This document shows positions 1 to 64,000 of a stretch of DNA of 64,000 nucleotides, piece by piece. This DNA is from Nitrosomonas sp. (GTDB taxonomy: Bacteria > Pseudomonadota > Gammaproteobacteria > Burkholderiales > Nitrosomonadaceae), in the NCBI GenBank assembly GCA_031316255.1, contig JALDQW010000001.1:1955485-2019484 (forward strand), given 5' to 3'. Every line of letters starts with the position of its first letter. Position 1 is the first letter of the stretch. A program made the position numbers and the translations under genes. Below the pieces are notes generated by a model. It saw only the letters and a program-made list of their open reading frames with translations. It was not told where the DNA came from and made no database searches.

Positions 1-713
1 CCATTCCAGACGATATGGCTAGTTTCCAAAGTCAAAAGTTGTTGCTGGACAAGTGATAAACTTTGTGAGTTAACTGGCATAGCCGAAGTTGTTGCTGAGG
101 TAACCGTAGAAGACGCGCTTTTTATTTTTCCTTGTGGTTCTTGTTGCAGTTCTTCAAGTTTATGTTTGCCGTTAATCCATTTTGACAAATGGGATTCATA
201 GAATAACCCACTTTGCTGAATTGTTTTCTGCAATAACAAAGGTAATTCGGGGCTTTTTATAGATGAACTGGTAAGTATTGAAGTATTATTGATGGGCATG
301 CTTGAGGGTGTGGACTGTCCTGTATCTTGTGTTAGGCCATTCAGGAATCTTCCAGTTGTACTGATTGTGGCATTATTCTTTATAGTATTAATGAAGTTTT
401 CAGGTTGTAGAACAAATCTAAGTTTGGGTTGATGTGATATGAATACAAGTTCTATTTTGTCACCCGGTTTTATTTTTTCTGGTAGATGCATCTGAAATAA
501 TTTATTTGAAATCAGTACATTGAAATTTCCGTTACTGAGGCGCGTATCGACAACGGCCTGATATTTCTGGCCTTGTATAAAATCGTGCGAGGTATTTCTA
601 GAATCGGCTGCGGTTAAAACTGATGTAACAGCTGCAACTGGTTTGATGGGTGTAACTGTATTTACTTGCGTTTGTTGTGAAAGTTGGTCAGTTTTTGTAG
701 TGATAGGAATCAT
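1..713 (-). CDS. fliK: flagellar hook-length control protein FliK, C-terminus cut by window edge
   Basis: Partial gene, open from an ATG at 713 to the window edge with no stop. The N-terminal half is low-complexity, rich in Thr, Ser and Gln, with a conserved-looking stretch around residues 45-100 (YQAVVDTRLSNGNFNVLIS). The last residues before the edge, LVQQQLLTLETSHIVWNG, match the start of the FliK C-terminal domain, the part that switches the export gate from hook to filament substrates. It lies 72 bp after fliT, as the last visible gene of the late flagellar cluster. FliK is a cytoplasmic and exported molecular ruler. The identification rests on that C-terminal signature and the context. 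The true length cannot be seen. Confidence 0.8.
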   Translation of the reverse strand, partial: MIPITTKTDQLSQQTQVNTVTPIKPVAAVTSVLTAADSRNTSHDFIQGQKYQAVVDTRLSNGNFNVLISNKLFQMHLPEKIKPGDKIELVFISHQPKLRFVLQPENFINTIKNNATISTTGRFLNGLTQDTGQSTPSSMPINNTSILTSSSIKSPELPLLLQKTIQQSGLFYESHLSKWINGKHKLEELQQEPQGKIKSASSTVTSATTSAMPVNSQSLSLVQQQLLTLETSHIVWN

Positions 714-785
714 GATTGTGATTGCATCGAAAAACTTTTCCTTTGTTTGCGTATACTATAAAAACAAACAAGGATTTAGGCTGGA

Positions 786-1124
786 CTAGTAAAAAATATG
801 GCCGTTCTCATAAGCTTGTTGCAGATTTCGTTTGCGTTCGCTTGTGCAGAGAATATCTTGTAATTTTTCCATCCAAGGCTCGGTAATTGACCTGATTTGT
901 GCATCATCATCAAGTACTTGATGAATAATTTTTAATTTTTGTTGTTGTTGTTCGTGATTTAATACCGGTTCTTGCGCATTGATTTTGAGTTCATTTGTTA
1001 ATCGTTTGCATTCCTGCTCTAACTTTACCAATTTGTCCCAATCGCTATTCTGTGCAGCTACTAGCATTTTGTGCGTGGTAGCTAGAATATCTTCGTATAT
1101 ATTAATAACTTGTGAGCTATTCAT
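786..1124 (-). CDS. fliT: flagellar export chaperone FliT
   Basis: A 112-residue helical, charged protein just after fliS, the usual place for fliT, whose product binds the cap protein FliD before export. The frame stays open to 1196. The ATG at 1124 is preferred because AGAAGG stands about 10 bases upstream and the extra 24 residues do not look like a chaperone. FliT sequences are poorly conserved, so position and size carry much of the call. In enteric bacteria FliT also binds FlhDC; nothing here shows that. The gene probably belongs to the flaG-fliD-fliS-fliT transcript. Confidence 0.8.
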   Translation of the reverse strand: MNSSQVINIYEDILATTHKMLVAAQNSDWDKLVKLEQECKRLTNELKINAQEPVLNHEQQQQKLKIIHQVLDDDAQIRSITEPWMEKLQDILCTSERKRNLQQAYENGHIFY

Positions 1125-1205
1125 TTTGTGGGAACCTTCTGGTATGTGCGTGAATATGATCAAATGGTAATTTTTATTTTTTGTGATGAATATCACCTGT
1201 GTTTT

Positions 1206-1592
1206 CTATGCTATGGCTTTCCATGCATCATGTAATTCATTTAATAATTGGCTAACTTCGTTGATGATCTCAATATCGTTGTTGAGATTTGCAATTAATA
1301 AGCGATTAGTCATATAGTCATAGAGCGCCTGAAGATGAAGCGCTAATTCACCGCCTGCGTTCATGTCCAAGCTGGCTTTTAAGCCATGATCAATAATCAT
1401 GATTGCTTTTGAAAGCATCTCGCCCTTTTTGGCAATTTCATTGTGGCGTATATGCAGCTTAGCTTTTGCAAGTGCTTCCTGTACGCCTTCAAACAACATT
1501 AGGATTAATTTATGTGGATTGGCTGACTCAACGCCTGTTTCAACGCCTATCTTCTGGTATGCAGAAATAGGGCTAGTCGTGGTTGCGTACAT
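1206..1592 (-). CDS. fliS: flagellar export chaperone FliS
   Basis: A 128-residue protein of standard FliS length. The N-terminus has the YQKIGVETGVESANPHKLI stretch and is followed by the LMLFEGVQEAL helix typical of the family. FliS binds the C-terminal tail of flagellin in the cytoplasm, prevents early polymerisation and hands it to the export gate. AAGGAAG lies about 7 bases before the ATG. It sits 47 bp after fliD and 81 bp before fliT, consistent with one transcript. Confidence 0.95.
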   Translation of the reverse strand: MYATTTSPISAYQKIGVETGVESANPHKLILMLFEGVQEALAKAKLHIRHNEIAKKGEMLSKAIMIIDHGLKASLDMNAGGELALHLQALYDYMTNRLLIANLNNDIEIINEVSQLLNELHDAWKAIA

Positions 1593-1639
1593 TAATTCTT
1601 CCTTTAAGAATGTTTCTAATTAATTGTTCGGTGTTAGAA

Positions 1640-3616
1640 CTAATTATTATCAATCGTCGGTAGTCTGGATAACTGCTGCTGTAAAAAATTACTTGTTTGT
1701 GTCATGCTGGCAATCATGGTATCTAAAGCAGAAAACTGCGCGCGTATTCGCGCTTCAATATCATCGAGACGTCGAAATAAAACTTCACGCTGATCATTAA
1801 TATCATCGATTTTTGAATTTAATCCATCAATCCGGTTATCGATTAGTTTGCCGTCAAACATTTTGGTAATGGCTTGGTCGAGTTTCGCTGCAAATCCGTG
1901 TGCAAAATCAATTGCTCCACGTGAGCCGGTGCTGCCCCCCGTGATTTTGATGACCAGGCCATTACTGTCACCCGTTCCAGTTAGGAATTGTCCGGAGCCT
2001 GTGGCACTAACACCATTGATAGTGCCAACCACATCCAAGCCAGCAGTTTCGATGGCTGTGCCAAATAAGTCCAGTTCTCCGTTTCCTCCCGTTATTTCTA
2101 CAGAAGATGAAGAACCGTATTGGTCTGAAGTAATCGTTAGAACCCCGCCTGATTGTACAACTGTAACATTAATATTATTTGAGGAAAAAGTAGAATTACC
2201 ATTAATTTTTGATTGTATTTCAGCTGCCAGTGAATCGTTATCATAATTCCCTGCCGCAAGTGTAATACTGTCACTAACACCATCAATAGTGAGATCAAGA
2301 GTGTCGTTAACGCCAGCGTTGATTGTGAGCGCGGTTGCAGTGGAAGCTGTAGCTGAACCTTGTGAAGCGATTTGAGTAATATCTAGCAAATAATTTCCAT
2401 TTACAGTTTCTGGTGTTGCACTGACGAACGAAACCAAACTATCACTGGGTTTACCTACAGCCGCAAACAATGAGGATATATCTTTGCTTGCGTCATTGAT
2501 AACCTCACTTAATTTGCTTGAGTCAAATTTAAGTGATCCATCATCCTGAAAAGAAACGCCGACTTCAGATAAAATCCTTAAACCACCTCCCGCAGTCTTT
2601 AATGGTTCAGAGAGTGCGTTACGCAACTGATTTTGTAATGATCTTACAGTGAAGTCACCTGTTAATATTGAAGCTTGCTTGGTTTCGGCGTTATATTTAG
2701 ATAAATCAACTATGGTCTGGTTTAGGTCGTTATATGCATCGACAAAAGATGAAATGGATTTTTCAATTCCTGCAGTGCTTCGTGTAATGTTAAGCGTAGT
2801 CGTTGTGCCTATCTCAGCCTTTAATAAATTAAATGTGACACCTTCAATGGCATCTGTGATTTTGTTGGATGGCTTGCTAATCGGAATGCCATCAATAACC
2901 ATCGTTGCATTGCTTGCGGCTACTGTTTCAGAAAGATTAGATATGCCACCTGTAGATGCATCATATGCAAGTTGAGAGAGACCTAAGTTGTCACTGTTAT
3001 TTCCGTCGTCATCGGCGGTGGTTATTTTGATCGCATTACTTAAACCTGTGTCTTTAGAAGCAATTACCAAACGATCACCTGAGCCATCATTAACTATGCT
3101 TGCAGAAATTCCTGTATCAGATTGATTAATTGCATCGCGTATACCCGAAAGTGTTGAATTGGCAGGTGTGATTGTTATGGATTGCGCTGCTTTTTCCGGA
3201 TTTAGTGTGAATGTGCCGCTATTATAGGTGCCAAACTGTATGGTAAGTGTTCCGCTTCCAATAGAGGTGTCGGGTGAGGAAAAATTGCTTGATTTTAGCT
3301 TCTGAGATTGTGCCATAGTCTGGATTTCGACATCATAGCTTCCGGTTATTGCTGATGAGTTTGCGCTGACACTAGCAAGTGATGTGTTAGCTAAGTTAGC
3401 AGAAATTGCGGAAAAATTTGCCGGACTAGTGAGTGTGGACAAGCTGCTTTGAAACGATGAGAGCGCCCCCTTGAGCGTGCCAAATGCTGTCAGTTGCGTT
3501 TGTTGCGTTGCTTCTTTAGCATCAAGTGCTATAAGTGGCCTGCGTTCGACCGCCATGAGCTGGCTGACAATGCCGTTAACATCTAATCCAGAGCCTATAC
3601 CGGGTGTTGATAGCAT
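1640..3616 (-). CDS. fliD: flagellar filament capping protein FliD (HAP2)
   Basis: A 658-residue protein with the FliD N-terminal domain (STPGIGSGLDVNGIVSQLMA near residue 3, then RRPL) and a C-terminal coiled-coil region ending in QTSNFLQQQLSRL. The middle is Ser/Thr/Gly-rich and variable, as expected for the exposed D2-D3 domains. FliD caps the growing filament and folds incoming flagellin subunits. It is longer than many FliD proteins (roughly 450-500 residues), the extra length being in the middle. AAAGGA precedes the ATG. It lies 33 bp after flaG and 47 bp before fliS. Confidence 0.95.
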   Translation of the reverse strand: MLSTPGIGSGLDVNGIVSQLMAVERRPLIALDAKEATQQTQLTAFGTLKGALSSFQSSLSTLTSPANFSAISANLANTSLASVSANSSAITGSYDVEIQTMAQSQKLKSSNFSSPDTSIGSGTLTIQFGTYNSGTFTLNPEKAAQSITITPANSTLSGIRDAINQSDTGISASIVNDGSGDRLVIASKDTGLSNAIKITTADDDGNNSDNLGLSQLAYDASTGGISNLSETVAASNATMVIDGIPISKPSNKITDAIEGVTFNLLKAEIGTTTTLNITRSTAGIEKSISSFVDAYNDLNQTIVDLSKYNAETKQASILTGDFTVRSLQNQLRNALSEPLKTAGGGLRILSEVGVSFQDDGSLKFDSSKLSEVINDASKDISSLFAAVGKPSDSLVSFVSATPETVNGNYLLDITQIASQGSATASTATALTINAGVNDTLDLTIDGVSDSITLAAGNYDNDSLAAEIQSKINGNSTFSSNNINVTVVQSGGVLTITSDQYGSSSSVEITGGNGELDLFGTAIETAGLDVVGTINGVSATGSGQFLTGTGDSNGLVIKITGGSTGSRGAIDFAHGFAAKLDQAITKMFDGKLIDNRIDGLNSKIDDINDQREVLFRRLDDIEARIRAQFSALDTMIASMTQTSNFLQQQLSRLPTIDNN

Positions 3617-3649
3617 TTTTCTTGTCCTTTCACAAATAATACGATGCTT

Positions 3650-4021
3650 TTAGGCTTCGTCATCTAGCAATAAACCTTGCAGTTTATCCAGTGTGCGTGC
3701 AATGGAAATGGCTTCCTGAGATGGAATTTGTCGAATGATTTCTTGAGTTTGCGCATCCATAACTTTTACAACGGTTTTGCCTGTATCTTCATCTATGGAG
3801 AATCGCAGGTTTTGTGCCATGTTATTTACGGTTTCTTGAATTTTTTCAACAGCTTGCTCTATAGGTACATCGATCCCGGAATTTTGTGCATTTTTGGGTG
3901 CGTTATTAGATTCCGTAGATACGGCTTTGCTATTTGCCACTTGTAAATTTTGCGAAGCTGGCAATGTAAGTATAGGCTGTGGGAGACTGCCTATTGCATC
4001 ATGTATATGATTGATTGCCAT
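3650..4021 (-). CDS. flaG: FlaG family flagellar protein
   Basis: A 123-residue protein with a variable N-terminal half and a conserved C-terminal FlaG domain (LRFSIDEDTGKTVVKVMD, then IIRQIPSQEAISIARTLD). FlaG proteins influence filament length or stability, though the mechanism is unclear. AAGGAG stands 8 bases before the ATG. It lies between fliC and fliD, the standard place in beta- and gammaproteobacteria, and is separated from fliC by a strong hairpin that may reduce read-through from the flagellin promoter. Confidence 0.92.
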   Translation of the reverse strand: MAINHIHDAIGSLPQPILTLPASQNLQVANSKAVSTESNNAPKNAQNSGIDVPIEQAVEKIQETVNNMAQNLRFSIDEDTGKTVVKVMDAQTQEIIRQIPSQEAISIARTLDKLQGLLLDDEA

Positions 4022-4042
4022 GAGATAACTCCTTGAAATTCA

Positions 4043-4082
4043 ATAAAGCACGGAATTTAAGAATTTAAGTTCCGTGCTTTAT
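4043..4082. terminator. hairpin terminator between fliC and flaG
   Basis: An 11-bp perfect stem (AAAGCACGGAA and its complement, 45-55 and 70-80) with a 14-base AT-rich loop fills the fliC-flaG gap. Flanking A and T extend the pairing. Its place just after the flagellin stop fits a terminator for the abundant fliC mRNA. Partial read-through would feed flaG-fliD-fliS-fliT. Confidence 0.7.
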
Positions 4083-4101
4083 GTTTATACTCAATAAATT
4101 T

Positions 4102-5565
4102 TTAACGTAAAAGTGAAAGAACGTTATTGGGTAATGAATTTGCCTGAGCCAGAATCGCAGTGCCAGCCTGTTGCAAAATTTGACCGCGAGTCATGTTGGC
4201 TGTTTCGGCTGCAAAATCGGCATCTTGTATTCGGCTTCTTGATGCTGATAGGTTTTCAGCAGTGGTTTGCAAGTTTGCAATTGTCGACGAGAAACGATTT
4301 TGAATTGCACCTAAATCACCACGTGAACTGTTGATCTGCGCCAGTGCTGCGTCAAGTGTTTCGATTGCCGTTTGTGCGCCTGTTGCTGATGAAATATCTA
4401 GTGTGGCAACGGAATTAAATGCACTGGTTGATGCTCCAAACACATCAGCATTTCCATTGCCGACAGTAATTTGGCCAGCGGAACTTGAGAGTTCAACTGT
4501 ACCGGTTGCAATTGCAGAGTCTGTTGCTGCGCCACCTGTCAAAGTGCGTGTTGTTACACCCGCAGTAAAATCTGCGGTTTTCGTTGCGCCTGAATTGTTG
4601 AAGTCTTGTAGTGCAATGTCTCTTCCGTCTGATGTTGTCAGTGTGATAGCCGATTTATTTGCTGGGTCTCCAAATGATGCCGTTACACCAGTTAAAGATT
4701 GCAATCCGTTAATTGCTGAGGCCAAACCGCTTAAATCGGATGTGTCCGTTACGTTTGCTGAAATGGAGTTGCCATTTAACGTCATTGTAACCGTACCTGC
4801 AGAACCGATATTGCCCAGCGTTGCACTATTGCTAGCTGTTGCTGTAACACCGATATTTGAAGCCGCTGAATTAATTGCTGCGGCGATAGTTTTGGCATCC
4901 GATCCTACAGCGTAGCTTATTGCGCCTGTAGCACCTTTATTTGTTGTTAGCACCAGATCAGCCTCTACTGTAACACCATTGCCACCTGAGACATCGGCTG
5001 CCGCAGCGGTGGCGGTTCCCATTGCAGTGCCATTGGTTGTTAATATATTGCTGCCAAGTGCTGTAGCGCGTGCATCACCAATAGAAGCGACGTCAATCGT
5101 TTGATTAGCATTGGCGCCTACCTGGAAGCTTTGACTTAAGAATGAACCATCCAGTAGATTCAATCCATTAAATTGTGTTTGACTGGCAACGCGAGTAATT
5201 TCTTGCGTTAATTGTGAGACTTCGGCTTGTAATGCTGCCCGATCACTAGCGCTATTGGTGGCGTTTGCAGATTGTATTGATAACTCACGAATTCGTTGCA
5301 GATTATTGCCGATTTCGCCTAATGCTCCTTCTGCAGTTTGTGCCAGAGAAATCCCGTCATTGGCATTACGTACAGCTTGATTGAGACCACGAATTTGTGA
5401 TGTCATTCTTTCAGAAATCGCCAGACCTGCAGCGTCATCTTTTGCGCTGTTAATTCTGAGGCCAGAAGACAAACGCTCTAAAGATGTATTGAGCGAGGTT
5501 TGGGACATATTCAAGTTGCGTTGAGCGTTAAGTGATGCAATATTTGAGTTAATGATTTGTGGCAT
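4102..5565 (-). CDS. fliC: flagellin FliC
   Basis: A 487-residue flagellin. The N-terminal D0/D1 region ([15 protein letters not shown], then [19 protein letters not shown]) and the C-terminal D1/D0 region ([19 protein letters not shown], ending NNVLSLLR) are canonical. The central part, about residues 170-390, is Ala/Thr/Ser/Gly-rich and corresponds to the variable surface domains. The protein is exported by the flagellar type III system and polymerises into the filament. AAGGAG lies 8 bases before the ATG, and a sigma-28-like promoter lies upstream. It is divergent from the kinase gene at 5847. No second flagellin copy is visible. Confidence 0.97.
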
Positions 5566-5677
5566 GCTAATTCTCCTTTTTAAATACTTTTATATGCTAA
5601 TGTGTATAAATGGTTTTATTTCTATACGTTGGCTTAGTCCCGTAATTCAAGAGAGTGATTAACCACCGTTGTAGCTG

Positions 5678-5704
5678 TAATCGGTTGACTTTTTGGAAAG
5701 TTAA
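5678..5704 (-). promoter_or_regulatory. sigma-28 (FliA)-type promoter for fliC
   Basis: Read on the minus strand, TTAA, 15 bases, then ACCGATTA. This resembles the FliA consensus TAAA-N15-GCCGATAA with exact spacing and 6 of 8 matches in the -10 block. Transcription would start roughly 100 bases before the fliC ATG. The rest of the fliC-kinase interval is AT-rich and shows nothing else I can name. Confidence 0.6.
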
Positions 5705-5846
5705 GTTTTTTGTTTTATATAGATTAACTTTCGCAAGTTTTTTTTGGATTATAATGTTTGGCATTAGTTATTTGTTTGTGGAGAATGTAAGTTTATTGTT
5801 ATATTTTTCATGAAGTTATGTGTTTGTGGGTAATGGTTAAATTGAT

Positions 5847-7451
5847 TTGGATCAAAGTGTAGATGGAAATTGGGTGATCAAAAGAAGAGTTTTGAAGATT
5901 TTGACAATTGAAAGCTCTGCTGCAAATGCTGATTTAATACATGCTGTATTAGTAGAAAGCGGATTGCAGCTGGATTCTTTATGGATAAATACAGCACATC
6001 AATTACGCAAAGCACTTAGGACAAGTGTGTGGGATATAGTGTTATCAAATACCAATTTGCCGCTGTTGAGCGCCGAAGATGTGTTGCAACTTTTAATGGA
6101 TTATGGACATGATGTGCCTTTGATAATTGTTTCCGAGCAAGAAAACGAACAAATGGCTGTATCCCTAATGGAAAAAGGAGTCAACGATTATATTGTAAAA
6201 AAAAATCTGAAAAGGCTCGCGCCAATTGTTCGGCGTAGCTTGCGGGCAGCGGAAAATGCTAGGCGTATTAATATTACACAAGTTGCTTTGCAAAAAAGTG
6301 AGGCACGTTTTCGTGCAATTACCACTAACCTTCCTGTAGTCGTTTTTCAGTTTCTGATGACACCTGACCAAAATGAGAGTTTCCCATATGTAAGTAATGC
6401 ATCTGAAACATTGTTAGGGTTATCCCCCCATACTTTGATGTCCAACGCAACATTGTTCTCAAGATTGATATTGCCTGATGATAAGAAGAATTATGAACGT
6501 TTATTAAAGGAATCAGCCGAGAAACTTTCTACCTTAAACTGGGAAGGTTGCATTCAGGTCAGAGGAGACCCCGATATAAAATGGATCAGTCTTCGTGCTA
6601 CACCGAAAATGGCGGCTGACGGAGGTATTTTATGGGGTGGTATTATGATAAATATTACTCGAAATAAATTGACAGAAAGGGAAATAGCGCATTCTAGAGA
6701 GCAATTGGCTGAGCTGTCTTCATATTTACAGAAAGTTAAAGAGCATGAGCGTGCGCGAATTGCGCGCGAAATTCATGATGATATTGGTGGTACATTAACC
6801 GCGATCAAATGTGAGCTGGTGCCGTGTATGGATTCGACGCCACGATCTAGCGATTTTTATCAAAAAAAAGCGACCATAGTTGAGAATCTGGTTGATCACG
6901 TCATTGATAGTACACGGAGAATCTCAATGGATCTTCGGCCAGGCATTCTTGATTTTGGAATTGTTGCTGCTGCTCAGTGGCAGGCAAAGGAGTTTAGTCG
7001 CCGAACAGGTATTGTCGTGCATGTGTTATGTGAAGAAGAAGAGATTCTGCTGGACTCGGATTTATCCGTGGCCATTTTTCGTATTTTTCAGGAAATATTG
7101 ACCAATATTTTTAAACACGCGCATGCGACAGATGTCTGGGTTCGGCTTGCGGAGTCTAAAGGAAAAATTGTTCTCGAAGTATCTGATAACGGCTGTGGAA
7201 TTAATCCACGGGATATGAACAAGCAAGATTCATTTGGTATTAGAGGGATGCGCGAGCGCTGTCAGCAGTTAAAGGGAAGCTTTCAAATCTTGGGTGAACC
7301 CGGAAAAGGAACCAAGACAAGTATTCTAATACCGATTCAAGAGATGAAACCGCCATACCTGGATGATCCGGGGGACGCGTTAAATTCAGAATCTGATTTA
7401 GAAGCTAATCAGCATAGTTTCATGTCGATTAATGATCGGAGGAAACAATGA
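5847..7451 (+). CDS. NarL-type sensor histidine kinase with a degenerate receiver domain and a PAS domain
   Basis: A soluble kinase of up to 534 residues with no membrane segment. Order: receiver-like domain (about 15-135), PAS (about 150-275), a HisKA_3 dimerisation domain with the phospho-His in ARIAREIHDDIGGTL (about 305-330), and an ATPase domain (DNGCGI near residue 445, then GIRGMRERC). The receiver lacks the phospho-acceptor: the usual DLVLLD is DIVLSN, so Asn replaces Asp, and the acidic pair is missing (ILTIES). It looks like a pseudo-receiver that senses or binds rather than takes phosphate. The TTG start at 5847 is uncertain; a GTG or TTG 40-50 bases further in is possible. Its stop overlaps the regulator start by 4 bp (ATGA), so the two form a pair. 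Confidence 0.88.
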   Translation: MDQSVDGNWVIKRRVLKILTIESSAANADLIHAVLVESGLQLDSLWINTAHQLRKALRTSVWDIVLSNTNLPLLSAEDVLQLLMDYGHDVPLIIVSEQENEQMAVSLMEKGVNDYIVKKNLKRLAPIVRRSLRAAENARRINITQVALQKSEARFRAITTNLPVVVFQFLMTPDQNESFPYVSNASETLLGLSPHTLMSNATLFSRLILPDDKKNYERLLKESAEKLSTLNWEGCIQVRGDPDIKWISLRATPKMAADGGILWGGIMINITRNKLTEREIAHSREQLAELSSYLQKVKEHERARIAREIHDDIGGTLTAIKCELVPCMDSTPRSSDFYQKKATIVENLVDHVIDSTRRISMDLRPGILDFGIVAAAQWQAKEFSRRTGIVVHVLCEEEEILLDSDLSVAIFRIFQEILTNIFKHAHATDVWVRLAESKGKIVLEVSDNGCGINPRDMNKQDSFGIRGMRERCQQLKGSFQILGEPGKGTKTSILIPIQEMKPPYLDDPGDALNSESDLEANQHSFMSINDRRKQ

Positions 7452-8080
7452 TACATGTGATGATTGCTGATGATCATGCCATAGTGCGTCAAGGTTTAAA
7501 ACAAATTTTGAATGAAACTGAAGATATCAGAGTTACGGGGGAAGCCGAGACTGGATTTCAGGCAATCAAAATTGTTCGTCAGCACGATTTCGATGTCATG
7601 TTGCTTGATATCTCGTTGCCAGACAGAAGTGGAATAGATGTTTTGAAGCAAATCAGGAAAGATAAACCGAATTTAGCGATACTGGTGTTGAGTATGCATA
7701 ACGAACATGAATTTGCTATTCGTTCATTAAAAGCGGGTGCGGCGGGGTATCTGAACAAACAAAGTGCGCCTGCTCAACTTGTTACTGCTATCCGCCAGGT
7801 TGCATCGGGAGACAAATATGTTAGCTCGGTTGTTGCTCAGGAACTTGCCAATTCACTTCATTCAAATAGTGATCAACCGCTTTATACGATTTTGTCCGAT
7901 CGTGAATTTCAGACACTGTGTCTAATTGCATCAGGTAAAACCTTGTCAGACATTTCTGCAGAAATGTTTTTAAGTCCAAAGACTGTAAGTGTCTATCGCT
8001 CACGGGTTTTAGAAAAGCTTAAGTTAAATAATAATTCGGAATTAATACGTTATGCGTTAAAAAATAAGCTTGTGGATTGA
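7448..8080 (+). CDS. NarL/FixJ-family response regulator
   Basis: A 210-residue regulator. The N-terminal receiver has the acidic pair (ADDHAIVRQG), the phospho-Asp in VMLLDISLPDRSG and the conserved Lys in YLNKQSA. The C-terminal LuxR-type helix-turn-helix lies around residues 145-205 (LSDREFQTLCLIASGKT, then LSPKTVSVYRSRVLEKL). Translation is coupled to the kinase by a 4-bp overlap. The pair probably controls transcription in answer to a cytoplasmic signal. The divergent position next to fliC makes motility a possible target, but that is inference. The 230 bp downstream of the stop are AT-rich and show no gene. Confidence 0.92.
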   Translation: MIHVMIADDHAIVRQGLKQILNETEDIRVTGEAETGFQAIKIVRQHDFDVMLLDISLPDRSGIDVLKQIRKDKPNLAILVLSMHNEHEFAIRSLKAGAAGYLNKQSAPAQLVTAIRQVASGDKYVSSVVAQELANSLHSNSDQPLYTILSDREFQTLCLIASGKTLSDISAEMFLSPKTVSVYRSRVLEKLKLNNNSELIRYALKNKLVD

Positions 8081-8311
8081 CTTGTTGCTATTTTACAAAT
8101 TCATACTTTTGATCCAGCTACGAGAAGTAGAAGTTTGGAGTTAACACTATATTTATAATTATAGTACATTGAATTTATTGCTTTTAATCTATACTGTAGT
8201 TAAAACTTTAATTGGTCGAATCAATATCACATCAATAATATTATTATTACGGATGAGATTATGCTTTCAAATGAGTGAAATATGGTTGTAATGTAATTTT
8301 GTTTATGAAGC

Positions 8312-9013
8312 GTGTCGGCACCAGCTAAGAAATATATTGCCTATTTGAGTAAAGAAGAGCATAAAACACTTACGAAATTGGTAAAAGCGGGAAAAGCTGC
8401 TGCTCACAAACGACAACGGGCACAAATTTTGTTAAAAGCGGACGTAAATCGCACAGGCGGTGGCTTTCTTGATCAAGGCATAGCCCGGTCACTTGATGTT
8501 TGCATCCGAACGATAGAGCGAATTCGGTAACGACTGGTTGAAAAAGGATTTGAGAAAGTTCTGGAAAGAAAACCTTGCAAGAGTTCCGGAGCGCCTCATT
8601 TGGATGGTGAGCAGGAAGCGCATTGGGTGGCATTGAACTGCTCGAAACCGCATAATGGACTCAACCGCGCCGGACACTGGAGTTATTGGCAAAGGTAACG
8701 GTGGTTTTAGAGTATATGGATACAGTTTGCCCTGAAACGGTGCGGAAGGTTTTAAAAAAAAACGGCATAAAACCCGGGCAACGTAAACGAATGGTGTATT
8801 CTCGCCAAAGAAAACGCTGAATTTGTTTGTGCAATGAAAAATGTGCTGTCCAGGCAATGTATGCGTGATCGCATGGCAGACAGACAATACTTGACTCGGG
8901 AAGTTGGCGCATGGGTAAAACGAAGAAACATGAAAAACTGCGAAATGAATTGGCGCGTTACAATGGAAGATACTCGCATTAAATTAACGTATCTTTATCT
9001 GTCATCATTTTAA
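8312..9013 (+). pseudogene. decayed IS630-family transposase with its catalytic core deleted
   Basis: The GTG at 8312 opens an IS630 N-terminal helix-turn-helix region. An in-frame TAA at 8528-8530 sits where CAA would be expected. Reading on through frameshifts gives further IS630 pieces: RLVEKGFEKVLERKP, PHLDGEQEAHWVAL, TVRKVLKKNGIKPGQRKR, WCILAKENAEFVCAM. The reading then jumps near 8842 straight to the C-terminal end (TREVGAW, DTRIKLTYLYLSSF). The central DDE catalytic segment is missing. The copy is dead. Family assignment is from remembered family sequence, not a search. Confidence 0.8.
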
Positions 9014-9122
9014 GGTAGATGATGTACTCGTTTGTTTAATTACATGTATAAAACAATTTTTTATACAACAATTAAATCCAATTATTCTTTAGAGTATCAC
9101 TAGGGTTGTGCACCTTCAAAAA

Positions 9123-9353
9123 ATGCAGGAATTTGACCAAGAACTCGATACGCGCAACCTGGTTTGTCCGCTGCCGCTATTGCGCACTAAACAATCACTT
9201 GCTGGCATGACCAGTGGACAGGTACTGAAAGTTGTGGCTACAGATCCAGGTGCAGAAATTGATTTTCAGGTTTTTGCCGAGCAAACGGGTAATGAGCTGG
9301 TATCGATGTTCGAAGCAAACATGGAATATGTTTTTTTTCTGAAGAAAAGATGA
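9123..9353 (+). CDS. TusA/SirA-family sulfurtransferase-like protein
   Basis: A small protein of 76 residues from the ATG at 9123; a GTG at 9108 gives 81. Neither start has a well-spaced ribosome site. It shows the family pattern: LDTRNLVCPLPLLRTKQSL with the CPxP motif whose Cys carries the persulfide, then GQVLKVVATDPGAEIDFQVF. TusA relays sulfur for tRNA thiolation and related reactions; the family also includes relatives in dissimilatory sulfur metabolism. It stands alone between two insertion-sequence remnants and looks intact. Which branch of the family it belongs to cannot be told from sequence alone. Confidence 0.85.
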   Translation: MQEFDQELDTRNLVCPLPLLRTKQSLAGMTSGQVLKVVATDPGAEIDFQVFAEQTGNELVSMFEANMEYVFFLKKR

Positions 9354-9524
9354 TTTTTTTCAGAATCATTTCTATTAGATCGATATTGCCAATTTCCAGC
9401 AACCATGTGGTGTAGATTTCAAAGCTTTGATTTTGAATCCGGATTAATTGTAAGCGTTTAGCCCCACCATCTGGAAAGCAGATCTCATTCTGGTTAACTT
9501 CAAATATTTATTGGAGGATAACCA

Positions 9525-9803
9525 ATGACAACCCAAGAGCAACAGATACGTCATATCAAAGTATGGCAGGCGAGCGGCTTGTCGCAGGCGGCCTATTGTC
9601 GTGAACAAGGATTGAATAGCAAGACATTTGGGAATTGGTTGCGGATTTATCGTGATGTGCAGAAACACAATCAACAAACTTCGTTGATACCGGTGAAGAT
9701 CACGTCAACTGCACCGGTTTCAGATTATTTGAAACTGCGCTGTTCAGGCGGTCATATACTTGAGTCACATACCTCCGGCAAAGCCGGAGGCTTGATTTTA
9801 TGA
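9525..9803 (+). pseudogene. IS66 accessory protein TnpA, truncated
   Basis: The first 75 or so codons encode the IS66 TnpA helix-turn-helix (IKVWQASGLSQAAYCREQGL, then FGNWLRIYRD) and the LIPVKI strand. Similarity fades around codon 80 (9765), just before the hairpin at 9772, and the frame stops at 9803 in foreign sequence. TGGAGGATAACC gives a good ribosome site before the ATG. The rest of the IS66 operon is lost or displaced. Confidence 0.65.
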
Positions 9804-9817
9804 ACCGCTCAAAGCGG
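9772..9817. repeat. two adjacent hairpins at an insertion-sequence junction
   Basis: CCTCCGGC-AAA-GCCGGAGG (9772-9790, perfect 8-bp stem) is followed 14 bases later by CCGCT-CAA-AGCGG (9805-9817). They lie exactly where the IS66 tnpA similarity ends. They may mark the end of whatever interrupted it, or be a terminator-like or REP-like unit. A further 9-bp inverted repeat (GACCAGAAA) spans 9895-9931. Confidence 0.55.
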
Positions 9818-9948
9818 ATTATTTAGTCGGTCCTTAAAATATCCTCAAGTGCATGATATTAATAGCGATTATTAGGGTTTTTGCTGTTCAAAACGACCAG
9901 AAAATGCTAAAACAATCGCTTGTTTCTGGTCAAAATGGTGATTTATAG

Positions 9949-10347
9949 ATGCTCACACCCAGCAAAACTTTTCATCAACCCAGTTTGTTTGAAACAGATC
10001 TGTTGTTACAGCTTGATCCTTCCGATTCGTTGCTCAAACTATCAGCCGTTATCCCCTGGCACGTGTTTGACGAAGCGTTTAGCGTTCATTACACCGAAGG
10101 CATCGGCGCGCCCAGCAAACCAATTCGCCTGATGGTAGGATTGTTGATCCTGAAGCAACTGGAGAACTTGAGCGATGAAGCGGTAGTATTGCAGTGGAAG
10201 CGCAATCCGTACTACCAGGCTTTTTGCGGCATGAAAGAATTCCAACGCAGATTGCCTTGCCACAGCACGGAGCTGGTGCATTTTCGCAAGCGGATTGGCG
10301 CTGAAGGTGTTGAACGGATATTCCGGATGAGCGTTGGTTTGCATGGC
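9949..10347 (+). pseudogene. N-terminal fragment of a DUF772 (IS5/IS1182-like) transposase
   Basis: 133 codons of a transposase N-terminus (FHQPSLFETDLL, KPIRLMVGLLILKQLENLSD, ELVHFRKRIGAEGVERIF) are cut at 10347 by the left end of the IS21 element. The frame then continues into IS21 sequence and stops at 10413. The catalytic C-terminus is absent, and no continuation of this transposase is found beyond the IS21 right end, so the insertion was followed or accompanied by a deletion. Confidence 0.75.
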
Positions 10348-10460
10348 TGTAAATCGGCATGTAAAACTTACCAGAATTTTCGGAAAATCGGCGTTGAAAA
10401 GTTTCCACTCTGAGATGATAAATTACCGGCATTTTGCTGGAGAACTTTGGAGTGATAGAG

Positions 10461-11956
10461 ATGGATATAATTGCCGAAATCAGAAGGCGACATTTTGTCA
10501 GTAAAGAAAAAATCAGTTCAATTGCCCGTTCATTGGGGCTGTCCCGTCCTACAGTCAGGAAACATTTAAAGACGGAGGCTGAACCGGAATATCGGCGTCA
10601 AACGCAATGTGCGCCGAAGCTAGGAGAATTTAAAGCGTTATTGACCAGTTGGCTGGAAACAGAGGCATTGCTACCGCAAAAGCAGCGTCGAACAGCAATG
10701 CGATTATATGAAGGTTTGATAATTGAAGGTTATACAGGCGCTTATGACAGCGTTCGGCGTTTTGTAAAGCAGTGGAAAGCAGAGAACAAGGATACCCCGG
10801 CACCCAGGCAAACGTTTGTTCCTTTAGCGTTTAAACCCGGTGAAGTCTGTCAATTTGACTGGAGTCAGGAAGTTGTTGATCTGGGTGGGCGGGAACAAGT
10901 CGTCAAGGTGGCGCATTTTCGTTTGTGTTACAGCCGCAAGATGTTTGTCGTCGCTTATTTCAGGGAAGCGCAGGAGATGCTGATGGATGCGCATAATCGT
11001 GCATTTGCGTTCTTTGGTGGCGTGCCGCTGCAGATGGTTTAGACAATCCCAAGACAATTGTGGATGCGGTTTTGATGGGCAAAGAGAGAAAGTTTAATCG
11101 GCGGTTTATGGCATTGGCGAATCACTATTTGTTTGAACCGGTTGCCTGCACGCCGGCGGCCGGCTGGGAGAAAGGTCAGATAGAGAATCAGGTGGGTAAT
11201 GTCAGAGAATGGCTGTTCACGCCGCGCATAAAGTTTGCAACGCTGGATGACTTAAACCGCTGGCTGGCGCAGCGTTGTCATGAGCTGTCAAACAGGAAGC
11301 ATCCTGATTTTGCACAAACCATTGCGGAATGTTTTCAGCAGGAACAACCGTTATTGCGGCAAATCACAACACCATTTGCCGGTTATGTTGAGCACCTGAT
11401 GAAAGTCTCCAGAACCTGCCTGGTGCGTGTTGACCGGAATCAGTACAGTGTACCGGCCCAATGGTCCGGGAAGGTGGTTTCGGTCAGAGTATTTGCCGGT
11501 CATCTTGATATTGTGGCGGAGGGAAAAGCGATTGCGACGCATCAACGCAATTTCCTGCGCGATCAGCTGATCTGTAATCCATGGCATTATTTGCCCGTGC
11601 TGGAGAAGAAACCCGGTGCTATCCGTCACGGCGCGCCATTCCAGAACTGGGAACTACCGGAATCGATCCGTCACGTACGTGAGAAACTTCAGAAGCAAGA
11701 TAAAAATGAACGCGCTTTTGTTGATCTGTTGTTATTGACCCGCGAAGCCGGTCTTGATGCACTTGAGACAGCCTGTGAACTGGCGTTGGAATCCGGTGTT
11801 GTCAATGCCAGTGTGTTGCAGAATGCTATACGGCGTTTGATTGAACCAGTTCGTTCCAAGACATTGAATACCGGCGATACCTTACAACTAACCACTGAAC
11901 CGCTGGCCGATTTCCAGCGTTACGATCATTTGCTTGGAAGCCGCCATGTCCACTGA
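10461..11956 (+). pseudogene. istA: IS21 transposase IstA, broken by a one-base deletion
   Basis: ATG at 10461 with GGAG 8 bases upstream. The N-terminal helix-turn-helix (SIARSLGLSRPTVRKHL) and the start of the DDE domain (CQFDWSQE) are clear. At 11040-11042 the frame reads GTT TAG; one missing T in what should be a Tyr codon (QMV-Y-DNPKT) creates the stop. Reading resumes one frame over at 11043 and runs with full similarity to 11956 (VLMGKERKFNRRF and so on). Everything else looks intact, so the lesion is probably recent, or a sequencing error. No slippery heptamer sits at the break. Confidence 0.85.
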
Positions 11957-12692
11957 CTTGCTTACCCAACTCAAAGCATTGCATCTGTATGGCATGAGCG
12001 ACGCCTGGTCTGAGTTAAGCGCTGAAATGCCGCAACGCAAGCAAATATCGCCGGAAACCGTATTAAGCCAACTGATCAATGCCGAAATAGCCGAACGCCA
12101 GCTACGCAGCCTGAAATACCAGATGAAGGCTGCAAAGTTTCCAATCCACCGCGACCTGGTGAAATTCGACTGGAATGAAACGCCACTCTCACGCCAACAG
12201 ATAGAACAGCTCTCAACGGCTGCTTTTATGGATGATGCACATAACCTCATCCTGGTCGGTGGCACCGGTACCGGCAAAACCCATTTGGCCACAGCACTGG
12301 GCGTTGCCGCTATTCATCATGGCAAACGCATTCGATTCTTCAACGCTGTGGACTTGGTTAACCTGCTGGAGCAGGAAAAACAACTGAATAAAACCGGACA
12401 CCTGGCCAGAAGGCTCATTCAGATTGACGCAGTCATCCTTGATGAACTGGGCTATCTGCCTTTCCCGGAATCAGGTGGCGCACTCCTGTTTCACTTGATC
12501 AGCCAGCTGTATGAGCGCACTTCACTCATTATAACGACCAACCTGAAATTCAGTGAATGGGTGCAGGTTTTTGGCGATGCCAAAATGACCACTGCATTGT
12601 TAGACCGTATTACACATCATTGCGACATCCTGGAAACCGGCAATGATTCTTACCGTTTCAAACATCGAAAACAATGTATAAAAACCAATTAA
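11946..12692 (+). CDS. istB: IS21 helper ATPase IstB
   Basis: A 248-residue AAA+ ATPase with Walker A ([11 protein letters not shown], about residues 100-110) and Walker B ([10 protein letters not shown]). IstB is related to DnaC and DnaA, selects target DNA and activates the IstA transposase. The ATG at 11946 overlaps the istA end by 11 bases, the usual coupling. A longer TTG start at 11934 is less likely. The gene looks intact. Confidence 0.93.
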
Positions 12693-12756
12693 CCAACTAA
12701 ACAAGGTGGAAACTTTTCGACGCCGATGACTGGAAAATTTTCAATGCCGATTGACA

Positions 12757-12854
12757 AGTCTGTGGATATGCAGCGCGGTATTGATGGTTTGTCGCTGATT
12801 GTGCAGCAGACTTTGGGGCATTCACCCTGTGCGGGATCGGCATTCAATAATTAA
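12757..12854 (+). pseudogene. IS66 tnpB fragment
   Basis: Right after the IS21 right end, one frame reads SVDMQRGIDGLSLIVQQTLG then HSPCAGSAF, the N-terminal part of IS66 TnpB. It lacks its start and ends after about 30 codons. It is the other arm of the interrupted IS66 element. Confidence 0.7.
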
Positions 12855-12858
12855 TTGC

Positions 12859-12963
12859 TACATAGCCCTCGCAAAACTCCCAATCTGGCCTAACAGCCGT
12901 ATCAATGAGCTGTTGCCACTCGCACCGGAATTTATCGAAGCATTTAATCAAGAAAAATTCTAG
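12859..12963 (+). pseudogene. possible IS66 transposase (tnpC) C-terminal tail
   Basis: An open stretch of 34 codons (IALAKLPIWPNSRINELLPL and onward) ending in TAG, 21 bp before the proposed IS66 right tip. The NSRINELLP pattern resembles the end of IS66 transposases. The match is short, so the call is tentative. It implies loss of most of tnpB and tnpC. Confidence 0.45.
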
Positions 12964-12994
12964 ACGGACGTACTGGACGCATACACTATGAGTA

Positions 12995-14236
12995 TTATTC
13001 AGTCTGCTTGTATGTATGTCTAATTTGATGGATACGTGCTTCACGTACCTTAGTATGGATGACAGTAGGAAGTAACGTGCTGTCGATGATTTTTTCACGG
13101 AGTTCGGCTGCAATATTGCCGGCATTTACACTTTGAGCGGCGGCAAGGGCCCTATTCAATCGGTCTTTTTGTGGATATTGTTTGTTGGCGTAACCGGGAC
13201 GACCGTGAAAGTCGCAGGCGCAGGCCTGTAGGAATTCTGTAAACCGATCCGGCTTGCGATAAGCATCTACAGTATGCAGTAAGTTTTCAATAGTCGATGG
13301 TTTCAGTTCTTTGGCACGGTGCACTTTACTATGAAACTGAGCAACCAAGATGGCAAGGTTGCGCTCATTCCTGGGTACTCGAATTCGTTTGCATAGATCC
13401 GTGACTAGTTGAATGCTTCGGTGTTCGTGGCCAGTATGACGTGGCCATTCGGACAGGGGTGTTATGCCTTTGCCTATGTCGTGCAGTAATGCGGCAAATC
13501 GAACGGCGAGGGAAAATTCTTTGGCAGCGGCATAATCGATTGCCAGCATAGTATGTAACCCGGTGTCTATTTCAGGGTGCGCATGTACTGGTTGCGGGAC
13601 GCCGAATAATACATCGATCTCGGGCAGAATTCGTGACAGTGCTGCACATTCCCGCAACATGTAAAACATACGGGATGGATTATCCTCCATCAAACCCCGG
13701 GAAATCTCCTGCCAGACGCGTTCCGGTATCAGCGCCTCGACTTCGCCATTATGAACCATGTCGTTCATCAGTGTAAGCGTTTCGGGTGCAATACGAAAGC
13801 TGAAACGCGCAGCAAATCGTGCGGTTCGAAGGATGCGTACCGGGTCTTCGGAAAATGCTGGGCTGATATGACGCAAAATCCCGGCTTCTAGGTCTGCAAC
13901 ACCGTTGAACGGATCGATGATATTGCCGTCTTTATCCTTGGCGATTGCGTTTATAGTCAAGTCGCGGCGGACCAGGTCTTCCTTCAATGAGACTTGCGGT
14001 GTTGTATACACTTCGAAGCCTTTGTAGCCTCGGGAGATCTTGCGTTCTGTGCGCGCTAATGCATATTGTTCATTGGTTTTAGGGTGCAAAAAAACCGGGA
14101 AATCTTTTCCGACAGGGCGGTAGCCGAGTTGCTCCATTTCTTCCGGTGTACTGCCAACTACCACATAATCATGATCTTTTACCGGCAAACCCAGTAATTC
14201 GTCACGTACTGATCCGCCAACCAGATAAGTTTCCAA
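12995..14236 (-). CDS. cca: CCA-adding tRNA nucleotidyltransferase
   Basis: A 413-residue class II nucleotidyltransferase. The N-terminal catalytic motif GGSVRDELLGLPVKDHDYVV begins at residue 7. The RRDLTINAIA motif is near residue 110 and the ARFAARFSF helix follows. An HD domain (LLHDIGKG, about residues 250-256) gives the phosphohydrolase/phosphodiesterase activity of the multifunctional E. coli type; length also fits that type. It repairs or adds the 3' CCA of tRNAs. The stop lies 10 bp from the proposed IS66 right tip. The next gene upstream on this strand is slt, 89 bp away. Confidence 0.95.
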   Translation of the reverse strand: METYLVGGSVRDELLGLPVKDHDYVVVGSTPEEMEQLGYRPVGKDFPVFLHPKTNEQYALARTERKISRGYKGFEVYTTPQVSLKEDLVRRDLTINAIAKDKDGNIIDPFNGVADLEAGILRHISPAFSEDPVRILRTARFAARFSFRIAPETLTLMNDMVHNGEVEALIPERVWQEISRGLMEDNPSRMFYMLRECAALSRILPEIDVLFGVPQPVHAHPEIDTGLHTMLAIDYAAAKEFSLAVRFAALLHDIGKGITPLSEWPRHTGHEHRSIQLVTDLCKRIRVPRNERNLAILVAQFHSKVHRAKELKPSTIENLLHTVDAYRKPDRFTEFLQACACDFHGRPGYANKQYPQKDRLNRALAAAQSVNAGNIAAELREKIIDSTLLPTVIHTKVREARIHQIRHTYKQTE

Positions 14237-14325
14237 GAGAAATAATAAATTTACTTGATTGAAAGAATAATAGGGAACAGTATTTTAAATTAATGCTTCT
14301 CACAAAGCACCTTACTTGCAGTTAT

Positions 14326-16257
14326 TTATTTTTTTGCAACAACTCCGAGACGCTCTTTTAAAGTGGGAGCGGTATGATCTTGTTCTAGTACATTTGAATA
14401 ATAGACCGAGTTTTTAAGTACTTTTTTTACATAGTCGCGGGTTTCGCTAAAGGGGATTGTTTCTGCGTAGATTGCACCTTCCAGAACTCTGTCATTGTCA
14501 CGCCAACGTCTGGCGCGTCCTGGCCCTGCGTTGTAGGCAGCAGAAGCTAACAGTGACTGATTATCGAGTGTTGTAAGGACATGTTTTAAATAATACGTAC
14601 CTAGTCTTAAATTGGTATCTATTTGCGTGATGAGACTTTGTTGGAAATTGGTAATGCCCAGTTGCTGGGCAACCCATTTTGCAGTATTTGGCATGAGTTG
14701 CATTAGTCCCATAGCGCCTGCGCTGGATCTCACCTCTGTCAGAAACCGGCTTTCCTGCCGGATAATACCATAGACCCAGGCTTCATCGACATCCTGCTCT
14801 TTTAGGATGGGACGGAGTGCTTCGCGATGTGGTGTAGGAAATCGCAGTTTGAAATCATGTTGCTGTACTGTCCGGTTGGCAGTATTGATGGCGCGGTCGT
14901 AATGTCCATGGCGGCGAGCTACTTCGGCTGCCGCCAGGAGTTGTCGGTCGTTAAAGTTGCGTACGGTCCATACCCATTCCTGGTATGCCTCGGTGCGTAA
15001 ACCCAGGCGGTAAAATGCCAGTGTACGTTGTACACCCGGAAATTTTTCCATATCACGTATTTCTGATTCACTGACAGCAATTGATTCCCTGGATGCAGTC
15101 AGTATTGTGCCCAGTTCTTCTTTGGCTAACTGGCCGTAGTAATTGTGTTCATTACTTAGTGGGATCAATATGTTGTTGGCTTCTTGCAACCGTCTATCTT
15201 CCTTGAATGCACGTGCTTTCCAGTATCGCCATGTACTGTCCATTTGTTCGTCTGTAGACATTCGATTAATGCCATCCAAAACACTAGTCCACTCTCCTGC
15301 TCGTAAGGCTGCACGGACTTGCCAGGCCAGTAAAGTGTCTTCCATAATGTAGGGAGTTTTAGTGTTATGCGCAGCCTGAAACCATCCAAGTGCACGTGAA
15401 TCGTGTCGCATTGCTGCACGGAAACCCAGTCTGCCAAGAAAATAGGATTGATCTGAATCGGTCAGTCTGTCTCTTATTTTCAACCACTTTACCAGTGCCG
15501 GATTGGTATCACTACTTAACAGGCGTAGCAATGCAAACAAGGCAATCTCACGGTCTGCGCGCGTTCTGATTTTGTCCTGGCGTGTTTTGAGATAGTAAGA
15601 AGGATTATTTATAGCCGCATTAAGTTCATCTGTATTGAACGCTTCTGAGGCAGGTAATCGGCGATTAACATAAATTGCCCTGCTTGTTTGTCCCGCTTCT
15701 AGAGTGAGTCTTATACGTGTCCATATATCGTCGGCTGTAATAATATTACTAGAAATTAATGTGTCGAATACGGGAGTGCAGCTATCCGGCATACTATTCG
15801 GTGTAAACCACAGCAGACGGGCTTCGTTCAGCGCTTTTTTGTCACCTTTTTCGATGCGGTATTTAAAGGCATGGCAGCTTAGTTCGGTATCTTTATTGGC
15901 CAGTTTTTCAAATTCATTTTCAAAAAGCTGCCATTGCTGATTACTAGCAAGCAGTTTTAACCAGTCAGCACGTAATCGTTCTGCAACCAGGCTGTTTTCA
16001 TGGCGTTCCAAGAAATTGCGTATCATGGCATTATCAACTGAACGCAAACGCATACGGAGCTGATAGTACTCAATATAAGGAGACAGAACATGATGCTGCA
16101 AACTTTTGGCGTAGCCAGCTAGCTGCGTGGCTTTTCCTTCTTGGAATGCCTTGCGTGCAGCTAGAAAGTCACTGTCCAAATTCGATGAATTGGCCTGATT
16201 TGTGATCAGTATACCGGTATAAAGAAGAATGAAAAGGTGCGCCAGGTGTTTGCTCAT
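14326..16257 (-). CDS. slt: soluble lytic murein transglycosylase Slt
   Basis: A 643-residue periplasmic enzyme when started at the ATG at 16257, which gives a signal peptide (HLFILLYTGILI). The frame is open to 16425, but the extra 56 residues look unrelated. A long helical superhelix is followed by the C-terminal catalytic domain: GIIRQESRF with the catalytic Glu, GAMGLMQLMPNTA, and AAYNAGPGRARRW. It cleaves peptidoglycan to 1,6-anhydro-muropeptides for turnover. Length matches E. coli Slt70. Confidence 0.93.
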   Translation of the reverse strand: MSKHLAHLFILLYTGILITNQANSSNLDSDFLAARKAFQEGKATQLAGYAKSLQHHVLSPYIEYYQLRMRLRSVDNAMIRNFLERHENSLVAERLRADWLKLLASNQQWQLFENEFEKLANKDTELSCHAFKYRIEKGDKKALNEARLLWFTPNSMPDSCTPVFDTLISSNIITADDIWTRIRLTLEAGQTSRAIYVNRRLPASEAFNTDELNAAINNPSYYLKTRQDKIRTRADREIALFALLRLLSSDTNPALVKWLKIRDRLTDSDQSYFLGRLGFRAAMRHDSRALGWFQAAHNTKTPYIMEDTLLAWQVRAALRAGEWTSVLDGINRMSTDEQMDSTWRYWKARAFKEDRRLQEANNILIPLSNEHNYYGQLAKEELGTILTASRESIAVSESEIRDMEKFPGVQRTLAFYRLGLRTEAYQEWVWTVRNFNDRQLLAAAEVARRHGHYDRAINTANRTVQQHDFKLRFPTPHREALRPILKEQDVDEAWVYGIIRQESRFLTEVRSSAGAMGLMQLMPNTAKWVAQQLGITNFQQSLITQIDTNLRLGTYYLKHVLTTLDNQSLLASAAYNAGPGRARRWRDNDRVLEGAIYAETIPFSETRDYVKKVLKNSVYYSNVLEQDHTAPTLKERLGVVAKK

Positions 16258-16473
16258 GGTATCGATATACAAACTAAACATAGAAAAAACTGAACACAAC
16301 GAAAACGCCAATTTACTTAATCGGCGTTTTCTATGGAACTGCTTAGAAACTGCGTAGGTTGTATCGGCACGAACGCGGCAAAATGAAGTTTTCGCAACGA
16401 TTATCACAATGTTGCGATTGTTCACTAACTCTATTGCTGATGCATTTACACCCTTAAATTCAATTAAGTAAAC

Positions 16474-17817
16474 TCAGGTTACGCCTTGTCCCAACATGGC
16501 ATCCGCTACTTTTACAAATCCAGCAATATTCGCGCCATCAACATAATTTACTCTGCCATCAGGTTGTGTACCGTATTGCAGGCAGGATTGGTGGATTGCC
16601 TGCATTATTTCCAATAAGCGAGCATCGACTTCATCGTGTGTCCAGGATAGCCGCATGGCATGCTGGCTCATTTCCAGACCCGAAGTGGCAACCCCGCCAG
16701 CATTGCTTGCTTTGCCAGGTGCATACAGGACATTGTTTTGTTCGAAACATTCAACAGCCTCGGCAGTGCATGGCATGTTGGCGCCCTCGGCTACGCAGAC
16801 TACGCCATTCTTAACGAGCGCTTGGGCATCTTCTTCGTTGATTTCATTTTGGGTTGCACAGGGCAACGCAACATCAACCGGCACATGCCAAGGTTTGGTG
16901 TTGGGTAAGTAGGTTGCATTGACGCGTTTGGCATATTCATCGACACGCGCATACAGATGATTTTTTACTTCAGATAAGATTTCAAGCTTCTCCGTTGTAA
17001 ATCCGTCTTCATCAACAACGGAACCACTCGAATCAGAAACGGTAACAACTTTTGCGCCAAGTGTCATGGCTTTTTCTATCGCGAATTGTGCAACATTACC
17101 GGAACCGGAGATTGAAACGCGCAAACCATCAAACGAACGATTTGCATGTTTGAGCACCTCATTTGCAAAGTAAACGGTGCCGTAGCCGGTTGCCTCTGGA
17201 CGGACTAATGAACCGCCGAAGCTCAGCCCCTTGCCTGTAAAGATGCAATCGGAACGGTTTGCAAGTTTCTTCACCATGCCCGCCATGTAACCGACTTCAC
17301 GTCCGCCGACACCGATATCGCCTGCCGGTACATCAGTATCAGATCCCACATGACGGAATAATTCGCTGGCATAAGCCTGGCAGAATCGCATAATTTCACC
17401 GGGGCTCTTTCCTTTGGGATCAAAATCGGATCCGCCTTTGCCGCCACCCATCGGTAAAGTTGTTAATGCATTTTTAAAAGTTTGCTCAAAGGCCAAAAAT
17501 TTTAAAATAGACAGATTAACCGAGGGATGAAATCGAGTGCCGCCTTTATAGGGGCCAATCGCTGAGCTATGTTGGATGCGATAGCCGCGGTTGACTTTTA
17601 CTTCACCATGATCGTCAACCCAGGCAACACGAAAAATGATGGCGCGTTCAGGTTCTACCAGACGGTCTAGTACACCATGTTCAGCATAACGTGGATGTTC
17701 ACTGATAAAAGGCCATAAACTTTCCATGACTTCCTTTACAGCTTGTATAAATTCCGGTTGAACAGGATTACGTCCTGCGACATAGTCACAGAACTCCTGG
17801 AAACTTTGATATTTCAT
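16474..17817 (-). CDS. gdhA: NADP-dependent glutamate dehydrogenase
   Basis: A 447-residue enzyme of the hexameric class (about 450 residues). The catalytic region has LPMGGGKGGSDFDPKGKS around residues 120-140. The dinucleotide fold is SGSGNVAQFA around 235. It converts 2-oxoglutarate and ammonium to glutamate using NADPH, a reasonable route for ammonium assimilation in an ammonia-rich niche. It is transcribed alone. The 158 bp to the next gene are AT-rich. Confidence 0.97.
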   Translation of the reverse strand: MKYQSFQEFCDYVAGRNPVQPEFIQAVKEVMESLWPFISEHPRYAEHGVLDRLVEPERAIIFRVAWVDDHGEVKVNRGYRIQHSSAIGPYKGGTRFHPSVNLSILKFLAFEQTFKNALTTLPMGGGKGGSDFDPKGKSPGEIMRFCQAYASELFRHVGSDTDVPAGDIGVGGREVGYMAGMVKKLANRSDCIFTGKGLSFGGSLVRPEATGYGTVYFANEVLKHANRSFDGLRVSISGSGNVAQFAIEKAMTLGAKVVTVSDSSGSVVDEDGFTTEKLEILSEVKNHLYARVDEYAKRVNATYLPNTKPWHVPVDVALPCATQNEINEEDAQALVKNGVVCVAEGANMPCTAEAVECFEQNNVLYAPGKASNAGGVATSGLEMSQHAMRLSWTHDEVDARLLEIMQAIHQSCLQYGTQPDGRVNYVDGANIAGFVKVADAMLGQGVT

Positions 17818-17956
17818 ATTTTGATTTCCCCAGTATAAGAAAGGTTATTTGTGAATCATTCATTCTGCCAAATAAATACATAAGCTGCACAGTATTTTTT
17901 TAAAAAAATGGAAAAAAATGCAGTTTTTTTAATTTTGCCTATTGATAAGGAGAAAT

Positions 17957-18025
17957 ATGGGAGAAAATGTAATCTTTGTGTTATTTCTTAACTGCCGTGG
18001 TGAAGGACATGAAAACAATAACTAG
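17957..18025 (+). other. possible 22-codon leader ORF overlapping the dioxygenase start
   Basis: ATG at 17957 with an excellent ribosome site (AAGGAG, 4 bases spacing) opens a 22-codon frame (MGENVIFVLFLNCRGEGHEN...). It ends at 18025, 14 bases inside the dioxygenase gene and in another frame. The dioxygenase ATG itself has only a poorly spaced AAGG. The small ORF may couple translation, or it may mean that the upstream start is the used one and a frameshift separates them. Confidence 0.35.
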
Positions 18026-18662
18026 AAGAAATCTACTTAAGTTTGGGGTGGTGGGCACCGTTTCGGGAATGCTAAATGCAACTGAAAGCTGGGGTGAGAT
18101 GGTTGCTAAACCGACACCCAGGGAGGCCGAAGGGCCTTTCTATCCAGTTGTTGATCAAAAGGATAAAGATGCTGATATGACCCGAGTAGCAGGGCAGAAC
18201 GGTTTGGCAAAAGGGCAACATGTCGTGATAAGCGGTTCTATACGCGATACCAGCGGTCATCCGATAGAAAATGCAGGTATTGACATTTGGCAAGCGAATG
18301 CGGATGGCCGGTACAATCATCCGAGAGACCCTAATCCAGCACCGAAAGATTCCTATTTTCAGGGTTGGGCAATTATCCTCAGTGATAAAAACGGGCAGTA
18401 TCGTTTTAAAACGGTAAAACCGGGTGCTTATCCGGCATCAAAAAAATGGATGCGTCCGCCACATATTCATTTCAAGATTTTCAAACACGGTTATACAGAA
18501 TTGATCACGCAGATGTATTTTCCTAATGAACCATTAAATGCATCCGATTTACTATTCAGCAATAAAACCAAATCGGAGCAGATCGCAATGACTGCGCGGC
18601 AGACGGGTTTAAATAACGGTGTGATAGCTTATACTTACAATATTATATTGAGCGGACGTTGA
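18009..18662 (+). CDS. Tat-exported intradiol ring-cleavage dioxygenase-like protein
   Basis: 217 residues from the ATG at 18009. The N-terminus has a twin-arginine signal (TRRNLLKFGVVGTVSG), so the protein is probably exported folded to the periplasm. The body matches the protocatechuate 3,4-dioxygenase/catechol 1,2-dioxygenase fold: EAEGPFYPV, a transthyretin-like core (GIDIWQANADGRYNHP with one ligand Tyr), and RPPHIHFKIF with the two iron-binding His. The family uses non-haem Fe(III) to cleave catechols. The substrate is unknown; no aromatic pathway genes are nearby. It is monocistronic by layout. Confidence 0.85.
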   Translation: MKTITRRNLLKFGVVGTVSGMLNATESWGEMVAKPTPREAEGPFYPVVDQKDKDADMTRVAGQNGLAKGQHVVISGSIRDTSGHPIENAGIDIWQANADGRYNHPRDPNPAPKDSYFQGWAIILSDKNGQYRFKTVKPGAYPASKKWMRPPHIHFKIFKHGYTELITQMYFPNEPLNASDLLFSNKTKSEQIAMTARQTGLNNGVIAYTYNIILSGR

Positions 18663-18762
18663 ACGCTGCGTTGATAGAGAGGTGAAGGTTTTCGCAATTT
18701 CGCTACGAAACATACCAAAAGGATATGTATTCCTCAACATTTTTTGGTTTGCATGATTTTGA

Positions 18763-19593
18763 ATGAAACTCGAATCGATCAATTATAAAGCTGTTACGGC
18801 AAAGCCGGACTTTTTGGCCAGAATCATTCAAATTAGTGCGGATTCTGATCATTGCTTTCATGAAATGGACAGTCTTTTAAGGTCTGATCAGGGCGCAGTA
18901 TCGCTCATACTTCGAGTGGCAAATTCTGCAATGTACTGTCGCGGGAAACATATAAAGACGATTCCGCATGCGATTAATTTACTTGGAATAAACGTTATAC
19001 GTTCTCTTGCAATATTATCTGTTTCACGAGCCATTTTTACTCAAAGTAAAAATGAAATGATACAAAAACATGTCTGGCAGCATTCGTTACTGACAGCGCT
19101 TGCATGTCAGCAGATCTGTGTCGAATCCGGAGAAAGAAAACTCAGTGAAGAAGCGTTTGTTGCGGGTTTGTTGCACGATATCGGAAAAGTGCTGTTATTT
19201 TTCAACTATCCTGATGAATATATAAAGATTCTCGATTACGCGCTGCATAAGCCTTGTGCATGTGCCAAGGCTGAGCAGAAATTTCTGGATTTCGATCACT
19301 ACGATGTCGGAAAAAAAGCGATTTCGGAATGGAAGCTTCCCGCTCACTTCGTAAACTATGTGGCGACCAACCTGGAACGACTTCCGTCTGATCACGATAA
19401 AACGCTGCATTTTTTAGCTATTGCCAATAGCTTAATAAAGAGCTCAGGTATAGGCGGTTGCTCCTTTGAGTTACCGGAGCGTAAAGAACAATTGATGAAT
19501 CTGGGAGCCAGTGATATTCTTAGCGATTCCCTGCTGGAAGAGTCATTTATGCAGCAATTAATTCAAAATGATATTTATCTTCTATGTGTTTGA
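18763..19593 (+). CDS. HDOD-domain signalling protein
   Basis: A 276-residue protein with an HDOD domain over most of its length (RSDQGAVSLILRVANSAMY, AINLLGINVIRSLAI, FVAGLLHDIGKVLLF). HDOD proteins are related to HD phosphohydrolases but often lack the full catalytic set, and many take part in signalling. Here HDIGK is kept. It sits 35 bp before a class III adenylate cyclase on the same strand, so the two are probably co-transcribed and may act together. The actual activity is unknown. Confidence 0.85.
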   Translation: MKLESINYKAVTAKPDFLARIIQISADSDHCFHEMDSLLRSDQGAVSLILRVANSAMYCRGKHIKTIPHAINLLGINVIRSLAILSVSRAIFTQSKNEMIQKHVWQHSLLTALACQQICVESGERKLSEEAFVAGLLHDIGKVLLFFNYPDEYIKILDYALHKPCACAKAEQKFLDFDHYDVGKKAISEWKLPAHFVNYVATNLERLPSDHDKTLHFLAIANSLIKSSGIGGCSFELPERKEQLMNLGASDILSDSLLEESFMQQLIQNDIYLLCV

Positions 19594-19628
19594 TGAAAGG
19601 GTATACGCCTTGAAAATCAGAACAATGA

Positions 19629-21230
19629 ATGCCAATGGTTTCAGCTGCTAGGGCAAACCCGTCTCATACGATCGCTATAACGTCTTTAGAGCAGAATGTA
19701 TGGGATGACATGAAAGCCCATACTGTTTTATCACTTAATCGACTCAATCTGGAGCAATTGATTGAGCCCACTTATTTTCTGTTTCATCAGATGGTCGCGC
19801 ATATGGTTAACGCGATGCATTTCAACGTATTTAAACAAATTGTTCAAGTTGATTTTGGTTTTGGTGTGACTGACAGTGAAACCGAACTCAAATCGTTGTT
19901 CAATAATGAGTTGGCCGAGCATGGTGATAAAAATATCGCTAAATTTTGCGAAGATAATGATCTGTATATCTCTTTCTTGTTTGATGACAGTGACGATACC
20001 ATTGTTGCTATTCGTGCGCCAAGTTTCTGTAGAGATGCCTTGCATTTAAGTGACAAATTAATTCAAACACTGGGATACCGATTTCAGGAACAAACGAGTT
20101 CAGATGGGTCTGAATTCTACTTAGGCAGGATCGTAAAACATCAGACATATCAAAATGGCGTTGTTTTGCCAAAATTGATGAATCGGCAAGATGAGCAGAA
20201 TCACTTTCAGGAAATTTTTTCCCAACTTTCATATGGGATCGTCAGTTTTTCCAGTATAGGTACTATTCAAACAATATCACCGTCCATACTTGCACAGCTA
20301 AATCTGGAAGAAAACGATACATCGCTTGAGATCTTTGCCCGTTCTATTTCGATACACTTTTATAATGATGTGATATGGGGTATGGCGCTAGAAACACCCA
20401 ATGGTCTATTTGAAAACTATAGGGTGCGTATAAAAAAAAGTAAGAATTCCGAAGAATCAGTGCTTTTTAATGTCAGCGGTTATCGTGATGATCATTCAGC
20501 CATTCATACCTTATGGCAAAAAATATCGCTGGAAGGTGGGAATACAACCAATCTTTCTGAAGGCGATATTTTAAATGAAGCAAGAGTGCATAATATAACG
20601 CGTAACTATGTACCGCAGCTGGTTGAAAAAAAAGCCAGAGAAGTTGTACGCATGGGTGGCAATCTGCTGAACAATGAAGAATGTTATATTGCCGTGCTGT
20701 TTTGCGATATTGTGGGTTTTACGACGTTTGTCGAGCAGAATGAAGAAGAAGAATCCATCATTCATGTATTAAATTCCGTGTTGCGTAGAATTTCTCTTTC
20801 TGTAAAAAAATATGGTGGATTTATAGACAAGTTTATGGGCGATTGTATTATGGTGTTATTCCGCAGTCCGCATGATGCTGTGGTGGCAGCACTGGAAATG
20901 CAGAAACACTCTTCTGACATCAATCAGTTACGTAGTCGCGCTGAATTGGCCAAATTGCAGTTGCGAATCGGAATTCACTGGGGAAAAGTCATTATCGGCA
21001 ATGTCGGTACGCCAGAAAGACTGGACTGGACAACTATTGGCGATGTAGTCAATACCGCTTCACGTATTGAAAAAAATTGCCAGCCTGATGGCGTTCTGAT
21101 TAGCGAAAAAATGCGTGAAGCGATAGCCCTTGCCGAGGATATGAAATTTGAATGCGGCGATACGTTTTATATCAGTGTAAAGGGTAAAAAAGAAAAACTG
21201 GCTGTGTGCTATGCGTATTCGTTAGATTAG
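19629..21230 (+). CDS. class III adenylate cyclase with an unrecognised N-terminal sensor region
   Basis: A 533-residue soluble protein. The C-terminal 190 residues form a class III cyclase domain: first metal Asp in LFCDIVGFTTF, adenine-selecting Lys and second metal Asp in DKFMGDCIMVLF, then DWTTIGDVVNTASRIE with the second selector and the transition-state Asn/Arg. All key residues are present, so an active enzyme making cAMP is expected. The first 340 residues show no domain I can name with confidence. A stretch around 200-290 (YGIVSFSSIGTIQTI) could be PAS-like. It follows the HDOD gene by 35 bp. Confidence 0.88.
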   Translation: MPMVSAARANPSHTIAITSLEQNVWDDMKAHTVLSLNRLNLEQLIEPTYFLFHQMVAHMVNAMHFNVFKQIVQVDFGFGVTDSETELKSLFNNELAEHGDKNIAKFCEDNDLYISFLFDDSDDTIVAIRAPSFCRDALHLSDKLIQTLGYRFQEQTSSDGSEFYLGRIVKHQTYQNGVVLPKLMNRQDEQNHFQEIFSQLSYGIVSFSSIGTIQTISPSILAQLNLEENDTSLEIFARSISIHFYNDVIWGMALETPNGLFENYRVRIKKSKNSEESVLFNVSGYRDDHSAIHTLWQKISLEGGNTTNLSEGDILNEARVHNITRNYVPQLVEKKAREVVRMGGNLLNNEECYIAVLFCDIVGFTTFVEQNEEEESIIHVLNSVLRRISLSVKKYGGFIDKFMGDCIMVLFRSPHDAVVAALEMQKHSSDINQLRSRAELAKLQLRIGIHWGKVIIGNVGTPERLDWTTIGDVVNTASRIEKNCQPDGVLISEKMREAIALAEDMKFECGDTFYISVKGKKEKLAVCYAYSLD

Positions 21231-21242
21231 TTTTGAGCGGAT

Positions 21243-21545
21243 TTAATCTTCATCTTTTAATTCGGGGTCCCAACCTTTTTCTTTGGCGAGTGTTATTGCC
21301 TGATCATAAATTTGTGCATGCTTCTTCTGCAATTCCTCAGGCAAGCGGCTTGGCAGGTGCGCATAGGGTTCCCAGGCTGCATAGACCTTTTCGTAAAGAT
21401 TCTGCATCTGCGCATGGTCCCAGCCCGCACAAGTTTCTGATTCGGGTAGAATGCCAAAAATCCAAGCATCCCGCACAATTCGTCCAAGGTGTGTCAAACC
21501 GTTATTTTTGTCCTCATCGATTCCATCATATTTTAAATCTGTCAT
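21243..21545 (-). CDS. conserved-looking hypothetical protein
   Basis: A 100-residue acidic soluble protein, not recognised. It has no signal peptide or membrane segment and is Trp-rich for its size (AWIFGILPE, CAGWDH, AAWEPY, KGWDPEL). It is convergent with the cyclase gene, the stops being 12 bp apart. Its length, codon use and isolated position support a real gene. Confidence 0.65.
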   Translation of the reverse strand: MTDLKYDGIDEDKNNGLTHLGRIVRDAWIFGILPESETCAGWDHAQMQNLYEKVYAAWEPYAHLPSRLPEELQKKHAQIYDQAITLAKEKGWDPELKDED

Positions 21546-21735
21546 TTAAATTCTCTTAGCAAAGTATCTTTGTCGAACCAAAACTGTATTTTAGCGTATC
21601 AACTCTGGTTGAGGTAGGTAAAATAATAATCGAGACGGGTTTCTTTACGACAGTGCCGCAATAGCGAGCATTGCTGATTTACTTTGCTGGATGAGCGATT
21701 GCTGTGGGTTAGAGTGCTAATATAAAAGGGAAAAC

Positions 21736-23028
21736 ATGACTAGAATCCTCCACACTTCCGATTGGCATATTGGACGCACGTTATATGGGCGTAAACGGTT
21801 TGACGAATTTGAAGCATTTCTCAATTGGCTGGTGAGAACGATTCAGCAGGAGCGCGTGGATGTATTGTTGGTTGCGGGTGATGTGTTTGACACCGCAACG
21901 CCAAGCAACACAGCACAAGCGCTTTATTACCGTTTTTTGAGCCGCGTATCTGTCACCTGTTGTCGTCATGTTGTGATCATTGCGGGTAATCATGATTCGC
22001 CTTCATTCCTTATGGCGCCCAAGGAACTTCTTAAAGCCCTGGATGTGCATGTTATAGGCAGCATATCTGAGAATATAGCGGATGAAGTACTTGTTCTCAG
22101 TGATAATGATAATGTGCCGGAATTGATTGTCTGTGCTGTTCCCTATTTGCGTGATCGTGATATTCGCGTGGTTGAATCCGGTGAAAGCACTGAAGATAAG
22201 GAGCGCCAACTGATTGAAGGCATACGAAATCATTATTGTGAAGTTGTAGTTATTGCTAAAGAAAAGCGTGATGAATGCCTGAAGCACCTAAAAAAATCTA
22301 TGCCGGTTGCGAGCAAAATGATACCCATTGTTGCGATGGGGCATTTATTTACCGCTGGCGGAAAAACGATCGAAGGTGATGGTGTGCGGGAGTTGTATGT
22401 CGGTTCGCTGGCGCATGTTTCGGCGGGAATTTTTCCAAACGGGCTGGATTACCTGGCGCTTGGGCATTTGCATGTGCCACAACAGGTAGCAGGCTCTGAT
22501 ACGATGCGTTACAGTGGTTCACCGCTTCCCATGAGCTTCGGTGAAGCGAAACAACAAAAGAGCGTGGTCATCGTTGATTTGAACTCATGTGCAATGCGGT
22601 CGAGTGCAGATATCTGTCAACCCAAAATCAAATTGATTCCGCTTCCCGTGTTTCAAAAGCTCGAACGCATCAAAGGTAATCTGCAAACAATGTTGGCAGA
22701 AATAGCTGCACTGGCATCTGCTGATAGTCAAGCATGGCTTGAGGTCATTTATGAAGGCAATGAAATTACCGGGGATCTGCGTACATGTCTCGATGAGGCC
22801 GTGGCAGGGTCACAGTTGGAGATTCTGCGTGTAAAGAATAGTCGCGTGATCGACAGGGTGCTCGGTCAAATAGAAGCTGAGGAGGCGCTTGATGATCTGG
22901 ATGTTAATGACGTATTTGACCGTTGTCTTGACATGCACAATGTGCCTGATGAACAGCGACGGGATTTGATTCAGGCATACCAGGAAGTGGTGAAATCGCT
23001 TTACGAAGACGATGCGCACATGGAATAA
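21736..23028 (+). CDS. sbcD: exonuclease SbcCD, subunit D
   Basis: A 430-residue Mre11-type nuclease with the full phosphoesterase motif series: SDWHIGR (about residue 7), AGDVFDTATPS, GNHDSP, GHLFTAGG and ALGHLHVPQ. With SbcC it degrades hairpins and protein-blocked DNA ends. AAGGGAAA precedes the ATG. sbcC starts 11 bp after the stop. Confidence 0.96.
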   Translation: MTRILHTSDWHIGRTLYGRKRFDEFEAFLNWLVRTIQQERVDVLLVAGDVFDTATPSNTAQALYYRFLSRVSVTCCRHVVIIAGNHDSPSFLMAPKELLKALDVHVIGSISENIADEVLVLSDNDNVPELIVCAVPYLRDRDIRVVESGESTEDKERQLIEGIRNHYCEVVVIAKEKRDECLKHLKKSMPVASKMIPIVAMGHLFTAGGKTIEGDGVRELYVGSLAHVSAGIFPNGLDYLALGHLHVPQQVAGSDTMRYSGSPLPMSFGEAKQQKSVVIVDLNSCAMRSSADICQPKIKLIPLPVFQKLERIKGNLQTMLAEIAALASADSQAWLEVIYEGNEITGDLRTCLDEAVAGSQLEILRVKNSRVIDRVLGQIEAEEALDDLDVNDVFDRCLDMHNVPDEQRRDLIQAYQEVVKSLYEDDAHME

Positions 23029-23039
23029 AAAGGCTGCCG

Positions 23040-26000
23040 GTGCGAATTCTTCAAATACGTTTCAAAAATCTGAATTCGCTGAATGGCGAATGGGAAATTG
23101 ATTTTAACCATCATGCATTTGTATCGGACGGAATTTTTGCCATTACCGGGGCGACCGGTGCAGGTAAAACAACGATATTGGATGCCATTTGTCTGGCGTT
23201 GCATGGCCGGACTCCCCGTCTATCAAGGATTAACAAAAGTAGCAACGAAATCATGTCGCGCCAGACGGGTGAATGTTTTGCCGAAGTTGTTTTTGAAACA
23301 CAGATGGGGCGTTATCGTTGTCACTGGAGTCAGCGCCGAGCCCGCAAAAAGTCAGGGGGTGAACTGCAAGCGCCCCGGCATGAAATCGCTGATGCTGATT
23401 CAGGGAAGGTGCTGGAGACAAAAACTCTTGAGGTCGCAAAGCAGGTTGAGTCGCTCACCGGGATGGATTTTGACCGTTTTACCCGTTCAATATTGCTTGC
23501 ACAGGGCGGCTTTTCCGCATTCCTGCAGGCTGACTCTGATGATCGGGCGCCGATACTCGAACAGATTACCGGTACCGAAATCTACAGCCAGATATCGGCG
23601 AAAGTCCATGAGCGGCAGCGTTCAGAGCATGAAAAATTAAATTTGCTGAAGGCGGAGATTGTCGGTATCAAGTTTCTATCCAGCGAACAGGAAGAAGCAG
23701 TATATCGTGAACTGGACGAGAAGCAAAAACAAGAGACTGAAATTGCCACAAAATTGCAGGAAACAGATAAAGCGCTTGCCTGGTTAAAACAGATTCATGA
23801 ATTGCAGACAGAAATCAATACACTGTCTGAAATGCATGAAAAACTCATTGCCGAGCGCGCTGCTTTTGATCCGGAACGAGCACGATTAATCCGTGCCCAG
23901 AAAGCCGCCGAAATCGATGGCCGTTACGCCACTTTGGTCGCCGTCAGGAACCAGCAGACTGAAGATCAGCTGTCGCTTCACAATGCAGAGTCAAGGCTGC
24001 TTCAAACTGCATCGTCCGTCCAACAGGCAGAGACCGCGTTAAAAAATGCTGAGCAGCGAATTGTCGAAGCAAAGGATGTGCAAAAAAAAGCAATGCCGTT
24101 AATCCAGAAAATACGCGCACTCGATGATCGATTGATGGATAAAAAAAGAACCCTAGAGAATGAAACAGCGCATTGCAATAAAACAGCCGAGCAGATTGCG
24201 GGGGATAAAAGGCTTCAGCGACAACATAGACAGAGACTGGAGGCAATGCGGAAAGATTTACAGCAAAATCAGGATTATTTACAGGGCCATGCTCAGGATG
24301 GAATGCTTGTCAGCGAATTGACCGGAATTGAGGAAAGAATTAACGGCTTGATATCGGTTCAGCAGGATATTGTACGGAAAAAAGAATCCCGGACAAAAGC
24401 AATGGAGCAGTTGGCGTCAGCCAAAAATGTGCTCGCCAGCCGGGCTGGGTTACTTGCCGTTCACAAACAGGAAATTCAGGCGATTCAAAAACAGATCAGC
24501 CGTCAACAGAAAGATTTAGAGATTATGCTGAATAACCGGTTATTGCGTGAGTACCGTGCGGAGAAGGATACTTTGCTGCGAGAAATGGCGTTGTTGAACA
24601 AAATTGCTGATCTTGAATCCGAAAGAGCGCGGCTGGAAGTCGGTAAACCTTGCCCGCTTTGTGGATCTACGGAACATCCCTTCGCAGCAGGCCATGTTCC
24701 ACTGATGAATGAGGCCGAGAAGAAAATTACGCTGTTGACGGAGCGCATCGAAAAAGCAGAACATTTGGAAACCGAAATCCAGGCTTTGGAGAAGGTGGAG
24801 AAGCAAAAATTGAAGGACATGACGCTATCCGAAAAACTGGTGGCAGAAGCTACTAATGAACACAGCAATAGCGAGAAAAATCTGCGAGATATTGAGGCGG
24901 TGCACGAAATAAGCAACGCAGATTTTGTTCGCCTGAAACAGTCTTTGCTGGTTCGATTGAAACCTTATGATGTACGGGAAATACCCGATACTGAAACGGC
25001 GGCAATTTTGCAGCTGCTAATAAAACGTATGAACGATTGGCGGGGCATGCAGGAAAAAAAGGAGGAAGCGGAAAAACGAATCGCTGAACTCAGCCATGAA
25101 TTGGAAAAATTGGGTGCGGTTCTGGATACCCGGGAAAAAACATTTCTGGAGAAGCAAACTGTCTTGAATACGCATAAAAAAGATTTCGAGAAGCAGAGTC
25201 TTGAACGTGAGTATTTGTTTGGAGCGAAGAATCCAGATGCAGAAGAGGCCCGACTGGGAAAGGCGGTTTATGAAGCGGAGGGTATAGAAAAAGCTGCCCG
25301 CAACGAATGGGATAACGCCAGACAGTTGCATCATGCAATCACAGTGAATATTTCTACACTCAAAACAAGAATCGCTAAGAGAATTAATGAACTTCAAACA
25401 CTGGAAGCATCGTTTCTGGAAGCATTGCATGCAGCCGGATTTGCCGATGAACAGCAATTCGCTGACAGTCGTATGACATTGCAGGAACTGGAAGAACTGA
25501 GATCCAGCGCAAAAATTCTTGATGATCGTTTTACAGCAATACAGACACGTATGAAGGACAGGGAAAACCGGTTGTCCGCTGAGACGAACAAAAAAATGAC
25601 GGAATCCAAGCGTCAAACCCTGGAACTTGAAAGCAAGGCACTGGAAGACATGCTAACACATCGCCGTGGTGAGATCGCTCGACTGAGTTATCAACTGACG
25701 GAGAATAAAAAAGCCTTGGAGAAAATCGGTAAAAAACAGGATTCGATTGAAGCACAAGGGAAAGAATGCAGTCGATGGGAACAGCTGCACAGCTTGATTG
25801 GTTCTGCCGACGGCAAGAAATTCCGTAATTTTGCACAAGGCCTGACATTTGAACTGATGATTGGCCATGCGAACCGGCAATTGCGGAAGCTGACTGATCG
25901 TTATTTGCTGATGCGAGATCATGAGCGGCCACTGGAACTGAATGTCGTTGATGATTATCAGGCGGGAGAGATTCGCTCTACCAAGAACCTGTCGGGTGGG

Positions 26001-26297
26001 GAGAGTTTTATCGTCAGTTTGGCGCTGGCGTTGGGTTTGTCGCATATGGCGAGTAAAAATGTACGTGTTGACTCCTTGTTTCTGGATGAGGGTTTTGGCA
26101 CGCTTGACGAGGAAGCGCTTGAAACAGCGCTTGCGACGCTCGCCGGTCTGCATCAGGAAGGCAAACTGATCGGCATTATTTCGCATGTGCCCGCGCTGAA
26201 AGAACGGATTAGTGTACAGATACAGGTTATTCCCCAGGCAGGCGGAAAAGGCCGAATATCAGGCCCCGGTTGCAGAGAAATAGAATTTTCCGGATGA
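23040..26297 (+). CDS. sbcC: exonuclease SbcCD, subunit C (SMC-like ATPase)
   Basis: A 1085-residue Rad50-type ATPase starting at GTG. Walker A (GATGAGKTTILD) is near residue 37. Long coiled coils flank a central zinc hook (PCPLCG, about residue 538). The C-terminal signature LSGGESF and Walker B (SLFLDEGFGTLDE) complete the ABC-type head. It holds DNA ends together and gates SbcD. gluQ follows after 6 bp, so the three genes are one transcript. Confidence 0.96.
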   Translation: MRILQIRFKNLNSLNGEWEIDFNHHAFVSDGIFAITGATGAGKTTILDAICLALHGRTPRLSRINKSSNEIMSRQTGECFAEVVFETQMGRYRCHWSQRRARKKSGGELQAPRHEIADADSGKVLETKTLEVAKQVESLTGMDFDRFTRSILLAQGGFSAFLQADSDDRAPILEQITGTEIYSQISAKVHERQRSEHEKLNLLKAEIVGIKFLSSEQEEAVYRELDEKQKQETEIATKLQETDKALAWLKQIHELQTEINTLSEMHEKLIAERAAFDPERARLIRAQKAAEIDGRYATLVAVRNQQTEDQLSLHNAESRLLQTASSVQQAETALKNAEQRIVEAKDVQKKAMPLIQKIRALDDRLMDKKRTLENETAHCNKTAEQIAGDKRLQRQHRQRLEAMRKDLQQNQDYLQGHAQDGMLVSELTGIEERINGLISVQQDIVRKKESRTKAMEQLASAKNVLASRAGLLAVHKQEIQAIQKQISRQQKDLEIMLNNRLLREYRAEKDTLLREMALLNKIADLESERARLEVGKPCPLCGSTEHPFAAGHVPLMNEAEKKITLLTERIEKAEHLETEIQALEKVEKQKLKDMTLSEKLVAEATNEHSNSEKNLRDIEAVHEISNADFVRLKQSLLVRLKPYDVREIPDTETAAILQLLIKRMNDWRGMQEKKEEAEKRIAELSHELEKLGAVLDTREKTFLEKQTVLNTHKKDFEKQSLEREYLFGAKNPDAEEARLGKAVYEAEGIEKAARNEWDNARQLHHAITVNISTLKTRIAKRINELQTLEASFLEALHAAGFADEQQFADSRMTLQELEELRSSAKILDDRFTAIQTRMKDRENRLSAETNKKMTESKRQTLELESKALEDMLTHRRGEIARLSYQLTENKKALEKIGKKQDSIEAQGKECSRWEQLHSLIGSADGKKFRNFAQGLTFELMIGHANRQLRKLTDRYLLMRDHERPLELNVVDDYQAGEIRSTKNLSGGESFIVSLALALGLSHMASKNVRVDSLFLDEGFGTLDEEALETALATLAGLHQEGKLIGIISHVPALKERISVQIQVIPQAGGKGRISGPGCREIEFSG

Positions 26298-26303
26298 TGC
26301 AAA

Positions 26304-27251
26304 ATGATTCCAATGGTTGATACGTCATCCAAACACAATCATTACCGCGGACGCTTTGCGCCATCGCCCACGGGACCGTTACATTTCGGTTCACTGGTGA
26401 CTGCCGTCGGCAGTTATCTGGATGCCAGGTCGCATCATGGTGAATGGCTGGTCAGGATAGAAGATCTTGATCCGCCGCGAGAAGTGCCTGGGGCGGCGCG
26501 TGATATCCTGGTATTGCTGGAAAAACTGGGAATGGCATGGGATGGCGAAGTGATATACCAGAGCCGCCGTCATGATTTATATCGCGCTGCGTTGTCTGAA
26601 CTGGAGAAACAGCAATTGACATATGCATGTACCTGTTCGCGCAAGGAAATTGCTGATTCCAGTATGGTCGGTATCAGCGGTCCCATTTATCCGGGTACGT
26701 GCAGAGAAAGCGCTAAGGGTTCTCTGCCACCAGATAAGGATACAAAGAGAAGTGCGCTACGTATCAGGACAGATCAACGGGCGGTTGCATTCAATGACCG
26801 TTTGCAGGGATTTTTGTCCCATCATATTGCAAGTGACATCGGGGATTTTATTCTGAACCGTTCAGATGGTGTATTTGCGTATCAACTGGCGGTAGTGGTT
26901 GATGATGCACAGCAAAATATCACACATGTGGTGCGTGGTGCGGATTTGTTCGATTCAACGCCGCGGCAGATGTATTTGCAGCAGCTGTTAGGTTATCCGA
27001 CTCCGGTTTATTTGCACTTGCCGATTGTCACCAATGAAAAAGGCGAGAAACTCAGTAAACAAACCTTTGCTGCACCTGTCGCGCAAATCAATGTATTATC
27101 CCAACTGGTGGCCGCATTAGACTTTCTTGGCCAGGCTCCGCCGAAAGGATTGCAGGACTGTAATCTCGAAGCATTCTGGCAATGGGCCATTCAGCATTGG
27201 AATCCTGATAGTATTCCATTATCCGGTGTATCAACAGGTTTCATGACATAA
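26304..27251 (+). CDS. gluQ: glutamyl-Q tRNA(Asp) synthetase
   Basis: A 315-residue shortened glutamyl-tRNA synthetase. RGRFAPSPTGPLHFGSL carries the HIGH-like motif near residue 12, zinc ligands lie in the CTCS...CR segment (about residues 110-135), and a KLSKQ motif is near 250. There is no anticodon-binding domain, which separates it from GltX. It attaches glutamate to queuosine in the tRNA(Asp) anticodon. It follows sbcC by 6 bp and precedes the flavoprotein by 9 bp. Confidence 0.93.
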   Translation: MIPMVDTSSKHNHYRGRFAPSPTGPLHFGSLVTAVGSYLDARSHHGEWLVRIEDLDPPREVPGAARDILVLLEKLGMAWDGEVIYQSRRHDLYRAALSELEKQQLTYACTCSRKEIADSSMVGISGPIYPGTCRESAKGSLPPDKDTKRSALRIRTDQRAVAFNDRLQGFLSHHIASDIGDFILNRSDGVFAYQLAVVVDDAQQNITHVVRGADLFDSTPRQMYLQQLLGYPTPVYLHLPIVTNEKGEKLSKQTFAAPVAQINVLSQLVAALDFLGQAPPKGLQDCNLEAFWQWAIQHWNPDSIPLSGVSTGFMT

Positions 27252-27260
27252 GGAGATTTT

Positions 27261-28418
27261 GTGGCGTTTTTGCCATTTTATATACCCAGGCAGAGAAGGA
27301 TTAAAGTGGTGATAGTCGGCGGCGGCTATGCCGGCATGGCTGCGTTGACGACGTTAAAGCAGTATTCGTCCGATATTGATATCACGCTCATTGATCCTGA
27401 CGACAAACATCTTAAAGTTACGCATTTGCACGAGACATTTCGTTATCCGTTGTCAGATTTGCTGCTACCCTTTAATGTGCTGGAAACGCGTTTTAATTGC
27501 CGGCATATTCAGTCAGTTCTGGCTGTTACGGATGAATTACTGCAGCAGTGTCAGGAGAATCGGTATCTTGCGGTCGGTGATGAGATTATTGAATTTGACT
27601 ATCTGGTTATAACCACGGGTGCGGACAAGCAGCAGTCCGAAGAAACGGAAAATGTGATCACGTTGCAACATTTCATCCAGACCGCCGGTTCAGAATTACT
27701 ACTTGAGCGTTTGAGTAGGCTTGAACAGGATGAATTGTTCATTTCAGTAGTGGGCGCAGGTGCGACGGGTATTCAGTTTTTGTTTGAAATCAGACAATTC
27801 CTGAGTAGAAAAAGAATTGTTGCCAAATTGCGTTTGATATATTCCGGTGATCGGGTACTTGCGCAGTTTCCGCAAGGATTTGATACTTATGTGCAATCCT
27901 GTTTGCGGGATTTGAAAATTGAATGTGTTGCCAATACTCGTTACCGTCGGCAGACTGACCATCAAATTCAGCTCGAAAACCAGCAGACGGGCGAAGTTTA
28001 TGAACTGCCATCGCAATTGACCTGTCTATTTCTTGGTAAAAGGCAGGAAAACTTGCTGTCAGCAAATCTTTTTGGACAAGTTGTGGTCGATCAAAAAACG
28101 TTGCAGAATATCTTCGCTGCGGGCGATTGCACCGTTTTCAGTTCTTTGGGTTCAAATGTTCAATCCGCCCAATCCGCTGTGCGTAAAGGTAAACTGATTG
28201 CTAGAAATATTTTGCGCCATTCAGGATTTTTAAAGGTACTTGAGCCCTATCTGCATCATGATATCGGTTACGTGGTCAATCTCGGTCCTTCGGATGCTGT
28301 CGGCTGGCTGGTTTCCGAAGGAAATATCGTAACCGGTATTCCCGCACTTGCAATTAAGGAATTGGTAGAGGCTCAATATGATTTACTATTGAAAGGGATT
28401 GATACTTATGTGGTTTAA
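27261..28418 (+). CDS. FAD-dependent pyridine nucleotide-disulfide oxidoreductase family (NDH-2/AIFM2-like)
   Basis: A 385-residue flavoprotein starting at GTG with AAGGAG 6 bases upstream. The N-terminal FAD fold is VVIVGGGYAGMAAL, the second dinucleotide fold is VVGAGATGIQF (about residue 160), and IFAAGDCTVF closes the FAD site near residue 280. The layout suits a type II NADH dehydrogenase or FSP1-like quinone reductase. No redox-active CxxC is apparent. The substrate is uncertain. An SRPBCC gene follows after 23 bp and a LOV gene after that, suggesting a shared role. Confidence 0.85.
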   Translation: MAFLPFYIPRQRRIKVVIVGGGYAGMAALTTLKQYSSDIDITLIDPDDKHLKVTHLHETFRYPLSDLLLPFNVLETRFNCRHIQSVLAVTDELLQQCQENRYLAVGDEIIEFDYLVITTGADKQQSEETENVITLQHFIQTAGSELLLERLSRLEQDELFISVVGAGATGIQFLFEIRQFLSRKRIVAKLRLIYSGDRVLAQFPQGFDTYVQSCLRDLKIECVANTRYRRQTDHQIQLENQQTGEVYELPSQLTCLFLGKRQENLLSANLFGQVVVDQKTLQNIFAAGDCTVFSSLGSNVQSAQSAVRKGKLIARNILRHSGFLKVLEPYLHHDIGYVVNLGPSDAVGWLVSEGNIVTGIPALAIKELVEAQYDLLLKGIDTYVV

Positions 28419-28441
28419 GAATAAGACGCAGGAGACTATTT

Positions 28442-28921
28442 ATGTTTGGTTTATTAAAACAAACCCCTGTTGTTGGTAAAGCCAACGCATTGATTCATAA
28501 TCCATCTGACAAACTGTTTAATTTTATCGGCATCGATCTGCTTGAAAATTACCCACGTTGGTCGCCGGAAGTAAAAGAACTAGAAAAATTGACAGATGGT
28601 CCAGTCAGCATTGGAACGCTGTGCCGCCAGGTGCGTGTTGATCAGGGAAACCGTTCGGAATCAACATTCAAGGTTACGGTGTTTGACGCGGGTTCGCGGA
28701 TCTGTTTCGAAGGTGTTTCAAATCCGTACCGCTGTGACTATATGATAGAAACGGTGAATGAACAGACCAGTCGAGTGACTTTCGTGTTTGAGTTGCTTGA
28801 TCTGGAGTTGCACATGAAACCTTTTGAGAAGCTCATCCGCATTGCTGTTCAAGATGGCACTGAAAGAACAGTGCATAATATTAAAAAAATAATTGAAGCT
28901 GAAAATGCAGAAACCGCTTAA
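28442..28921 (+). CDS. SRPBCC-family (START-like) protein
   Basis: A 159-residue protein with the helix-grip pattern of SRPBCC proteins: NPSDKLFNFIGIDLLENYP, the W in PRWSPEVKELE, alternating beta strands (FKVTVFDAGSRICFEGVS) and a long C-terminal helix. These proteins bind hydrophobic ligands, lipids or quinones in a deep pocket, and the ligand here is unknown. AGGAG stands before the ATG. It lies between a flavoprotein and a LOV photoreceptor (23 and 62 bp). Confidence 0.8.
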   Translation: MFGLLKQTPVVGKANALIHNPSDKLFNFIGIDLLENYPRWSPEVKELEKLTDGPVSIGTLCRQVRVDQGNRSESTFKVTVFDAGSRICFEGVSNPYRCDYMIETVNEQTSRVTFVFELLDLELHMKPFEKLIRIAVQDGTERTVHNIKKIIEAENAETA

Positions 28922-28983
28922 TAGAATTGCGAGCGCTAAATTGGTTTTGCAGTCCGGCTTGACTATTAACTTGGAGAAATATT

Positions 28984-29436
28984 ATGGACTTTATCGTTGA
29001 AAAAGATCCTGGTTTAATACCACAAGTACTATCCAAAATTCTGGATTCTTGTATTAATGGCGTGACCCTGGCAGATCCTGATCAGGAAGACATGCCGCTT
29101 GTTTACGCAAACAAAGCATTTGAAACGATTACAGGTTATTCGCAGGAAGAAACGCTGGGTAAAAACTGTCGTTTTTTGCAGGGCAGTGACCGTGATCAGG
29201 AAGCGGTTGCCAAATTAAAAGCAGCGATTAACAACAAGGAGGCCGTTGAAGTTACGTTGAGAAATTACAAGAAAAATGGGGAATTGTTTTACAATCATTT
29301 GATGATGATGCCGCTTTTCGATTCAAAAGATAACCTGCTTTATTTTCTGGGTGTTCAATACGATGCAACCGAGCAGGTGAAAGCCGACGAAGAAATTAAA
29401 CGATTACGCGCACGCCTGCAGGAGCTTGAAAAATAG
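28984..29436 (+). CDS. short LOV blue-light photoreceptor
   Basis: A 150-residue protein consisting of one LOV (flavin-binding PAS) domain plus a C-terminal helix. The photoactive Cys62 lies in GKNCRFLQG. The flavin-contact motifs NYKKNGELFYNHL and the Gln in LGVQYDATEQ are all present, so FMN binding and a cysteinyl-flavin photocycle are expected. The last 20 residues (KRLRARLQELEK) form a heptad-like dimerisation helix. There is no kinase, GGDEF or DNA-binding output, so it must act through a partner. It is last in the gluQ-flavoprotein-SRPBCC series. Confidence 0.92.
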   Translation: MDFIVEKDPGLIPQVLSKILDSCINGVTLADPDQEDMPLVYANKAFETITGYSQEETLGKNCRFLQGSDRDQEAVAKLKAAINNKEAVEVTLRNYKKNGELFYNHLMMMPLFDSKDNLLYFLGVQYDATEQVKADEEIKRLRARLQELEK

Positions 29437-29576
29437 CGTGGTGGAGAAATTAACAGTGGTTTGGCATCCGGAACAAATTTATACTGCATGTTTACCGCGT
29501 TAAAGTCCATTTTTCATCCGACGGGTAAATAAACTGGAAAAAAGAAATATGAAAGGGTATGATACCCGCTTTGTAC

Positions 29577-29666
29577 GGAGGTGTGGCCGAGTGGTTTAAG
29601 GCAGCAGTCTTGAAAACTGCCGTAGGGGTGACTCTACCGTGAGTTCGAATCTCACCGCCTCCGCCA
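29577..29666 (+). tRNA. tRNA-Ser (anticodon UGA)
   Basis: A 90-nt tRNA including an encoded CCA. The acceptor stem GGAGGTG pairs with CGCCTCC (one G-U). The anticodon TGA is at 29611-29613 in a 7-base loop closed by CAGT/ACTG. A long variable arm typical of class II tRNAs follows, then the T arm GAGTTCGAATCTC and discriminator G. It reads UCA and other UCN codons. Confidence 0.97.
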
Positions 29667-29776
29667 TTTTCATATCCGCACACCTCCGCAATAATCCATA
29701 AAATCTAATTTCTCCCAACACCTCTGATCAACACATTCAGAAATTCAAACTTTTATGTGCCGTTTCTATAGTCGTG

Positions 29777-29794
29777 CACACTGGAACCAGTGTG
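29777..29794. repeat. 18-bp palindrome
   Basis: CACACTGG-AA-CCAGTGTG is a perfect 8+2+8 palindrome in the tRNA-Ser to 29853 gap. It could be an operator or a small hairpin. The same half-site (CAGTGT) appears in another palindrome at 30363, on the other side of the small secreted gene. Confidence 0.5.
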
Positions 29795-29852
29795 AGGCGT
29801 ATCGGGTAACCGTATTTCTGTCGCGACCGTACCGGAAAGCTACATTTTCTGA

Positions 29853-30254
29853 TTAAAAAATCTTGTTTAAATTTAATACAGTACCCGCAGGTAAATCACA
29901 ATTCTCGCTGTCATTCGACGGGTTGTCATCTTTGTCACTACAGGATATTACTGTAGCCGATCCAGTTGAGTTATCGCCATTAAATGTGATGTCGACTTCA
30001 ACATTGACGGTGCCGAAAATAGAGCTTAAACGAACGTTATTACCATTACGGATCCCGCTTATCGCTTCCCAACCTGATTCGAATGGTGAAGGGTCCAACG
30101 TTATTGCTATCATGACGCCATTTTTTTCATGAATTGATGCGAAGCCGGCAATAGTACCGCCAAAATTATATGAATAAATGCCATCAAATGGGCCTGCAGC
30201 ATGTGTTGCAGTAGTGGATAATAAAAAGACGAGCGCTACAATGATTCGTTTCAT
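29853..30254 (-). CDS. small secreted hypothetical protein
   Basis: 133 residues from the ATG at 30254, chosen because AGGAG lies 9 bases upstream and it gives a clean signal peptide (MKRIIVALVFLLSTTATHAA). The mature part is beta-rich and Gly/Asn/Asp-rich, with two Cys (SCSDK, ENCDLP) that could form a disulfide. No family is recognised. It is transcribed alone, between palindromes at 29777 and 30363. Confidence 0.7.
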   Translation of the reverse strand: MKRIIVALVFLLSTTATHAAGPFDGIYSYNFGGTIAGFASIHEKNGVMIAITLDPSPFESGWEAISGIRNGNNVRLSSIFGTVNVEVDITFNGDNSTGSATVISCSDKDDNPSNDSENCDLPAGTVLNLNKIF

Positions 30255-30362
30255 TATATGTTTCTCCTGTGATTTATCTGATGCAGTGAAATCCAAGCAA
30301 ATTCAATGGTCCGATTAAAGGATAGGGTGGTCGTGCATCAATTGACAATAGTAATCGCAAGC

Positions 30363-30379
30363 CAGTGTGATTAACACTG
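30363..30379. promoter_or_regulatory. palindrome upstream of the secreted protein gene
   Basis: CAGTGT-GATTA-ACACTG, a 6+5+6 palindrome about 110 bp before the start at 30254, shares its half-site with the palindrome at 29777. It is a possible operator; the binding protein is unknown. Confidence 0.35.
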
Positions 30380-30455
30380 TGCGTTTATTGTATCTCCATT
30401 ACCCGAAATCTTCCAAACATCAGTGTATTGAAAGCCCTATGGAAACGGTTATTCC

Positions 30456-31304
30456 TCAGGACAACTCTATCCACACGGGTTGATGGTCGGACGCTTGTGT
30501 TTTGGTGTCAATGTTGTGGTTTCTTAGGTGACGTTGTAAGCCATCGGTGACGAAAATGTGATCGAAACACTCTGGTCGGTCAACAAAATTCACTGGATGA
30601 ATGCCGACTGTCGGTGCATGCGGTTCATTTGGGTACATTATTGATCGTGCATCTAGAAAAGACGGGACGCCATTTGAAAATGGTGCAAGAATTTGTGAAC
30701 GCTCGTTCGCTGTAGCCGGAAAATTCAAATCGCCGCAGAGTATGGCCTGAACAGGACGTGAGAAGACTTCGAAAGGACTGCCTTGTTCAGAAGTTTGAGG
30801 TGTGCGATCGGACATGGCGCATGCTTCGGCATGCAAACGACGGATTGACTTGATCTGGATTTCACGTTGTTTCTGAGAGTAATACTCGAGATGTGTGGTC
30901 ATAATGCGGATAGGGCCGAATGGTGTCGTCACTACAGCTTCTACCAGTATCCGCTGCATGCTCGGGGTTGCCGGTTCGGCTACCCAGGGAAGTAAATGCC
31001 GCCAGACCTGTCCGACAGGTAAACGGGAAAAAACGGCATTGCCAAAGTGGTTGCGGCCGTTATAGCGATCAGGCACATCGGTTGCTGTACCGTATATGGC
31101 GGTATAATCGGGCAGACCAGCAGAAAGTTCGGCAAATTGATCGCCTATCTGGCCGCCGGGTAATCCTGGAAAATTAACCGCAACTTCCTGTAAGCAAATG
31201 ACGTCAAAATCACCCAGTTGACGAATCGTTTTTAGGATACGCTGAAGATCGACTATGCCATCGATGCCGCGCCCCCACTGGATGTTCCAGCTTAATAACT
31301 GCAT
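30456..31304 (-). CDS. endonuclease/exonuclease/phosphatase (EEP) family protein
   Basis: A 282-residue hydrolase with the family's metal and catalytic motifs in order: SWNIQWGRG, CLQEVAVNF, TTHLEYYS, LCGDLNFPA, and ASDHQPVWIEL at the end. No signal peptide is seen, so it is probably cytoplasmic. The family covers nucleases, phosphodiesterases and lipid phosphatases, and the substrate cannot be told from this sequence. It is followed upstream by a PfkB kinase on the same strand, 73 bp away. Confidence 0.85.
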   Translation of the reverse strand: MQLLSWNIQWGRGIDGIVDLQRILKTIRQLGDFDVICLQEVAVNFPGLPGGQIGDQFAELSAGLPDYTAIYGTATDVPDRYNGRNHFGNAVFSRLPVGQVWRHLLPWVAEPATPSMQRILVEAVVTTPFGPIRIMTTHLEYYSQKQREIQIKSIRRLHAEACAMSDRTPQTSEQGSPFEVFSRPVQAILCGDLNFPATANERSQILAPFSNGVPSFLDARSIMYPNEPHAPTVGIHPVNFVDRPECFDHIFVTDGLQRHLRNHNIDTKTQASDHQPVWIELS

Positions 31305-31377
31305 AATGAATGACAGTATTTAAAACAGATTTTGAAAGAACTCTGTATTGTATGAATCCAATGCTGATTAATATTGT

Positions 31378-32313
31378 TTAAAAAATCCGGCTGTTAAAAT
31401 TTTCAAAATAATGCTGGTCAATTTCGTCACGTGTAAAATGGTGGTTTTGTCCGCCGCGGTGTGCTATTTTGAGTGCACCCATCAGTGATCCAAGCTGTCC
31501 TGCTGTTTGCCAGTCCATGTCATTGACAATGCCATAGAGCAAACCGGCGCGATATGCATCGCCGCATCCAGTGGGGTCGACGATTTCAGCCGGTTTGACA
31601 CTGGGAATTCTGATTTGTTTGCTATCTGTATAAATGATTGAGCCTTCAGGGCCCAGTGTGACAATTAATGCCCGGGTTCTGTCCGCAATCGCTTCCAGGG
31701 TAAGGCCGGTACGTTCTTGCAGCAACTGACCCTCGTAATCGTTGACTGCAATATAATCCGCTTTGTCAATAAACTCTCCCAGTTCATCTCCATTAAACAT
31801 GGGCAAACCTTGGCCTGGGTCGAATATAAAAGGGATGCCCGCTGATTTAAACTCTTGCGCATGCTGTATCATGCCGTCGCGACCGTCAGGTGCAATAATG
31901 CCGAGCTTGATGTGTGAAGCATCATTAATGGAATTTAAATGTGAGAAATTCATTGCGCCTGGATGAAATGCCGTGATCTGGTTATCGGCCAGATCGGTGG
32001 TAATAAACGCTTGTGCAGTGAAAGTGTCTTTTACATGTAGAATGCATGACTGATCCAGTCCCAGTTGATCGAATCGTTCGGTATAGGGTTGAATATCATC
32101 GCCGACAGTTGCCATCATGACAGGTTCCCCGCCAAGCATTCTCAGATTGTAGGCAATGTTTCCGGCGCACCCTCCGAATTCCCTGCGCATTTCCGGTACC
32201 AGAAAGGCGACATTCAGAACATGGATTTTTTCGGGAAGAATATGGTTTTTAAAATGATCGGGGAAAACCATAATGTTGTCATAAGCGATAGAACCACAGA
32301 TCAGAGTACGCAT
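31378..32313 (-). CDS. PfkB-family carbohydrate/nucleoside kinase
   Basis: A 311-residue ribokinase-type enzyme. The N-terminal signature GGCAGNIAYNLRMLGG is near residue 47. The C-terminal signature DPTGCGDAYRAGLLYG carries the catalytic Asp and the anion hole, near residue 250. The overall look fits the adenosine kinase-like branch found in proteobacteria, but sugar kinases of the same size exist, so the substrate is left open. A 10-bp hairpin separates it from gcvPB. Confidence 0.85.
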   Translation of the reverse strand: MRTLICGSIAYDNIMVFPDHFKNHILPEKIHVLNVAFLVPEMRREFGGCAGNIAYNLRMLGGEPVMMATVGDDIQPYTERFDQLGLDQSCILHVKDTFTAQAFITTDLADNQITAFHPGAMNFSHLNSINDASHIKLGIIAPDGRDGMIQHAQEFKSAGIPFIFDPGQGLPMFNGDELGEFIDKADYIAVNDYEGQLLQERTGLTLEAIADRTRALIVTLGPEGSIIYTDSKQIRIPSVKPAEIVDPTGCGDAYRAGLLYGIVNDMDWQTAGQLGSLMGALKIAHRGGQNHHFTRDEIDQHYFENFNSRIF

Positions 32314-32392
32314 AATTTTAATATAGAGTCATAAGGTTTGTTGAGCTTGTCGACAGGTTAACCAAAGTTTTGGTTATTGTGAAGTGTTATGA

Positions 32393-32425
32393 TTTCCCTT
32401 TGCGCATTGAGTGCACAAAGGGAAA
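32393..32425. terminator. hairpin at the end of the gcv operon
   Basis: TTTCCCTTTG pairs perfectly with CAAAGGGAAA across a 13-base loop, 64 bp beyond the gcvPB stop. No long T-run follows on either strand, so if it terminates the gcv mRNA it would be a weak intrinsic terminator or an RNA 3'-end stabiliser. Confidence 0.45.
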
Positions 32426-32488
32426 CTTGTTTATACTGAAGTTTTGACTGCGGAAATAAGAGATGCCGAAGATATGGCGTGTATCTGC

Positions 32489-33940
32489 TTAGGTGTCCGG
32501 TTTCCAGCAAAGATCCAGTTCGCGTGCTGCCTTAACGTCGTCAAGCTTTCTTAATGGCATAGTATGGGGTGCGTTTTTAACAAAATCAGGCTGTTCCTGA
32601 ATTTCAGTCAGGATTTCTTTCATGGCCGTTACGAAAGCGTCCAGTGTTTGTTTTGATTCCGTTTCGGCAGGTTCAATTAACAAGCATTCCGGAACCAGAA
32701 TCGGGAAATAGGTTGTCGGAGCATGAAAGCCTTTATCCAGCAGCCGTTTGGCAAGATTCATGGCGGTAACGCCGGTTTTTTCCTTGATGTCTTTCAGCGT
32801 TACGATAAATTCGTGACTTGCCCGGCGGGTAGGGTAGGCGATCTCGAAACCGGACTTTTTCAGTTCTGCCATTAAATAATTGGCGTTCAATGTGGCAAAT
32901 TCAGCAATTCGGTGCATGCCATCTCTGCCCAAAAGACGAACATAAATATAAGCACGTAATAATACGCCAGCATTGCCCATATGTGCCGACAGACGTCCAA
33001 TCGACTGTGGCTGTTCTTTTTCGTTTACCCAGCGGTATTTGCCGTTTTCCTGTGTCACAAATGGTACCGGCAGAAATGGCAATAGACGTTTGGCTACGCC
33101 TACCGGCGCCGAACCCGGTCCGCCACCGCCGTGAGGGGTTGAAAAAGTTTTATGCAGATTAATATGTATGACATCGAACCCCATATCACCGGGTTTTACC
33201 TTACCCAGTACGGCGTTCAAATTGGCGCCATCATAATATAACAAACCGCCTGCCTGATGAACAACACGGCTCATTTCAGTGACATTTTCTTCAAACACGC
33301 CGAGGGTGGAGGGATTTGTCAACATTAAGCCCGCAGTTTGCGGTCCTACAGCTGCTTTTAGGGCATCCAGGTCGACGTTGCCTTCCTTGTCAGTAGCAAT
33401 TTCAACAACTTTGAAACCGCACATGACTGCAGTTGCGGGATTGGTGCCGTGCGCTGCATCCGGTACGATAATTTCGGTACGGGCAAAGTCGCCGCGGGAT
33501 TCATGGTATGCGCGTATCATCATGACACCGATCAACTCGCCCTGTGCACCGGCCATCGGTGCAAGGCTAATGCCGGCCATGCCGGTTACGTCTTTTAAAA
33601 TTTCCTGTAAGTCGTACATACAGGCAAGAAAGCCCTGACCGGTATCATTTGGAGCGAGGGGATGTCTACTCAAATATTGTGGCAGCATTGCCAGTGAGTT
33701 GCACGCGCGCGGGTTATATTTCATGGTACATGAACCCAAAGGATAGAATTCAGTATCTATCGAGAAATTCTTTTGTGATAACCGTGTATAGTGGCGTACG
33801 GTATCCATTTCAGAGACTTCTGGCAACAAAGGCTGTTTTTTTCGCAGAAAATTATCTGGAATACCGTCAATACTTGCTGTTGTTGTCGGTGCTTGAGAAT
33901 AATTACGTCGCCCAGGGCGTGCATGTTCAAATATCAGCAT
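32489..33940 (-). CDS. gcvPB: glycine dehydrogenase (decarboxylating) subunit 2
   Basis: A 483-residue PLP enzyme, the C-terminal half of the split P protein. The PLP-binding Lys is in [17 protein letters not shown] (about residue 267). With GcvPA it decarboxylates glycine and passes the aminomethyl group to lipoyl-GcvH. It is last in the gcv operon, separated from gcvPA by tpx. Length matches the split-type subunit. Confidence 0.96.
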
Positions 33941-33971
33941 GTTAGGTGTTATTGTGTTGAAAAGAGTGAGA

Positions 33972-34466
33972 TTATTTCAATGCAGCCAGTGCTGCATCAT
34001 AGTTCGGTTCATCAGCAATTTCTGGAACAAGCTCGGCATGAACGATTGTGTCCGATTCATCCAGAACGATAACCGCGCGTGCCGTGATGCCGGCAAACGG
34101 CCCTTCTGCAATAGCCACGCCGTAATCTTTCATGAAATTTGCGCCGCGCATCGTTGAGAGTGTAATCACTTTATCCAGATTTTCCGTATCGCAGAAACGG
34201 CTCATGGCGAAAGGTAGATCGGCAGCAATAATGAGGACAACCGTGTTATTCATATTGCTGGCCTGCTCGTTGAATTTGCGAGTGGAGAGTGCGCAGACCG
34301 GTGTGTCTAGACTTGGAACAATATTCAGTACTTTTTTCTTTCCGGAAAAATTTTCAAGCGTGACATCGGCCAAGTCGCGGTTGACCAGCGAAAAAGCCGG
34401 TGCCTTCTGACCAACTTTGGGAAAAACACCGTCGATACGAATTGGATTGCCTAAATGAGTGACCAT
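33972..34466 (-). CDS. tpx: thiol peroxidase Tpx (atypical 2-Cys peroxiredoxin)
   Basis: 164 residues from the ATG at 34466 (AAGGAA upstream); the frame extends to 34508 with 14 unlikely residues. The peroxidatic Cys lies in [14 protein letters not shown] and the resolving Cys in SRFCDTENL, the Tpx pattern. It reduces hydroperoxides with electrons from thioredoxin. It is placed inside the glycine cleavage operon, between gcvPA (84 bp) and gcvPB (31 bp), and so is probably co-expressed under the glycine riboswitch unless it has its own promoter. Confidence 0.95.
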
Positions 34467-34550
34467 AACTGTTTCCTTACTTTTTTTGAATAAACGATCT
34501 AAAATCATTTAATGTTAAAAATTGGTTTGTGCTGATAGCTTTCGACGCGG

Positions 34551-35903
34551 CTAGTTGAGTGCCTGTTTGAGTTGTTCAACATAGTTCTGTATATCAGCAG
34601 CTGTTTTCGTTTCTGTCGCACAGACTAAAAGCGTATTTTCCATCTGCGGATAATATTCCTGCAGACTAAGTCCTGCCAGTATGCCTTTGTTTTTAAGTAT
34701 TTCCAGTACATCGCTGACAGGTCTTGATAATTTTAAGACCGCTTCATGGAAAAACGGACCGGTAAATCCTTTTTCAATACCAGAGATTTTTTCGAGTTGT
34801 TGAACCAGATTTATCGTATTTGCATGTGAGTGTTCAGCTACACGGCGCAAACCTTCCGGGCCCAGTAAAGACATGTAAATTGTCGCGGCAGTGACCATCA
34901 AACCCTGATTGGTACAAATATTTGAAGTGGCTTTAGATCTGCGGATATGTTGCTCGCGGGCCTGTAGTGTCAAAACAAAACCTTGTTTTCCATCAAGATC
35001 GTTAGTACGGCCAATAATTCTTCCGGGTATCTGACGGATTAAACTATTTTTACAGGCCATAAAGCCGAAATAAGGACCGCCGCTGGATAAAGGAATTCCC
35101 AATGGCTGTCCTTCGCCGACGGCAATGTCCGCTCCCTTGCTGCCCCATTCTCCAGGAGGCGTTAATAACGCTAAAGCCGTTGGATTGACAACGCCGATAG
35201 CGAGCGCATTTTTGCTGTGTGCCCAGTCAGTCAGTTCATCGACTTGTTCCAGAACACCAAAAAAGTTGGGCTGCGGAATCACAAATGCAGCAAAGTCTTC
35301 GTTGCCGAATTCTTCTAGCGCTTCAGGATCTGTGCGTCCGGTTTCCTGATTAAAGGGCAATTCGATAATATCAATTTTCTGGTTGCTGACTATTGCGCGT
35401 ACAACTTTTCGGTAAACCGGATGAACCGTTTGTGGTATTAGAATACGCCGGGATGATTTATGTGAACGGACAGCCATTAAAACAGCCTCAGCAAGTGCGG
35501 TGGCGCCATCATACATACTGGCATTGGATACATCCATGCCGGTCAGAGAAGCCATCATTGTCTGGTACTCATACAATAATTGAAGTGTTCCCTGGCTGGC
35601 TTCAGCCTGATAAGGGGTATAGGAGGAATAGAATTCACCACGGGTTGTAATTTGCCAGACTGCAGCAGGGATATGATGTTCATAAGCGCCTGCGCCAATA
35701 AAATTCTGGTAAAAACCATCCTGGTTGGCACGCTCCATCATTAACCGTGTGATTTCCATTTCGCTCAACCCGGGTGGAACTTCTTTTAACTGGCCGCTTT
35801 TTAAATCGGCTGGAATTTCATCAAAAAGTGTTTCAATTGAATCTGCACCAATGCTGGCAAGCATTTCAGCGATATCTTCTTTTGTATGTGGGATAAACGG
35901 CAT
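34551..35903 (-). CDS. gcvPA: glycine dehydrogenase (decarboxylating) subunit 1
   Basis: A 450-residue N-terminal subunit of the split P protein. It starts [19 protein letters not shown], typical of GcvPA, with [14 protein letters not shown] and [18 protein letters not shown] further on. It pairs with GcvPB to make the PLP-dependent decarboxylase. gcvH lies 76 bp upstream in the operon and tpx 84 bp downstream. Confidence 0.96.
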
Positions 35904-35979
35904 GGTAATGTATGAATGAATTTCTAATAAAAATGATTTAACAAGCGACCGGTTGCTTATTGCAAAAAGTGATCAAGTC

Positions 35980-36369
35980 TTAGTGATCTTCGCTATCCAG
36001 AACTTCTTGATAGCCGGCTGCATCCAGTAATCCGTCCAATTCTGATGGATTGCTTGGTTTTAATTTGAATAACCAGGAGCCAAAAGCATCTTGATTAATG
36101 TTTTCAGGATTATCGACAAGCGGTGAATTGATTTCTACAACCTCACCCGAGACCGGCGCATAAACATCTGCGGCAGCCTTGACAGATTCCGCGACGGCAC
36201 ATTCCTGTTTTTGTGCAAAAGTGTCACCGACCTGCGGTAACTCTATAAAAACCATATCGCCCAGTAATTCCTGGGCATGGTGTGTAATACCTACGCTGAC
36301 TGTGCCGTTCGCTTCGGTTTTAACCCATTCATGTGATTTGGTATATTTCAGATCTGTTGGAATACTCAT
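35980..36369 (-). CDS. gcvH: glycine cleavage system H protein
   Basis: A 129-residue lipoyl carrier. The lipoylated Lys64 lies in [25 protein letters not shown] near the start and the [12 protein letters not shown] strand are also standard. It shuttles the aminomethyl group among P, T and L proteins. It lies 38 bp after gcvT. The lipoamide dehydrogenase (L protein) gene is not in the window. Confidence 0.97.
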
Positions 36370-36407
36370 GTTTTTACTCCAGTATTGGTTTTTTTAATAA
36401 TCTCAAA

Positions 36408-37499
36408 TTAAATCAGAACGTTTCCGTTCCGTACAAATGGGTATTTTACCACTTTGACGCGTAATTTTTTGTCTCTGACCAATACATTCACTTCATCGTC
36501 TGGAGATATTTCCGAGGCAATACGGGCCAAAGCGATTGATTGATTAATGGTTGGTGAAAATCCACCGCTGGTGATTTCACCTTCAAATTCCTGACCGTCA
36601 TGCTGAGCAGTGACTTTTTGGTGACTTCTGAGGACGCCCCGGTCTTGTAATACAAGCCCGACTAACTGCTGGGATACCTTTGAGTCAAGCAACGCCTGTT
36701 TACCAATAAAATCGCGTTCGCTTTTCAGGTCGACTGTCCAGGCAAGTCCTGATTCCATCGGTGAGGTGGATTCATCCATATCCTGACCATAAAGATTCAT
36801 TCCGGCCTCGAGACGTAAGGTATCACGCGCACCCAACCCGGCAGGTGCCACGCCTGCCGCATGGAGCGCTTTCCAGAATGCGGGCGCTTCTTCAGCCGGT
36901 AAAATAATTTCGAAGCCGTCTTCACCGGTATAACCGGTACGCGCGATAAAAAAATGATTTATTGTGGCGGATTGAAATAGTTTTAGTGCTTCAGTCACTG
37001 CTTTGGATTCTGGAATAACCTGCCAAACTTTGGTGCGGGCGTTCGGGCCTTGCACGGCGACCATGGCCAGATCACGGCGGGGTGTAATTTCCAGGTCAGG
37101 CGCTAATGTTTCACGTTGTTTAAGAATCCAGGCGACATCCTTGTCGGCAGTGCCTGCATTGACTACGATGCGAAACCAGGATTCTGATAAAAAATAGACA
37201 ATAAGGTCATCGATGACGCCACCTTGAGGCGTCAACATACAGGTATACAAAGCTTTGCCTGGGATTGTGAGTTTGTCAACATTATTAGCGACGAGGCGAC
37301 GCAGAAAGTCGCGCGTATTTTCGCCTTTAATATCAATTGGCAGCATATGCGAGACATCGAACATGCCGGCATCCTGGCGGACCTTATGGTGTTCTTCTAG
37401 CTGTGAGCCATAATGCAGCGGCATGTCCCAGCCACCGAAATCCACCATTTTTGCATTCATTTCACGGTGCGTTTGATTAAGGGGTGTCTTTTTCAGCAC
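36408..37499 (-). CDS. gcvT: glycine cleavage system aminomethyltransferase (T protein)
   Basis: A 363-residue folate-dependent enzyme with [15 protein letters not shown] near residue 18, [12 protein letters not shown] with the first domain core, [13 protein letters not shown] (about residue 195), and [18 protein letters not shown]. It transfers the one-carbon unit to tetrahydrofolate and frees ammonia. It is the first gene of the operon, starting about 60 bp after a tandem glycine riboswitch. Confidence 0.97.
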
Positions 37500-37558
37500 G
37501 GATTTTCTCCCGGTATTAAAAAATAGTCATTGTACAATGATGATAGTGTAAATGACTT

Positions 37559-37765
37559 CACCCCTCTGTCCTTTTACCTGAGAGATTTACGGAAAAACCG
37601 TGTGCCCCTTCGGTGGTCAGGATTATTTGCCTGACACTCTCCAGATTGCCTGTATCAAGCGGTTTTCAGGGAAAATAATGTTATTAACCTTGCCTGAGCG
37701 ATTCCGGGGGAGTTACGCCTTCGGCGGCGCCTGCTATTGTATTCTTAGGCGCGCTCTCCTGCTTG
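37559..37765 (-). promoter_or_regulatory. tandem glycine riboswitch upstream of gcvT
   Basis: On the minus strand, two aptamers lie in series. The first begins GCAGGAGAGCGCGCC (near 37763) and has the GCCGAAGGCG core and a CTCAGGCAAGG closing segment. The second begins TCTGGAGAGTGTCAGG and has ACCGAAGGGGC, then CTCTCAGGTAAAAGGACAGAG near 37561. These are the conserved elements of glycine aptamers I and II. Such riboswitches turn on gcv genes when glycine is high. The 270 bp upstream, to the divergent gene at 38038, are AT-rich and should hold both promoters. Confidence 0.93.
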
Positions 37766-38037
37766 AACATATGTTGGCTGAGTGCGAACTATACCTTAGC
37801 AAGAACAGTTTAGACAAGACTTGAATAATATTTCGTGATTTCTAAATCCTTGCTGCACTGTAAGTTTTCAATTTAATGTGTTGATTGATAGAATGAAATT
37901 TTGATTGCTGAATATTCATTCGAATTCACAATGTTTTGTGATGGGAATATATTGGTTATAAAGGAATTTTTTGATTTCGAGATAATGCAAATATTAAAAT
38001 AGCTGATCATCTTTATATAAGGGAATTACAGATAATA

Positions 38038-38736
38038 ATGAAAACTGCTCTGATTACCGGTACAAATCGTGGCTTGGGACTGGAATTCGTGCGTCAGTAT
38101 GCGCTGGACGGTTGGCGTGTTCTGGCTTGTACACGAAATCCATCTTCTTCAGCTGAATTAAATCAACTGATGAAACAGTATCCTGGTGCCGTACATGTTC
38201 ATGCGCTTGACGTGGCCAATCATGAACAGATAGCGCATTTGTCGCATGAATTGGCAAAAGAAAAGATAGATCTGCTTATTAATAACGCAGGCGTCTACCC
38301 GACAATGCGTGGTGCGAGCTTTCATCAAATTGATTATGAGGCATGGGCTTACGCATTTGAAGTCAATGCCATGGCGCCGCTTAAGATGGCGGATGCATTT
38401 TATTCGCAAATATCAAAGAGTGAATCGAAAAAGATCATCACGATTACCAGCAAGATGGGGAGCGTTGCCGACAATCGAAGTGGCGGCAGTTATGTGTATC
38501 GTTCTAGTAAATCCGCTGTCAATATCGTCATGAAAAGCCTTGCAATCGATCTGGAATCAAAAGGGATTATCGTGGCATTGCTCCATCCTGGCTGGGTCAG
38601 AACAGATATGGGGGGGGCAAACGGTTTGATTTCTACCGAGAAAAGTGTTTCTGGAATGCGGCATGTCATCAAAGAATTGATACATACCGATACCGGGAAA
38701 TTTTTTGCGTATGATGGCCAAATCATTCCCTGGTAA
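38038..38736 (+). CDS. short-chain dehydrogenase/reductase (SDR)
   Basis: A 232-residue Rossmann enzyme. The cofactor motif TGTNRGLGLEF is near residue 8, NNAGVYP near 85, and the catalytic YRSSK in SYVYRSSKSAVN near 160, with the preceding Ser in TITSKMGS. Family resemblance is to the C-factor/sniffer-like SDRs, whose substrate is often a carbonyl compound. The ribosome site is weak. A class II aldolase-like gene follows after 55 bp. Confidence 0.88.
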   Translation: MKTALITGTNRGLGLEFVRQYALDGWRVLACTRNPSSSAELNQLMKQYPGAVHVHALDVANHEQIAHLSHELAKEKIDLLINNAGVYPTMRGASFHQIDYEAWAYAFEVNAMAPLKMADAFYSQISKSESKKIITITSKMGSVADNRSGGSYVYRSSKSAVNIVMKSLAIDLESKGIIVALLHPGWVRTDMGGANGLISTEKSVSGMRHVIKELIHTDTGKFFAYDGQIIPW

Positions 38737-38791
38737 AAATTCTGTTTTTTTGTAACTATCTAATTAATACTTTCTGAGTAACCAATAAATC

Positions 38792-39580
38792 ATGAGTGGA
38801 CATACATTCGATCTGGATAAAAAGGAATTAATCAAACAATCGTTCAATCAGATGGATGAGCATTTGCAGGGGGCGCAATACAGTCAAGCGCAAAAACTGG
38901 CATTGACGTGTCGAATTTTGTTTGACAATGGCCATGATTCCGGACTTGCCGGCCAGATTACAGCACGCGGCGAAAGACAGGGAACTTATTTGACACAACG
39001 TCTGGGTTTAGGTTTTGATGAAATCAGCGCGTGTAACCTATTGCTGGTTAATGAGGATCTCGAGGTACTTGAAGGTGAAGGAATGGCGAACCCTGCAAAC
39101 CGTTTTCATTCATGGTTGTACCGTGCCCGCCCGGATGTGCAGTGTATTATTCATACACATGCATTACACACGGCCGCACTGAGTATGCTTGAAATACCGC
39201 TGGAAATTTCGCATATGGATAATTGCGTGCTCTTTGATGATGTGGCTTTCCTACAGAAATGGCCAGGTGTTCCAGTTGGCAATGAAGAAGGTGAGTTGAT
39301 CGCTCAGGCGATTGGAACAAAACGCGCCATTTTGTTAGCGCATCATGGTCTGCTCGTGGCCTGTTCAAGTATTGAGGAATCCTGTCTCTTGGCGATGGCA
39401 TTCGAACGGGCGGCAAAGATGCAGTTGCTCGCACTTGCTGCTGGAGAAATTCAACCCATTAATCCAGAGTTGGGCCGAGAAGCCCATGATTGGATTCTTC
39501 GTTCACAAAGAAGTGCCATCGGTTTTGCATATTATGCGAGACGTTACCTTAAAAAAAATAGTGCCGATTGTCTTGAATAG
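38792..39580 (+). CDS. class II aldolase/adducin-family protein
   Basis: A 262-residue protein of the fuculose-1-phosphate aldolase fold. Zinc-binding His pairs lie in IIHTHALHTA (about residue 121) and LLAHHGLLV (about 182). GLAGQITARG near residue 48 forms the phosphate/substrate loop. The family contains aldolases, epimerases and decarboxylases, so the reaction is not settled. It probably shares a transcript with the SDR upstream. Confidence 0.85.
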   Translation: MSGHTFDLDKKELIKQSFNQMDEHLQGAQYSQAQKLALTCRILFDNGHDSGLAGQITARGERQGTYLTQRLGLGFDEISACNLLLVNEDLEVLEGEGMANPANRFHSWLYRARPDVQCIIHTHALHTAALSMLEIPLEISHMDNCVLFDDVAFLQKWPGVPVGNEEGELIAQAIGTKRAILLAHHGLLVACSSIEESCLLAMAFERAAKMQLLALAAGEIQPINPELGREAHDWILRSQRSAIGFAYYARRYLKKNSADCLE

Positions 39581-40041
39581 GCGCCTTGAATTTCTGTTAA
39601 TAAATAGTGCATTGAGTCAATTAATCGTTTGCAGCTTTCTCATAAAATAATCCACCAATCTCTTAGAAATTCTCATTTTGTACCTCAGTACAATAGCGAA
39701 GTGCGTTAAAGCGGCTTGATACGGGAACCCCGGAGAAAATGGTAACAATAAGAATTGTTTCCGGAATTTCCGAGAAAAAGTGTGCGAGGAAAAAAATAAT
39801 CTCAGGCTAAGTTTATCGTACAGGTATTTCTCAAAAAAACTTTTTCAGGGTCGGCTAGTTAACTTTATCTTGCCTTTTTACAATGCGTTCCATGGTTGCA
39901 GTAGACGGGGCGTTTTCATTAATTAATTGTTTTGATGGAGTTTAAAGTACTTGCAGCATTGGTCGTTAATGTTAGGACTTGTGTGTAACGACAATCCAAG
40001 TGTTTTTTAACAAACTTAATTTTCGTAAAGAGGAAAATAAA
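39581..40041 (+). other. 461-bp non-coding interval before the Flp pilin gene
   Basis: No gene is seen. It holds a symmetrical hairpin at 39731-39772 (listed separately) and, near its right end, the AGAGGAAAA ribosome site of the pilin. The last 200 bases are AT-rich and probably contain the pilin promoter, which I cannot place with confidence. Confidence 0.6.
39731..39772 (+). ncRNA. symmetrical two-step hairpin, candidate structured RNA element
   Basis: CGGA - 6 bases - GGTAACAAT - AAGA - ATTGTTTCC - 6 bases - TCCG. The inner stem is 8 pairs with one T-T mismatch and a GNRA-like 4-base loop. A 6x6 symmetrical internal loop separates it from the outer 4-bp stem. The arrangement lies about 270 bp before the pilin ATG and resembles no riboswitch class I know. 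It could equally be a terminator-like relic or a protein-binding site. Confidence 0.35.
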
Positions 40042-40224
40042 ATGGAAAAAATCGTATTAGCTGTTAAAAATTTCTGGAATGACGAAGAAGGTGTTAGTGC
40101 GATTGAATATGGCCTGATTGCTGTGTTAATCGCAGTCATGATTATTTCCGGGGCAACAGCAATTGGTATTGACCTGGATGTAATCTTTAAATTTATTACT
40201 AGTCAACTAACTTTGCCAGCATAA
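40042..40224 (+). CDS. flp: Flp-family type IVb pilin subunit
   Basis: A 60-residue prepilin starting at the ATG at 40042 (AGAGGAAAA upstream); the open frame from 39979 is an artefact. A short charged leader ends in DEEG, followed by VSAIEYGLIAVLIAVMI, the hydrophobic Flp N-terminus with the conserved Glu and Tyr. Cleavage after the Gly by the peptidase encoded downstream is expected. It assembles into Flp/Tad pili. A strong terminator follows at once, so pilin mRNA would exceed that of the peptidase. Confidence 0.93.
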   Translation: MEKIVLAVKNFWNDEEGVSAIEYGLIAVLIAVMIISGATAIGIDLDVIFKFITSQLTLPA

Positions 40225-40251
40225 ATATTTTACGGTTTTGATCGCATATCA

Positions 40252-40280
40252 AACCACCCGCTATAGTAGGTGGTTTTTTT
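40252..40280 (+). terminator. rho-independent terminator after flp
   Basis: AACCACC and GGTGGTT form a 7-bp stem around a 10-base loop, followed by five more T. It lies 28 bp after the pilin stop and before the peptidase gene, and probably sets a pilin-to-peptidase expression ratio. Confidence 0.85.
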
Positions 40281-40306
40281 ATACCTGAAATATATGGAAG
40301 GATAAA

Positions 40307-40885
40307 GTGATACAGTTGTTGATTTATGCGTTATTGATCATTTTATTGCTCAACGCCGCCTTGCAGGATTATCGCGGTTATCGTATCAAAAATTCTTTGG
40401 TCATTTCGGGTGCCTTTCTGGGTATTTTATTAAACACAGTAACGCCTGTTGGGCTCGGTTTTTATGCATCTCTTATTGGATGGAGCGTGGGTTTGTTATT
40501 GCTGTTGCCATTTTATATGTTTCGAATGATGGGCGCGGGCGATGTAAAATTAGTGGCTATGGTCGGTGCGTTTTTAGGGCCACAGGCAACAATAACGGCT
40601 TTGCTATATATCCTGGTAGCAGGTGGTGTTTTGTCAATCTATGTTGCCTGGCATCGTGGTCTGATAAAAGAACCGTTCTGCGAAGTACGAAACCTGTTGC
40701 GTCAGTTTATTGTGAATCTAGTCAAATGCAATATCCGATCTTCCCCATCATTTAATACATTCACCGTTTCCCCTGATGCTGGCAATAGATTGAATGAATC
40801 TGCCAGCCGGTTGCCTTACGGTGTGGCGATTGCCGCAGGTACACTGATCTTTCTTGCTGTCAATCTGTTTTCAGTTCTGGATTAG
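40307..40885 (+). CDS. cpaA: type IV prepilin peptidase CpaA/TadV
   Basis: A 192-residue membrane protein of the A24 family, starting at GTG with GGAAGGA upstream. Several hydrophobic segments are evident. The catalytic Asp pair of this family corresponds to the D in LQDYRGYRI (about residue 22) and in MGAGDVKLVAMVGAFLG (about residue 78). It removes the leader from the Flp pilin encoded 82 bp upstream. No other tad/cpa assembly gene is in the window. Confidence 0.9.
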   Translation: MIQLLIYALLIILLLNAALQDYRGYRIKNSLVISGAFLGILLNTVTPVGLGFYASLIGWSVGLLLLLPFYMFRMMGAGDVKLVAMVGAFLGPQATITALLYILVAGGVLSIYVAWHRGLIKEPFCEVRNLLRQFIVNLVKCNIRSSPSFNTFTVSPDAGNRLNESASRLPYGVAIAAGTLIFLAVNLFSVLD

Positions 40886-40923
40886 TCTGATCGATTCGAA
40901 ATAAAAATATAGCAGTGGACCCC

Positions 40924-41064
40924 ATGCTTTGGACTAGTGCCTTAGGCGTTATTTTCTTAACAATCACTTTGCCTTTGGCAACTATTTTGTCGGCTGCTTT
41001 AAAACTAAATAACGATCAACAAGTTTTGATGACATGGCCGGAAGATTTCCTTGAAGCGATGTAG
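40924..41064 (+). CDS. possible 46-residue membrane protein
   Basis: A short frame from an ATG at 40924 encodes one hydrophobic segment (LGVIFLTITLPLATILSAAL) followed by a polar tail. It lies 38 bp after cpaA on the same strand. The ribosome site is poor. It could be a small partner of the pilin system or a chance frame. No family is recognised. Confidence 0.35.
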   Translation: MLWTSALGVIFLTITLPLATILSAALKLNNDQQVLMTWPEDFLEAM

Positions 41065-41129
41065 AAATGCTGCTGGTATAATATTTCGTTTGGATTTCCG
41101 ATTTATCAGCTTATTTTAGAAGAACTATT

Positions 41130-41690
41130 ATGAAAATTTCTGCATTTGAAGTACGTATCGGCAACTTGGTTGAATATCAAAACAAACTATGGAAAGTGTA
41201 TAAGAAAAATCATGTTAAACCAGGAAAAGGCGGCGCTTTTGTACAACTGGAAATGAAATGTATCAGTGATGGCACGAAGCTTAATGAACGTTTTCGTTCA
41301 GAAGACAAAGTAGAAAAAGCGCATGTGGAACCACGTCAGATGCAATATCTATACTCCGAAGGCGATGCCTATATTTTTATGGATAGTGAATCTTTTGAAC
41401 AACTGTCCATATCTGGTGATGACTTGGAAGCACAAGCCCCTTATTTGTTGCCTAATACTGATGTACAGATTAATTTTTATAATGAAAACCCTATTGGTGT
41501 TGAGTTGCCTGCTAATGTTGTGCTGGAAGTGACGGAAACAGAGGTCATGCTCAAGGGTCAAACCGCTGCCAGCGGCGGCAAACCGGCGGTTCTGGAAACC
41601 GGATTGAAGGTGAGTGTGCCTCAATTTGTTAATGTTGGTGATAAAATCAAAGTGAATACCGATACCGGTGAGTATGTTGAACGGGTGTAG
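41130..41690 (+). CDS. efp: translation elongation factor P
   Basis: A 186-residue protein with the three-barrel EF-P pattern. The modification loop is VKPGKGGAF, with Lys33 at the tip, so modification would be of the lysine (EpmA) type rather than the arginine-rhamnose type. EF-P rescues ribosomes stalled at polyproline. No modification-enzyme gene is visible nearby. apaG is convergent, 63 bp away. Confidence 0.96.
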   Translation: MKISAFEVRIGNLVEYQNKLWKVYKKNHVKPGKGGAFVQLEMKCISDGTKLNERFRSEDKVEKAHVEPRQMQYLYSEGDAYIFMDSESFEQLSISGDDLEAQAPYLLPNTDVQINFYNENPIGVELPANVVLEVTETEVMLKGQTAASGGKPAVLETGLKVSVPQFVNVGDKIKVNTDTGEYVERV

Positions 41691-41753
41691 CCTGAGTGAA
41701 TCCGGTTCTTCCTGGCGTTGCATTAAATTAGCAATCGTTGATCTGGTGTTGTA

Positions 41754-42134
41754 TTAATGCAGGGTGCGTGGGACGGTCAAGATAAACTCGGGAATGGGTA
41801 CATCAAAGTGAATGCCGTCCTCTGTTGCCATTTGGTAACTGCCTTTCATTGAACCTACCGAAGCTGAAATGACTGTGCCGCTGGTATATTCGAAGGTGTC
41901 GCCTGGCTTGAGTAAGGGTTGTTCGCCGACAACACCCAAGCCACGTACTTCTTGTATGGTGCCGTCGCCATTCGTGATAATCCAGTGGCGGCTGATCAAT
42001 TGTGTCGCGACTGTGCCTTTGTTGGCGATAGTAATGGTATAGGCGAAGACATACTGGTCGGTTTCTTCGTCCGACTGATCCGGCAAGTAAGCTGTCCGTA
42101 CACTGACGTTAATTTCATATTTTTTTTCTGACAT
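41754..42134 (-). CDS. apaG: ApaG domain protein
   Basis: A 126-residue protein with the full ApaG pattern: SVRTAYLPDQSDEETDQYVF, YTITIANKGTVATQLISRHW, and the VVGEQPLLKPGDTFEYTSG loop. It has an immunoglobulin-like fold; its role (linked in enteric bacteria to Co2+ resistance) is not well defined. It is divergent from rpe, as in many betaproteobacteria. Confidence 0.95.
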   Translation of the reverse strand: MSEKKYEINVSVRTAYLPDQSDEETDQYVFAYTITIANKGTVATQLISRHWIITNGDGTIQEVRGLGVVGEQPLLKPGDTFEYTSGTVISASVGSMKGSYQMATEDGIHFDVPIPEFILTVPRTLH

Positions 42135-42281
42135 AAGCTAATTGCACACTATTTTCATGACTGTATCAAGTACAAACTGAAGTGGTAAACGCATTTGCGG
42201 AAATCAATTCACTTCTCATTAACGCGACAAGATCATTTGCGGTTAAAATACGCTATTTGATTTTATTTAAGAGGTTATTGT

Positions 42282-42962
42282 ATGTACCGTATTGCTCCAA
42301 GTATTCTATCAGCCAATTTTGCCAAACTTGGTGAGGAAATTACCAATGTCATTGAATCCGGCGCTGATATTATACATTTTGATGTTATGGATAATCATTA
42401 TGTTCCAAATCTGACTATTGGTCCGCTTGTATGTGAAGCTATCCGGCCACTTACAGATGCGATGATTGATGTTCACCTGATGGTAGAGCCTGTGGATCGT
42501 ATTGTTCCTGATTTTGCGAAAGCTGGCGCCAATATTATTTCCTTTCATCCCGAAGCATCTGCGCATATCGACAGGACGATAGGACTGATAAAGGAACAGG
42601 GTTGTCTTGCAGGTTTGGTGTTTAATCCGGCCACACCGCTGCATTACCTGGACCATGTATTGGATAAGCTCGATTTGATCCTTATCATGTCGGTAAATCC
42701 GGGTTTTGGTGGACAGCAATTTATTCCTGAAGCGCTAAACAAGCTCAGAGCGGTGCGGAAACGTATTGATGAGAGCGGCAATAAAGAAATCATGCTGGAA
42801 ATCGATGGCGGCGTTAAAGTGGATAATATTGCTGAAATAGCGCGTGCGGGCGCCGATACTTTTGTCGCAGGTTCAGCAATCTACCATGCTGGCAAAGACA
42901 GCGATCCGCATCGCTATGACACGATTGTTGCTGCCCTGCGTGCAGAACTGGACAAGGTGTAG
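42282..42962 (+). CDS. rpe: ribulose-phosphate 3-epimerase
   Basis: A 226-residue TIM-barrel enzyme: [14 protein letters not shown] at the start, the metal-binding [12 protein letters not shown] (about residue 34), VHLMVEP, and [14 protein letters not shown]. It interconverts ribulose 5-phosphate and xylulose 5-phosphate in the pentose phosphate and Calvin pathways. AGAGG precedes the ATG. It heads an rpe-gph-trpE series. Confidence 0.97.
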
Positions 42963-43017
42963 TTCATGCGCCAAAAATTGCTAAGCAACGTGTATCTGAA
43001 TCACAACTGTCACTGCT

Positions 43018-43746
43018 ATGAATAATCAGTTATTTTCTTACGCAAATACCACTGTTAATAAACTGGATTTTCCATTGGCCGCTAAAGTCGTAATGATTGA
43101 TCTGGATGGAACCTTGCTGGACACCGCCGAAGATTTGGCGCTGGCGGCTAACCTGATGTTGGGTGAACTGGGCAGGCCTGTGCTATCGGTTGCAACGATT
43201 AAGTCATACATTGGTAAAGGTATTCAGAGACTTGTTAAACGGGCCTTGACCGGTGACTTAGATGGAGAGCCCGAGCCGGGGTTGCTTGAAAAGGCATTAC
43301 CCATATATCAAAAGCACTATGCCGAGAATGTGCATGTCAATACGAAGCCGTTTCCAGGGGTAAAAGAAGGCATTGAAAAGCTTAAACAGGGTGGCTTTCA
43401 TCTGGCCTGTATTACCAATAAATCTGAAGCGTTTACTTTGCCATTGCTGCGCGCCGTTGGATTTCATGATTGCTTTGAAATTATTTTGTCCGGCGATAGT
43501 TTGCCAAAAAGAAAACCGGATCCAATGCCATTGATTCATATCTGTCAGCATTTTAATGTGCAACCGCACGAAGCGGTGTTGGTCGGTGATTCGTTAAACG
43601 ATACAACGGCTGCCCGTGCTGCCGGGTGTCATGTGTTCTGTGTACCTTATGGTTATAATGAAGGCCGCGACGTGCGTGACCTGGATTGTGATGCGATTGT
43701 GCCATCACTTGTTGAAGCGTCACAAATAATCATTAAAGCCACTTGA
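43018..43746 (+). CDS. gph: phosphoglycolate phosphatase
   Basis: A 242-residue HAD hydrolase. The nucleophile motif is MIDLDGTLLDTAEDL (about residue 25), the second motif is CITNKSEAF, and the acidic motif is VLVGDSLNDTTAARAAG. It removes phosphate from 2-phosphoglycolate, made by RuBisCO oxygenation or DNA repair. The N-terminus is about 20 residues longer than usual and the ribosome site is weak, so the true start may be inside. It follows rpe, the common order. Confidence 0.92.
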   Translation: MNNQLFSYANTTVNKLDFPLAAKVVMIDLDGTLLDTAEDLALAANLMLGELGRPVLSVATIKSYIGKGIQRLVKRALTGDLDGEPEPGLLEKALPIYQKHYAENVHVNTKPFPGVKEGIEKLKQGGFHLACITNKSEAFTLPLLRAVGFHDCFEIILSGDSLPKRKPDPMPLIHICQHFNVQPHEAVLVGDSLNDTTAARAAGCHVFCVPYGYNEGRDVRDLDCDAIVPSLVEASQIIIKAT

Positions 43747-43853
43747 TAAAATGAGGCAAGACCTTAATCCGGTTATATTTTCAAGCGTACCGATACAAAA
43801 ACAGTTTCCTGAATCATGCTTGTTTTTAACAATTTCCTTTGTGGAGTCATTGG

Positions 43854-45326
43854 ATGACTGAAAGTGAATTCAGTAGACTTGCGGAGCAGGGCTATAACCG
43901 TATTCCTGTAGTAATCAATACATTTGCCGATCTGGACACACCGCTTTCAGTTTATCTAAAACTGGCAAACAAACCGTACTCCTATTTACTCGAGTCGGTA
44001 CAGGGTGGAGAACGATTCGGTCGCTATTCTTTTGTTGGTTTGCCCGCAATTAAACGTATCGAAGCCTATGGAAACCGTATTCGGGTGATTAACGGAAGTG
44101 AAGTAGAAACGCAGGATGTGGACGATCCGCTGGCATTTATTAATGATTATATGAAGCAGTTCAAGGCGGCGCCCTTTACTGGGCTGCCGCGATTTTGCGG
44201 CGGATTGGTGGGCTATTTCTCGTATGATACAGTTCGATATATCGAACACAAACTGGCAGGCAATGCACGGCCTGATGTTCTCAATACCCCGGATATCTTG
44301 TTATTGCTTTCGGAAGAACTTGCTGTCGTCGATAATCTTTCCGGTAAGCTCTATCTTATTGCTTATGTCGATCCGGCTGTAGAAGGCGCATATCGGGCGG
44401 GGAAAAAACGCCTGGAAAATTTGTTGGAGCAGTTGCGTCAACCGGTGGAAATTCCATCTGAACAGGCTGTTCACAAAGAGCCGGCAATTTCAGAGTTTCA
44501 GGAAAGAGATTTTTTGTCTGCTGTTGAACGCGCCAAACAATATATTTTTGATGGCGATATAATGCAGGTGGTGTTGTCACAACGCACCAGTAAACCGTAT
44601 CATGCGTCAACACTTGCCTTGTACCGGGCCTTGCGCAGTCTGAATCCTTCTCCGTATATGTTTTACTATCACTTTAATGATTTTTATGTGGTGGGTGCTT
44701 CGCCGGAAATTCTGGTGCGTCTGGAAGATGATGTCGTCACGGTACGACCTATTGCCGGTACACGGCCACGTGGAAAGAATCCGCAGCAGGATGTCGAATT
44801 TGCAGCCGACTTGCTGGACGACCCCAAAGAAAGAGCCGAGCATGTGATGCTGATGGATCTCGGGCGCAATGATATTGGTCGAGTGGTGCAAACCGGAAGT
44901 GTCAAGGTTACTGAAAATATGCAGATCGAGAATTATTCCCATGTCATGCATATCGTTTCCAATGTAGAAGGAAAAATAAAACCCGGGCTTAACGCAATGG
45001 ATGTGTTGCGTGCGACGTTTCCTGCGGGAACAGTCAGCGGTGCACCCAAGGTTCGCGCCATGGAGATTATCGATGAACTCGAAATTTCCAAGCGCGGTGT
45101 TTATGCCGGTGCCGTGGGTTATCTTGGTTTTAATGGCGATATGGATTTGGCCATAGCCATACGTACCGCCATAATCAAAGAAAACAAGCTGCACATTCAG
45201 GCGGGCGCCGGAATTGTTGCCGATTCAGTTCCAATAAATGAGTGGGTAGAAACACAGAATAAAGCCAAGGCAATTCTGCGTGCCGCTGAAATTGCCGAAG
45301 ATGGACTGGATTACAAGTTTGAATAA
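43854..45326 (+). CDS. trpE: anthranilate synthase component I
   Basis: A 490-residue chorismate-binding enzyme started at the ATG at 43854 (GGAG 7 bases upstream; an in-frame TTG lies 15 bases further up). The C-terminal catalytic domain shows [51 protein letters not shown] and [11 protein letters not shown]. An N-terminal regulatory part carries the [16 protein letters not shown] element that binds tryptophan in the family. It makes anthranilate from chorismate together with TrpG, which is not in the window. Confidence 0.96.
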
Positions 45327-45328
45327 AA

Positions 45329-45372
45329 GATGCTTACAGTCTGATGAAATGCTTGTAAAGCGGCATCTGTTT
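45329..45372 (+). terminator. terminator after trpE
   Basis: AGATGC-TTACA pairs with TGTAA-(AGCG)-GCATCT, followed by G and four T, immediately after the trpE stop. It is an imperfect but plausible terminator between convergent trpE and the OmpA lipoprotein gene. Confidence 0.5.
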
Positions 45373-45423
45373 TAAAAGATGCTAAATCCGGACGCCGCTT
45401 TAATTGGACTCAGTGATTTTGCA

Positions 45424-46098
45424 TCAATATTGTTGTTGAGAATTTCCTTGTGGATTCGGTTCCACGACAAAAATTTCCACCCGTCGATTCATGGCTCTGC
45501 CTGCAGGTGTATCGTTGGATGCGATCGGTTCGTAGGAACCACGCCCATCAATCTGGACGCGATGATAAGGCACGCCCCCCCTTTGGACCAGATAATCGCG
45601 CGTACTTGCTGCGCGATTGATCGATAGTGGATTATTAATCGTATCAGAACCTGAGCTGTCGGTGTGCCCGACTATGGTCACTTGTGTACTCGGGTTATTC
45701 ATCAGGGTTGTCGCAAAACTGTCGAGTATCGGATACATTGCAGGCTTAATTTGCGCACGACCTGTGTCAAAGGTGATGTCGCTGGGTATGTCCAGTTTGA
45801 GACGATTGTCGGCTGTCTGAGAGACCTGAACACCGGTACCCGCTGTCGCGGCTTCCATCTGTCGCTTTTGTTCTTCCATTCTTTTGGACCAAAAATATCC
45901 ACCCGCAGCACCAGCAGCAGCACCAGCGGCTGCGCCAATTGCGGCACCCTTGCCGTCACCGGCGAGGCCGCCAATCAGTGCTCCCGCAGCTGCCCCGGCC
46001 AAAGTACCTTGCGCAGTACCTCGCTGAGTTTCGGACATATTTGCACAACTGCTGAGCAGTAGGCTTACAGTTGTTACCATAATCACTGTACGATGCAT
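45424..46098 (-). CDS. OmpA-family outer membrane lipoprotein
   Basis: 224 residues. A signal peptide ends in a lipobox (SLLLSSC), so the mature N-terminal Cys is lipidated. A Gly/Ala-rich glycine-zipper stretch follows (about residues 30-70). The C-terminal OmpA domain (LDIPSDITFDTGRAQIKP, VGHTDSSGSDTINN, LSINRAASTRDYL, RRVEIFV) binds peptidoglycan. AGGAGG precedes the ATG. This resembles YiaD-type lipoproteins linking outer membrane and wall. Confidence 0.92.
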   Translation of the reverse strand: MHRTVIMVTTVSLLLSSCANMSETQRGTAQGTLAGAAAGALIGGLAGDGKGAAIGAAAGAAAGAAGGYFWSKRMEEQKRQMEAATAGTGVQVSQTADNRLKLDIPSDITFDTGRAQIKPAMYPILDSFATTLMNNPSTQVTIVGHTDSSGSDTINNPLSINRAASTRDYLVQRGGVPYHRVQIDGRGSYEPIASNDTPAGRAMNRRVEIFVVEPNPQGNSQQQY

Positions 46099-46237
46099 AT
46101 AACCTCCTTTTAAACAGGATTTTTTAAAATAAGTAAAATGACATGTGCTTCAATACGCGTCTGACATGCTATTCATTTTACAGTGTCAACGCTATATTAT
46201 ATGTCTTGCTATTTTGTTATCAAAGGAATCTATTATT

Positions 46238-46489
46238 GTGGATAAAAATGTTATTTCATGTGAATTGCATGACTTCGTTGAAGTGGCTTGTATGTATGGC
46301 TATCAGGTCAAACTGATTTTAAAAAACGAACAAACAATAGAAGGTAAAGCAGTCGATATTGTTCAATCTGCCGATAAGCGTGAATGTCTAGTGCTCGATA
46401 GCGGATCAAAACAGCAAGTCGATTTGATGGAATTATCAAAAATGCAGGTGTTGACACCCAATGCAAAATTTACCGAGGTTGTTTTTTAG
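46238..46489 (+). CDS. rof: Rho-binding antiterminator (Rof-like)
   Basis: 83 residues from the GTG at 46238 (AAGGAA about 10 bases upstream); a longer frame back to 46145 looks spurious. The pattern SCELHDFVEVACMYGYQVKL and ECLVLDSGSKQQVDL fits the Rof/YaeO family, whose Sm-like fold binds Rho and inhibits termination. Size is right for the family. The AsmA gene follows 45 bp later. Confidence 0.8.
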   Translation: MDKNVISCELHDFVEVACMYGYQVKLILKNEQTIEGKAVDIVQSADKRECLVLDSGSKQQVDLMELSKMQVLTPNAKFTEVVF

Positions 46490-46534
46490 CTTGTTCTTAC
46501 CTGATTCAAACAAACATGTCTGAGTTCCAGTTCC

Positions 46535-47875
46535 ATGAAACGCATTATTCGGTTTGGACTGACTCTTCTGGTTTCGTTGCTATTGTTGGTGAGTGGCTTA
46601 ATACTCGTCATCGTGAATCTTGATTCAAATTCCTTTAAACCCGTCATTCAATACGGGGTTAAAGAAAGCACGCAGCGTTCATTAAATATTGCCGGAGATT
46701 TGCAGATCGATTTTTATCCGCAGATCGATATCCGGTTGAGCAACATGACACTGAGTGAATTTCAGAATGACGATCAATTTGCATCGATTGAACAAGCTCA
46801 GCTATCTCTGTCATTGTGGTCACTGCTGCGTAAACAGATCAATGTCGATACCCTGAAGATCAAAGGCCTGAGTGCCAGACTGGTTCGATATGAGGACGGC
46901 CGTACGAATATTGAGGATTTGCTGGAAGATGACGGGCAACCGTTAACGTTTTCATTTGATATTGGGCGGATTGAAATTGACATGGGTCGATTGGCTTTGC
47001 ATGATGAGATGATGCAGGAGACTTTTATTCTGGATACCCTGAATCTGACAACCGGCCGGATTGCAACCGGATCGATTGAGCAGGTCAATGTGAGCAGCCA
47101 ATTATTCAGGAGTGGTATTGAGACTGTTGAGAGTGATAGCAATGTGCAGCAATTGGTTTTTGATGCACAATTTGAAGCACGGCATATTTCTTTTAACGAC
47201 CAAAAAATTGTGAGTGGTCCCGTGGCCATGACTATTCAACGTGAGGAGCCTGGCAACTATTTGAACGCAACGATTTCGATTCCTGGGATACACCAGTCGA
47301 ATGGCAATCTTGCCAGTACACGGTTGCATGCCGAATTGTTATCAAGACAAAACGAGCACACACTGCAGATTGCTATAGATGGTTTGCTTGCCGCCCGGTT
47401 AAATGACCAACACTGGGCTTTTACAGATTCCAATACAAACGTTATCGTGTCTGCTTCAGAAAATAAAAAACTGATCAGCGCCTGTTTTTCCGGAAAATTG
47501 GATTTGGACATGGCTTCGGAAGTGTTGCAAATAGACATACAGGGGGATCTGGCTGACACGCATCTGGATGCCGTTGTACATCTGCAAAATTTTTCCGAAC
47601 AGAACATAGTGTTTAATGTACAGCTGGATCAGCTTGACCTGGACTCGTTTTTGCCATTGCAACAATTTGAATTTCAGATGAATACCGATAGTGAAAAAAA
47701 CGAATTGGCAACAAATATAATGACAATCCCCGATTTTTCGATACTAAACCGTATAAACCTGAGCGGCGCGATCCAGATTGGACAATTATTTGCCGGGGAC
47801 ATCCAGGCTTCAGGTATCCAGTTATCCATAGAACCGGGGCAGCATCATTTTGACTTGAAACAATTGATTCATTAA
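46535..47875 (+). CDS. AsmA-family protein
   Basis: A 446-residue envelope protein. One N-terminal membrane segment (LTLLVSLLLLVSGLILVIV) is followed by the AsmA domain (SLNIAGDLQIDFYPQIDIRL, MTLSEFQN, LLRKQINVDTLKIKGL). It is shorter than E. coli AsmA (617 residues). Such proteins are inner-membrane anchored with a long periplasmic bridge-like beta structure, implicated in phospholipid transport. mutY follows 11 bp later. Confidence 0.85.
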   Translation: MKRIIRFGLTLLVSLLLLVSGLILVIVNLDSNSFKPVIQYGVKESTQRSLNIAGDLQIDFYPQIDIRLSNMTLSEFQNDDQFASIEQAQLSLSLWSLLRKQINVDTLKIKGLSARLVRYEDGRTNIEDLLEDDGQPLTFSFDIGRIEIDMGRLALHDEMMQETFILDTLNLTTGRIATGSIEQVNVSSQLFRSGIETVESDSNVQQLVFDAQFEARHISFNDQKIVSGPVAMTIQREEPGNYLNATISIPGIHQSNGNLASTRLHAELLSRQNEHTLQIAIDGLLAARLNDQHWAFTDSNTNVIVSASENKKLISACFSGKLDLDMASEVLQIDIQGDLADTHLDAVVHLQNFSEQNIVFNVQLDQLDLDSFLPLQQFEFQMNTDSEKNELATNIMTIPDFSILNRINLSGAIQIGQLFAGDIQASGIQLSIEPGQHHFDLKQLIH

Positions 47876-47886
47876 CAGGGTGTTCA

Positions 47887-48915
47887 ATGTCGAGTATTGC
47901 CGAACAATTAATCTCATGGCAGAAAAAAAGCGGACGTCATCATCTGCCCTGGCAAGAAAATTCGGATCCGTATGCGGTGTGGATATCAGAAATCATGCTG
48001 CAACAAACTCAGGTGAGTACCGTCATCCCGTACTATCAGCGGTTTACAGAACGATTTCCCGATATTTCTAGTCTGGCGCAGGCACCTATCGATGAAGTGC
48101 TGGCACACTGGAGTGGGTTGGGGTATTACGCGCGTGCACGGCATTTGCATCAGACTGCCTGCAGGATCGTGCAAAATCATCGGAATGTATTTCCCGGGCA
48201 ACGTGAGGATATACAGCAACTACCCGGTATAGGCCGTTCGACTGCGGCGGCGATAGCCGTTTTTGCCTTTGGTCGGCGGGAAGCAATTCTGGACGGAAAT
48301 GTCAAACGCGTTTTTGCCCGTTATTTTGGAATTGGGCGATATCCGGGTGAATCTGCTACGCTGAAGGAATTATGGCGTTTGGCTGAAGAATCATTGCCTG
48401 AGACGGGTGCCCCGGATGCAATCAAGGTGTATACGCAGGCTCTCATGGATCTGGGAGCTACAGTGTGCATGCGCCGCAAACCGCTTTGCGGTCAGTGCCC
48501 GTTGCAAAAGGCCTGTATTGCGAGGATTGAAAACCGCATTGCGCTGTTACCCGTACCCAGGCCAAAAAAACATCTGACCGTAAAAGAAACTGTATTTATG
48601 ATTTACCGCGGCAAGCAGAAGTTATTGTTGGAAAGAAGACCCGACACTGGGATTTGGGGCGGTTTATGGTGTTTTCCTGAAAAGCGGCTCGATGATCATT
48701 GTATATTTGAGATGCACAAGGCACAGCCTGTCGAATTGCCGAGGCTGCTGCATACTTTTACACATTTCAAGTTGTCGATAACGCCTTTTCTTCAGGATGT
48801 GAGCACAAAAAAAGATATCCCGGATTCGTTGATCTGGGTACAACCCAACAAGGTACTTGAACTGGGGATACCGGCGCCAGTCAAGAAATTGATTCAGAAA
48901 CATTTTTTATACTGA
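47887..48915 (+). CDS. mutY: A/G-specific adenine DNA glycosylase
   Basis: A 342-residue enzyme. The catalytic Glu is in WISEIMLQQTQV, the HhH motif in LPGIGRSTAAAIAVFAFG, the catalytic Asp in ILDGNVKRV, and the [4Fe-4S] ligands in CMRRKPLCGQCPLQKAC. The C-terminal NUDIX-like domain recognises 8-oxoG (FMIYRGKQKLLLERRP). It removes A opposite 8-oxoG. Folate cyclo-ligase follows 12 bp later. Confidence 0.97.
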   Translation: MSSIAEQLISWQKKSGRHHLPWQENSDPYAVWISEIMLQQTQVSTVIPYYQRFTERFPDISSLAQAPIDEVLAHWSGLGYYARARHLHQTACRIVQNHRNVFPGQREDIQQLPGIGRSTAAAIAVFAFGRREAILDGNVKRVFARYFGIGRYPGESATLKELWRLAEESLPETGAPDAIKVYTQALMDLGATVCMRRKPLCGQCPLQKACIARIENRIALLPVPRPKKHLTVKETVFMIYRGKQKLLLERRPDTGIWGGLWCFPEKRLDDHCIFEMHKAQPVELPRLLHTFTHFKLSITPFLQDVSTKKDIPDSLIWVQPNKVLELGIPAPVKKLIQKHFLY

Positions 48916-48927
48916 AAATAACAAATA

Positions 48928-49554
48928 ATGGAAAGCTGGCAAGCGTGGCGAAAAAGCGTACGAAAAAAAATCATTGCGGATCGTATGGCAGTGTCCGATG
49001 CGTTGCACCGGCAATGGAGTTTGACGATTTCTGCCGCTTTGCAGCAAGGATTCCCGGGTTTAAAAAAAATGAACATCAGCCTATACTGGCCGTTTCGCGG
49101 TGAATATGATCCGAGGGATGCGGTTCGGTATTTTATGGAAGCAGGTGCGACCCTGGCTTTGCCGGAAGTCATTGATAAAAACAGGCCGCTTTGTTTTCGC
49201 GAATGGTGGCCGGATGCGCCAATGAGGGCAGGCGCCTACAATATTCCGGTACCGCAGGGAACACCTTGCATTCAACCGGATGCCCTGATTGTGCCGATGG
49301 TCGGTTTCGATGAACAAGGCTACCGGCTTGGTTATGGCAGCGGTTATTTTGATCGTACACTGGCAACATATTCAACATGCCCGCTAACAATTGGCGTGGC
49401 TTTTGAATTACAGCGGCTGGACAATGTACATCCGCAATTGCACGATATTGCGATGCAGTATGTGGTGACTGAGGCCGGGATTTTTCAGGCTGATCAACAG
49501 ATACTCAAGCCGGTCTCGATAAAACAGTGTGCATTGGATAATGCCATAGCCTGA
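48928..49554 (+). CDS. 5-formyltetrahydrofolate cyclo-ligase
   Basis: A 208-residue enzyme of the MTHFS family. The ATP/substrate motif GYRLGYGSGYFDRTLA is near residue 131, WPFRGEYDPR near 51, and ALIVPMVGFDEQG near 119. It converts 5-formyl-THF to 5,10-methenyl-THF with ATP. It is the last gene of a probable AsmA-mutY-cyclo-ligase transcript, followed by a terminator. Confidence 0.93.
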   Translation: MESWQAWRKSVRKKIIADRMAVSDALHRQWSLTISAALQQGFPGLKKMNISLYWPFRGEYDPRDAVRYFMEAGATLALPEVIDKNRPLCFREWWPDAPMRAGAYNIPVPQGTPCIQPDALIVPMVGFDEQGYRLGYGSGYFDRTLATYSTCPLTIGVAFELQRLDNVHPQLHDIAMQYVVTEAGIFQADQQILKPVSIKQCALDNAIA

Positions 49555-49564
49555 AAAAGTAAAT

Positions 49565-49628
49565 AATTGCAAAACCCTGCTGACGGTTTACGTCATGTTT
49601 ATTCGCCGGGTTTCGCAATTGTTTTGTG
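49565..49628. terminator. bidirectional terminator between convergent genes
   Basis: AATTGC-A-AAACCC (49565-49577) pairs with GGGTTT-C-GCAATT (49608-49620), with an inner TGACG/CGTCA stem and GTTTTG beyond. It lies between the cyclo-ligase and the convergent RTX gene and could serve both. Confidence 0.6.
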
Positions 49629-49641
49629 AAGTTTCTAATGA

Positions 49642-50241
49642 CTATATCTCGAAAACAATCATATCCGGTGATAGCTCGCTAAGCTGAATGCCGACAAGAT
49701 CAATCCAGAGATTAGATCCGAATTCAATTTTCAGACTTTCTTCACTTTGTTTGACTGCCGTTACAAACGGAACCAGTTTGTCAAGGCTGTCGATGCCTAT
49801 TGCCGCGGTATCGAAAAACAATCGGTCTTCTCCTGGTGTAAAGTCATTCACTCGAAAAAAACCCAGGTTATAAAAACCAAAGGTATCGTTCCCAAGACCT
49901 CCAGACAGCTGATCATGGCCGCCACCGGCTCGCAAGATGTCATCACCGGAACCACCAAATAATTTGTCAGTACCGCCTTGCCCGTCCAGATCGTCATTGC
50001 CCGAGTCGCCATCAATAATATCGTTTCCAGCGCCTCCTTTTAGGGTGTCGTTACCGTCATTACCTTCGAGTTCGTCATTACCGAAACTGGCTTCAATGAA
50101 ATTGTCCAGTCCATCGCCGATGTAAAGAAAGTCATCTTTACCGAATCCGCCCGAGCCGAATCCCTCAATTTCAATGCCATCGATAATTTCAACTATCCCT
50201 GATGAACTGACGTTCGGACGATTTATAATTTCTACAGTCAT
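49642..50241 (-). CDS. small RTX (haemolysin-type calcium-binding repeat) protein
   Basis: 199 residues from the ATG at 50241, which has a perfect GGAGG site 6 bases upstream. Residues about 35-120 hold tandem GGxGxDxx nonapeptide repeats (GNDELEGNDGNDTLKGGAG, GGSGDDILRAGG, GGLGNDTFGF) that bind calcium and form a beta-roll. There is no N-terminal signal peptide; the C-terminal 60 residues would carry a type I secretion signal. No enzyme domain is present. A type I secretion system is not seen in the window. It is divergent from the LicD fusion gene. Confidence 0.85.
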   Translation of the reverse strand: MTVEIINRPNVSSSGIVEIIDGIEIEGFGSGGFGKDDFLYIGDGLDNFIEASFGNDELEGNDGNDTLKGGAGNDIIDGDSGNDDLDGQGGTDKLFGGSGDDILRAGGGHDQLSGGLGNDTFGFYNLGFFRVNDFTPGEDRLFFDTAAIGIDSLDKLVPFVTAVKQSEESLKIEFGSNLWIDLVGIQLSELSPDMIVFEI

Positions 50242-50379
50242 ACTATGCCTCCAATACAAAAAATATGTTTAAAATTTTCCACCATAATTATCCATTGCAA
50301 TTTTATTCAATAATGCAAATAATAATGAGATTAATTCTCAATATTATCAAATTGAAATCAAAATTCAAGCTTTTTAATA

Positions 50380-51921
50380 ATGAATACAGATGAAAGTGAT
50401 GCTTTGCTGCAGGCAAAGCGGTACATTGTGAACGGCAATTTGACTCGAGCCGGGAATCAGCTCAATGCTTTGAAAAAAAAATTCCCGATGTCTGCTGATG
50501 TGGCTAGGCTCTGGTGTTCTTGGGCTATGCGTGTAAATCGTACATCGGAAGTGCCGGTCTATGCAAAAAAGATATATTCATTGGCCCAGAATGATGTGCA
50601 GAAAGCGCACTGGGCGCATTTATTGGCGACGGCATATTTTTTTCTGCTCGATCTGGAGTCATCCCGTGATTATTTTGACCGTGCGTTGAATCACTTAATG
50701 GCGTTTGCATGTTCCGGTAAAGCGCCTGCGGCGCGGGTAAATCGCAAAAAACAGGATGCCGGAAAGAATCTGTTTACTTCAGGGTATGCGGAACAATTAT
50801 TATGGTCGACCTGTACAATGCTTGCACAGCAGGATATACCGGCATTTCCGTTTGCCGGAACTCTACTGGGACTCGAGCGTGAAGGAAAACTGCTTGATTT
50901 CGACAAAGATATTGATATTGCAGTGTGGATGAACGCTTTTGACGCGTGTTGCCGGATACTGGAAAAAAATGGCTGGTCGCCAGTGCCAAAGCGTATTGTT
51001 TATCGGAACTACCGTGATTACGTTCATGACGAATCCGGAATAACACTTGATGTCTGTGGATTGGAACACCGGAACGACCAACTGATTGCCGGTGGTTTTT
51101 CTATACCGGAATATCCGGCTGAATATCAGCGCGTTTCGATTTTTCCGGCATTTGAATTGACGCAACGAAAGTCTGCGCTGGGCGAAATCTGGTATCCCAA
51201 GCGGCCGGAAAAGATTCTGACTGCGTTTTACGGTGACTGGCGTACGCCAAATCCGCTCTGGGATACGGTAATCTCGGCGCTGAATCTGGAAAAGTTTACG
51301 CTGCTGGTGCGCTGCTATGCGTATCATCGGCTTGTCAAGCACTGGTTATCCGGTGATCTGGTCAAAGCATGGAGTTATGCGCACCAAATCGCACTAAAAG
51401 ATCCGGATGACTTGCTGGCATTACGCAGCCGGCAATGGCTGGAGCGTATCATCATACGTACCGGACAGGACATGCCGGTATGGCCGCTGAACAGGCCCCA
51501 GCGGCGGATATATACGCGTATGGTGGCAGATTTGTTTCATGTTGGCCATATTAATTTTCTAAAAACCGCACGGTCTTTGGGCACACATCTGACCGTATGT
51601 GTAGTTCCGGATCAGCGTGTTCTGGAAAACAAGGGAAAGCTTCCGGTAATGAAGCAATCAGAACGTGTGGTTGCTGTCGCCGCCTGTAAATATGTGGATG
51701 CCGTGCTGACTGACAGCCCCGTTAATGCAACGGTGGAATTCATGCGGCTGCATGGATTTGATATCTATACATTTGCCTGCGCCAACGATAAAGAGCGTGC
51801 TGATAAGTATCAGCAATGCGCATTGCTTCCCGTGGAAATGGTGAGGGAGCTCGACTATACGTCCGGTATTTCTACAACGGAGATTGTTCAGCGTATTTTG
51901 GGGACATCCGGTGCAAAGTAG
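50380..51921 (+). CDS. LicD-type transferase fused to a phosphocholine/phosphoethanolamine-type cytidylyltransferase
   Basis: A 513-residue soluble protein with three parts. Residues 1-110 are helical and repeat-like (TPR-style, with LARLWCSW-like and AHLLATAYFFLLDLE helices). Residues about 130-330 are LicD-like: GTLLGLEREGKLLDFDKDID is the nucleotidyltransferase-fold signature with the metal Asp residues. Residues about 370-510 form a cytidylyltransferase: ADLFHVGHINFLKTAR carries the HxGH motif, and SGISTTEIVQRIL the RTxGISTT-like end. LicD proteins move phosphocholine or similar groups from CDP carriers to glycans, and the C-terminal part would make such a carrier. One protein may therefore both activate and transfer. 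Substrate not shown; no ribosome site is obvious. Confidence 0.8.
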   Translation: MNTDESDALLQAKRYIVNGNLTRAGNQLNALKKKFPMSADVARLWCSWAMRVNRTSEVPVYAKKIYSLAQNDVQKAHWAHLLATAYFFLLDLESSRDYFDRALNHLMAFACSGKAPAARVNRKKQDAGKNLFTSGYAEQLLWSTCTMLAQQDIPAFPFAGTLLGLEREGKLLDFDKDIDIAVWMNAFDACCRILEKNGWSPVPKRIVYRNYRDYVHDESGITLDVCGLEHRNDQLIAGGFSIPEYPAEYQRVSIFPAFELTQRKSALGEIWYPKRPEKILTAFYGDWRTPNPLWDTVISALNLEKFTLLVRCYAYHRLVKHWLSGDLVKAWSYAHQIALKDPDDLLALRSRQWLERIIIRTGQDMPVWPLNRPQRRIYTRMVADLFHVGHINFLKTARSLGTHLTVCVVPDQRVLENKGKLPVMKQSERVVAVAACKYVDAVLTDSPVNATVEFMRLHGFDIYTFACANDKERADKYQQCALLPVEMVRELDYTSGISTTEIVQRILGTSGAK

Positions 51922-52141
51922 CGTTTGAACTGTAGTGAACACAACACAGGGTAGGCACCCCAGAAATTCAGGGTTTTACACAAAACAAGGCGGGAATCAA
52001 TGCCGTATTGTAACAAAATACGGGTTTTTAGCAGTGTCCTGGATTTTTTCTTGTGCTTATTGAGTATATAATAATGCGTTTTTTTGATTGATACAGTTTT
52101 GATAACTGTTTGAAAACTAAGAGTCGATACAAACAATTAAC

Positions 52142-53368
52142 ATGCGACCAATAACGAAATCCAGCAAATTAGCCAATGTGTGTTATGACATTCGTGGGCC
52201 GGTACTTGAGCGCGCCCGGCGCATGGAGGAAGAAGGCCATCATATTATCAAGCTTAATATTGGTAATCCGGCTACATTCGGGTTTGAGGTTCCTGAAGAA
52301 ATTCTTCAGGATGTGATTCACAATTTAACCGAGGCATCGGGATATTGTGATTCCAAAGGCCTTTTTGCAGCACGAAAAGCGATTATGCATTATTCCCAGG
52401 AAAAAAAGATCCCGAATGTGCAGATGGATGATATTTTTATCGGCAATGGTGTTTCGGAATTGGTGGTTATTGCCATGCAGGCACTGCTGGATAATGGCGA
52501 TGAAGTATTGATACCAATGCCGGACTATCCATTATGGACAGCAGCCGTCGTGCTTTCGGGGGGTATTGCAAAGCATTACATGTGTGATGAGCAGGCCGGC
52601 TGGTTGCCCGATCTGGACGATATCCGTTCAAAAATTAATCATCGCACGCGCGCGATTGTCATCATTAATCCCAATAACCCGACAGGTGCGCTTTATCCTA
52701 GGGAGTTGTTGTTAGAACTGATTGAAATTGCGCGTCAGCATCAGCTGATTATTTATTCAGACGAAATTTATGACAAAATTCTGTATGATGGTGCGACCCA
52801 TACTTCGATCGCATCACTGGCGGACGATGTTCTGTTTATTACATTCAACGGCTTGTCCAAGAATTACCGGGCGGCAGGTTTTCGCTCCGGCTGGGCGATA
52901 GTGTCCGGTGAGAAAAGTCATGCGACGGATTATATTGCCGGATTAAATATGCTTGCCTCGATGCGATTATGCGCAAATGTGCCTTCACAATTTGGCATAC
53001 AGACTGCTCTCGGTGGGTATCAGAGCATTTATGACCTGACCATGCCGACAGGTCGCCTGAAACGACAGCGCGATGTTGCCTGGGAGTTGCTCACGGAAAT
53101 TCCTGGAGTGAGTTGTTATAAACCGCAGGCAGCCATGTATTTGTTCCCGAGACTCGATCCCAAAATATATCCGGTTATCGATGACCAGCAACTGGTGCTG
53201 GATTTGTTGCTTGAGGAAAAAGTCTTGCTGGTTCAGGGCAGCGGGTTCAACTGGATGAACCCCGATCATTTTCGTGTGGTTTTCCTGCCGAATACGGATG
53301 ACTTGGCAGAGGCCATTGGCCGTATCTCGCATTTTTTGCATCGCTACCGTAAACGGCGTTCAACCTGA
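52142..53368 (+). CDS. alaA: alanine-forming class I aminotransferase (AlaA-like)
   Basis: A 408-residue PLP enzyme starting KSSKLANVCYDIRGPVLERA, the AlaA-type opening. INPNNPTGALYP, YSDEIYDKILYDG and the PLP Lys region FNGLSKNYRAAGFRSGW are all present. It probably makes alanine from pyruvate with glutamate. The hom and thrC genes follow on the same strand with gaps of 85 and 35 bp. Confidence 0.92.
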   Translation: MRPITKSSKLANVCYDIRGPVLERARRMEEEGHHIIKLNIGNPATFGFEVPEEILQDVIHNLTEASGYCDSKGLFAARKAIMHYSQEKKIPNVQMDDIFIGNGVSELVVIAMQALLDNGDEVLIPMPDYPLWTAAVVLSGGIAKHYMCDEQAGWLPDLDDIRSKINHRTRAIVIINPNNPTGALYPRELLLELIEIARQHQLIIYSDEIYDKILYDGATHTSIASLADDVLFITFNGLSKNYRAAGFRSGWAIVSGEKSHATDYIAGLNMLASMRLCANVPSQFGIQTALGGYQSIYDLTMPTGRLKRQRDVAWELLTEIPGVSCYKPQAAMYLFPRLDPKIYPVIDDQQLVLDLLLEEKVLLVQGSGFNWMNPDHFRVVFLPNTDDLAEAIGRISHFLHRYRKRRST

Positions 53369-53453
53369 TCATGTTTTGCGAGTAGCGGTCTAAATTACGT
53401 ATACAACGTTTACACAATCAAACTATTTATTCAATAAATCCATTAAAACTGAA

Positions 53454-54770
53454 ATGATGAAACCCATAAAAGTTGGCTTGCTCGGTATTGGTACCGTAGG
53501 GGGCGGCACATATACTGTGCTCAAAAGAAATCAGGAAGAAATAACACGCCGGGCAGGGCGCGGTATCTTGATTACCATGATTGCAGATCGCGATCTGGAA
53601 AGAGCGCGCAGCTTTGCCGACGGCGATGTTGTTGTGACGGATAATGCGGCCGATGTCGTTTCCAACCCGGATATCGATATTATCGTTGAACTGATTGGCG
53701 GGACAACCATTGCCAAGGATCTTATTCTGAGCGCCATAGCACAGGGTAAGCATGTCGTGACCGCCAATAAGGCTTTACTGGCCAATCATGGAACCGAGAT
53801 TTTTGCAGCGGCGCGTGAGAAAGGCGTAATGGTAGCATATGAGGCCGCTGTGGCGGGTGGCATTCCCATCATCAAGGCGCTACGGGAAAGCCTGACGGCC
53901 AACCGGATAGAGTGGATTGCCGGTATAATTAACGGGACAGCCAACTTCATTCTCTCGGAAATGCGTGAAAAATCCCTGCCGTTTGCGCCGGTGCTGGAAC
54001 AAGCACAACAACTGGGTTATGCAGAAGCGGATCCTACCTATGACATTGAAGGTATCGATGCCGCACATAAAATCACCATTATGTCTGCAATCGCGTTTGG
54101 TATTCCTGTTCAGTTCGATAAAGCCTACATCGAAGGCATTACCAAATTGACGCAGGACGATATCAGTTATGCTGAAGAATTGGGTTACCGCATTAAACTG
54201 CTGGGTATTACTAAGCGGGTTCAGAAGGGAATAGAGCTGCGCGTGCATCCGGCTTTAATACCGGAACGCCGCTTGATCGCGAATGTAGAAGGGGTCATGA
54301 ATGCCGTGGTGGTCAAAGGCGATGCGGTGGGGGCGACATTGTATTATGGTGCAGGGGCGGGCGCTGAGCCAACAGCCAGTTCAGTGATAGCCGACCTGGT
54401 TGATGTCACGCGCATGCAGACAGCTGATCCGATGCATCGCGTACCGACGCTTTCTTTCCAGCCGGATCTGTTGTCGGATACACCGGTATTGCCGATGGAA
54501 GAGGTTGAGACGGCCTGTTACCTGCGTTTGCAAGTGGTGGATCAGCCCGGTGTTCTGGCAGAAATTACGCGCATTCTGGCTGACTGTAATATGTCAATCA
54601 GTGCCGTTGTTCAAAAGGAAAGCGTTGGCGAAGGTAATCAAGCAAAAGTCATCATGCTGACGCACAAAACTGCTGAGAAAAATACCAATACCGCGATTCA
54701 AAGAATAGAGGCTCTGCCGGTAGTGAAGGGTCAGGTGACGCGTATTCGTATTGAAGAACTAAACGATTAA
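53454..54770 (+). CDS. hom: homoserine dehydrogenase
   Basis: A 438-residue enzyme with an N-terminal NAD(P) fold (GLLGIGTVGGGTYTVL), the catalytic region (ANKALLANHG, YEAAVAGGIPIIKALRE, GIINGTANFIL) and a C-terminal ACT domain (CYLRLQVVDQPGVLAEITRI) for feedback by threonine. It reduces aspartate semialdehyde to homoserine. Confidence 0.97.
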   Translation: MMKPIKVGLLGIGTVGGGTYTVLKRNQEEITRRAGRGILITMIADRDLERARSFADGDVVVTDNAADVVSNPDIDIIVELIGGTTIAKDLILSAIAQGKHVVTANKALLANHGTEIFAAAREKGVMVAYEAAVAGGIPIIKALRESLTANRIEWIAGIINGTANFILSEMREKSLPFAPVLEQAQQLGYAEADPTYDIEGIDAAHKITIMSAIAFGIPVQFDKAYIEGITKLTQDDISYAEELGYRIKLLGITKRVQKGIELRVHPALIPERRLIANVEGVMNAVVVKGDAVGATLYYGAGAGAEPTASSVIADLVDVTRMQTADPMHRVPTLSFQPDLLSDTPVLPMEEVETACYLRLQVVDQPGVLAEITRILADCNMSISAVVQKESVGEGNQAKVIMLTHKTAEKNTNTAIQRIEALPVVKGQVTRIRIEELND

Positions 54771-54805
54771 CCAATCGACTAACAAGTCGCTCCATAATTT
54801 CCGAT

Positions 54806-56218
54806 ATGCGTTATATTTCAACCCGCGGCGGCATGCCGCCAAAATCTTTTTCCGAAATTCTGTTGAGTGGTTTATCGCCCGACGGCGGGCTGGCCATTCC
54901 CGAAGCGTACCCAAGGATTTCTGCTGATGAATTGCAACAATGGCGCGATATGGACTATCGGGCGCTGGCATTTGAAATCCTGTCGCGCTTTATCGATGAT
55001 ATTCCAACCGAAGATCTGCGCGCAATTATTAACCGTACCTATACCGCAGAAATATTCGGCAGTGATGACATTACTCCGCTTAAAACGCTTAAACCCGGTT
55101 TTCATATTCTCGCATTGTCCAACGGCCCGACACTGGCATTCAAGGACATTGCCATGCAGTTGTTGGGCAATCTGTTTGAGTACACGCTGGCAAAAACAGG
55201 TGAAGAACTCAATATTCTCGGCGCAACATCGGGTGATACCGGTTCCAGCGCTGAGTATGCCATGCGTGGTAAGAAAGGCATCCGCGTATTTATGCTGTCG
55301 CCGCACGAAAAAATGAGCCGTTTCCAGACAGCGCAGATGTTCTCGCTGCAGGATGAAAATATATTTAACATCGCCATACGCGGTGTATTTGATGACTGTC
55401 AGGATATCGTCAAGGCGGTCAGTAACGATCATGCGTTCAAGCAGAAATATCGTATCGGAACGGTCAATTCAATCAACTGGGCGCGGGTGGTTGCGCAGAT
55501 TGTTTATTATTTCAAAGGCTATTTTTCCGCAACGCAGTCGAATGACGAGCAGGTTTCGTTTGCAGTGCCCTCGGGTAATTTCGGCAATATTTGTGCAGGC
55601 CATGTCGCGCGTATGATGGGACTGCCGGTCAAACAACTGATCCTCGCGACCAATGAAAACGACGTGCTTGATGAATTTTTCCGAACAGGTGTTTACCGTC
55701 CGCGTACCACTGTTGAGACAAAGCATACCAGCAGCCCGTCGATGGATATTTCCAAAGCATCCAACTTTGAGCGTTTTATTTTCGATCTGACAGGCAGAGA
55801 CGCCAGTAAAGTCGCCGAATTATGGTCAGCCGTCGATAAAGGGCAGGCCTTTGATCTGTCCGTAACGCCTTTGTTTGAAAAAGTCAAAGACTTCGGATTT
55901 GTATCCGGCAGCAGCAATCATGCCGCCCGTATTGAAACAATACGGGAAATCTATCAAAAATATCAGGTGCTGGTCGACACGCATACTGCCGATGGATTAA
56001 AAGTCGGTCAAGCTCTGCATGACAGCGATGTGCCGCTAATCTGCATGGAAACCGCGCAGCCGGCCAAATTCTCTGAGAGCATACAGGAAGCCATCGGGCA
56101 GGAACCGCCACGTCCTGCAGGTTATGAACATCTGGAAGATTTGCTGCAACGGTTTGTGGTCAAGGAGGCCGATGTTGCGGCGATAAAGTCATTTGTTGCC
56201 GAGCAGGCGGGCGATTAA
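54806..56218 (+). CDS. thrC: threonine synthase
   Basis: A 470-residue PLP enzyme: YISTRGG start, the PLP Lys in LSNGPTLAFKDIAMQ (about residue 114), and ATSGDTGSSAEYAM as the phosphate loop. It converts O-phosphohomoserine to threonine. It lies 35 bp after hom, the usual order. Homoserine kinase (thrB) is not in the window. Confidence 0.97.
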   Translation: MRYISTRGGMPPKSFSEILLSGLSPDGGLAIPEAYPRISADELQQWRDMDYRALAFEILSRFIDDIPTEDLRAIINRTYTAEIFGSDDITPLKTLKPGFHILALSNGPTLAFKDIAMQLLGNLFEYTLAKTGEELNILGATSGDTGSSAEYAMRGKKGIRVFMLSPHEKMSRFQTAQMFSLQDENIFNIAIRGVFDDCQDIVKAVSNDHAFKQKYRIGTVNSINWARVVAQIVYYFKGYFSATQSNDEQVSFAVPSGNFGNICAGHVARMMGLPVKQLILATNENDVLDEFFRTGVYRPRTTVETKHTSSPSMDISKASNFERFIFDLTGRDASKVAELWSAVDKGQAFDLSVTPLFEKVKDFGFVSGSSNHAARIETIREIYQKYQVLVDTHTADGLKVGQALHDSDVPLICMETAQPAKFSESIQEAIGQEPPRPAGYEHLEDLLQRFVVKEADVAAIKSFVAEQAGD

Positions 56219-56544
56219 CAGTAACTTGTCTGGGGTTCAGTACACCCTGGATTAACCTGCGCAATTGCGAGTGGATTGATTGGCAGTTAAAACTGACAAC
56301 AGCATGTCACGTGGTTTTGCTTTATTACAGTTTTGGTAATACAGATTACTGCTGCTCCGTTAACTTTTGGATTCAAATCAATGTTGGTTGATTATCTGGC
56401 TTGCTTGGCAGAAATAAAAAAACGACAAACGCCTGACTAATGGTTTCCCCTAGACAAGATTAATGGTAATCCCAATATGCAAAGTTTTTGGATTTGCTTA
56501 AACTTGTTTTCACGATGAACAAATTTAATGCAGGAGGTTATATC
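56219..56544 (+). other. 326-bp non-coding interval after thrC
   Basis: No gene is seen. It contains a 17-base copy of the MITE terminal sequence at 56348 (listed separately) and, at its right end, the AGGAGG ribosome site of the next gene. Confidence 0.6.
56348..56364 (+). repeat. solitary MITE-type terminal sequence
   Basis: ACTGCTGCTCCGTTAAC matches the left tips of the two MITE-like repeats at 56988 and 63456 with one to two differences. The similarity does not continue inward. With the right tip at 57126 it would bracket the small secreted gene. Confidence 0.5.
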
Positions 56545-56913
56545 ATGAAAACAGTACAAACACTCACAATCACATCAATACTTGCTTTTATTTTAGTTTC
56601 TTTACCAGTAAGCATTTTTGCCGCTGACCAAGTTAATCATTTAACACTAGCTCAACAATACAAACAACAGGCTGAAGAATACCAGGCCAAGATAGAAGAA
56701 GAAATAGAGGCAGTCAGAAACAAGCCACGTACTGCGTTTTTTGGTAGAAATGCTAAAACTTTCAAACAGCACGTGGAGTTTAAACTTCGTAACTTTGAAA
56801 TGGCCATGACTGAAAATCTGGAAAAAGCTGCTTATCATGAAAAAATGGCAGCAGAACAAAACTTCCAACCGGTATCTGTGTCTTCCAGCAACTCAGACAA
56901 TATTGAGGGCTAG
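56545..56913 (+). CDS. small secreted coiled-coil protein
   Basis: 122 residues from the ATG at 56545, which has a very strong AGGAGG site 7 bases upstream. A signal peptide (TITSILAFILVSLPVSIFAA) precedes a mature part of charged, heptad-like helices (LAQQYKQQAEEYQAKIEEE, then EKAAYHEKMAAEQ). No known family is recognised. It is probably periplasmic. A terminator follows, so it is monocistronic. It lies in the repeat-rich accessory end of the window. Confidence 0.75.
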   Translation: MKTVQTLTITSILAFILVSLPVSIFAADQVNHLTLAQQYKQQAEEYQAKIEEEIEAVRNKPRTAFFGRNAKTFKQHVEFKLRNFEMAMTENLEKAAYHEKMAAEQNFQPVSVSSSNSDNIEG

Positions 56914-56945
56914 AGCAGCGATATAAATCGTTAGATCGTAAACAA

Positions 56946-56975
56946 AAAAAACTCACTTAGGTGAGTTTTTTTTTT
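56946..56975 (+). terminator. rho-independent terminator
   Basis: AAAAACTCAC-TTAG-GTGAGTTTTT with further T. A 10-bp stem (5 GC-containing pairs plus A-T), tight 4-base loop and long T-run make a textbook terminator for the small secreted gene. Confidence 0.9.
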
Positions 56976-56987
56976 GTTTTGTATTTT

Positions 56988-57126
56988 ACTGCTGTACCGT
57001 TAACCGATACCTATATGTGTTGCAATATATTGAAATAAAGGGTCATTCTTATTCAAAAAATGCTTGGGATGTGGAAGATTTTTCTTTTCTATATCAATTG
57101 GTTAATGCCATTAACGGGACAGTAGC
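56988..57126. repeat. MITE-like repeat, copy A
   Basis: A 139-bp AT-rich unit with imperfect terminal inverted repeats (ACTGCTGTACCGTTAA; right end, inverted, GCTACTGTCCCGTTAA; 13 of 16 matching). It is non-coding. A diverged second copy lies at 63456-63592 in the same orientation, sharing the tips, an internal GCAATAT block and the segment TATCAATTGGTTAATG. Confidence 0.75.
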
Positions 57127-57255
57127 GTTGCTAAATGCATATAATTTTTAATCAGACAAATTCTTGGACAGCATCGTAAACTAAAAATATTAAAGAATAA
57201 AAAAGAATCTGGTAGTGTAAAATACGGAATTTAAAGTATTAAACTGTTAATAACT

Positions 57256-57269
57256 TTCATTCAAATGAA
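57256..57269. promoter_or_regulatory. palindrome just before the first TonB receptor gene
   Basis: TTCATT-CA-AATGAA is a perfect 14-bp palindrome 12 bases before the ATG, overlapping the GAAGG ribosome site. It could be an operator or a hairpin limiting translation. It is not a good match to the Fur box. Confidence 0.35.
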
Positions 57270-57280
57270 GGTTTTCAAAT

Positions 57281-59395
57281 ATGAAGCTAAGTGACTGGGG
57301 TTTTTCGTTCTTTTTCGTCATCTTTAGTTTCAGTCACAATACATATTCACAATCGGTTAAAGGAAAAGTCGATCCAAAAACTTTGTCGTTACTGGAGGCA
57401 GACTTAGCCGCGCTGGCTAAATTCAGGTACGAAAAAGTCGGGTCGCTTACCCTCACAGCGAAAAACAAAACACCTGCGGCTGTGACTCGAATCGATCATC
57501 GCGATATCCAGGCCATTGGCGCACGTTCCCTAAATGAATTGTTGGAAATCATTGTTCCGGGTCTGCAAAGTATCAACCATCATTGGGAACTGCCACATAT
57601 CGGTATACGCGGAATTACGAGTGATCGAGAAGATAAAGTATTAATTCGTGTTAACGGCCGAACCATGAATGAACGCACCGCTCGCGGCGCGATTACAGAA
57701 CGGGACTTTCCGTTTATGGGGGATATCAAGCATATTGACGTTATTCGCGGTGCCGGATCGCCCATATTCGGTCTTGGTGCGGTATCTATGGTGATTGATA
57801 TTACTACGCACGATGCCAATTCGGTCAAGGGAAAAGGTGCTGGATTTAGAGTCGGACAAGGTTCTGATTTTAAAGCTGCAGAGGCTTTTTTCAGCAAACA
57901 ACTCGATAATGGGCTGGGAATTTACATGTACGGTGAAGCAGCGGACATGGTGGGGGCCAGTAACAAAGACGCTCCACTTGCTTTTGGTGCTGATGCGACA
58001 AGTTTTGCGACCGGTGACTTTGTGCCCCGTGACAATCCGTTTCCCACCCGGGTCAGAGATGGCCAGGGTTTTCGCGGAAAAGCAAATTTAAAAGGTCACT
58101 TGAATTTGAATTACAAAGACACCAAATTCTGGCTGCGTTATAACCGCGCTGGCAGAACCTTTCCTTTGCCACTACCTTGGCAATCGGAACCGGCATTTCT
58201 CCCAAACCTGGCAGAAGAACGCATAACGGAGGTTGGATATGAACAATTTACCGCCACTTTGGAACATGACTATTCCTGGCATAATGACTGGAATGTGAAT
58301 TTCATGCTCAGTTATGACACGACTAAAATTTTCAAAAGTGTTTTAAATCCTGCAGAACCTCCGAACAAGTACAGAGAAAACGAACTATTCGCCAGAATGA
58401 CTGCTAACTGGAGCGCTAATGAAAAATCGGATATTGCCCTGGGTTCCGCTATTTCTTACGAAATATATGGTGTCGATAATATTCGGAACGAGCCATGGGA
58501 CACAGTAACCTGGTCTGTGTTTGGCGAATGGCAGTGGCGACCGCACAAATATTTTACAACTTTTCTCGGAGGGCGTGTCGATCAGAATACTTATACCGGG
58601 GCATTATTCTCACCGCGGGCGTCCTTAGTTTATCACCCCGACAACAAAAATACGTTCAAACTTTTATATGCAGTCTCCCAACGTATGAACATTGCTCAGG
58701 ATAACCGCGAAGCTGCTTTAAACAATTTTTCTCAGAGCAAGCCGGAAAAGCTAAACAGTGTAGAAGGGCGTTATGAATATAAAAACAATGGATTATTTAC
58801 AGGCATCAGTCTATTCTATATCGATCTTGATGCAATTGGTTGGGATGATACTATTCGACGAACTGAAGTGTTAGGCAATCAAGAACAATGGGGTAGCGAA
58901 CTGGAGATTGATAAATCATTTGGCGATCATCGAGTTCGATTTTCTTATGCATACACCAAACTCATCGATTTTGATTTGTTTGATCAATCAACATTTATCA
59001 CAGCACGGCCATTTGGGTTTGGATCAGATTTAGCAAACTGGGCAACACATTCGGGTAAATTCTGGTATAGCTGGAATCTGACGGATCGCACTAGGTTTGA
59101 CACGACTCTTAGAGCGTTTTGGGGATATGACGGTTCAAAGGATTTTCGGAACAAACTTGTTGCTGACGGTAGAGACATTATTACGGCTGACTGGAAGAAA
59201 CCCTTTAAAGAGCAAATATATCTGAATTTTGCCTTACAGCACAATGTCACCCGCTCGACGAGATTATCTTTGAATTTCTATAACGTCCTGGGATGGTTTG
59301 ATCAGGATTTAAATAAACGCTTGTTCCGCGAACCTACTGGAGGGTATCGACTGGAAGCGGCGACTGTTGCAGGAGGGATCACTATTCAATTTTAA
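57281..59395 (+). CDS. TonB-dependent outer membrane receptor
   Basis: A 704-residue receptor. A signal peptide (FSFFFVIFSFSHNTYSQS) is followed by a plug domain (residues about 65-180: PAAVTRIDHRDIQAIGARS, LNELLEIIVPGLQS, IGIRGI, VIRGAGSPIFGLGAVSMVID) and a beta-barrel ending in an aromatic (GGITIQF). It imports an unknown ligand, such as an iron chelate or cofactor, using TonB energy. It is a clear paralogue of the receptor at 60206. GAAGG precedes the ATG. No transporter or exbBD gene is in the window. Confidence 0.92.
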   Translation: MKLSDWGFSFFFVIFSFSHNTYSQSVKGKVDPKTLSLLEADLAALAKFRYEKVGSLTLTAKNKTPAAVTRIDHRDIQAIGARSLNELLEIIVPGLQSINHHWELPHIGIRGITSDREDKVLIRVNGRTMNERTARGAITERDFPFMGDIKHIDVIRGAGSPIFGLGAVSMVIDITTHDANSVKGKGAGFRVGQGSDFKAAEAFFSKQLDNGLGIYMYGEAADMVGASNKDAPLAFGADATSFATGDFVPRDNPFPTRVRDGQGFRGKANLKGHLNLNYKDTKFWLRYNRAGRTFPLPLPWQSEPAFLPNLAEERITEVGYEQFTATLEHDYSWHNDWNVNFMLSYDTTKIFKSVLNPAEPPNKYRENELFARMTANWSANEKSDIALGSAISYEIYGVDNIRNEPWDTVTWSVFGEWQWRPHKYFTTFLGGRVDQNTYTGALFSPRASLVYHPDNKNTFKLLYAVSQRMNIAQDNREAALNNFSQSKPEKLNSVEGRYEYKNNGLFTGISLFYIDLDAIGWDDTIRRTEVLGNQEQWGSELEIDKSFGDHRVRFSYAYTKLIDFDLFDQSTFITARPFGFGSDLANWATHSGKFWYSWNLTDRTRFDTTLRAFWGYDGSKDFRNKLVADGRDIITADWKKPFKEQIYLNFALQHNVTRSTRLSLNFYNVLGWFDQDLNKRLFREPTGGYRLEAATVAGGITIQF

Positions 59396-59424
59396 TCGTA
59401 AGCAACCTTAATTGATATAACATT

Positions 59425-59817
59425 CTATTTTAAAGAAGCTATTTTAAGCAATAATAATTTTGAATAATCTGCTTTCGCTCGGTCTGTAAAGATTTCAATA
59501 GTCCAGCTCAAGCTCCTGGCGTAAAAACGATATAATCTTCCATAATTGCAATGTTCCTTTCTAAATACCAGTAATACGGTAACTCTATTATTCATAAAAG
59601 ACGTGATACGATCAAGAACAGCAATGGCTTCTATGTCACTATTGCTAAGATCAAAATCTTCTATTGCACTGAAATCCCAGAGAGTCACCACTGCACTTTC
59701 AAGGTATTCATTGCCTTCAAAAAATGAGTCGCATAACATGATCTCCTCAAGGTTAACTCTTCCTGTAAACTCAGCTATAAATGAATACTTACTATCCCAT
59801 TTGCATCTATGAGGCAT
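59425..59817 (-). CDS. hypothetical protein, possibly SpoIIAA/STAS-like
   Basis: A 130-residue soluble protein, unrecognised at family level. The alternating strand-helix pattern (FIAEFTGRVNLEEIMLCD, AVVTLWDFSAIEDFDLSNSD, VTVLLVFRKEH) resembles the SpoIIAA-like/STAS fold, often involved in protein-protein control. It lies opposite to and between the two TonB receptor genes, its stop 29 bp from the first one's stop. Confidence 0.6.
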   Translation of the reverse strand: MPHRCKWDSKYSFIAEFTGRVNLEEIMLCDSFFEGNEYLESAVVTLWDFSAIEDFDLSNSDIEAIAVLDRITSFMNNRVTVLLVFRKEHCNYGRLYRFYARSLSWTIEIFTDRAKADYSKLLLLKIASLK

Positions 59818-60205
59818 TTTTTTTTTATGAATTGCTATGCTAGCATATTACTACATAAGAACAGAAAAAAATAGGCCGTGCTACATTATGCTCAGGGCGA
59901 ATTTATTCTATCTTCAAAACATAATATACGCGTTGTTTTAGCAAAAAATGACTTCAAAATAAAACAAAGACTGAGGTTAAGAACAAATTCACCTTGACAT
60001 TTATGCTGGCAGGACTTTTAAAGTGGTCTCGATTAAAATTACCATATTTATGCAATAACTAAAATGGTGTGTGAGGGAACTGATTGGTTTCAATCAATAA
60101 CGAGTAAACTAATTTTAACCTGTAGTTGTTAAGTAATTTAACTTATTCTATAATTAAAGTTCTAACCGGTTGAATCAACAGCTTATAATCAGGCTTAATA
60201 ACTAA
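59818..60205. other. 388-bp AT-rich interval before the second TonB receptor
   Basis: No gene or clear repeat is seen. It should hold the divergent promoters of the gene at 59817 and the receptor at 60206. I see no Fur-like box. Confidence 0.55.
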
Positions 60206-62362
60206 TTGCATGGTCTAGTACGTAACATTCAAACTCAACTAGCATTGAATAGAAATACTTTTTTGATTTTTATTTTTTTTTGCTTACTATGCTTTTGTCA
60301 ATTTCTGTATGCAACTCAAACTGATTCTACTCGCGACCTAACAAATCCTCAGATAGACGAATTGCTTCAGAAATTATTGGCTTTGTCTTTATCTGATCTA
60401 TCAAGTATAAAAACTCTACAGTCCATTTCTCTTACACCTACAAGTGAAAAAGAAATACCCGGTTCAGTCACGTTAATTGGTGCAAAGCGACTCGATATTC
60501 ACGGATTTCGTGACCTTAACCAAGCGCTCGAAGTACTGGTGCCAGGAGCACATGTAGTTCATGATCAATTTGGTATGCCTGTGCTCGGTTTACGCGGCGA
60601 AGCAGCCAGAAATCGATATCTTTATGTTATCAATGGACTTGAATCACGTAATCTTTCACAACGCGGCACATTGACAGAACGTGATATTCCCTTGTTAGGG
60701 GACATTCAGCATATCGGCGTGTTGAATGGTGCGGGCGGAACCGTTCGTGGAAGCGGTGCAACTAGTGGACTAATTGATGTAACCACATATACCGGTTTGA
60801 CTTTTTCGGGAACGGATGTCTCCCTTCGGCAAGGATTCGGTGAATTTTTAAGTACGTTCGAATTTCGACATGGGCGGCGGTTGGATGATAATAAAGGTTT
60901 GTTTATTTATGCCGGTATGGCCTGGCAGCCTGGATCCTCACCGCATTCGGCACCATTTTTTTCAGACCAAACCGGTGTCACATTTGATGGCCGTGAAGTG
61001 TTCTCCGGGGCACCAGTTCCGTATCAGAATCCGCATTTGCGTGAGAACTACGAAGGCCAGAATAAGTATAAGTTTCATATGCAGTATGACGATGAATCCT
61101 GGACCGGATGGATACGTTACGTGCGAGGTGGGATTAAGAATCCGGTTAATACGACACTACCATTAGCCACCGAATCTCCTACTCTAGACCGGAACGCCGA
61201 TTTCCCTGATGGTATACAATATTTTTATCAACAAGCTTCTACTTCATTAACTCGGAAGATTAAATTGAGTGACGCGGCCACTCTGGAGCTCAATGCATCG
61301 TATGATGTACTTGATTTCGCGCAGAATGCGCCCGTATCTGTTTTTACCAGTCATTCCGATCGCGAAGACCATCTGGTTTCGCGCAATTTGATTCGCTGGG
61401 AACCCAAGAATTCAAGTATAAAAACTGCTTTTGGGTATGAATTCAGACATAATCGGCTTGGTCAACGCAGTATTGAGAAAGGTAACCGGGATCACCAGGC
61501 GGTTCTTCTGGTATCAAAAGGAATTAAACCTTGGTCGATCTTTAACCATGCCATACTGGGCGAAATAAACTGGAAACCTAGTGAAGATTGGTTTTTTTTT
61601 GCTGGAGGCCGCGTCGACTTTCATGAACACGCCAAAACTTCATTTTCTCCCCGACTCGCGATCATTAAACAATTGGAAAATAATAATACAATAAAAGTGG
61701 TTTACAGCCGAGCTGTCCGGTTTTTACCTGAAGATGATGTGCGCAATTTTCTAAATGATATTGAGAATACAGCGAAGATTATACCCGATTCGGTCAATAA
61801 CCTGGAGTTTACCTATCAGCACCAGTTAACAGATAAAACCGACGCCAGCGTCACACCCTGGTGGAACTGGCGAACCCTCAGTAACTTTCACAGCATTTTT
61901 AGTCGCTATCAGAATATGGGGGTGGAAGCACGGCTCAGCTATACAACCAAAATTTTTAACGGCACTTTGCTGCACAACTATGGCGCGACAAATCGGGATG
62001 CCACTAATTTTGGTCAATTCTTCTACAGCTTCCCAGACAATCAATCTAAATTGATCCTGGAAAAACAATTTAGGAATGGTTATCAAGTCTCTAGCTCATT
62101 GGTGATGAACTGGAGTTTTCAACGTATTAAAGAAGGCTTGTCAGCTGTTGGTGTTGCCTTTCCGAAGGACGCTTACAAAACATCTGTTTTATGGAATATT
62201 GGATTGTCCAGACAATTCGGTAAAAAATTGAATGTACGTATTGATGGGTTTAATATTCTGGCGCTCGTAGATAAAGAGTTGAGTCGCAGGAATTTTTTAC
62301 AACCGGGGGCATACTGGACCGAGCCGGCATCAGTGATGTTGACAGTACGTAAGAGTTTTTGA
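60206..62362 (+). CDS. TonB-dependent outer membrane receptor (paralogue)
   Basis: 718 residues from a TTG at 60206; the exact start is uncertain because no ATG or good ribosome site is near. The hydrophobic stretch FLIFIFFCLLCFCQFLYA acts as signal peptide. The plug domain (EIPGSVTLIGAKRLDIHG, LNQALEVLVPGAHVV, VLGLRGEAARN, VLNGAGGTVRGSGATSGLID) parallels the receptor at 57281, including the TERD-P--GDI-HI stretch. The barrel ends in a terminal Phe (VMLTVRKSF). The ligand is unknown. Confidence 0.9.
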   Translation: MHGLVRNIQTQLALNRNTFLIFIFFCLLCFCQFLYATQTDSTRDLTNPQIDELLQKLLALSLSDLSSIKTLQSISLTPTSEKEIPGSVTLIGAKRLDIHGFRDLNQALEVLVPGAHVVHDQFGMPVLGLRGEAARNRYLYVINGLESRNLSQRGTLTERDIPLLGDIQHIGVLNGAGGTVRGSGATSGLIDVTTYTGLTFSGTDVSLRQGFGEFLSTFEFRHGRRLDDNKGLFIYAGMAWQPGSSPHSAPFFSDQTGVTFDGREVFSGAPVPYQNPHLRENYEGQNKYKFHMQYDDESWTGWIRYVRGGIKNPVNTTLPLATESPTLDRNADFPDGIQYFYQQASTSLTRKIKLSDAATLELNASYDVLDFAQNAPVSVFTSHSDREDHLVSRNLIRWEPKNSSIKTAFGYEFRHNRLGQRSIEKGNRDHQAVLLVSKGIKPWSIFNHAILGEINWKPSEDWFFFAGGRVDFHEHAKTSFSPRLAIIKQLENNNTIKVVYSRAVRFLPEDDVRNFLNDIENTAKIIPDSVNNLEFTYQHQLTDKTDASVTPWWNWRTLSNFHSIFSRYQNMGVEARLSYTTKIFNGTLLHNYGATNRDATNFGQFFYSFPDNQSKLILEKQFRNGYQVSSSLVMNWSFQRIKEGLSAVGVAFPKDAYKTSVLWNIGLSRQFGKKLNVRIDGFNILALVDKELSRRNFLQPGAYWTEPASVMLTVRKSF

Positions 62363-62414
62363 ACAAAACTTCAGAAGTCGATTAGTCCGAATAATACACG
62401 AACCAAAAAATAGC

Positions 62415-62478
62415 AGGAAATCTCGAAAACTGACAATGAATCTGATCGCTTCAAGCCTCGGAAACAATGTATAAAAAA
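62415..62478 (+). pseudogene. remnant of an IS21 istB 3' end
   Basis: About 64 bases resemble the last codons of the istB gene at 12624-12687, with one-base indels and about three-quarters identity; the decoded tail DRFKPRKQCIKK matches [13 protein letters not shown]. It is a relic of a different, older IS21 copy. A GGGGTA-ATTG-TACCCC hairpin follows at 62496-62511. Confidence 0.6.
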
Positions 62479-62606
62479 AGTGCTGTCCCATTTGGGGGGT
62501 AATTGTACCCCGGTAACCGTGCGATCATATACTGCTTGTTGACTGTTTTGTCACGCGATGTTTCAACATGAATACTAATTCCGGCTCAAAATGATCAGTT
62601 TTACTA

Positions 62607-63444
62607 GAGAGTGTCGTCACGAGATACTAGCCCAAATAGCGATGCATCGTATATGGACAGCCGCCAGAAACGATGCAGCATTCTTCGCATATCGTGTTGC
62701 AATGCCTCTCCAACGCTTTAGATGTAAGAATGCATTTTCCACTAAATGTCGATATTGGTATAAGTTTTTATCATGATTACGCGGGCGAATACGATTTTTC
62801 TTCGATGGAATTACTGGTTCTATTTGTTTAGTCTCACAGTGTTCAACTATCTCATTGGTATCATAAGCCCGATCAGCCAACAAATAGTCGGCATTGATGC
62901 CTCTGATTAATTCAACAGCTTGTGTACAATCCGCTGTGGTACCGTCTGTAATAAACATTCGGACCGGCATACCATGCGCATCCACGGCCAGGTGTAATTT
63001 CGTGTTGAGCCCCCTTTTGTGCGATTCATCGCTTGGTTCCCGCCTTTCGCGCCAGATGCATGCGGATGTACTTTAATATGACTGGCATCAATCATTAACC
63101 ATTCGTAGTCCGGATCATTGACCAGTAATTCCAGTAACTTTTCCCAAACCCCTTTGTCCCGCCATCGGCAAAATCGTCGATGCGTGTTCTTCCAGTCGCC
63201 GTAATCCGGCGGCAAATCCCGCCAGGGTGCGCCCGTACGTAAAATCCAGAATACCGCGTTGATAAACTGACGATTATCTTTTGCAACACCTCCCCACGAT
63301 CGCCCTGGCAAATGGGGTTCCAGTAACGACCAGACATGATCTGACAGATCATGTCTACGATGAGCTTCTGACATATTATTACCATTTATAATAATCACTT
63401 ACAGCATAATTATATAGTAATTTCTAACTTGTGACGACACTATC
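62607..63444 (-). mobile_element. IS5-family insertion sequence (IS427-like), apparently intact
   Basis: An 838-bp element with matching tips: left GAGAGTGTCGTCACGAG, right (inverted) GATAGTGTCGTCACAAG. TA stands on both sides (62605-62606 and 63445-63446), a likely 2-bp target duplication. It carries one transposase in two overlapping frames joined by a -1 slippery site. It is the only complete, potentially active element in the window. Confidence 0.88.
62617..63374 (-). CDS. IS5-family transposase made by -1 frameshifting
   Basis: The first frame (ATG at 63374 to 62907) encodes the N-terminal domain: RRHDLSDHVWSLLEPHLPG, WILRTGAPWRDLPPDYGDW and the first catalytic Asp in WLMIDASHIKVH. The second frame, up to 62985 and ending at 62617, encodes the rest: GMPVRMFITDGTTADCTQA, LLADRAYDTNE with the second Asp, and the VENAFLHLKRWRGIATRY region with the Glu. 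The frames join at AAAAGGG (63018 down to 63012), where a -1 slip puts the ribosome in the second frame. The two proteins together match a full IS427-group transposase. Confidence 0.88.
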
Positions 63445-63455
63445 TAAACTATTTC

Positions 63456-63592
63456 ACTGCTGTCCCGTTAACCTAAACCAGTACTTGTAGCAATATGCTG
63501 ATATAAAATATTTTTTTACTCAAAAAACTATATGAGGCATAGAAAGCTTTTTTTGTGTATCAATTGGTTAATGTTCTTAATGGGATGGCGCT
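63456..63592. repeat. MITE-like repeat, copy B
   Basis: A 137-bp diverged copy of the unit at 56988-57126 in the same orientation: left tip ACTGCTGTCCCGTTAACC, an internal TATCAATTGGTTAATG block and a decayed right tip. It starts 11 bp after the IS5 element. Between here and 63844 I see only AT-rich non-coding DNA. Confidence 0.75.
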
Positions 63593-63843
63593 GTAATTAT
63601 TTTCATACTTCATAAATCATTTTCTCTTTCTTGCTAGCAAATTCAAGGATAGTCCTCTGGTTGCAAATTTCGCATACACCCTGGAGTGTGTGAGGCCTAC
63701 AGAAGCCGAATAGTATGAGACATATAGAATATAACACTCAATATTGGATTTTTAAGTTTGTCTTTTTTAGATTTTTATGCCTATGAGCAATTCTCGGTTT
63801 TTTCTGTCTTATTTAGTAAGATCAATGAGATGAAAAAATAGCG

Positions 63844-63987
63844 ATGAATGACAAAGAAATGATTTTGATGGATTGGCAGAAACAATACGGTACAGAATAA
63901 GGCTGCGCACAAGTATTGATTGAGCAACGTTGGCCGGAAGGTTTTCGCTGCCCATGTTGTGGTCACGATGGTGGTTGCATTATTAAG
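63844..63987 (+). pseudogene. IS1595-family transposase, 5' fragment with a nonsense codon
   Basis: ATG at 63844, then the IS1595 opening (MDWQKQYGTE). An in-frame TAA at 63898 stands where a Glu codon is expected. The frame then continues GCAQVLIEQRWPEGFRCPCC with the zinc-ribbon CPCCGH. It is cut at 63987 by what looks like the left end of an IS21 copy. Confidence 0.7.
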
Positions 63988-64000
63988 TGTAAATCGGCAT
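63988..64000 (+). mobile_element. left tip of a second IS21 copy, cut by the window edge
   Basis: TGTAAATCGGCAT is identical to the first 13 bases of the IS21 element at 10348. It appears exactly where the IS1595 reading frame loses family similarity. A second copy in the same orientation probably continues beyond the window. Confidence 0.6.

What the first reader, a model, noticed from the sequence alone, without database searches (positions are those of the whole stretch)
50380..51921. Single protein combining a LicD-type transferase and a CTP-dependent cytidylyltransferase
Seen: GTLLGLEREGKLLDFDKDID (LicD signature) and ADLFHVGHINF plus SGISTTEIVQ (cytidylyltransferase) in one reading frame, after a helical repeat-like N-terminus. 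Known: LicD proteins transfer phosphocholine-type groups from CDP-linked donors, and cytidylyltransferases make these donors. Inferred: a self-contained enzyme that activates and transfers choline phosphate, ethanolamine phosphate or a polyol phosphate onto a glycan. The fusion order and the N-terminal repeat region look unusual.
Basis: partly seen in the sequence, partly recalled or inferred. Interest (0 to 1): 0.6.

Follow-up and report, generated by a model that had tools for sequence, protein, structure and literature searches.

The report
Self-charging LicD enzyme paired with RTX
This ammonia-oxidiser gene encodes one protein that probably makes its own CDP-activated phosphate donor and transfers the group onto a target, and because it always sits next to a small calcium-binding RTX protein gene, that secreted protein is its most likely target.

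Summary
One 513-aa ORF (50380-51921, +) carries a TPR-like N-terminus, an FKRP/LicD-fold phosphotransferase domain and a PF01467 cytidylyltransferase (CT) domain. The TPR-LicD part is predicted at pLDDT 93 and its best structural match is FKRP; D175/D177/D179/D224 are invariant. The CT keeps HxGH and the lysine, but its substrate loop (GDDW/HDD elsewhere) is replaced by an invariant FACA-type loop, so phosphocholine and glycerol phosphate are doubtful substrates.

The main new finding lies outside the given coordinates. The gene is in 75 of 85 same-genus (Nitrosomonas) genomes. In all 73 copies with enough flank it is divergently paired with a ~200-aa RTX protein gene, across at least five unrelated neighbourhoods. 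The ten genomes without the enzyme lack that RTX gene, and nine of them lack the PrtD-type type I secretion exporter. Relatives elsewhere pair TPR-LicD with a separate or fused CT; several sit beside flagellin or a large putative adhesin, once inside a type I secretion operon.

Best reading: a self-charging TPR-LicD transferase that phospho-decorates its RTX partner before export (confidence about 0.5; acceptor and donor inferred). The fusion itself is not unique: the same order occurs in at least 11 of 50 genomes of one gammaproteobacterial genus.

The parts
49642..50241 (-). Partner gene: ~199-aa RTX (hemolysin-type Ca-binding nonapeptide) protein, ATG start at 50241 (ORF listing gives the longer TTG start 50259)
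   Evidence: PF00353 E = 9.2e-29; Met at the ATG position invariant in 35 aligned partners; divergent neighbour in 73 of 73 informative enzyme copies
50242..50379 (.). Intergenic region between the two divergent genes, presumably holding both promoters
   Evidence: Position only; gap 8-460 bp in 35 relatives counted to the first possible start
50380..51921 (+). TPR-LicD-CT fusion gene, 513 aa
50380..50724 (+). Residues 1-115: TPR-like helical hairpins (proposed acceptor-binding part); the least conserved part between species (60% mean identity)
   Evidence: TPR in relatives
50770..51279 (+). Residues 131-300: LicD/FKRP-type nucleotidyltransferase-fold phosphotransferase domain
   Evidence: model pLDDT 93, best PDB match FKRP; family alignment
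50902..50916 (+). Residues 175-179 DKDID: metal/CDP-binding Asp triplet equivalent to FKRP D360/D362/D364
   Evidence: invariant D175, D177, D179; FKRP residues from PMC6965139
51049..51051 (+). Residue D224, proposed equivalent of FKRP D416
   Evidence: invariant in A1; position inferred from the family alignment
51280..51465 (+). Residues 301-362: conserved helical region following LicD
   Evidence: 78% mean pairwise identity; helices in model
51502..51897 (+). Residues 375-506: PF01467 cytidylyltransferase domain
   Evidence: PF01467 E = 2.2e-12; closest solved structures human PCYT2 and CCTs by sequence and fold
51538..51549 (+). HVGH, residues 387-390: HxGH catalytic motif
   Evidence: invariant H387, G389, H390
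51772..51798 (+). Residues 465-473 FACANDKER: lineage-specific loop in place of GDDW/HDD
   Evidence: F465 and A466 invariant in 35; every other partner CT compared keeps G/A-x-[DEN]-x
51856..51876 (+). YTSGIST, residues 493-499: CTP-binding signature with Tyr in place of Arg
   Evidence: Y493 and T494 invariant; Tyr, Lys or Glu at this place in other partner CTs

Best explanation
The protein is a self-charging phosphotransferase. Its C-terminal CT domain uses CTP to activate a small phosphorylated compound (identity unknown, probably not phosphocholine or glycerol 3-phosphate) as a CDP-linked donor. Its LicD/FKRP-fold domain transfers the phospho-group, releasing CMP. The N-terminal TPR-like domain recruits the acceptor, which is most likely the RTX protein encoded divergently next door, or a glycan carried by it, modified in the cytosol before type I export. 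The two invariant serines in front of the RTX repeats (S20 and S36 in the 205-aa ORF) are candidate sites. Shown: architecture, fold, conserved catalytic residues, purifying selection, obligate pairing and co-occurrence. Inferred: both activities, the donor, the acceptor and the site.
For: Fold and catalytic residues of both domains (FKRP residues PMC6965139). Pairing with the RTX gene: 73 of 73 informative copies; the 4 others lie at contig edges. Enzyme and RTX are the only two gene families shared by all 15 neighbourhoods compared, over at least five contexts. Ten genomes without the enzyme have no comparable RTX gene, best E not below 3e-9. PrtD-type T1SS exporter in 73 of 75 carriers against 1 of 10 non-carriers (Fisher p = 1.3e-9). 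Outside the genus, TPR-LicD plus CT sits next to a surface polypeptide: flagellin in L060, L062 and L171; a flagellar gene cluster in L168; a large Calx-beta/Big_9 protein in L169; a Big_13 protein followed by TolC-, ABC- and HlyD-type genes in L146. Precedents: FlmG uses its TPR domain to bring flagellin to its transferase (PMC7591256); Cps7C is a TPR plus FKRP-like CDP-glycerol phosphotransferase (PMC11666461).
Against: No activity was measured. The CT has lost the GDDW/HDD loop seen in all the other partner CTs compared, so its activity and substrate are open. RTX pairing may partly reflect common descent, and the ten non-carriers may be one or two clades. The gammaproteobacterial fusions have no RTX neighbour, and some LicD/CT pairs lie in capsule-like or pse-type clusters (L063, L155, L156), so protein modification is not universal in the family. 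In G053, G060 and G061 an RTX homologue closer to the window's than the paired one lies elsewhere.
Confidence: 0.5

Rival explanations
1. The enzyme decorates a cell-surface glycan (LPS, capsule or exopolysaccharide), and the RTX protein is a separately acting neighbour.
For: Characterised LicD, FKRP and Cps7C enzymes act on glycans (PMC10434233; PMC11666461). Some relatives sit in capsule-like clusters (L063, L155). The gammaproteobacterial fusions have no RTX neighbour.
Against: No glycan-synthesis gene is conserved beside it in the genus; the only invariant neighbour is the RTX gene.
Confidence: 0.25
2. The RTX protein is a functional partner rather than the acceptor, for example a secreted scaffold that displays or binds the glycan the enzyme modifies.
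For: Strict pairing and co-loss fit any joint function; RTX proteins are secreted and surface-associated (PMC6891781).
Against: Flagellin and large surface proteins occupy the same position in other taxa, and a shared role as acceptor explains that more simply.
Confidence: 0.13
3. The CT domain has lost its catalysis and serves as a nucleotide sensor or dimerisation module; the LicD domain uses a CDP-donor made elsewhere.
For: The GDDW/HDD loop and the usual Arg of RTxGIST are missing.
Against: CT is among the two most conserved parts (78% mean identity, Ka/Ks 0.03-0.15). HxGH, K418 and TxGIST are intact, and Tyr, Lys or Glu replaces Arg in other partner CTs.
Confidence: 0.12

Closest known systems
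Cps7C of Actinobacillus pleuropneumoniae (TPR plus FKRP-like NTase domain, CDP-glycerol:glycerol phosphotransferase; PMC11666461)
   Same: N-terminal TPR followed by an FKRP-like domain with essential Asp residues; CDP-linked donor
   Different: No fused cytidylyltransferase; capsule acceptor; no RTX partner
FKRP/FKTN with ISPD (ribitol-phosphate transferases and their CDP-ribitol synthase; PMC6965139, PMC4873967)
   Same: Same transferase fold (best PDB match) and Asp residues; transferase and donor-maker act as a pair
   Different: Eukaryotic, separate proteins; ISPD is from another cytidylyltransferase family
LicC/LicD phosphocholine system and Mycoplasma Mf1
   Same: LicD-type transfer from a CDP-linked donor made by a cytidylyltransferase
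   Different: LicC is of another NTP-transferase family; choline-binding residues absent here; below family cut-offs
Human PCYT2 and CCT cytidylyltransferases (PDB 3elb, 3hl4, 4zcp)
   Same: CT fold, HxGH, KGK, TxGIST
   Different: Substrate subsite and Arg of the signature replaced; fused to LicD
FlmG flagellin glycosyltransferase of Caulobacter (PMC7591256)
   Same: TPR domain recruiting a secreted protein to a C-terminal transferase (proposed analogy)
   Different: GT-B glycosyltransferase with pseudaminic acid; flagellin, not RTX

Membership tests
LicD family (PF04991) | Pfam gathering score | tested here: not met
   12 bits against 22.6 for the window protein; relatives L060, L062, L063 and L171 pass
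LicD/FKRP nucleotidyltransferase-fold phosphotransferases | Fold and catalytic Asp residues | tested here: met
   best PDB match FKRP at E = 1.8e-4 (TM-score 0.33 over the whole query, domain-level match); D175/D177/D179/D224 invariant
LicD/FKRP nucleotidyltransferase-fold phosphotransferases | Transfer of a phospho-group from a CDP-linked donor | not testable with these tools
   needs an enzyme assay
PF01467 cytidylyltransferase-like | Pfam gathering score and HxGH | tested here: met
   47.8 bits against 21; H387/G389/H390 invariant
Glycerol-3-phosphate cytidylyltransferase (TIGR01518, TagD) | Equivalog cut-off and GDDW loop | tested here: not met
   37.3 bits against 165.4; loop is FACA-x-[ED]-x-ER
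CTP:phosphocholine cytidylyltransferase | Choline/phosphate subsite (D623, Y626, W692, H709 in PfCCT) and RTEG[IV]ST | tested here: not met
   R380, A383, V448, F465, Y493 at those places; mapping by alignment
Partner gene: RTX calcium-binding proteins (PF00353) | Nonapeptide repeats above Pfam cut-off | tested here: met
   99.5 bits against 23, four stretches
Partner gene: type I secretion substrate | C-terminal export signal and cognate exporter | tested here: inconclusive
   C-terminal part resembles the SMc04171 family tail; genome has a PrtD-type exporter above cut-off but not next door; export not tested

The most novel reading that the evidence does not exclude
TPR-LicD proteins with their own CT form an unrecognised family of protein-modifying enzymes that attach CDP-activated phospho-groups to secreted proteins (RTX proteins in Nitrosomonas; flagellins and large surface proteins elsewhere). 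The Nitrosomonas version uses a donor not made by any characterised cytidylyltransferase.
Probability: 0.33. Interest if true: 0.8.

Novelty: new variant of a known kind. Interest (0 to 1): 0.58.

Why it matters
If true, it gives a two-gene, genetically simple system in which one enzyme makes its own CDP-linked donor and modifies a specific exported protein. That would add a phosphodiester-type modification to RTX proteins and suggest what unexplained LicD/cytidylyltransferase pairs beside flagellin and surface-protein genes do. It also flags a genus-wide trait of ammonia oxidisers. In the literature held, no paper mentions LicD, flagellin and cytidylyltransferase together, and the papers read describe no such fusion.

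Tried and rejected
A genome-contig scan with the single protein found nothing because its patterns were species-specific; the alignment-based scan worked. I suspected that Tyr for Arg in the RTxGIST motif meant a dead CT; rejected as decisive because Tyr, Lys or Glu occurs at that place in other LicD-partner CTs. I considered the fusion unique to Nitrosomonas; rejected after finding the same order in a gammaproteobacterial genus. Whether the two fusions are one event or two could not be decided: the LicD tree joins them with unfused Ramlibacter and Oceanospirillum proteins (support 0.97), while the CT tree leaves Nitrosomonas unresolved. Plasmid records hold no full-length fusion. CDP-glycerate as donor (CpgD, PMC12275187) was considered; CpgD is from a different family, so it is only a precedent. 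The full-length model has low global confidence (pTM 0.54), so the interface between LicD and CT was not interpreted. One script stopped before listing the last neighbourhoods; its tally over all 15 loci was printed before that.

Full report
What is there. The ORF at 50380-51921 (+) encodes 513 aa. Pfam finds PF01467 at residues 384-505 (E = 2.2e-12) and only sub-threshold LicD; NCBIfam adds a Mf1-type LicD match at 139-189, E = 6.6e-6. A structure prediction of residues 1-365 with 32 relatives is confident (pLDDT 93, pTM 0.89): six N-terminal helices in TPR-like pairs, then a mixed alpha/beta domain whose best PDB match is FKRP, the human ribitol-phosphate transferase. FKRP needs D360, D362, D364 and D416 (PMC6965139); D175, D177, D179 and D224 stand at the corresponding places and are invariant in the orthologues. 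The CT half matches human PCYT2 and CCTs by sequence and by fold. In the full-length model the overall confidence is lower (pTM 0.54), so the arrangement of the two halves is unknown.

Conservation. Full-length orthologues (59-75% identical) are in 75 of 85 same-genus genomes; record titles name Nitrosomonas. All parts are under purifying selection (Ka/Ks about 0.02-0.22); CT and the helical region after LicD are the most conserved (78% mean identity), the TPR part the least (60%), as expected if the TPR part follows a varying acceptor (inference).

The CT domain is unusual. HxGH, K418 and TxGIST are kept, but the residues that line the choline/phosphate site of Plasmodium CCT (PMC6060094) are replaced by other, mostly invariant residues (R380, A383, V448, F465), and the Arg of RTxGIST is Tyr in all 35. 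Tyr, Lys or Glu at that place is common among other LicD-partner CTs; the lost GDDW/HDD loop is not. I infer a changed phospho-substrate rather than a dead domain, but cannot prove it.

The partner. The gene on the other strand, 49642-50241, encodes a ~199-aa RTX protein (PF00353 E = 9.2e-29). In the first 35 loci examined every enzyme gene has this divergent neighbour. Counting all 77 enzyme copies in 75 genomes, 73 have it and the other four lie at contig ends where it could not be seen. Comparing 15 neighbourhoods, only these two families occur in all; the surroundings fall into at least five unrelated contexts. The ten genomes without the enzyme have no comparable RTX gene (best E not below 3e-9). 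The PrtD-type exporter, which serves RTX substrates in other bacteria (established knowledge), is present in 73 of 75 carriers and 1 of 10 non-carriers (p = 1.3e-9). Shared ancestry of the non-carriers weakens that p-value. Enzyme and RTX distances correlate (Mantel r = 0.66), which common descent alone could give. In the partner, the stretch before the repeats keeps two invariant serines, S20 and S36 in ORF numbering: candidate acceptor sites, hypothesis only.

The family elsewhere. LicD proteins of this kind are rare: 8 of 369 genomes of the class and 16 of 399 of the phylum, own genome included, at the thresholds used. Their genes lie next to a cytidylyltransferase gene: PF01467 type in L060, L063, L146, L155, L156, L159, L160, L170 and L171; IspD type in L062, L168 and L169 (Pfam-tested in L062 and L169) and, judged by sequence only, in L061, L145, L147 and L167. 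Several also adjoin a surface polypeptide: flagellin in L060, L062 and L171 (an Octadecabacter plasmid operon flagellin-CT-LicD); a flagellar cluster in L168; a large Calx-beta/Big_9 protein in L169; and in Oceanospirillum L146 a Big_13 protein, a TPR-sulfotransferase-TPR-LicD protein, CT, TolC-, ABC- and HlyD-type genes in a row. Others have no such neighbour, and L063 and L155 look capsular. The fused order TPR-LicD-CT recurs in a gammaproteobacterial genus: 14 of 50 genomes matched, and complete fused ORFs were confirmed in 11 neighbourhoods; 4 of these have a SapC-family gene next to the fusion and none an RTX gene within the four genes shown on either side. There the CT keeps the G-x-[EN]-W loop.

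Interpretation. A donor-making domain fused to the domain that uses the donor, a TPR-like domain that in relatives recruits proteins or polymers (PMC7591256, PMC11666461), and a secreted protein as the invariant genomic partner together favour a self-charging enzyme that modifies the RTX protein before export. Architecture, fold, residues and linkage are shown; activities, donor, acceptor and site are inferred. I put about 0.75 on both domains being active and about 0.5 on the RTX protein being the acceptor. These are judgements, not computed values.

Novelty. Each part is a known kind and TPR plus FKRP-like domain is known from Cps7C. The CT fusion, the altered CT site and the obligate RTX pairing were not found in the literature held, which omits most subscription journals. 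I file it as a new variant of a known kind.

Noticed in passing
L166:8751-10277 and L184-L193: A second lineage of TPR-LicD-CT fusions in a gammaproteobacterial genus (14 of 50 genomes matched, 11 complete fused ORFs confirmed), with a more canonical CT loop and, in four loci, a SapC-family (S-layer-associated) gene directly downstream.
   Followed up: partly
L171:6876-9735 (Octadecabacter arcticus plasmid pOA238_118): Flagellin, cytidylyltransferase and LicD genes in a row inside a flagellar cluster: a candidate phospho-modification system for flagellin.
   Followed up: partly
L146:2375-15964 (Oceanospirillum multiglobuliferum): A 1100-aa TPR-sulfotransferase-TPR-LicD protein and a CT gene lie between a Big_13-repeat protein gene and TolC-, ABC- and HlyD-type secretion genes.
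   Followed up: partly
L169:7949-18241: TPR-LicD plus IspD-type CT directly upstream of a >2370-aa protein with DUF4347, Calx-beta and Big_9 domains and an N-terminal LEPRMMFDGA motif.
   Followed up: no
window 49642-50259: The RTX partner's likely start is the ATG at 50241, not the upstream TTG given by the longest-ORF rule.
   Followed up: yes
G053, G060, G061: RTX homologues 74-78% identical to the window's lie on contigs where no enzyme copy was found, besides the more divergent paired copy, so the RTX gene may have unpaired paralogues.
   Followed up: no
G077:C114 and G069: Two enzyme/RTX cassettes in one genome: two equally scoring copies about 6 kb apart in G077, two diverged copies in G069.
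   Followed up: no
G014-G017, G032, G033, G049, G072, G087: Nine same-genus genomes lack the PrtD-type exporter, the enzyme and the paired RTX gene together; this may be a joint loss.
   Followed up: partly
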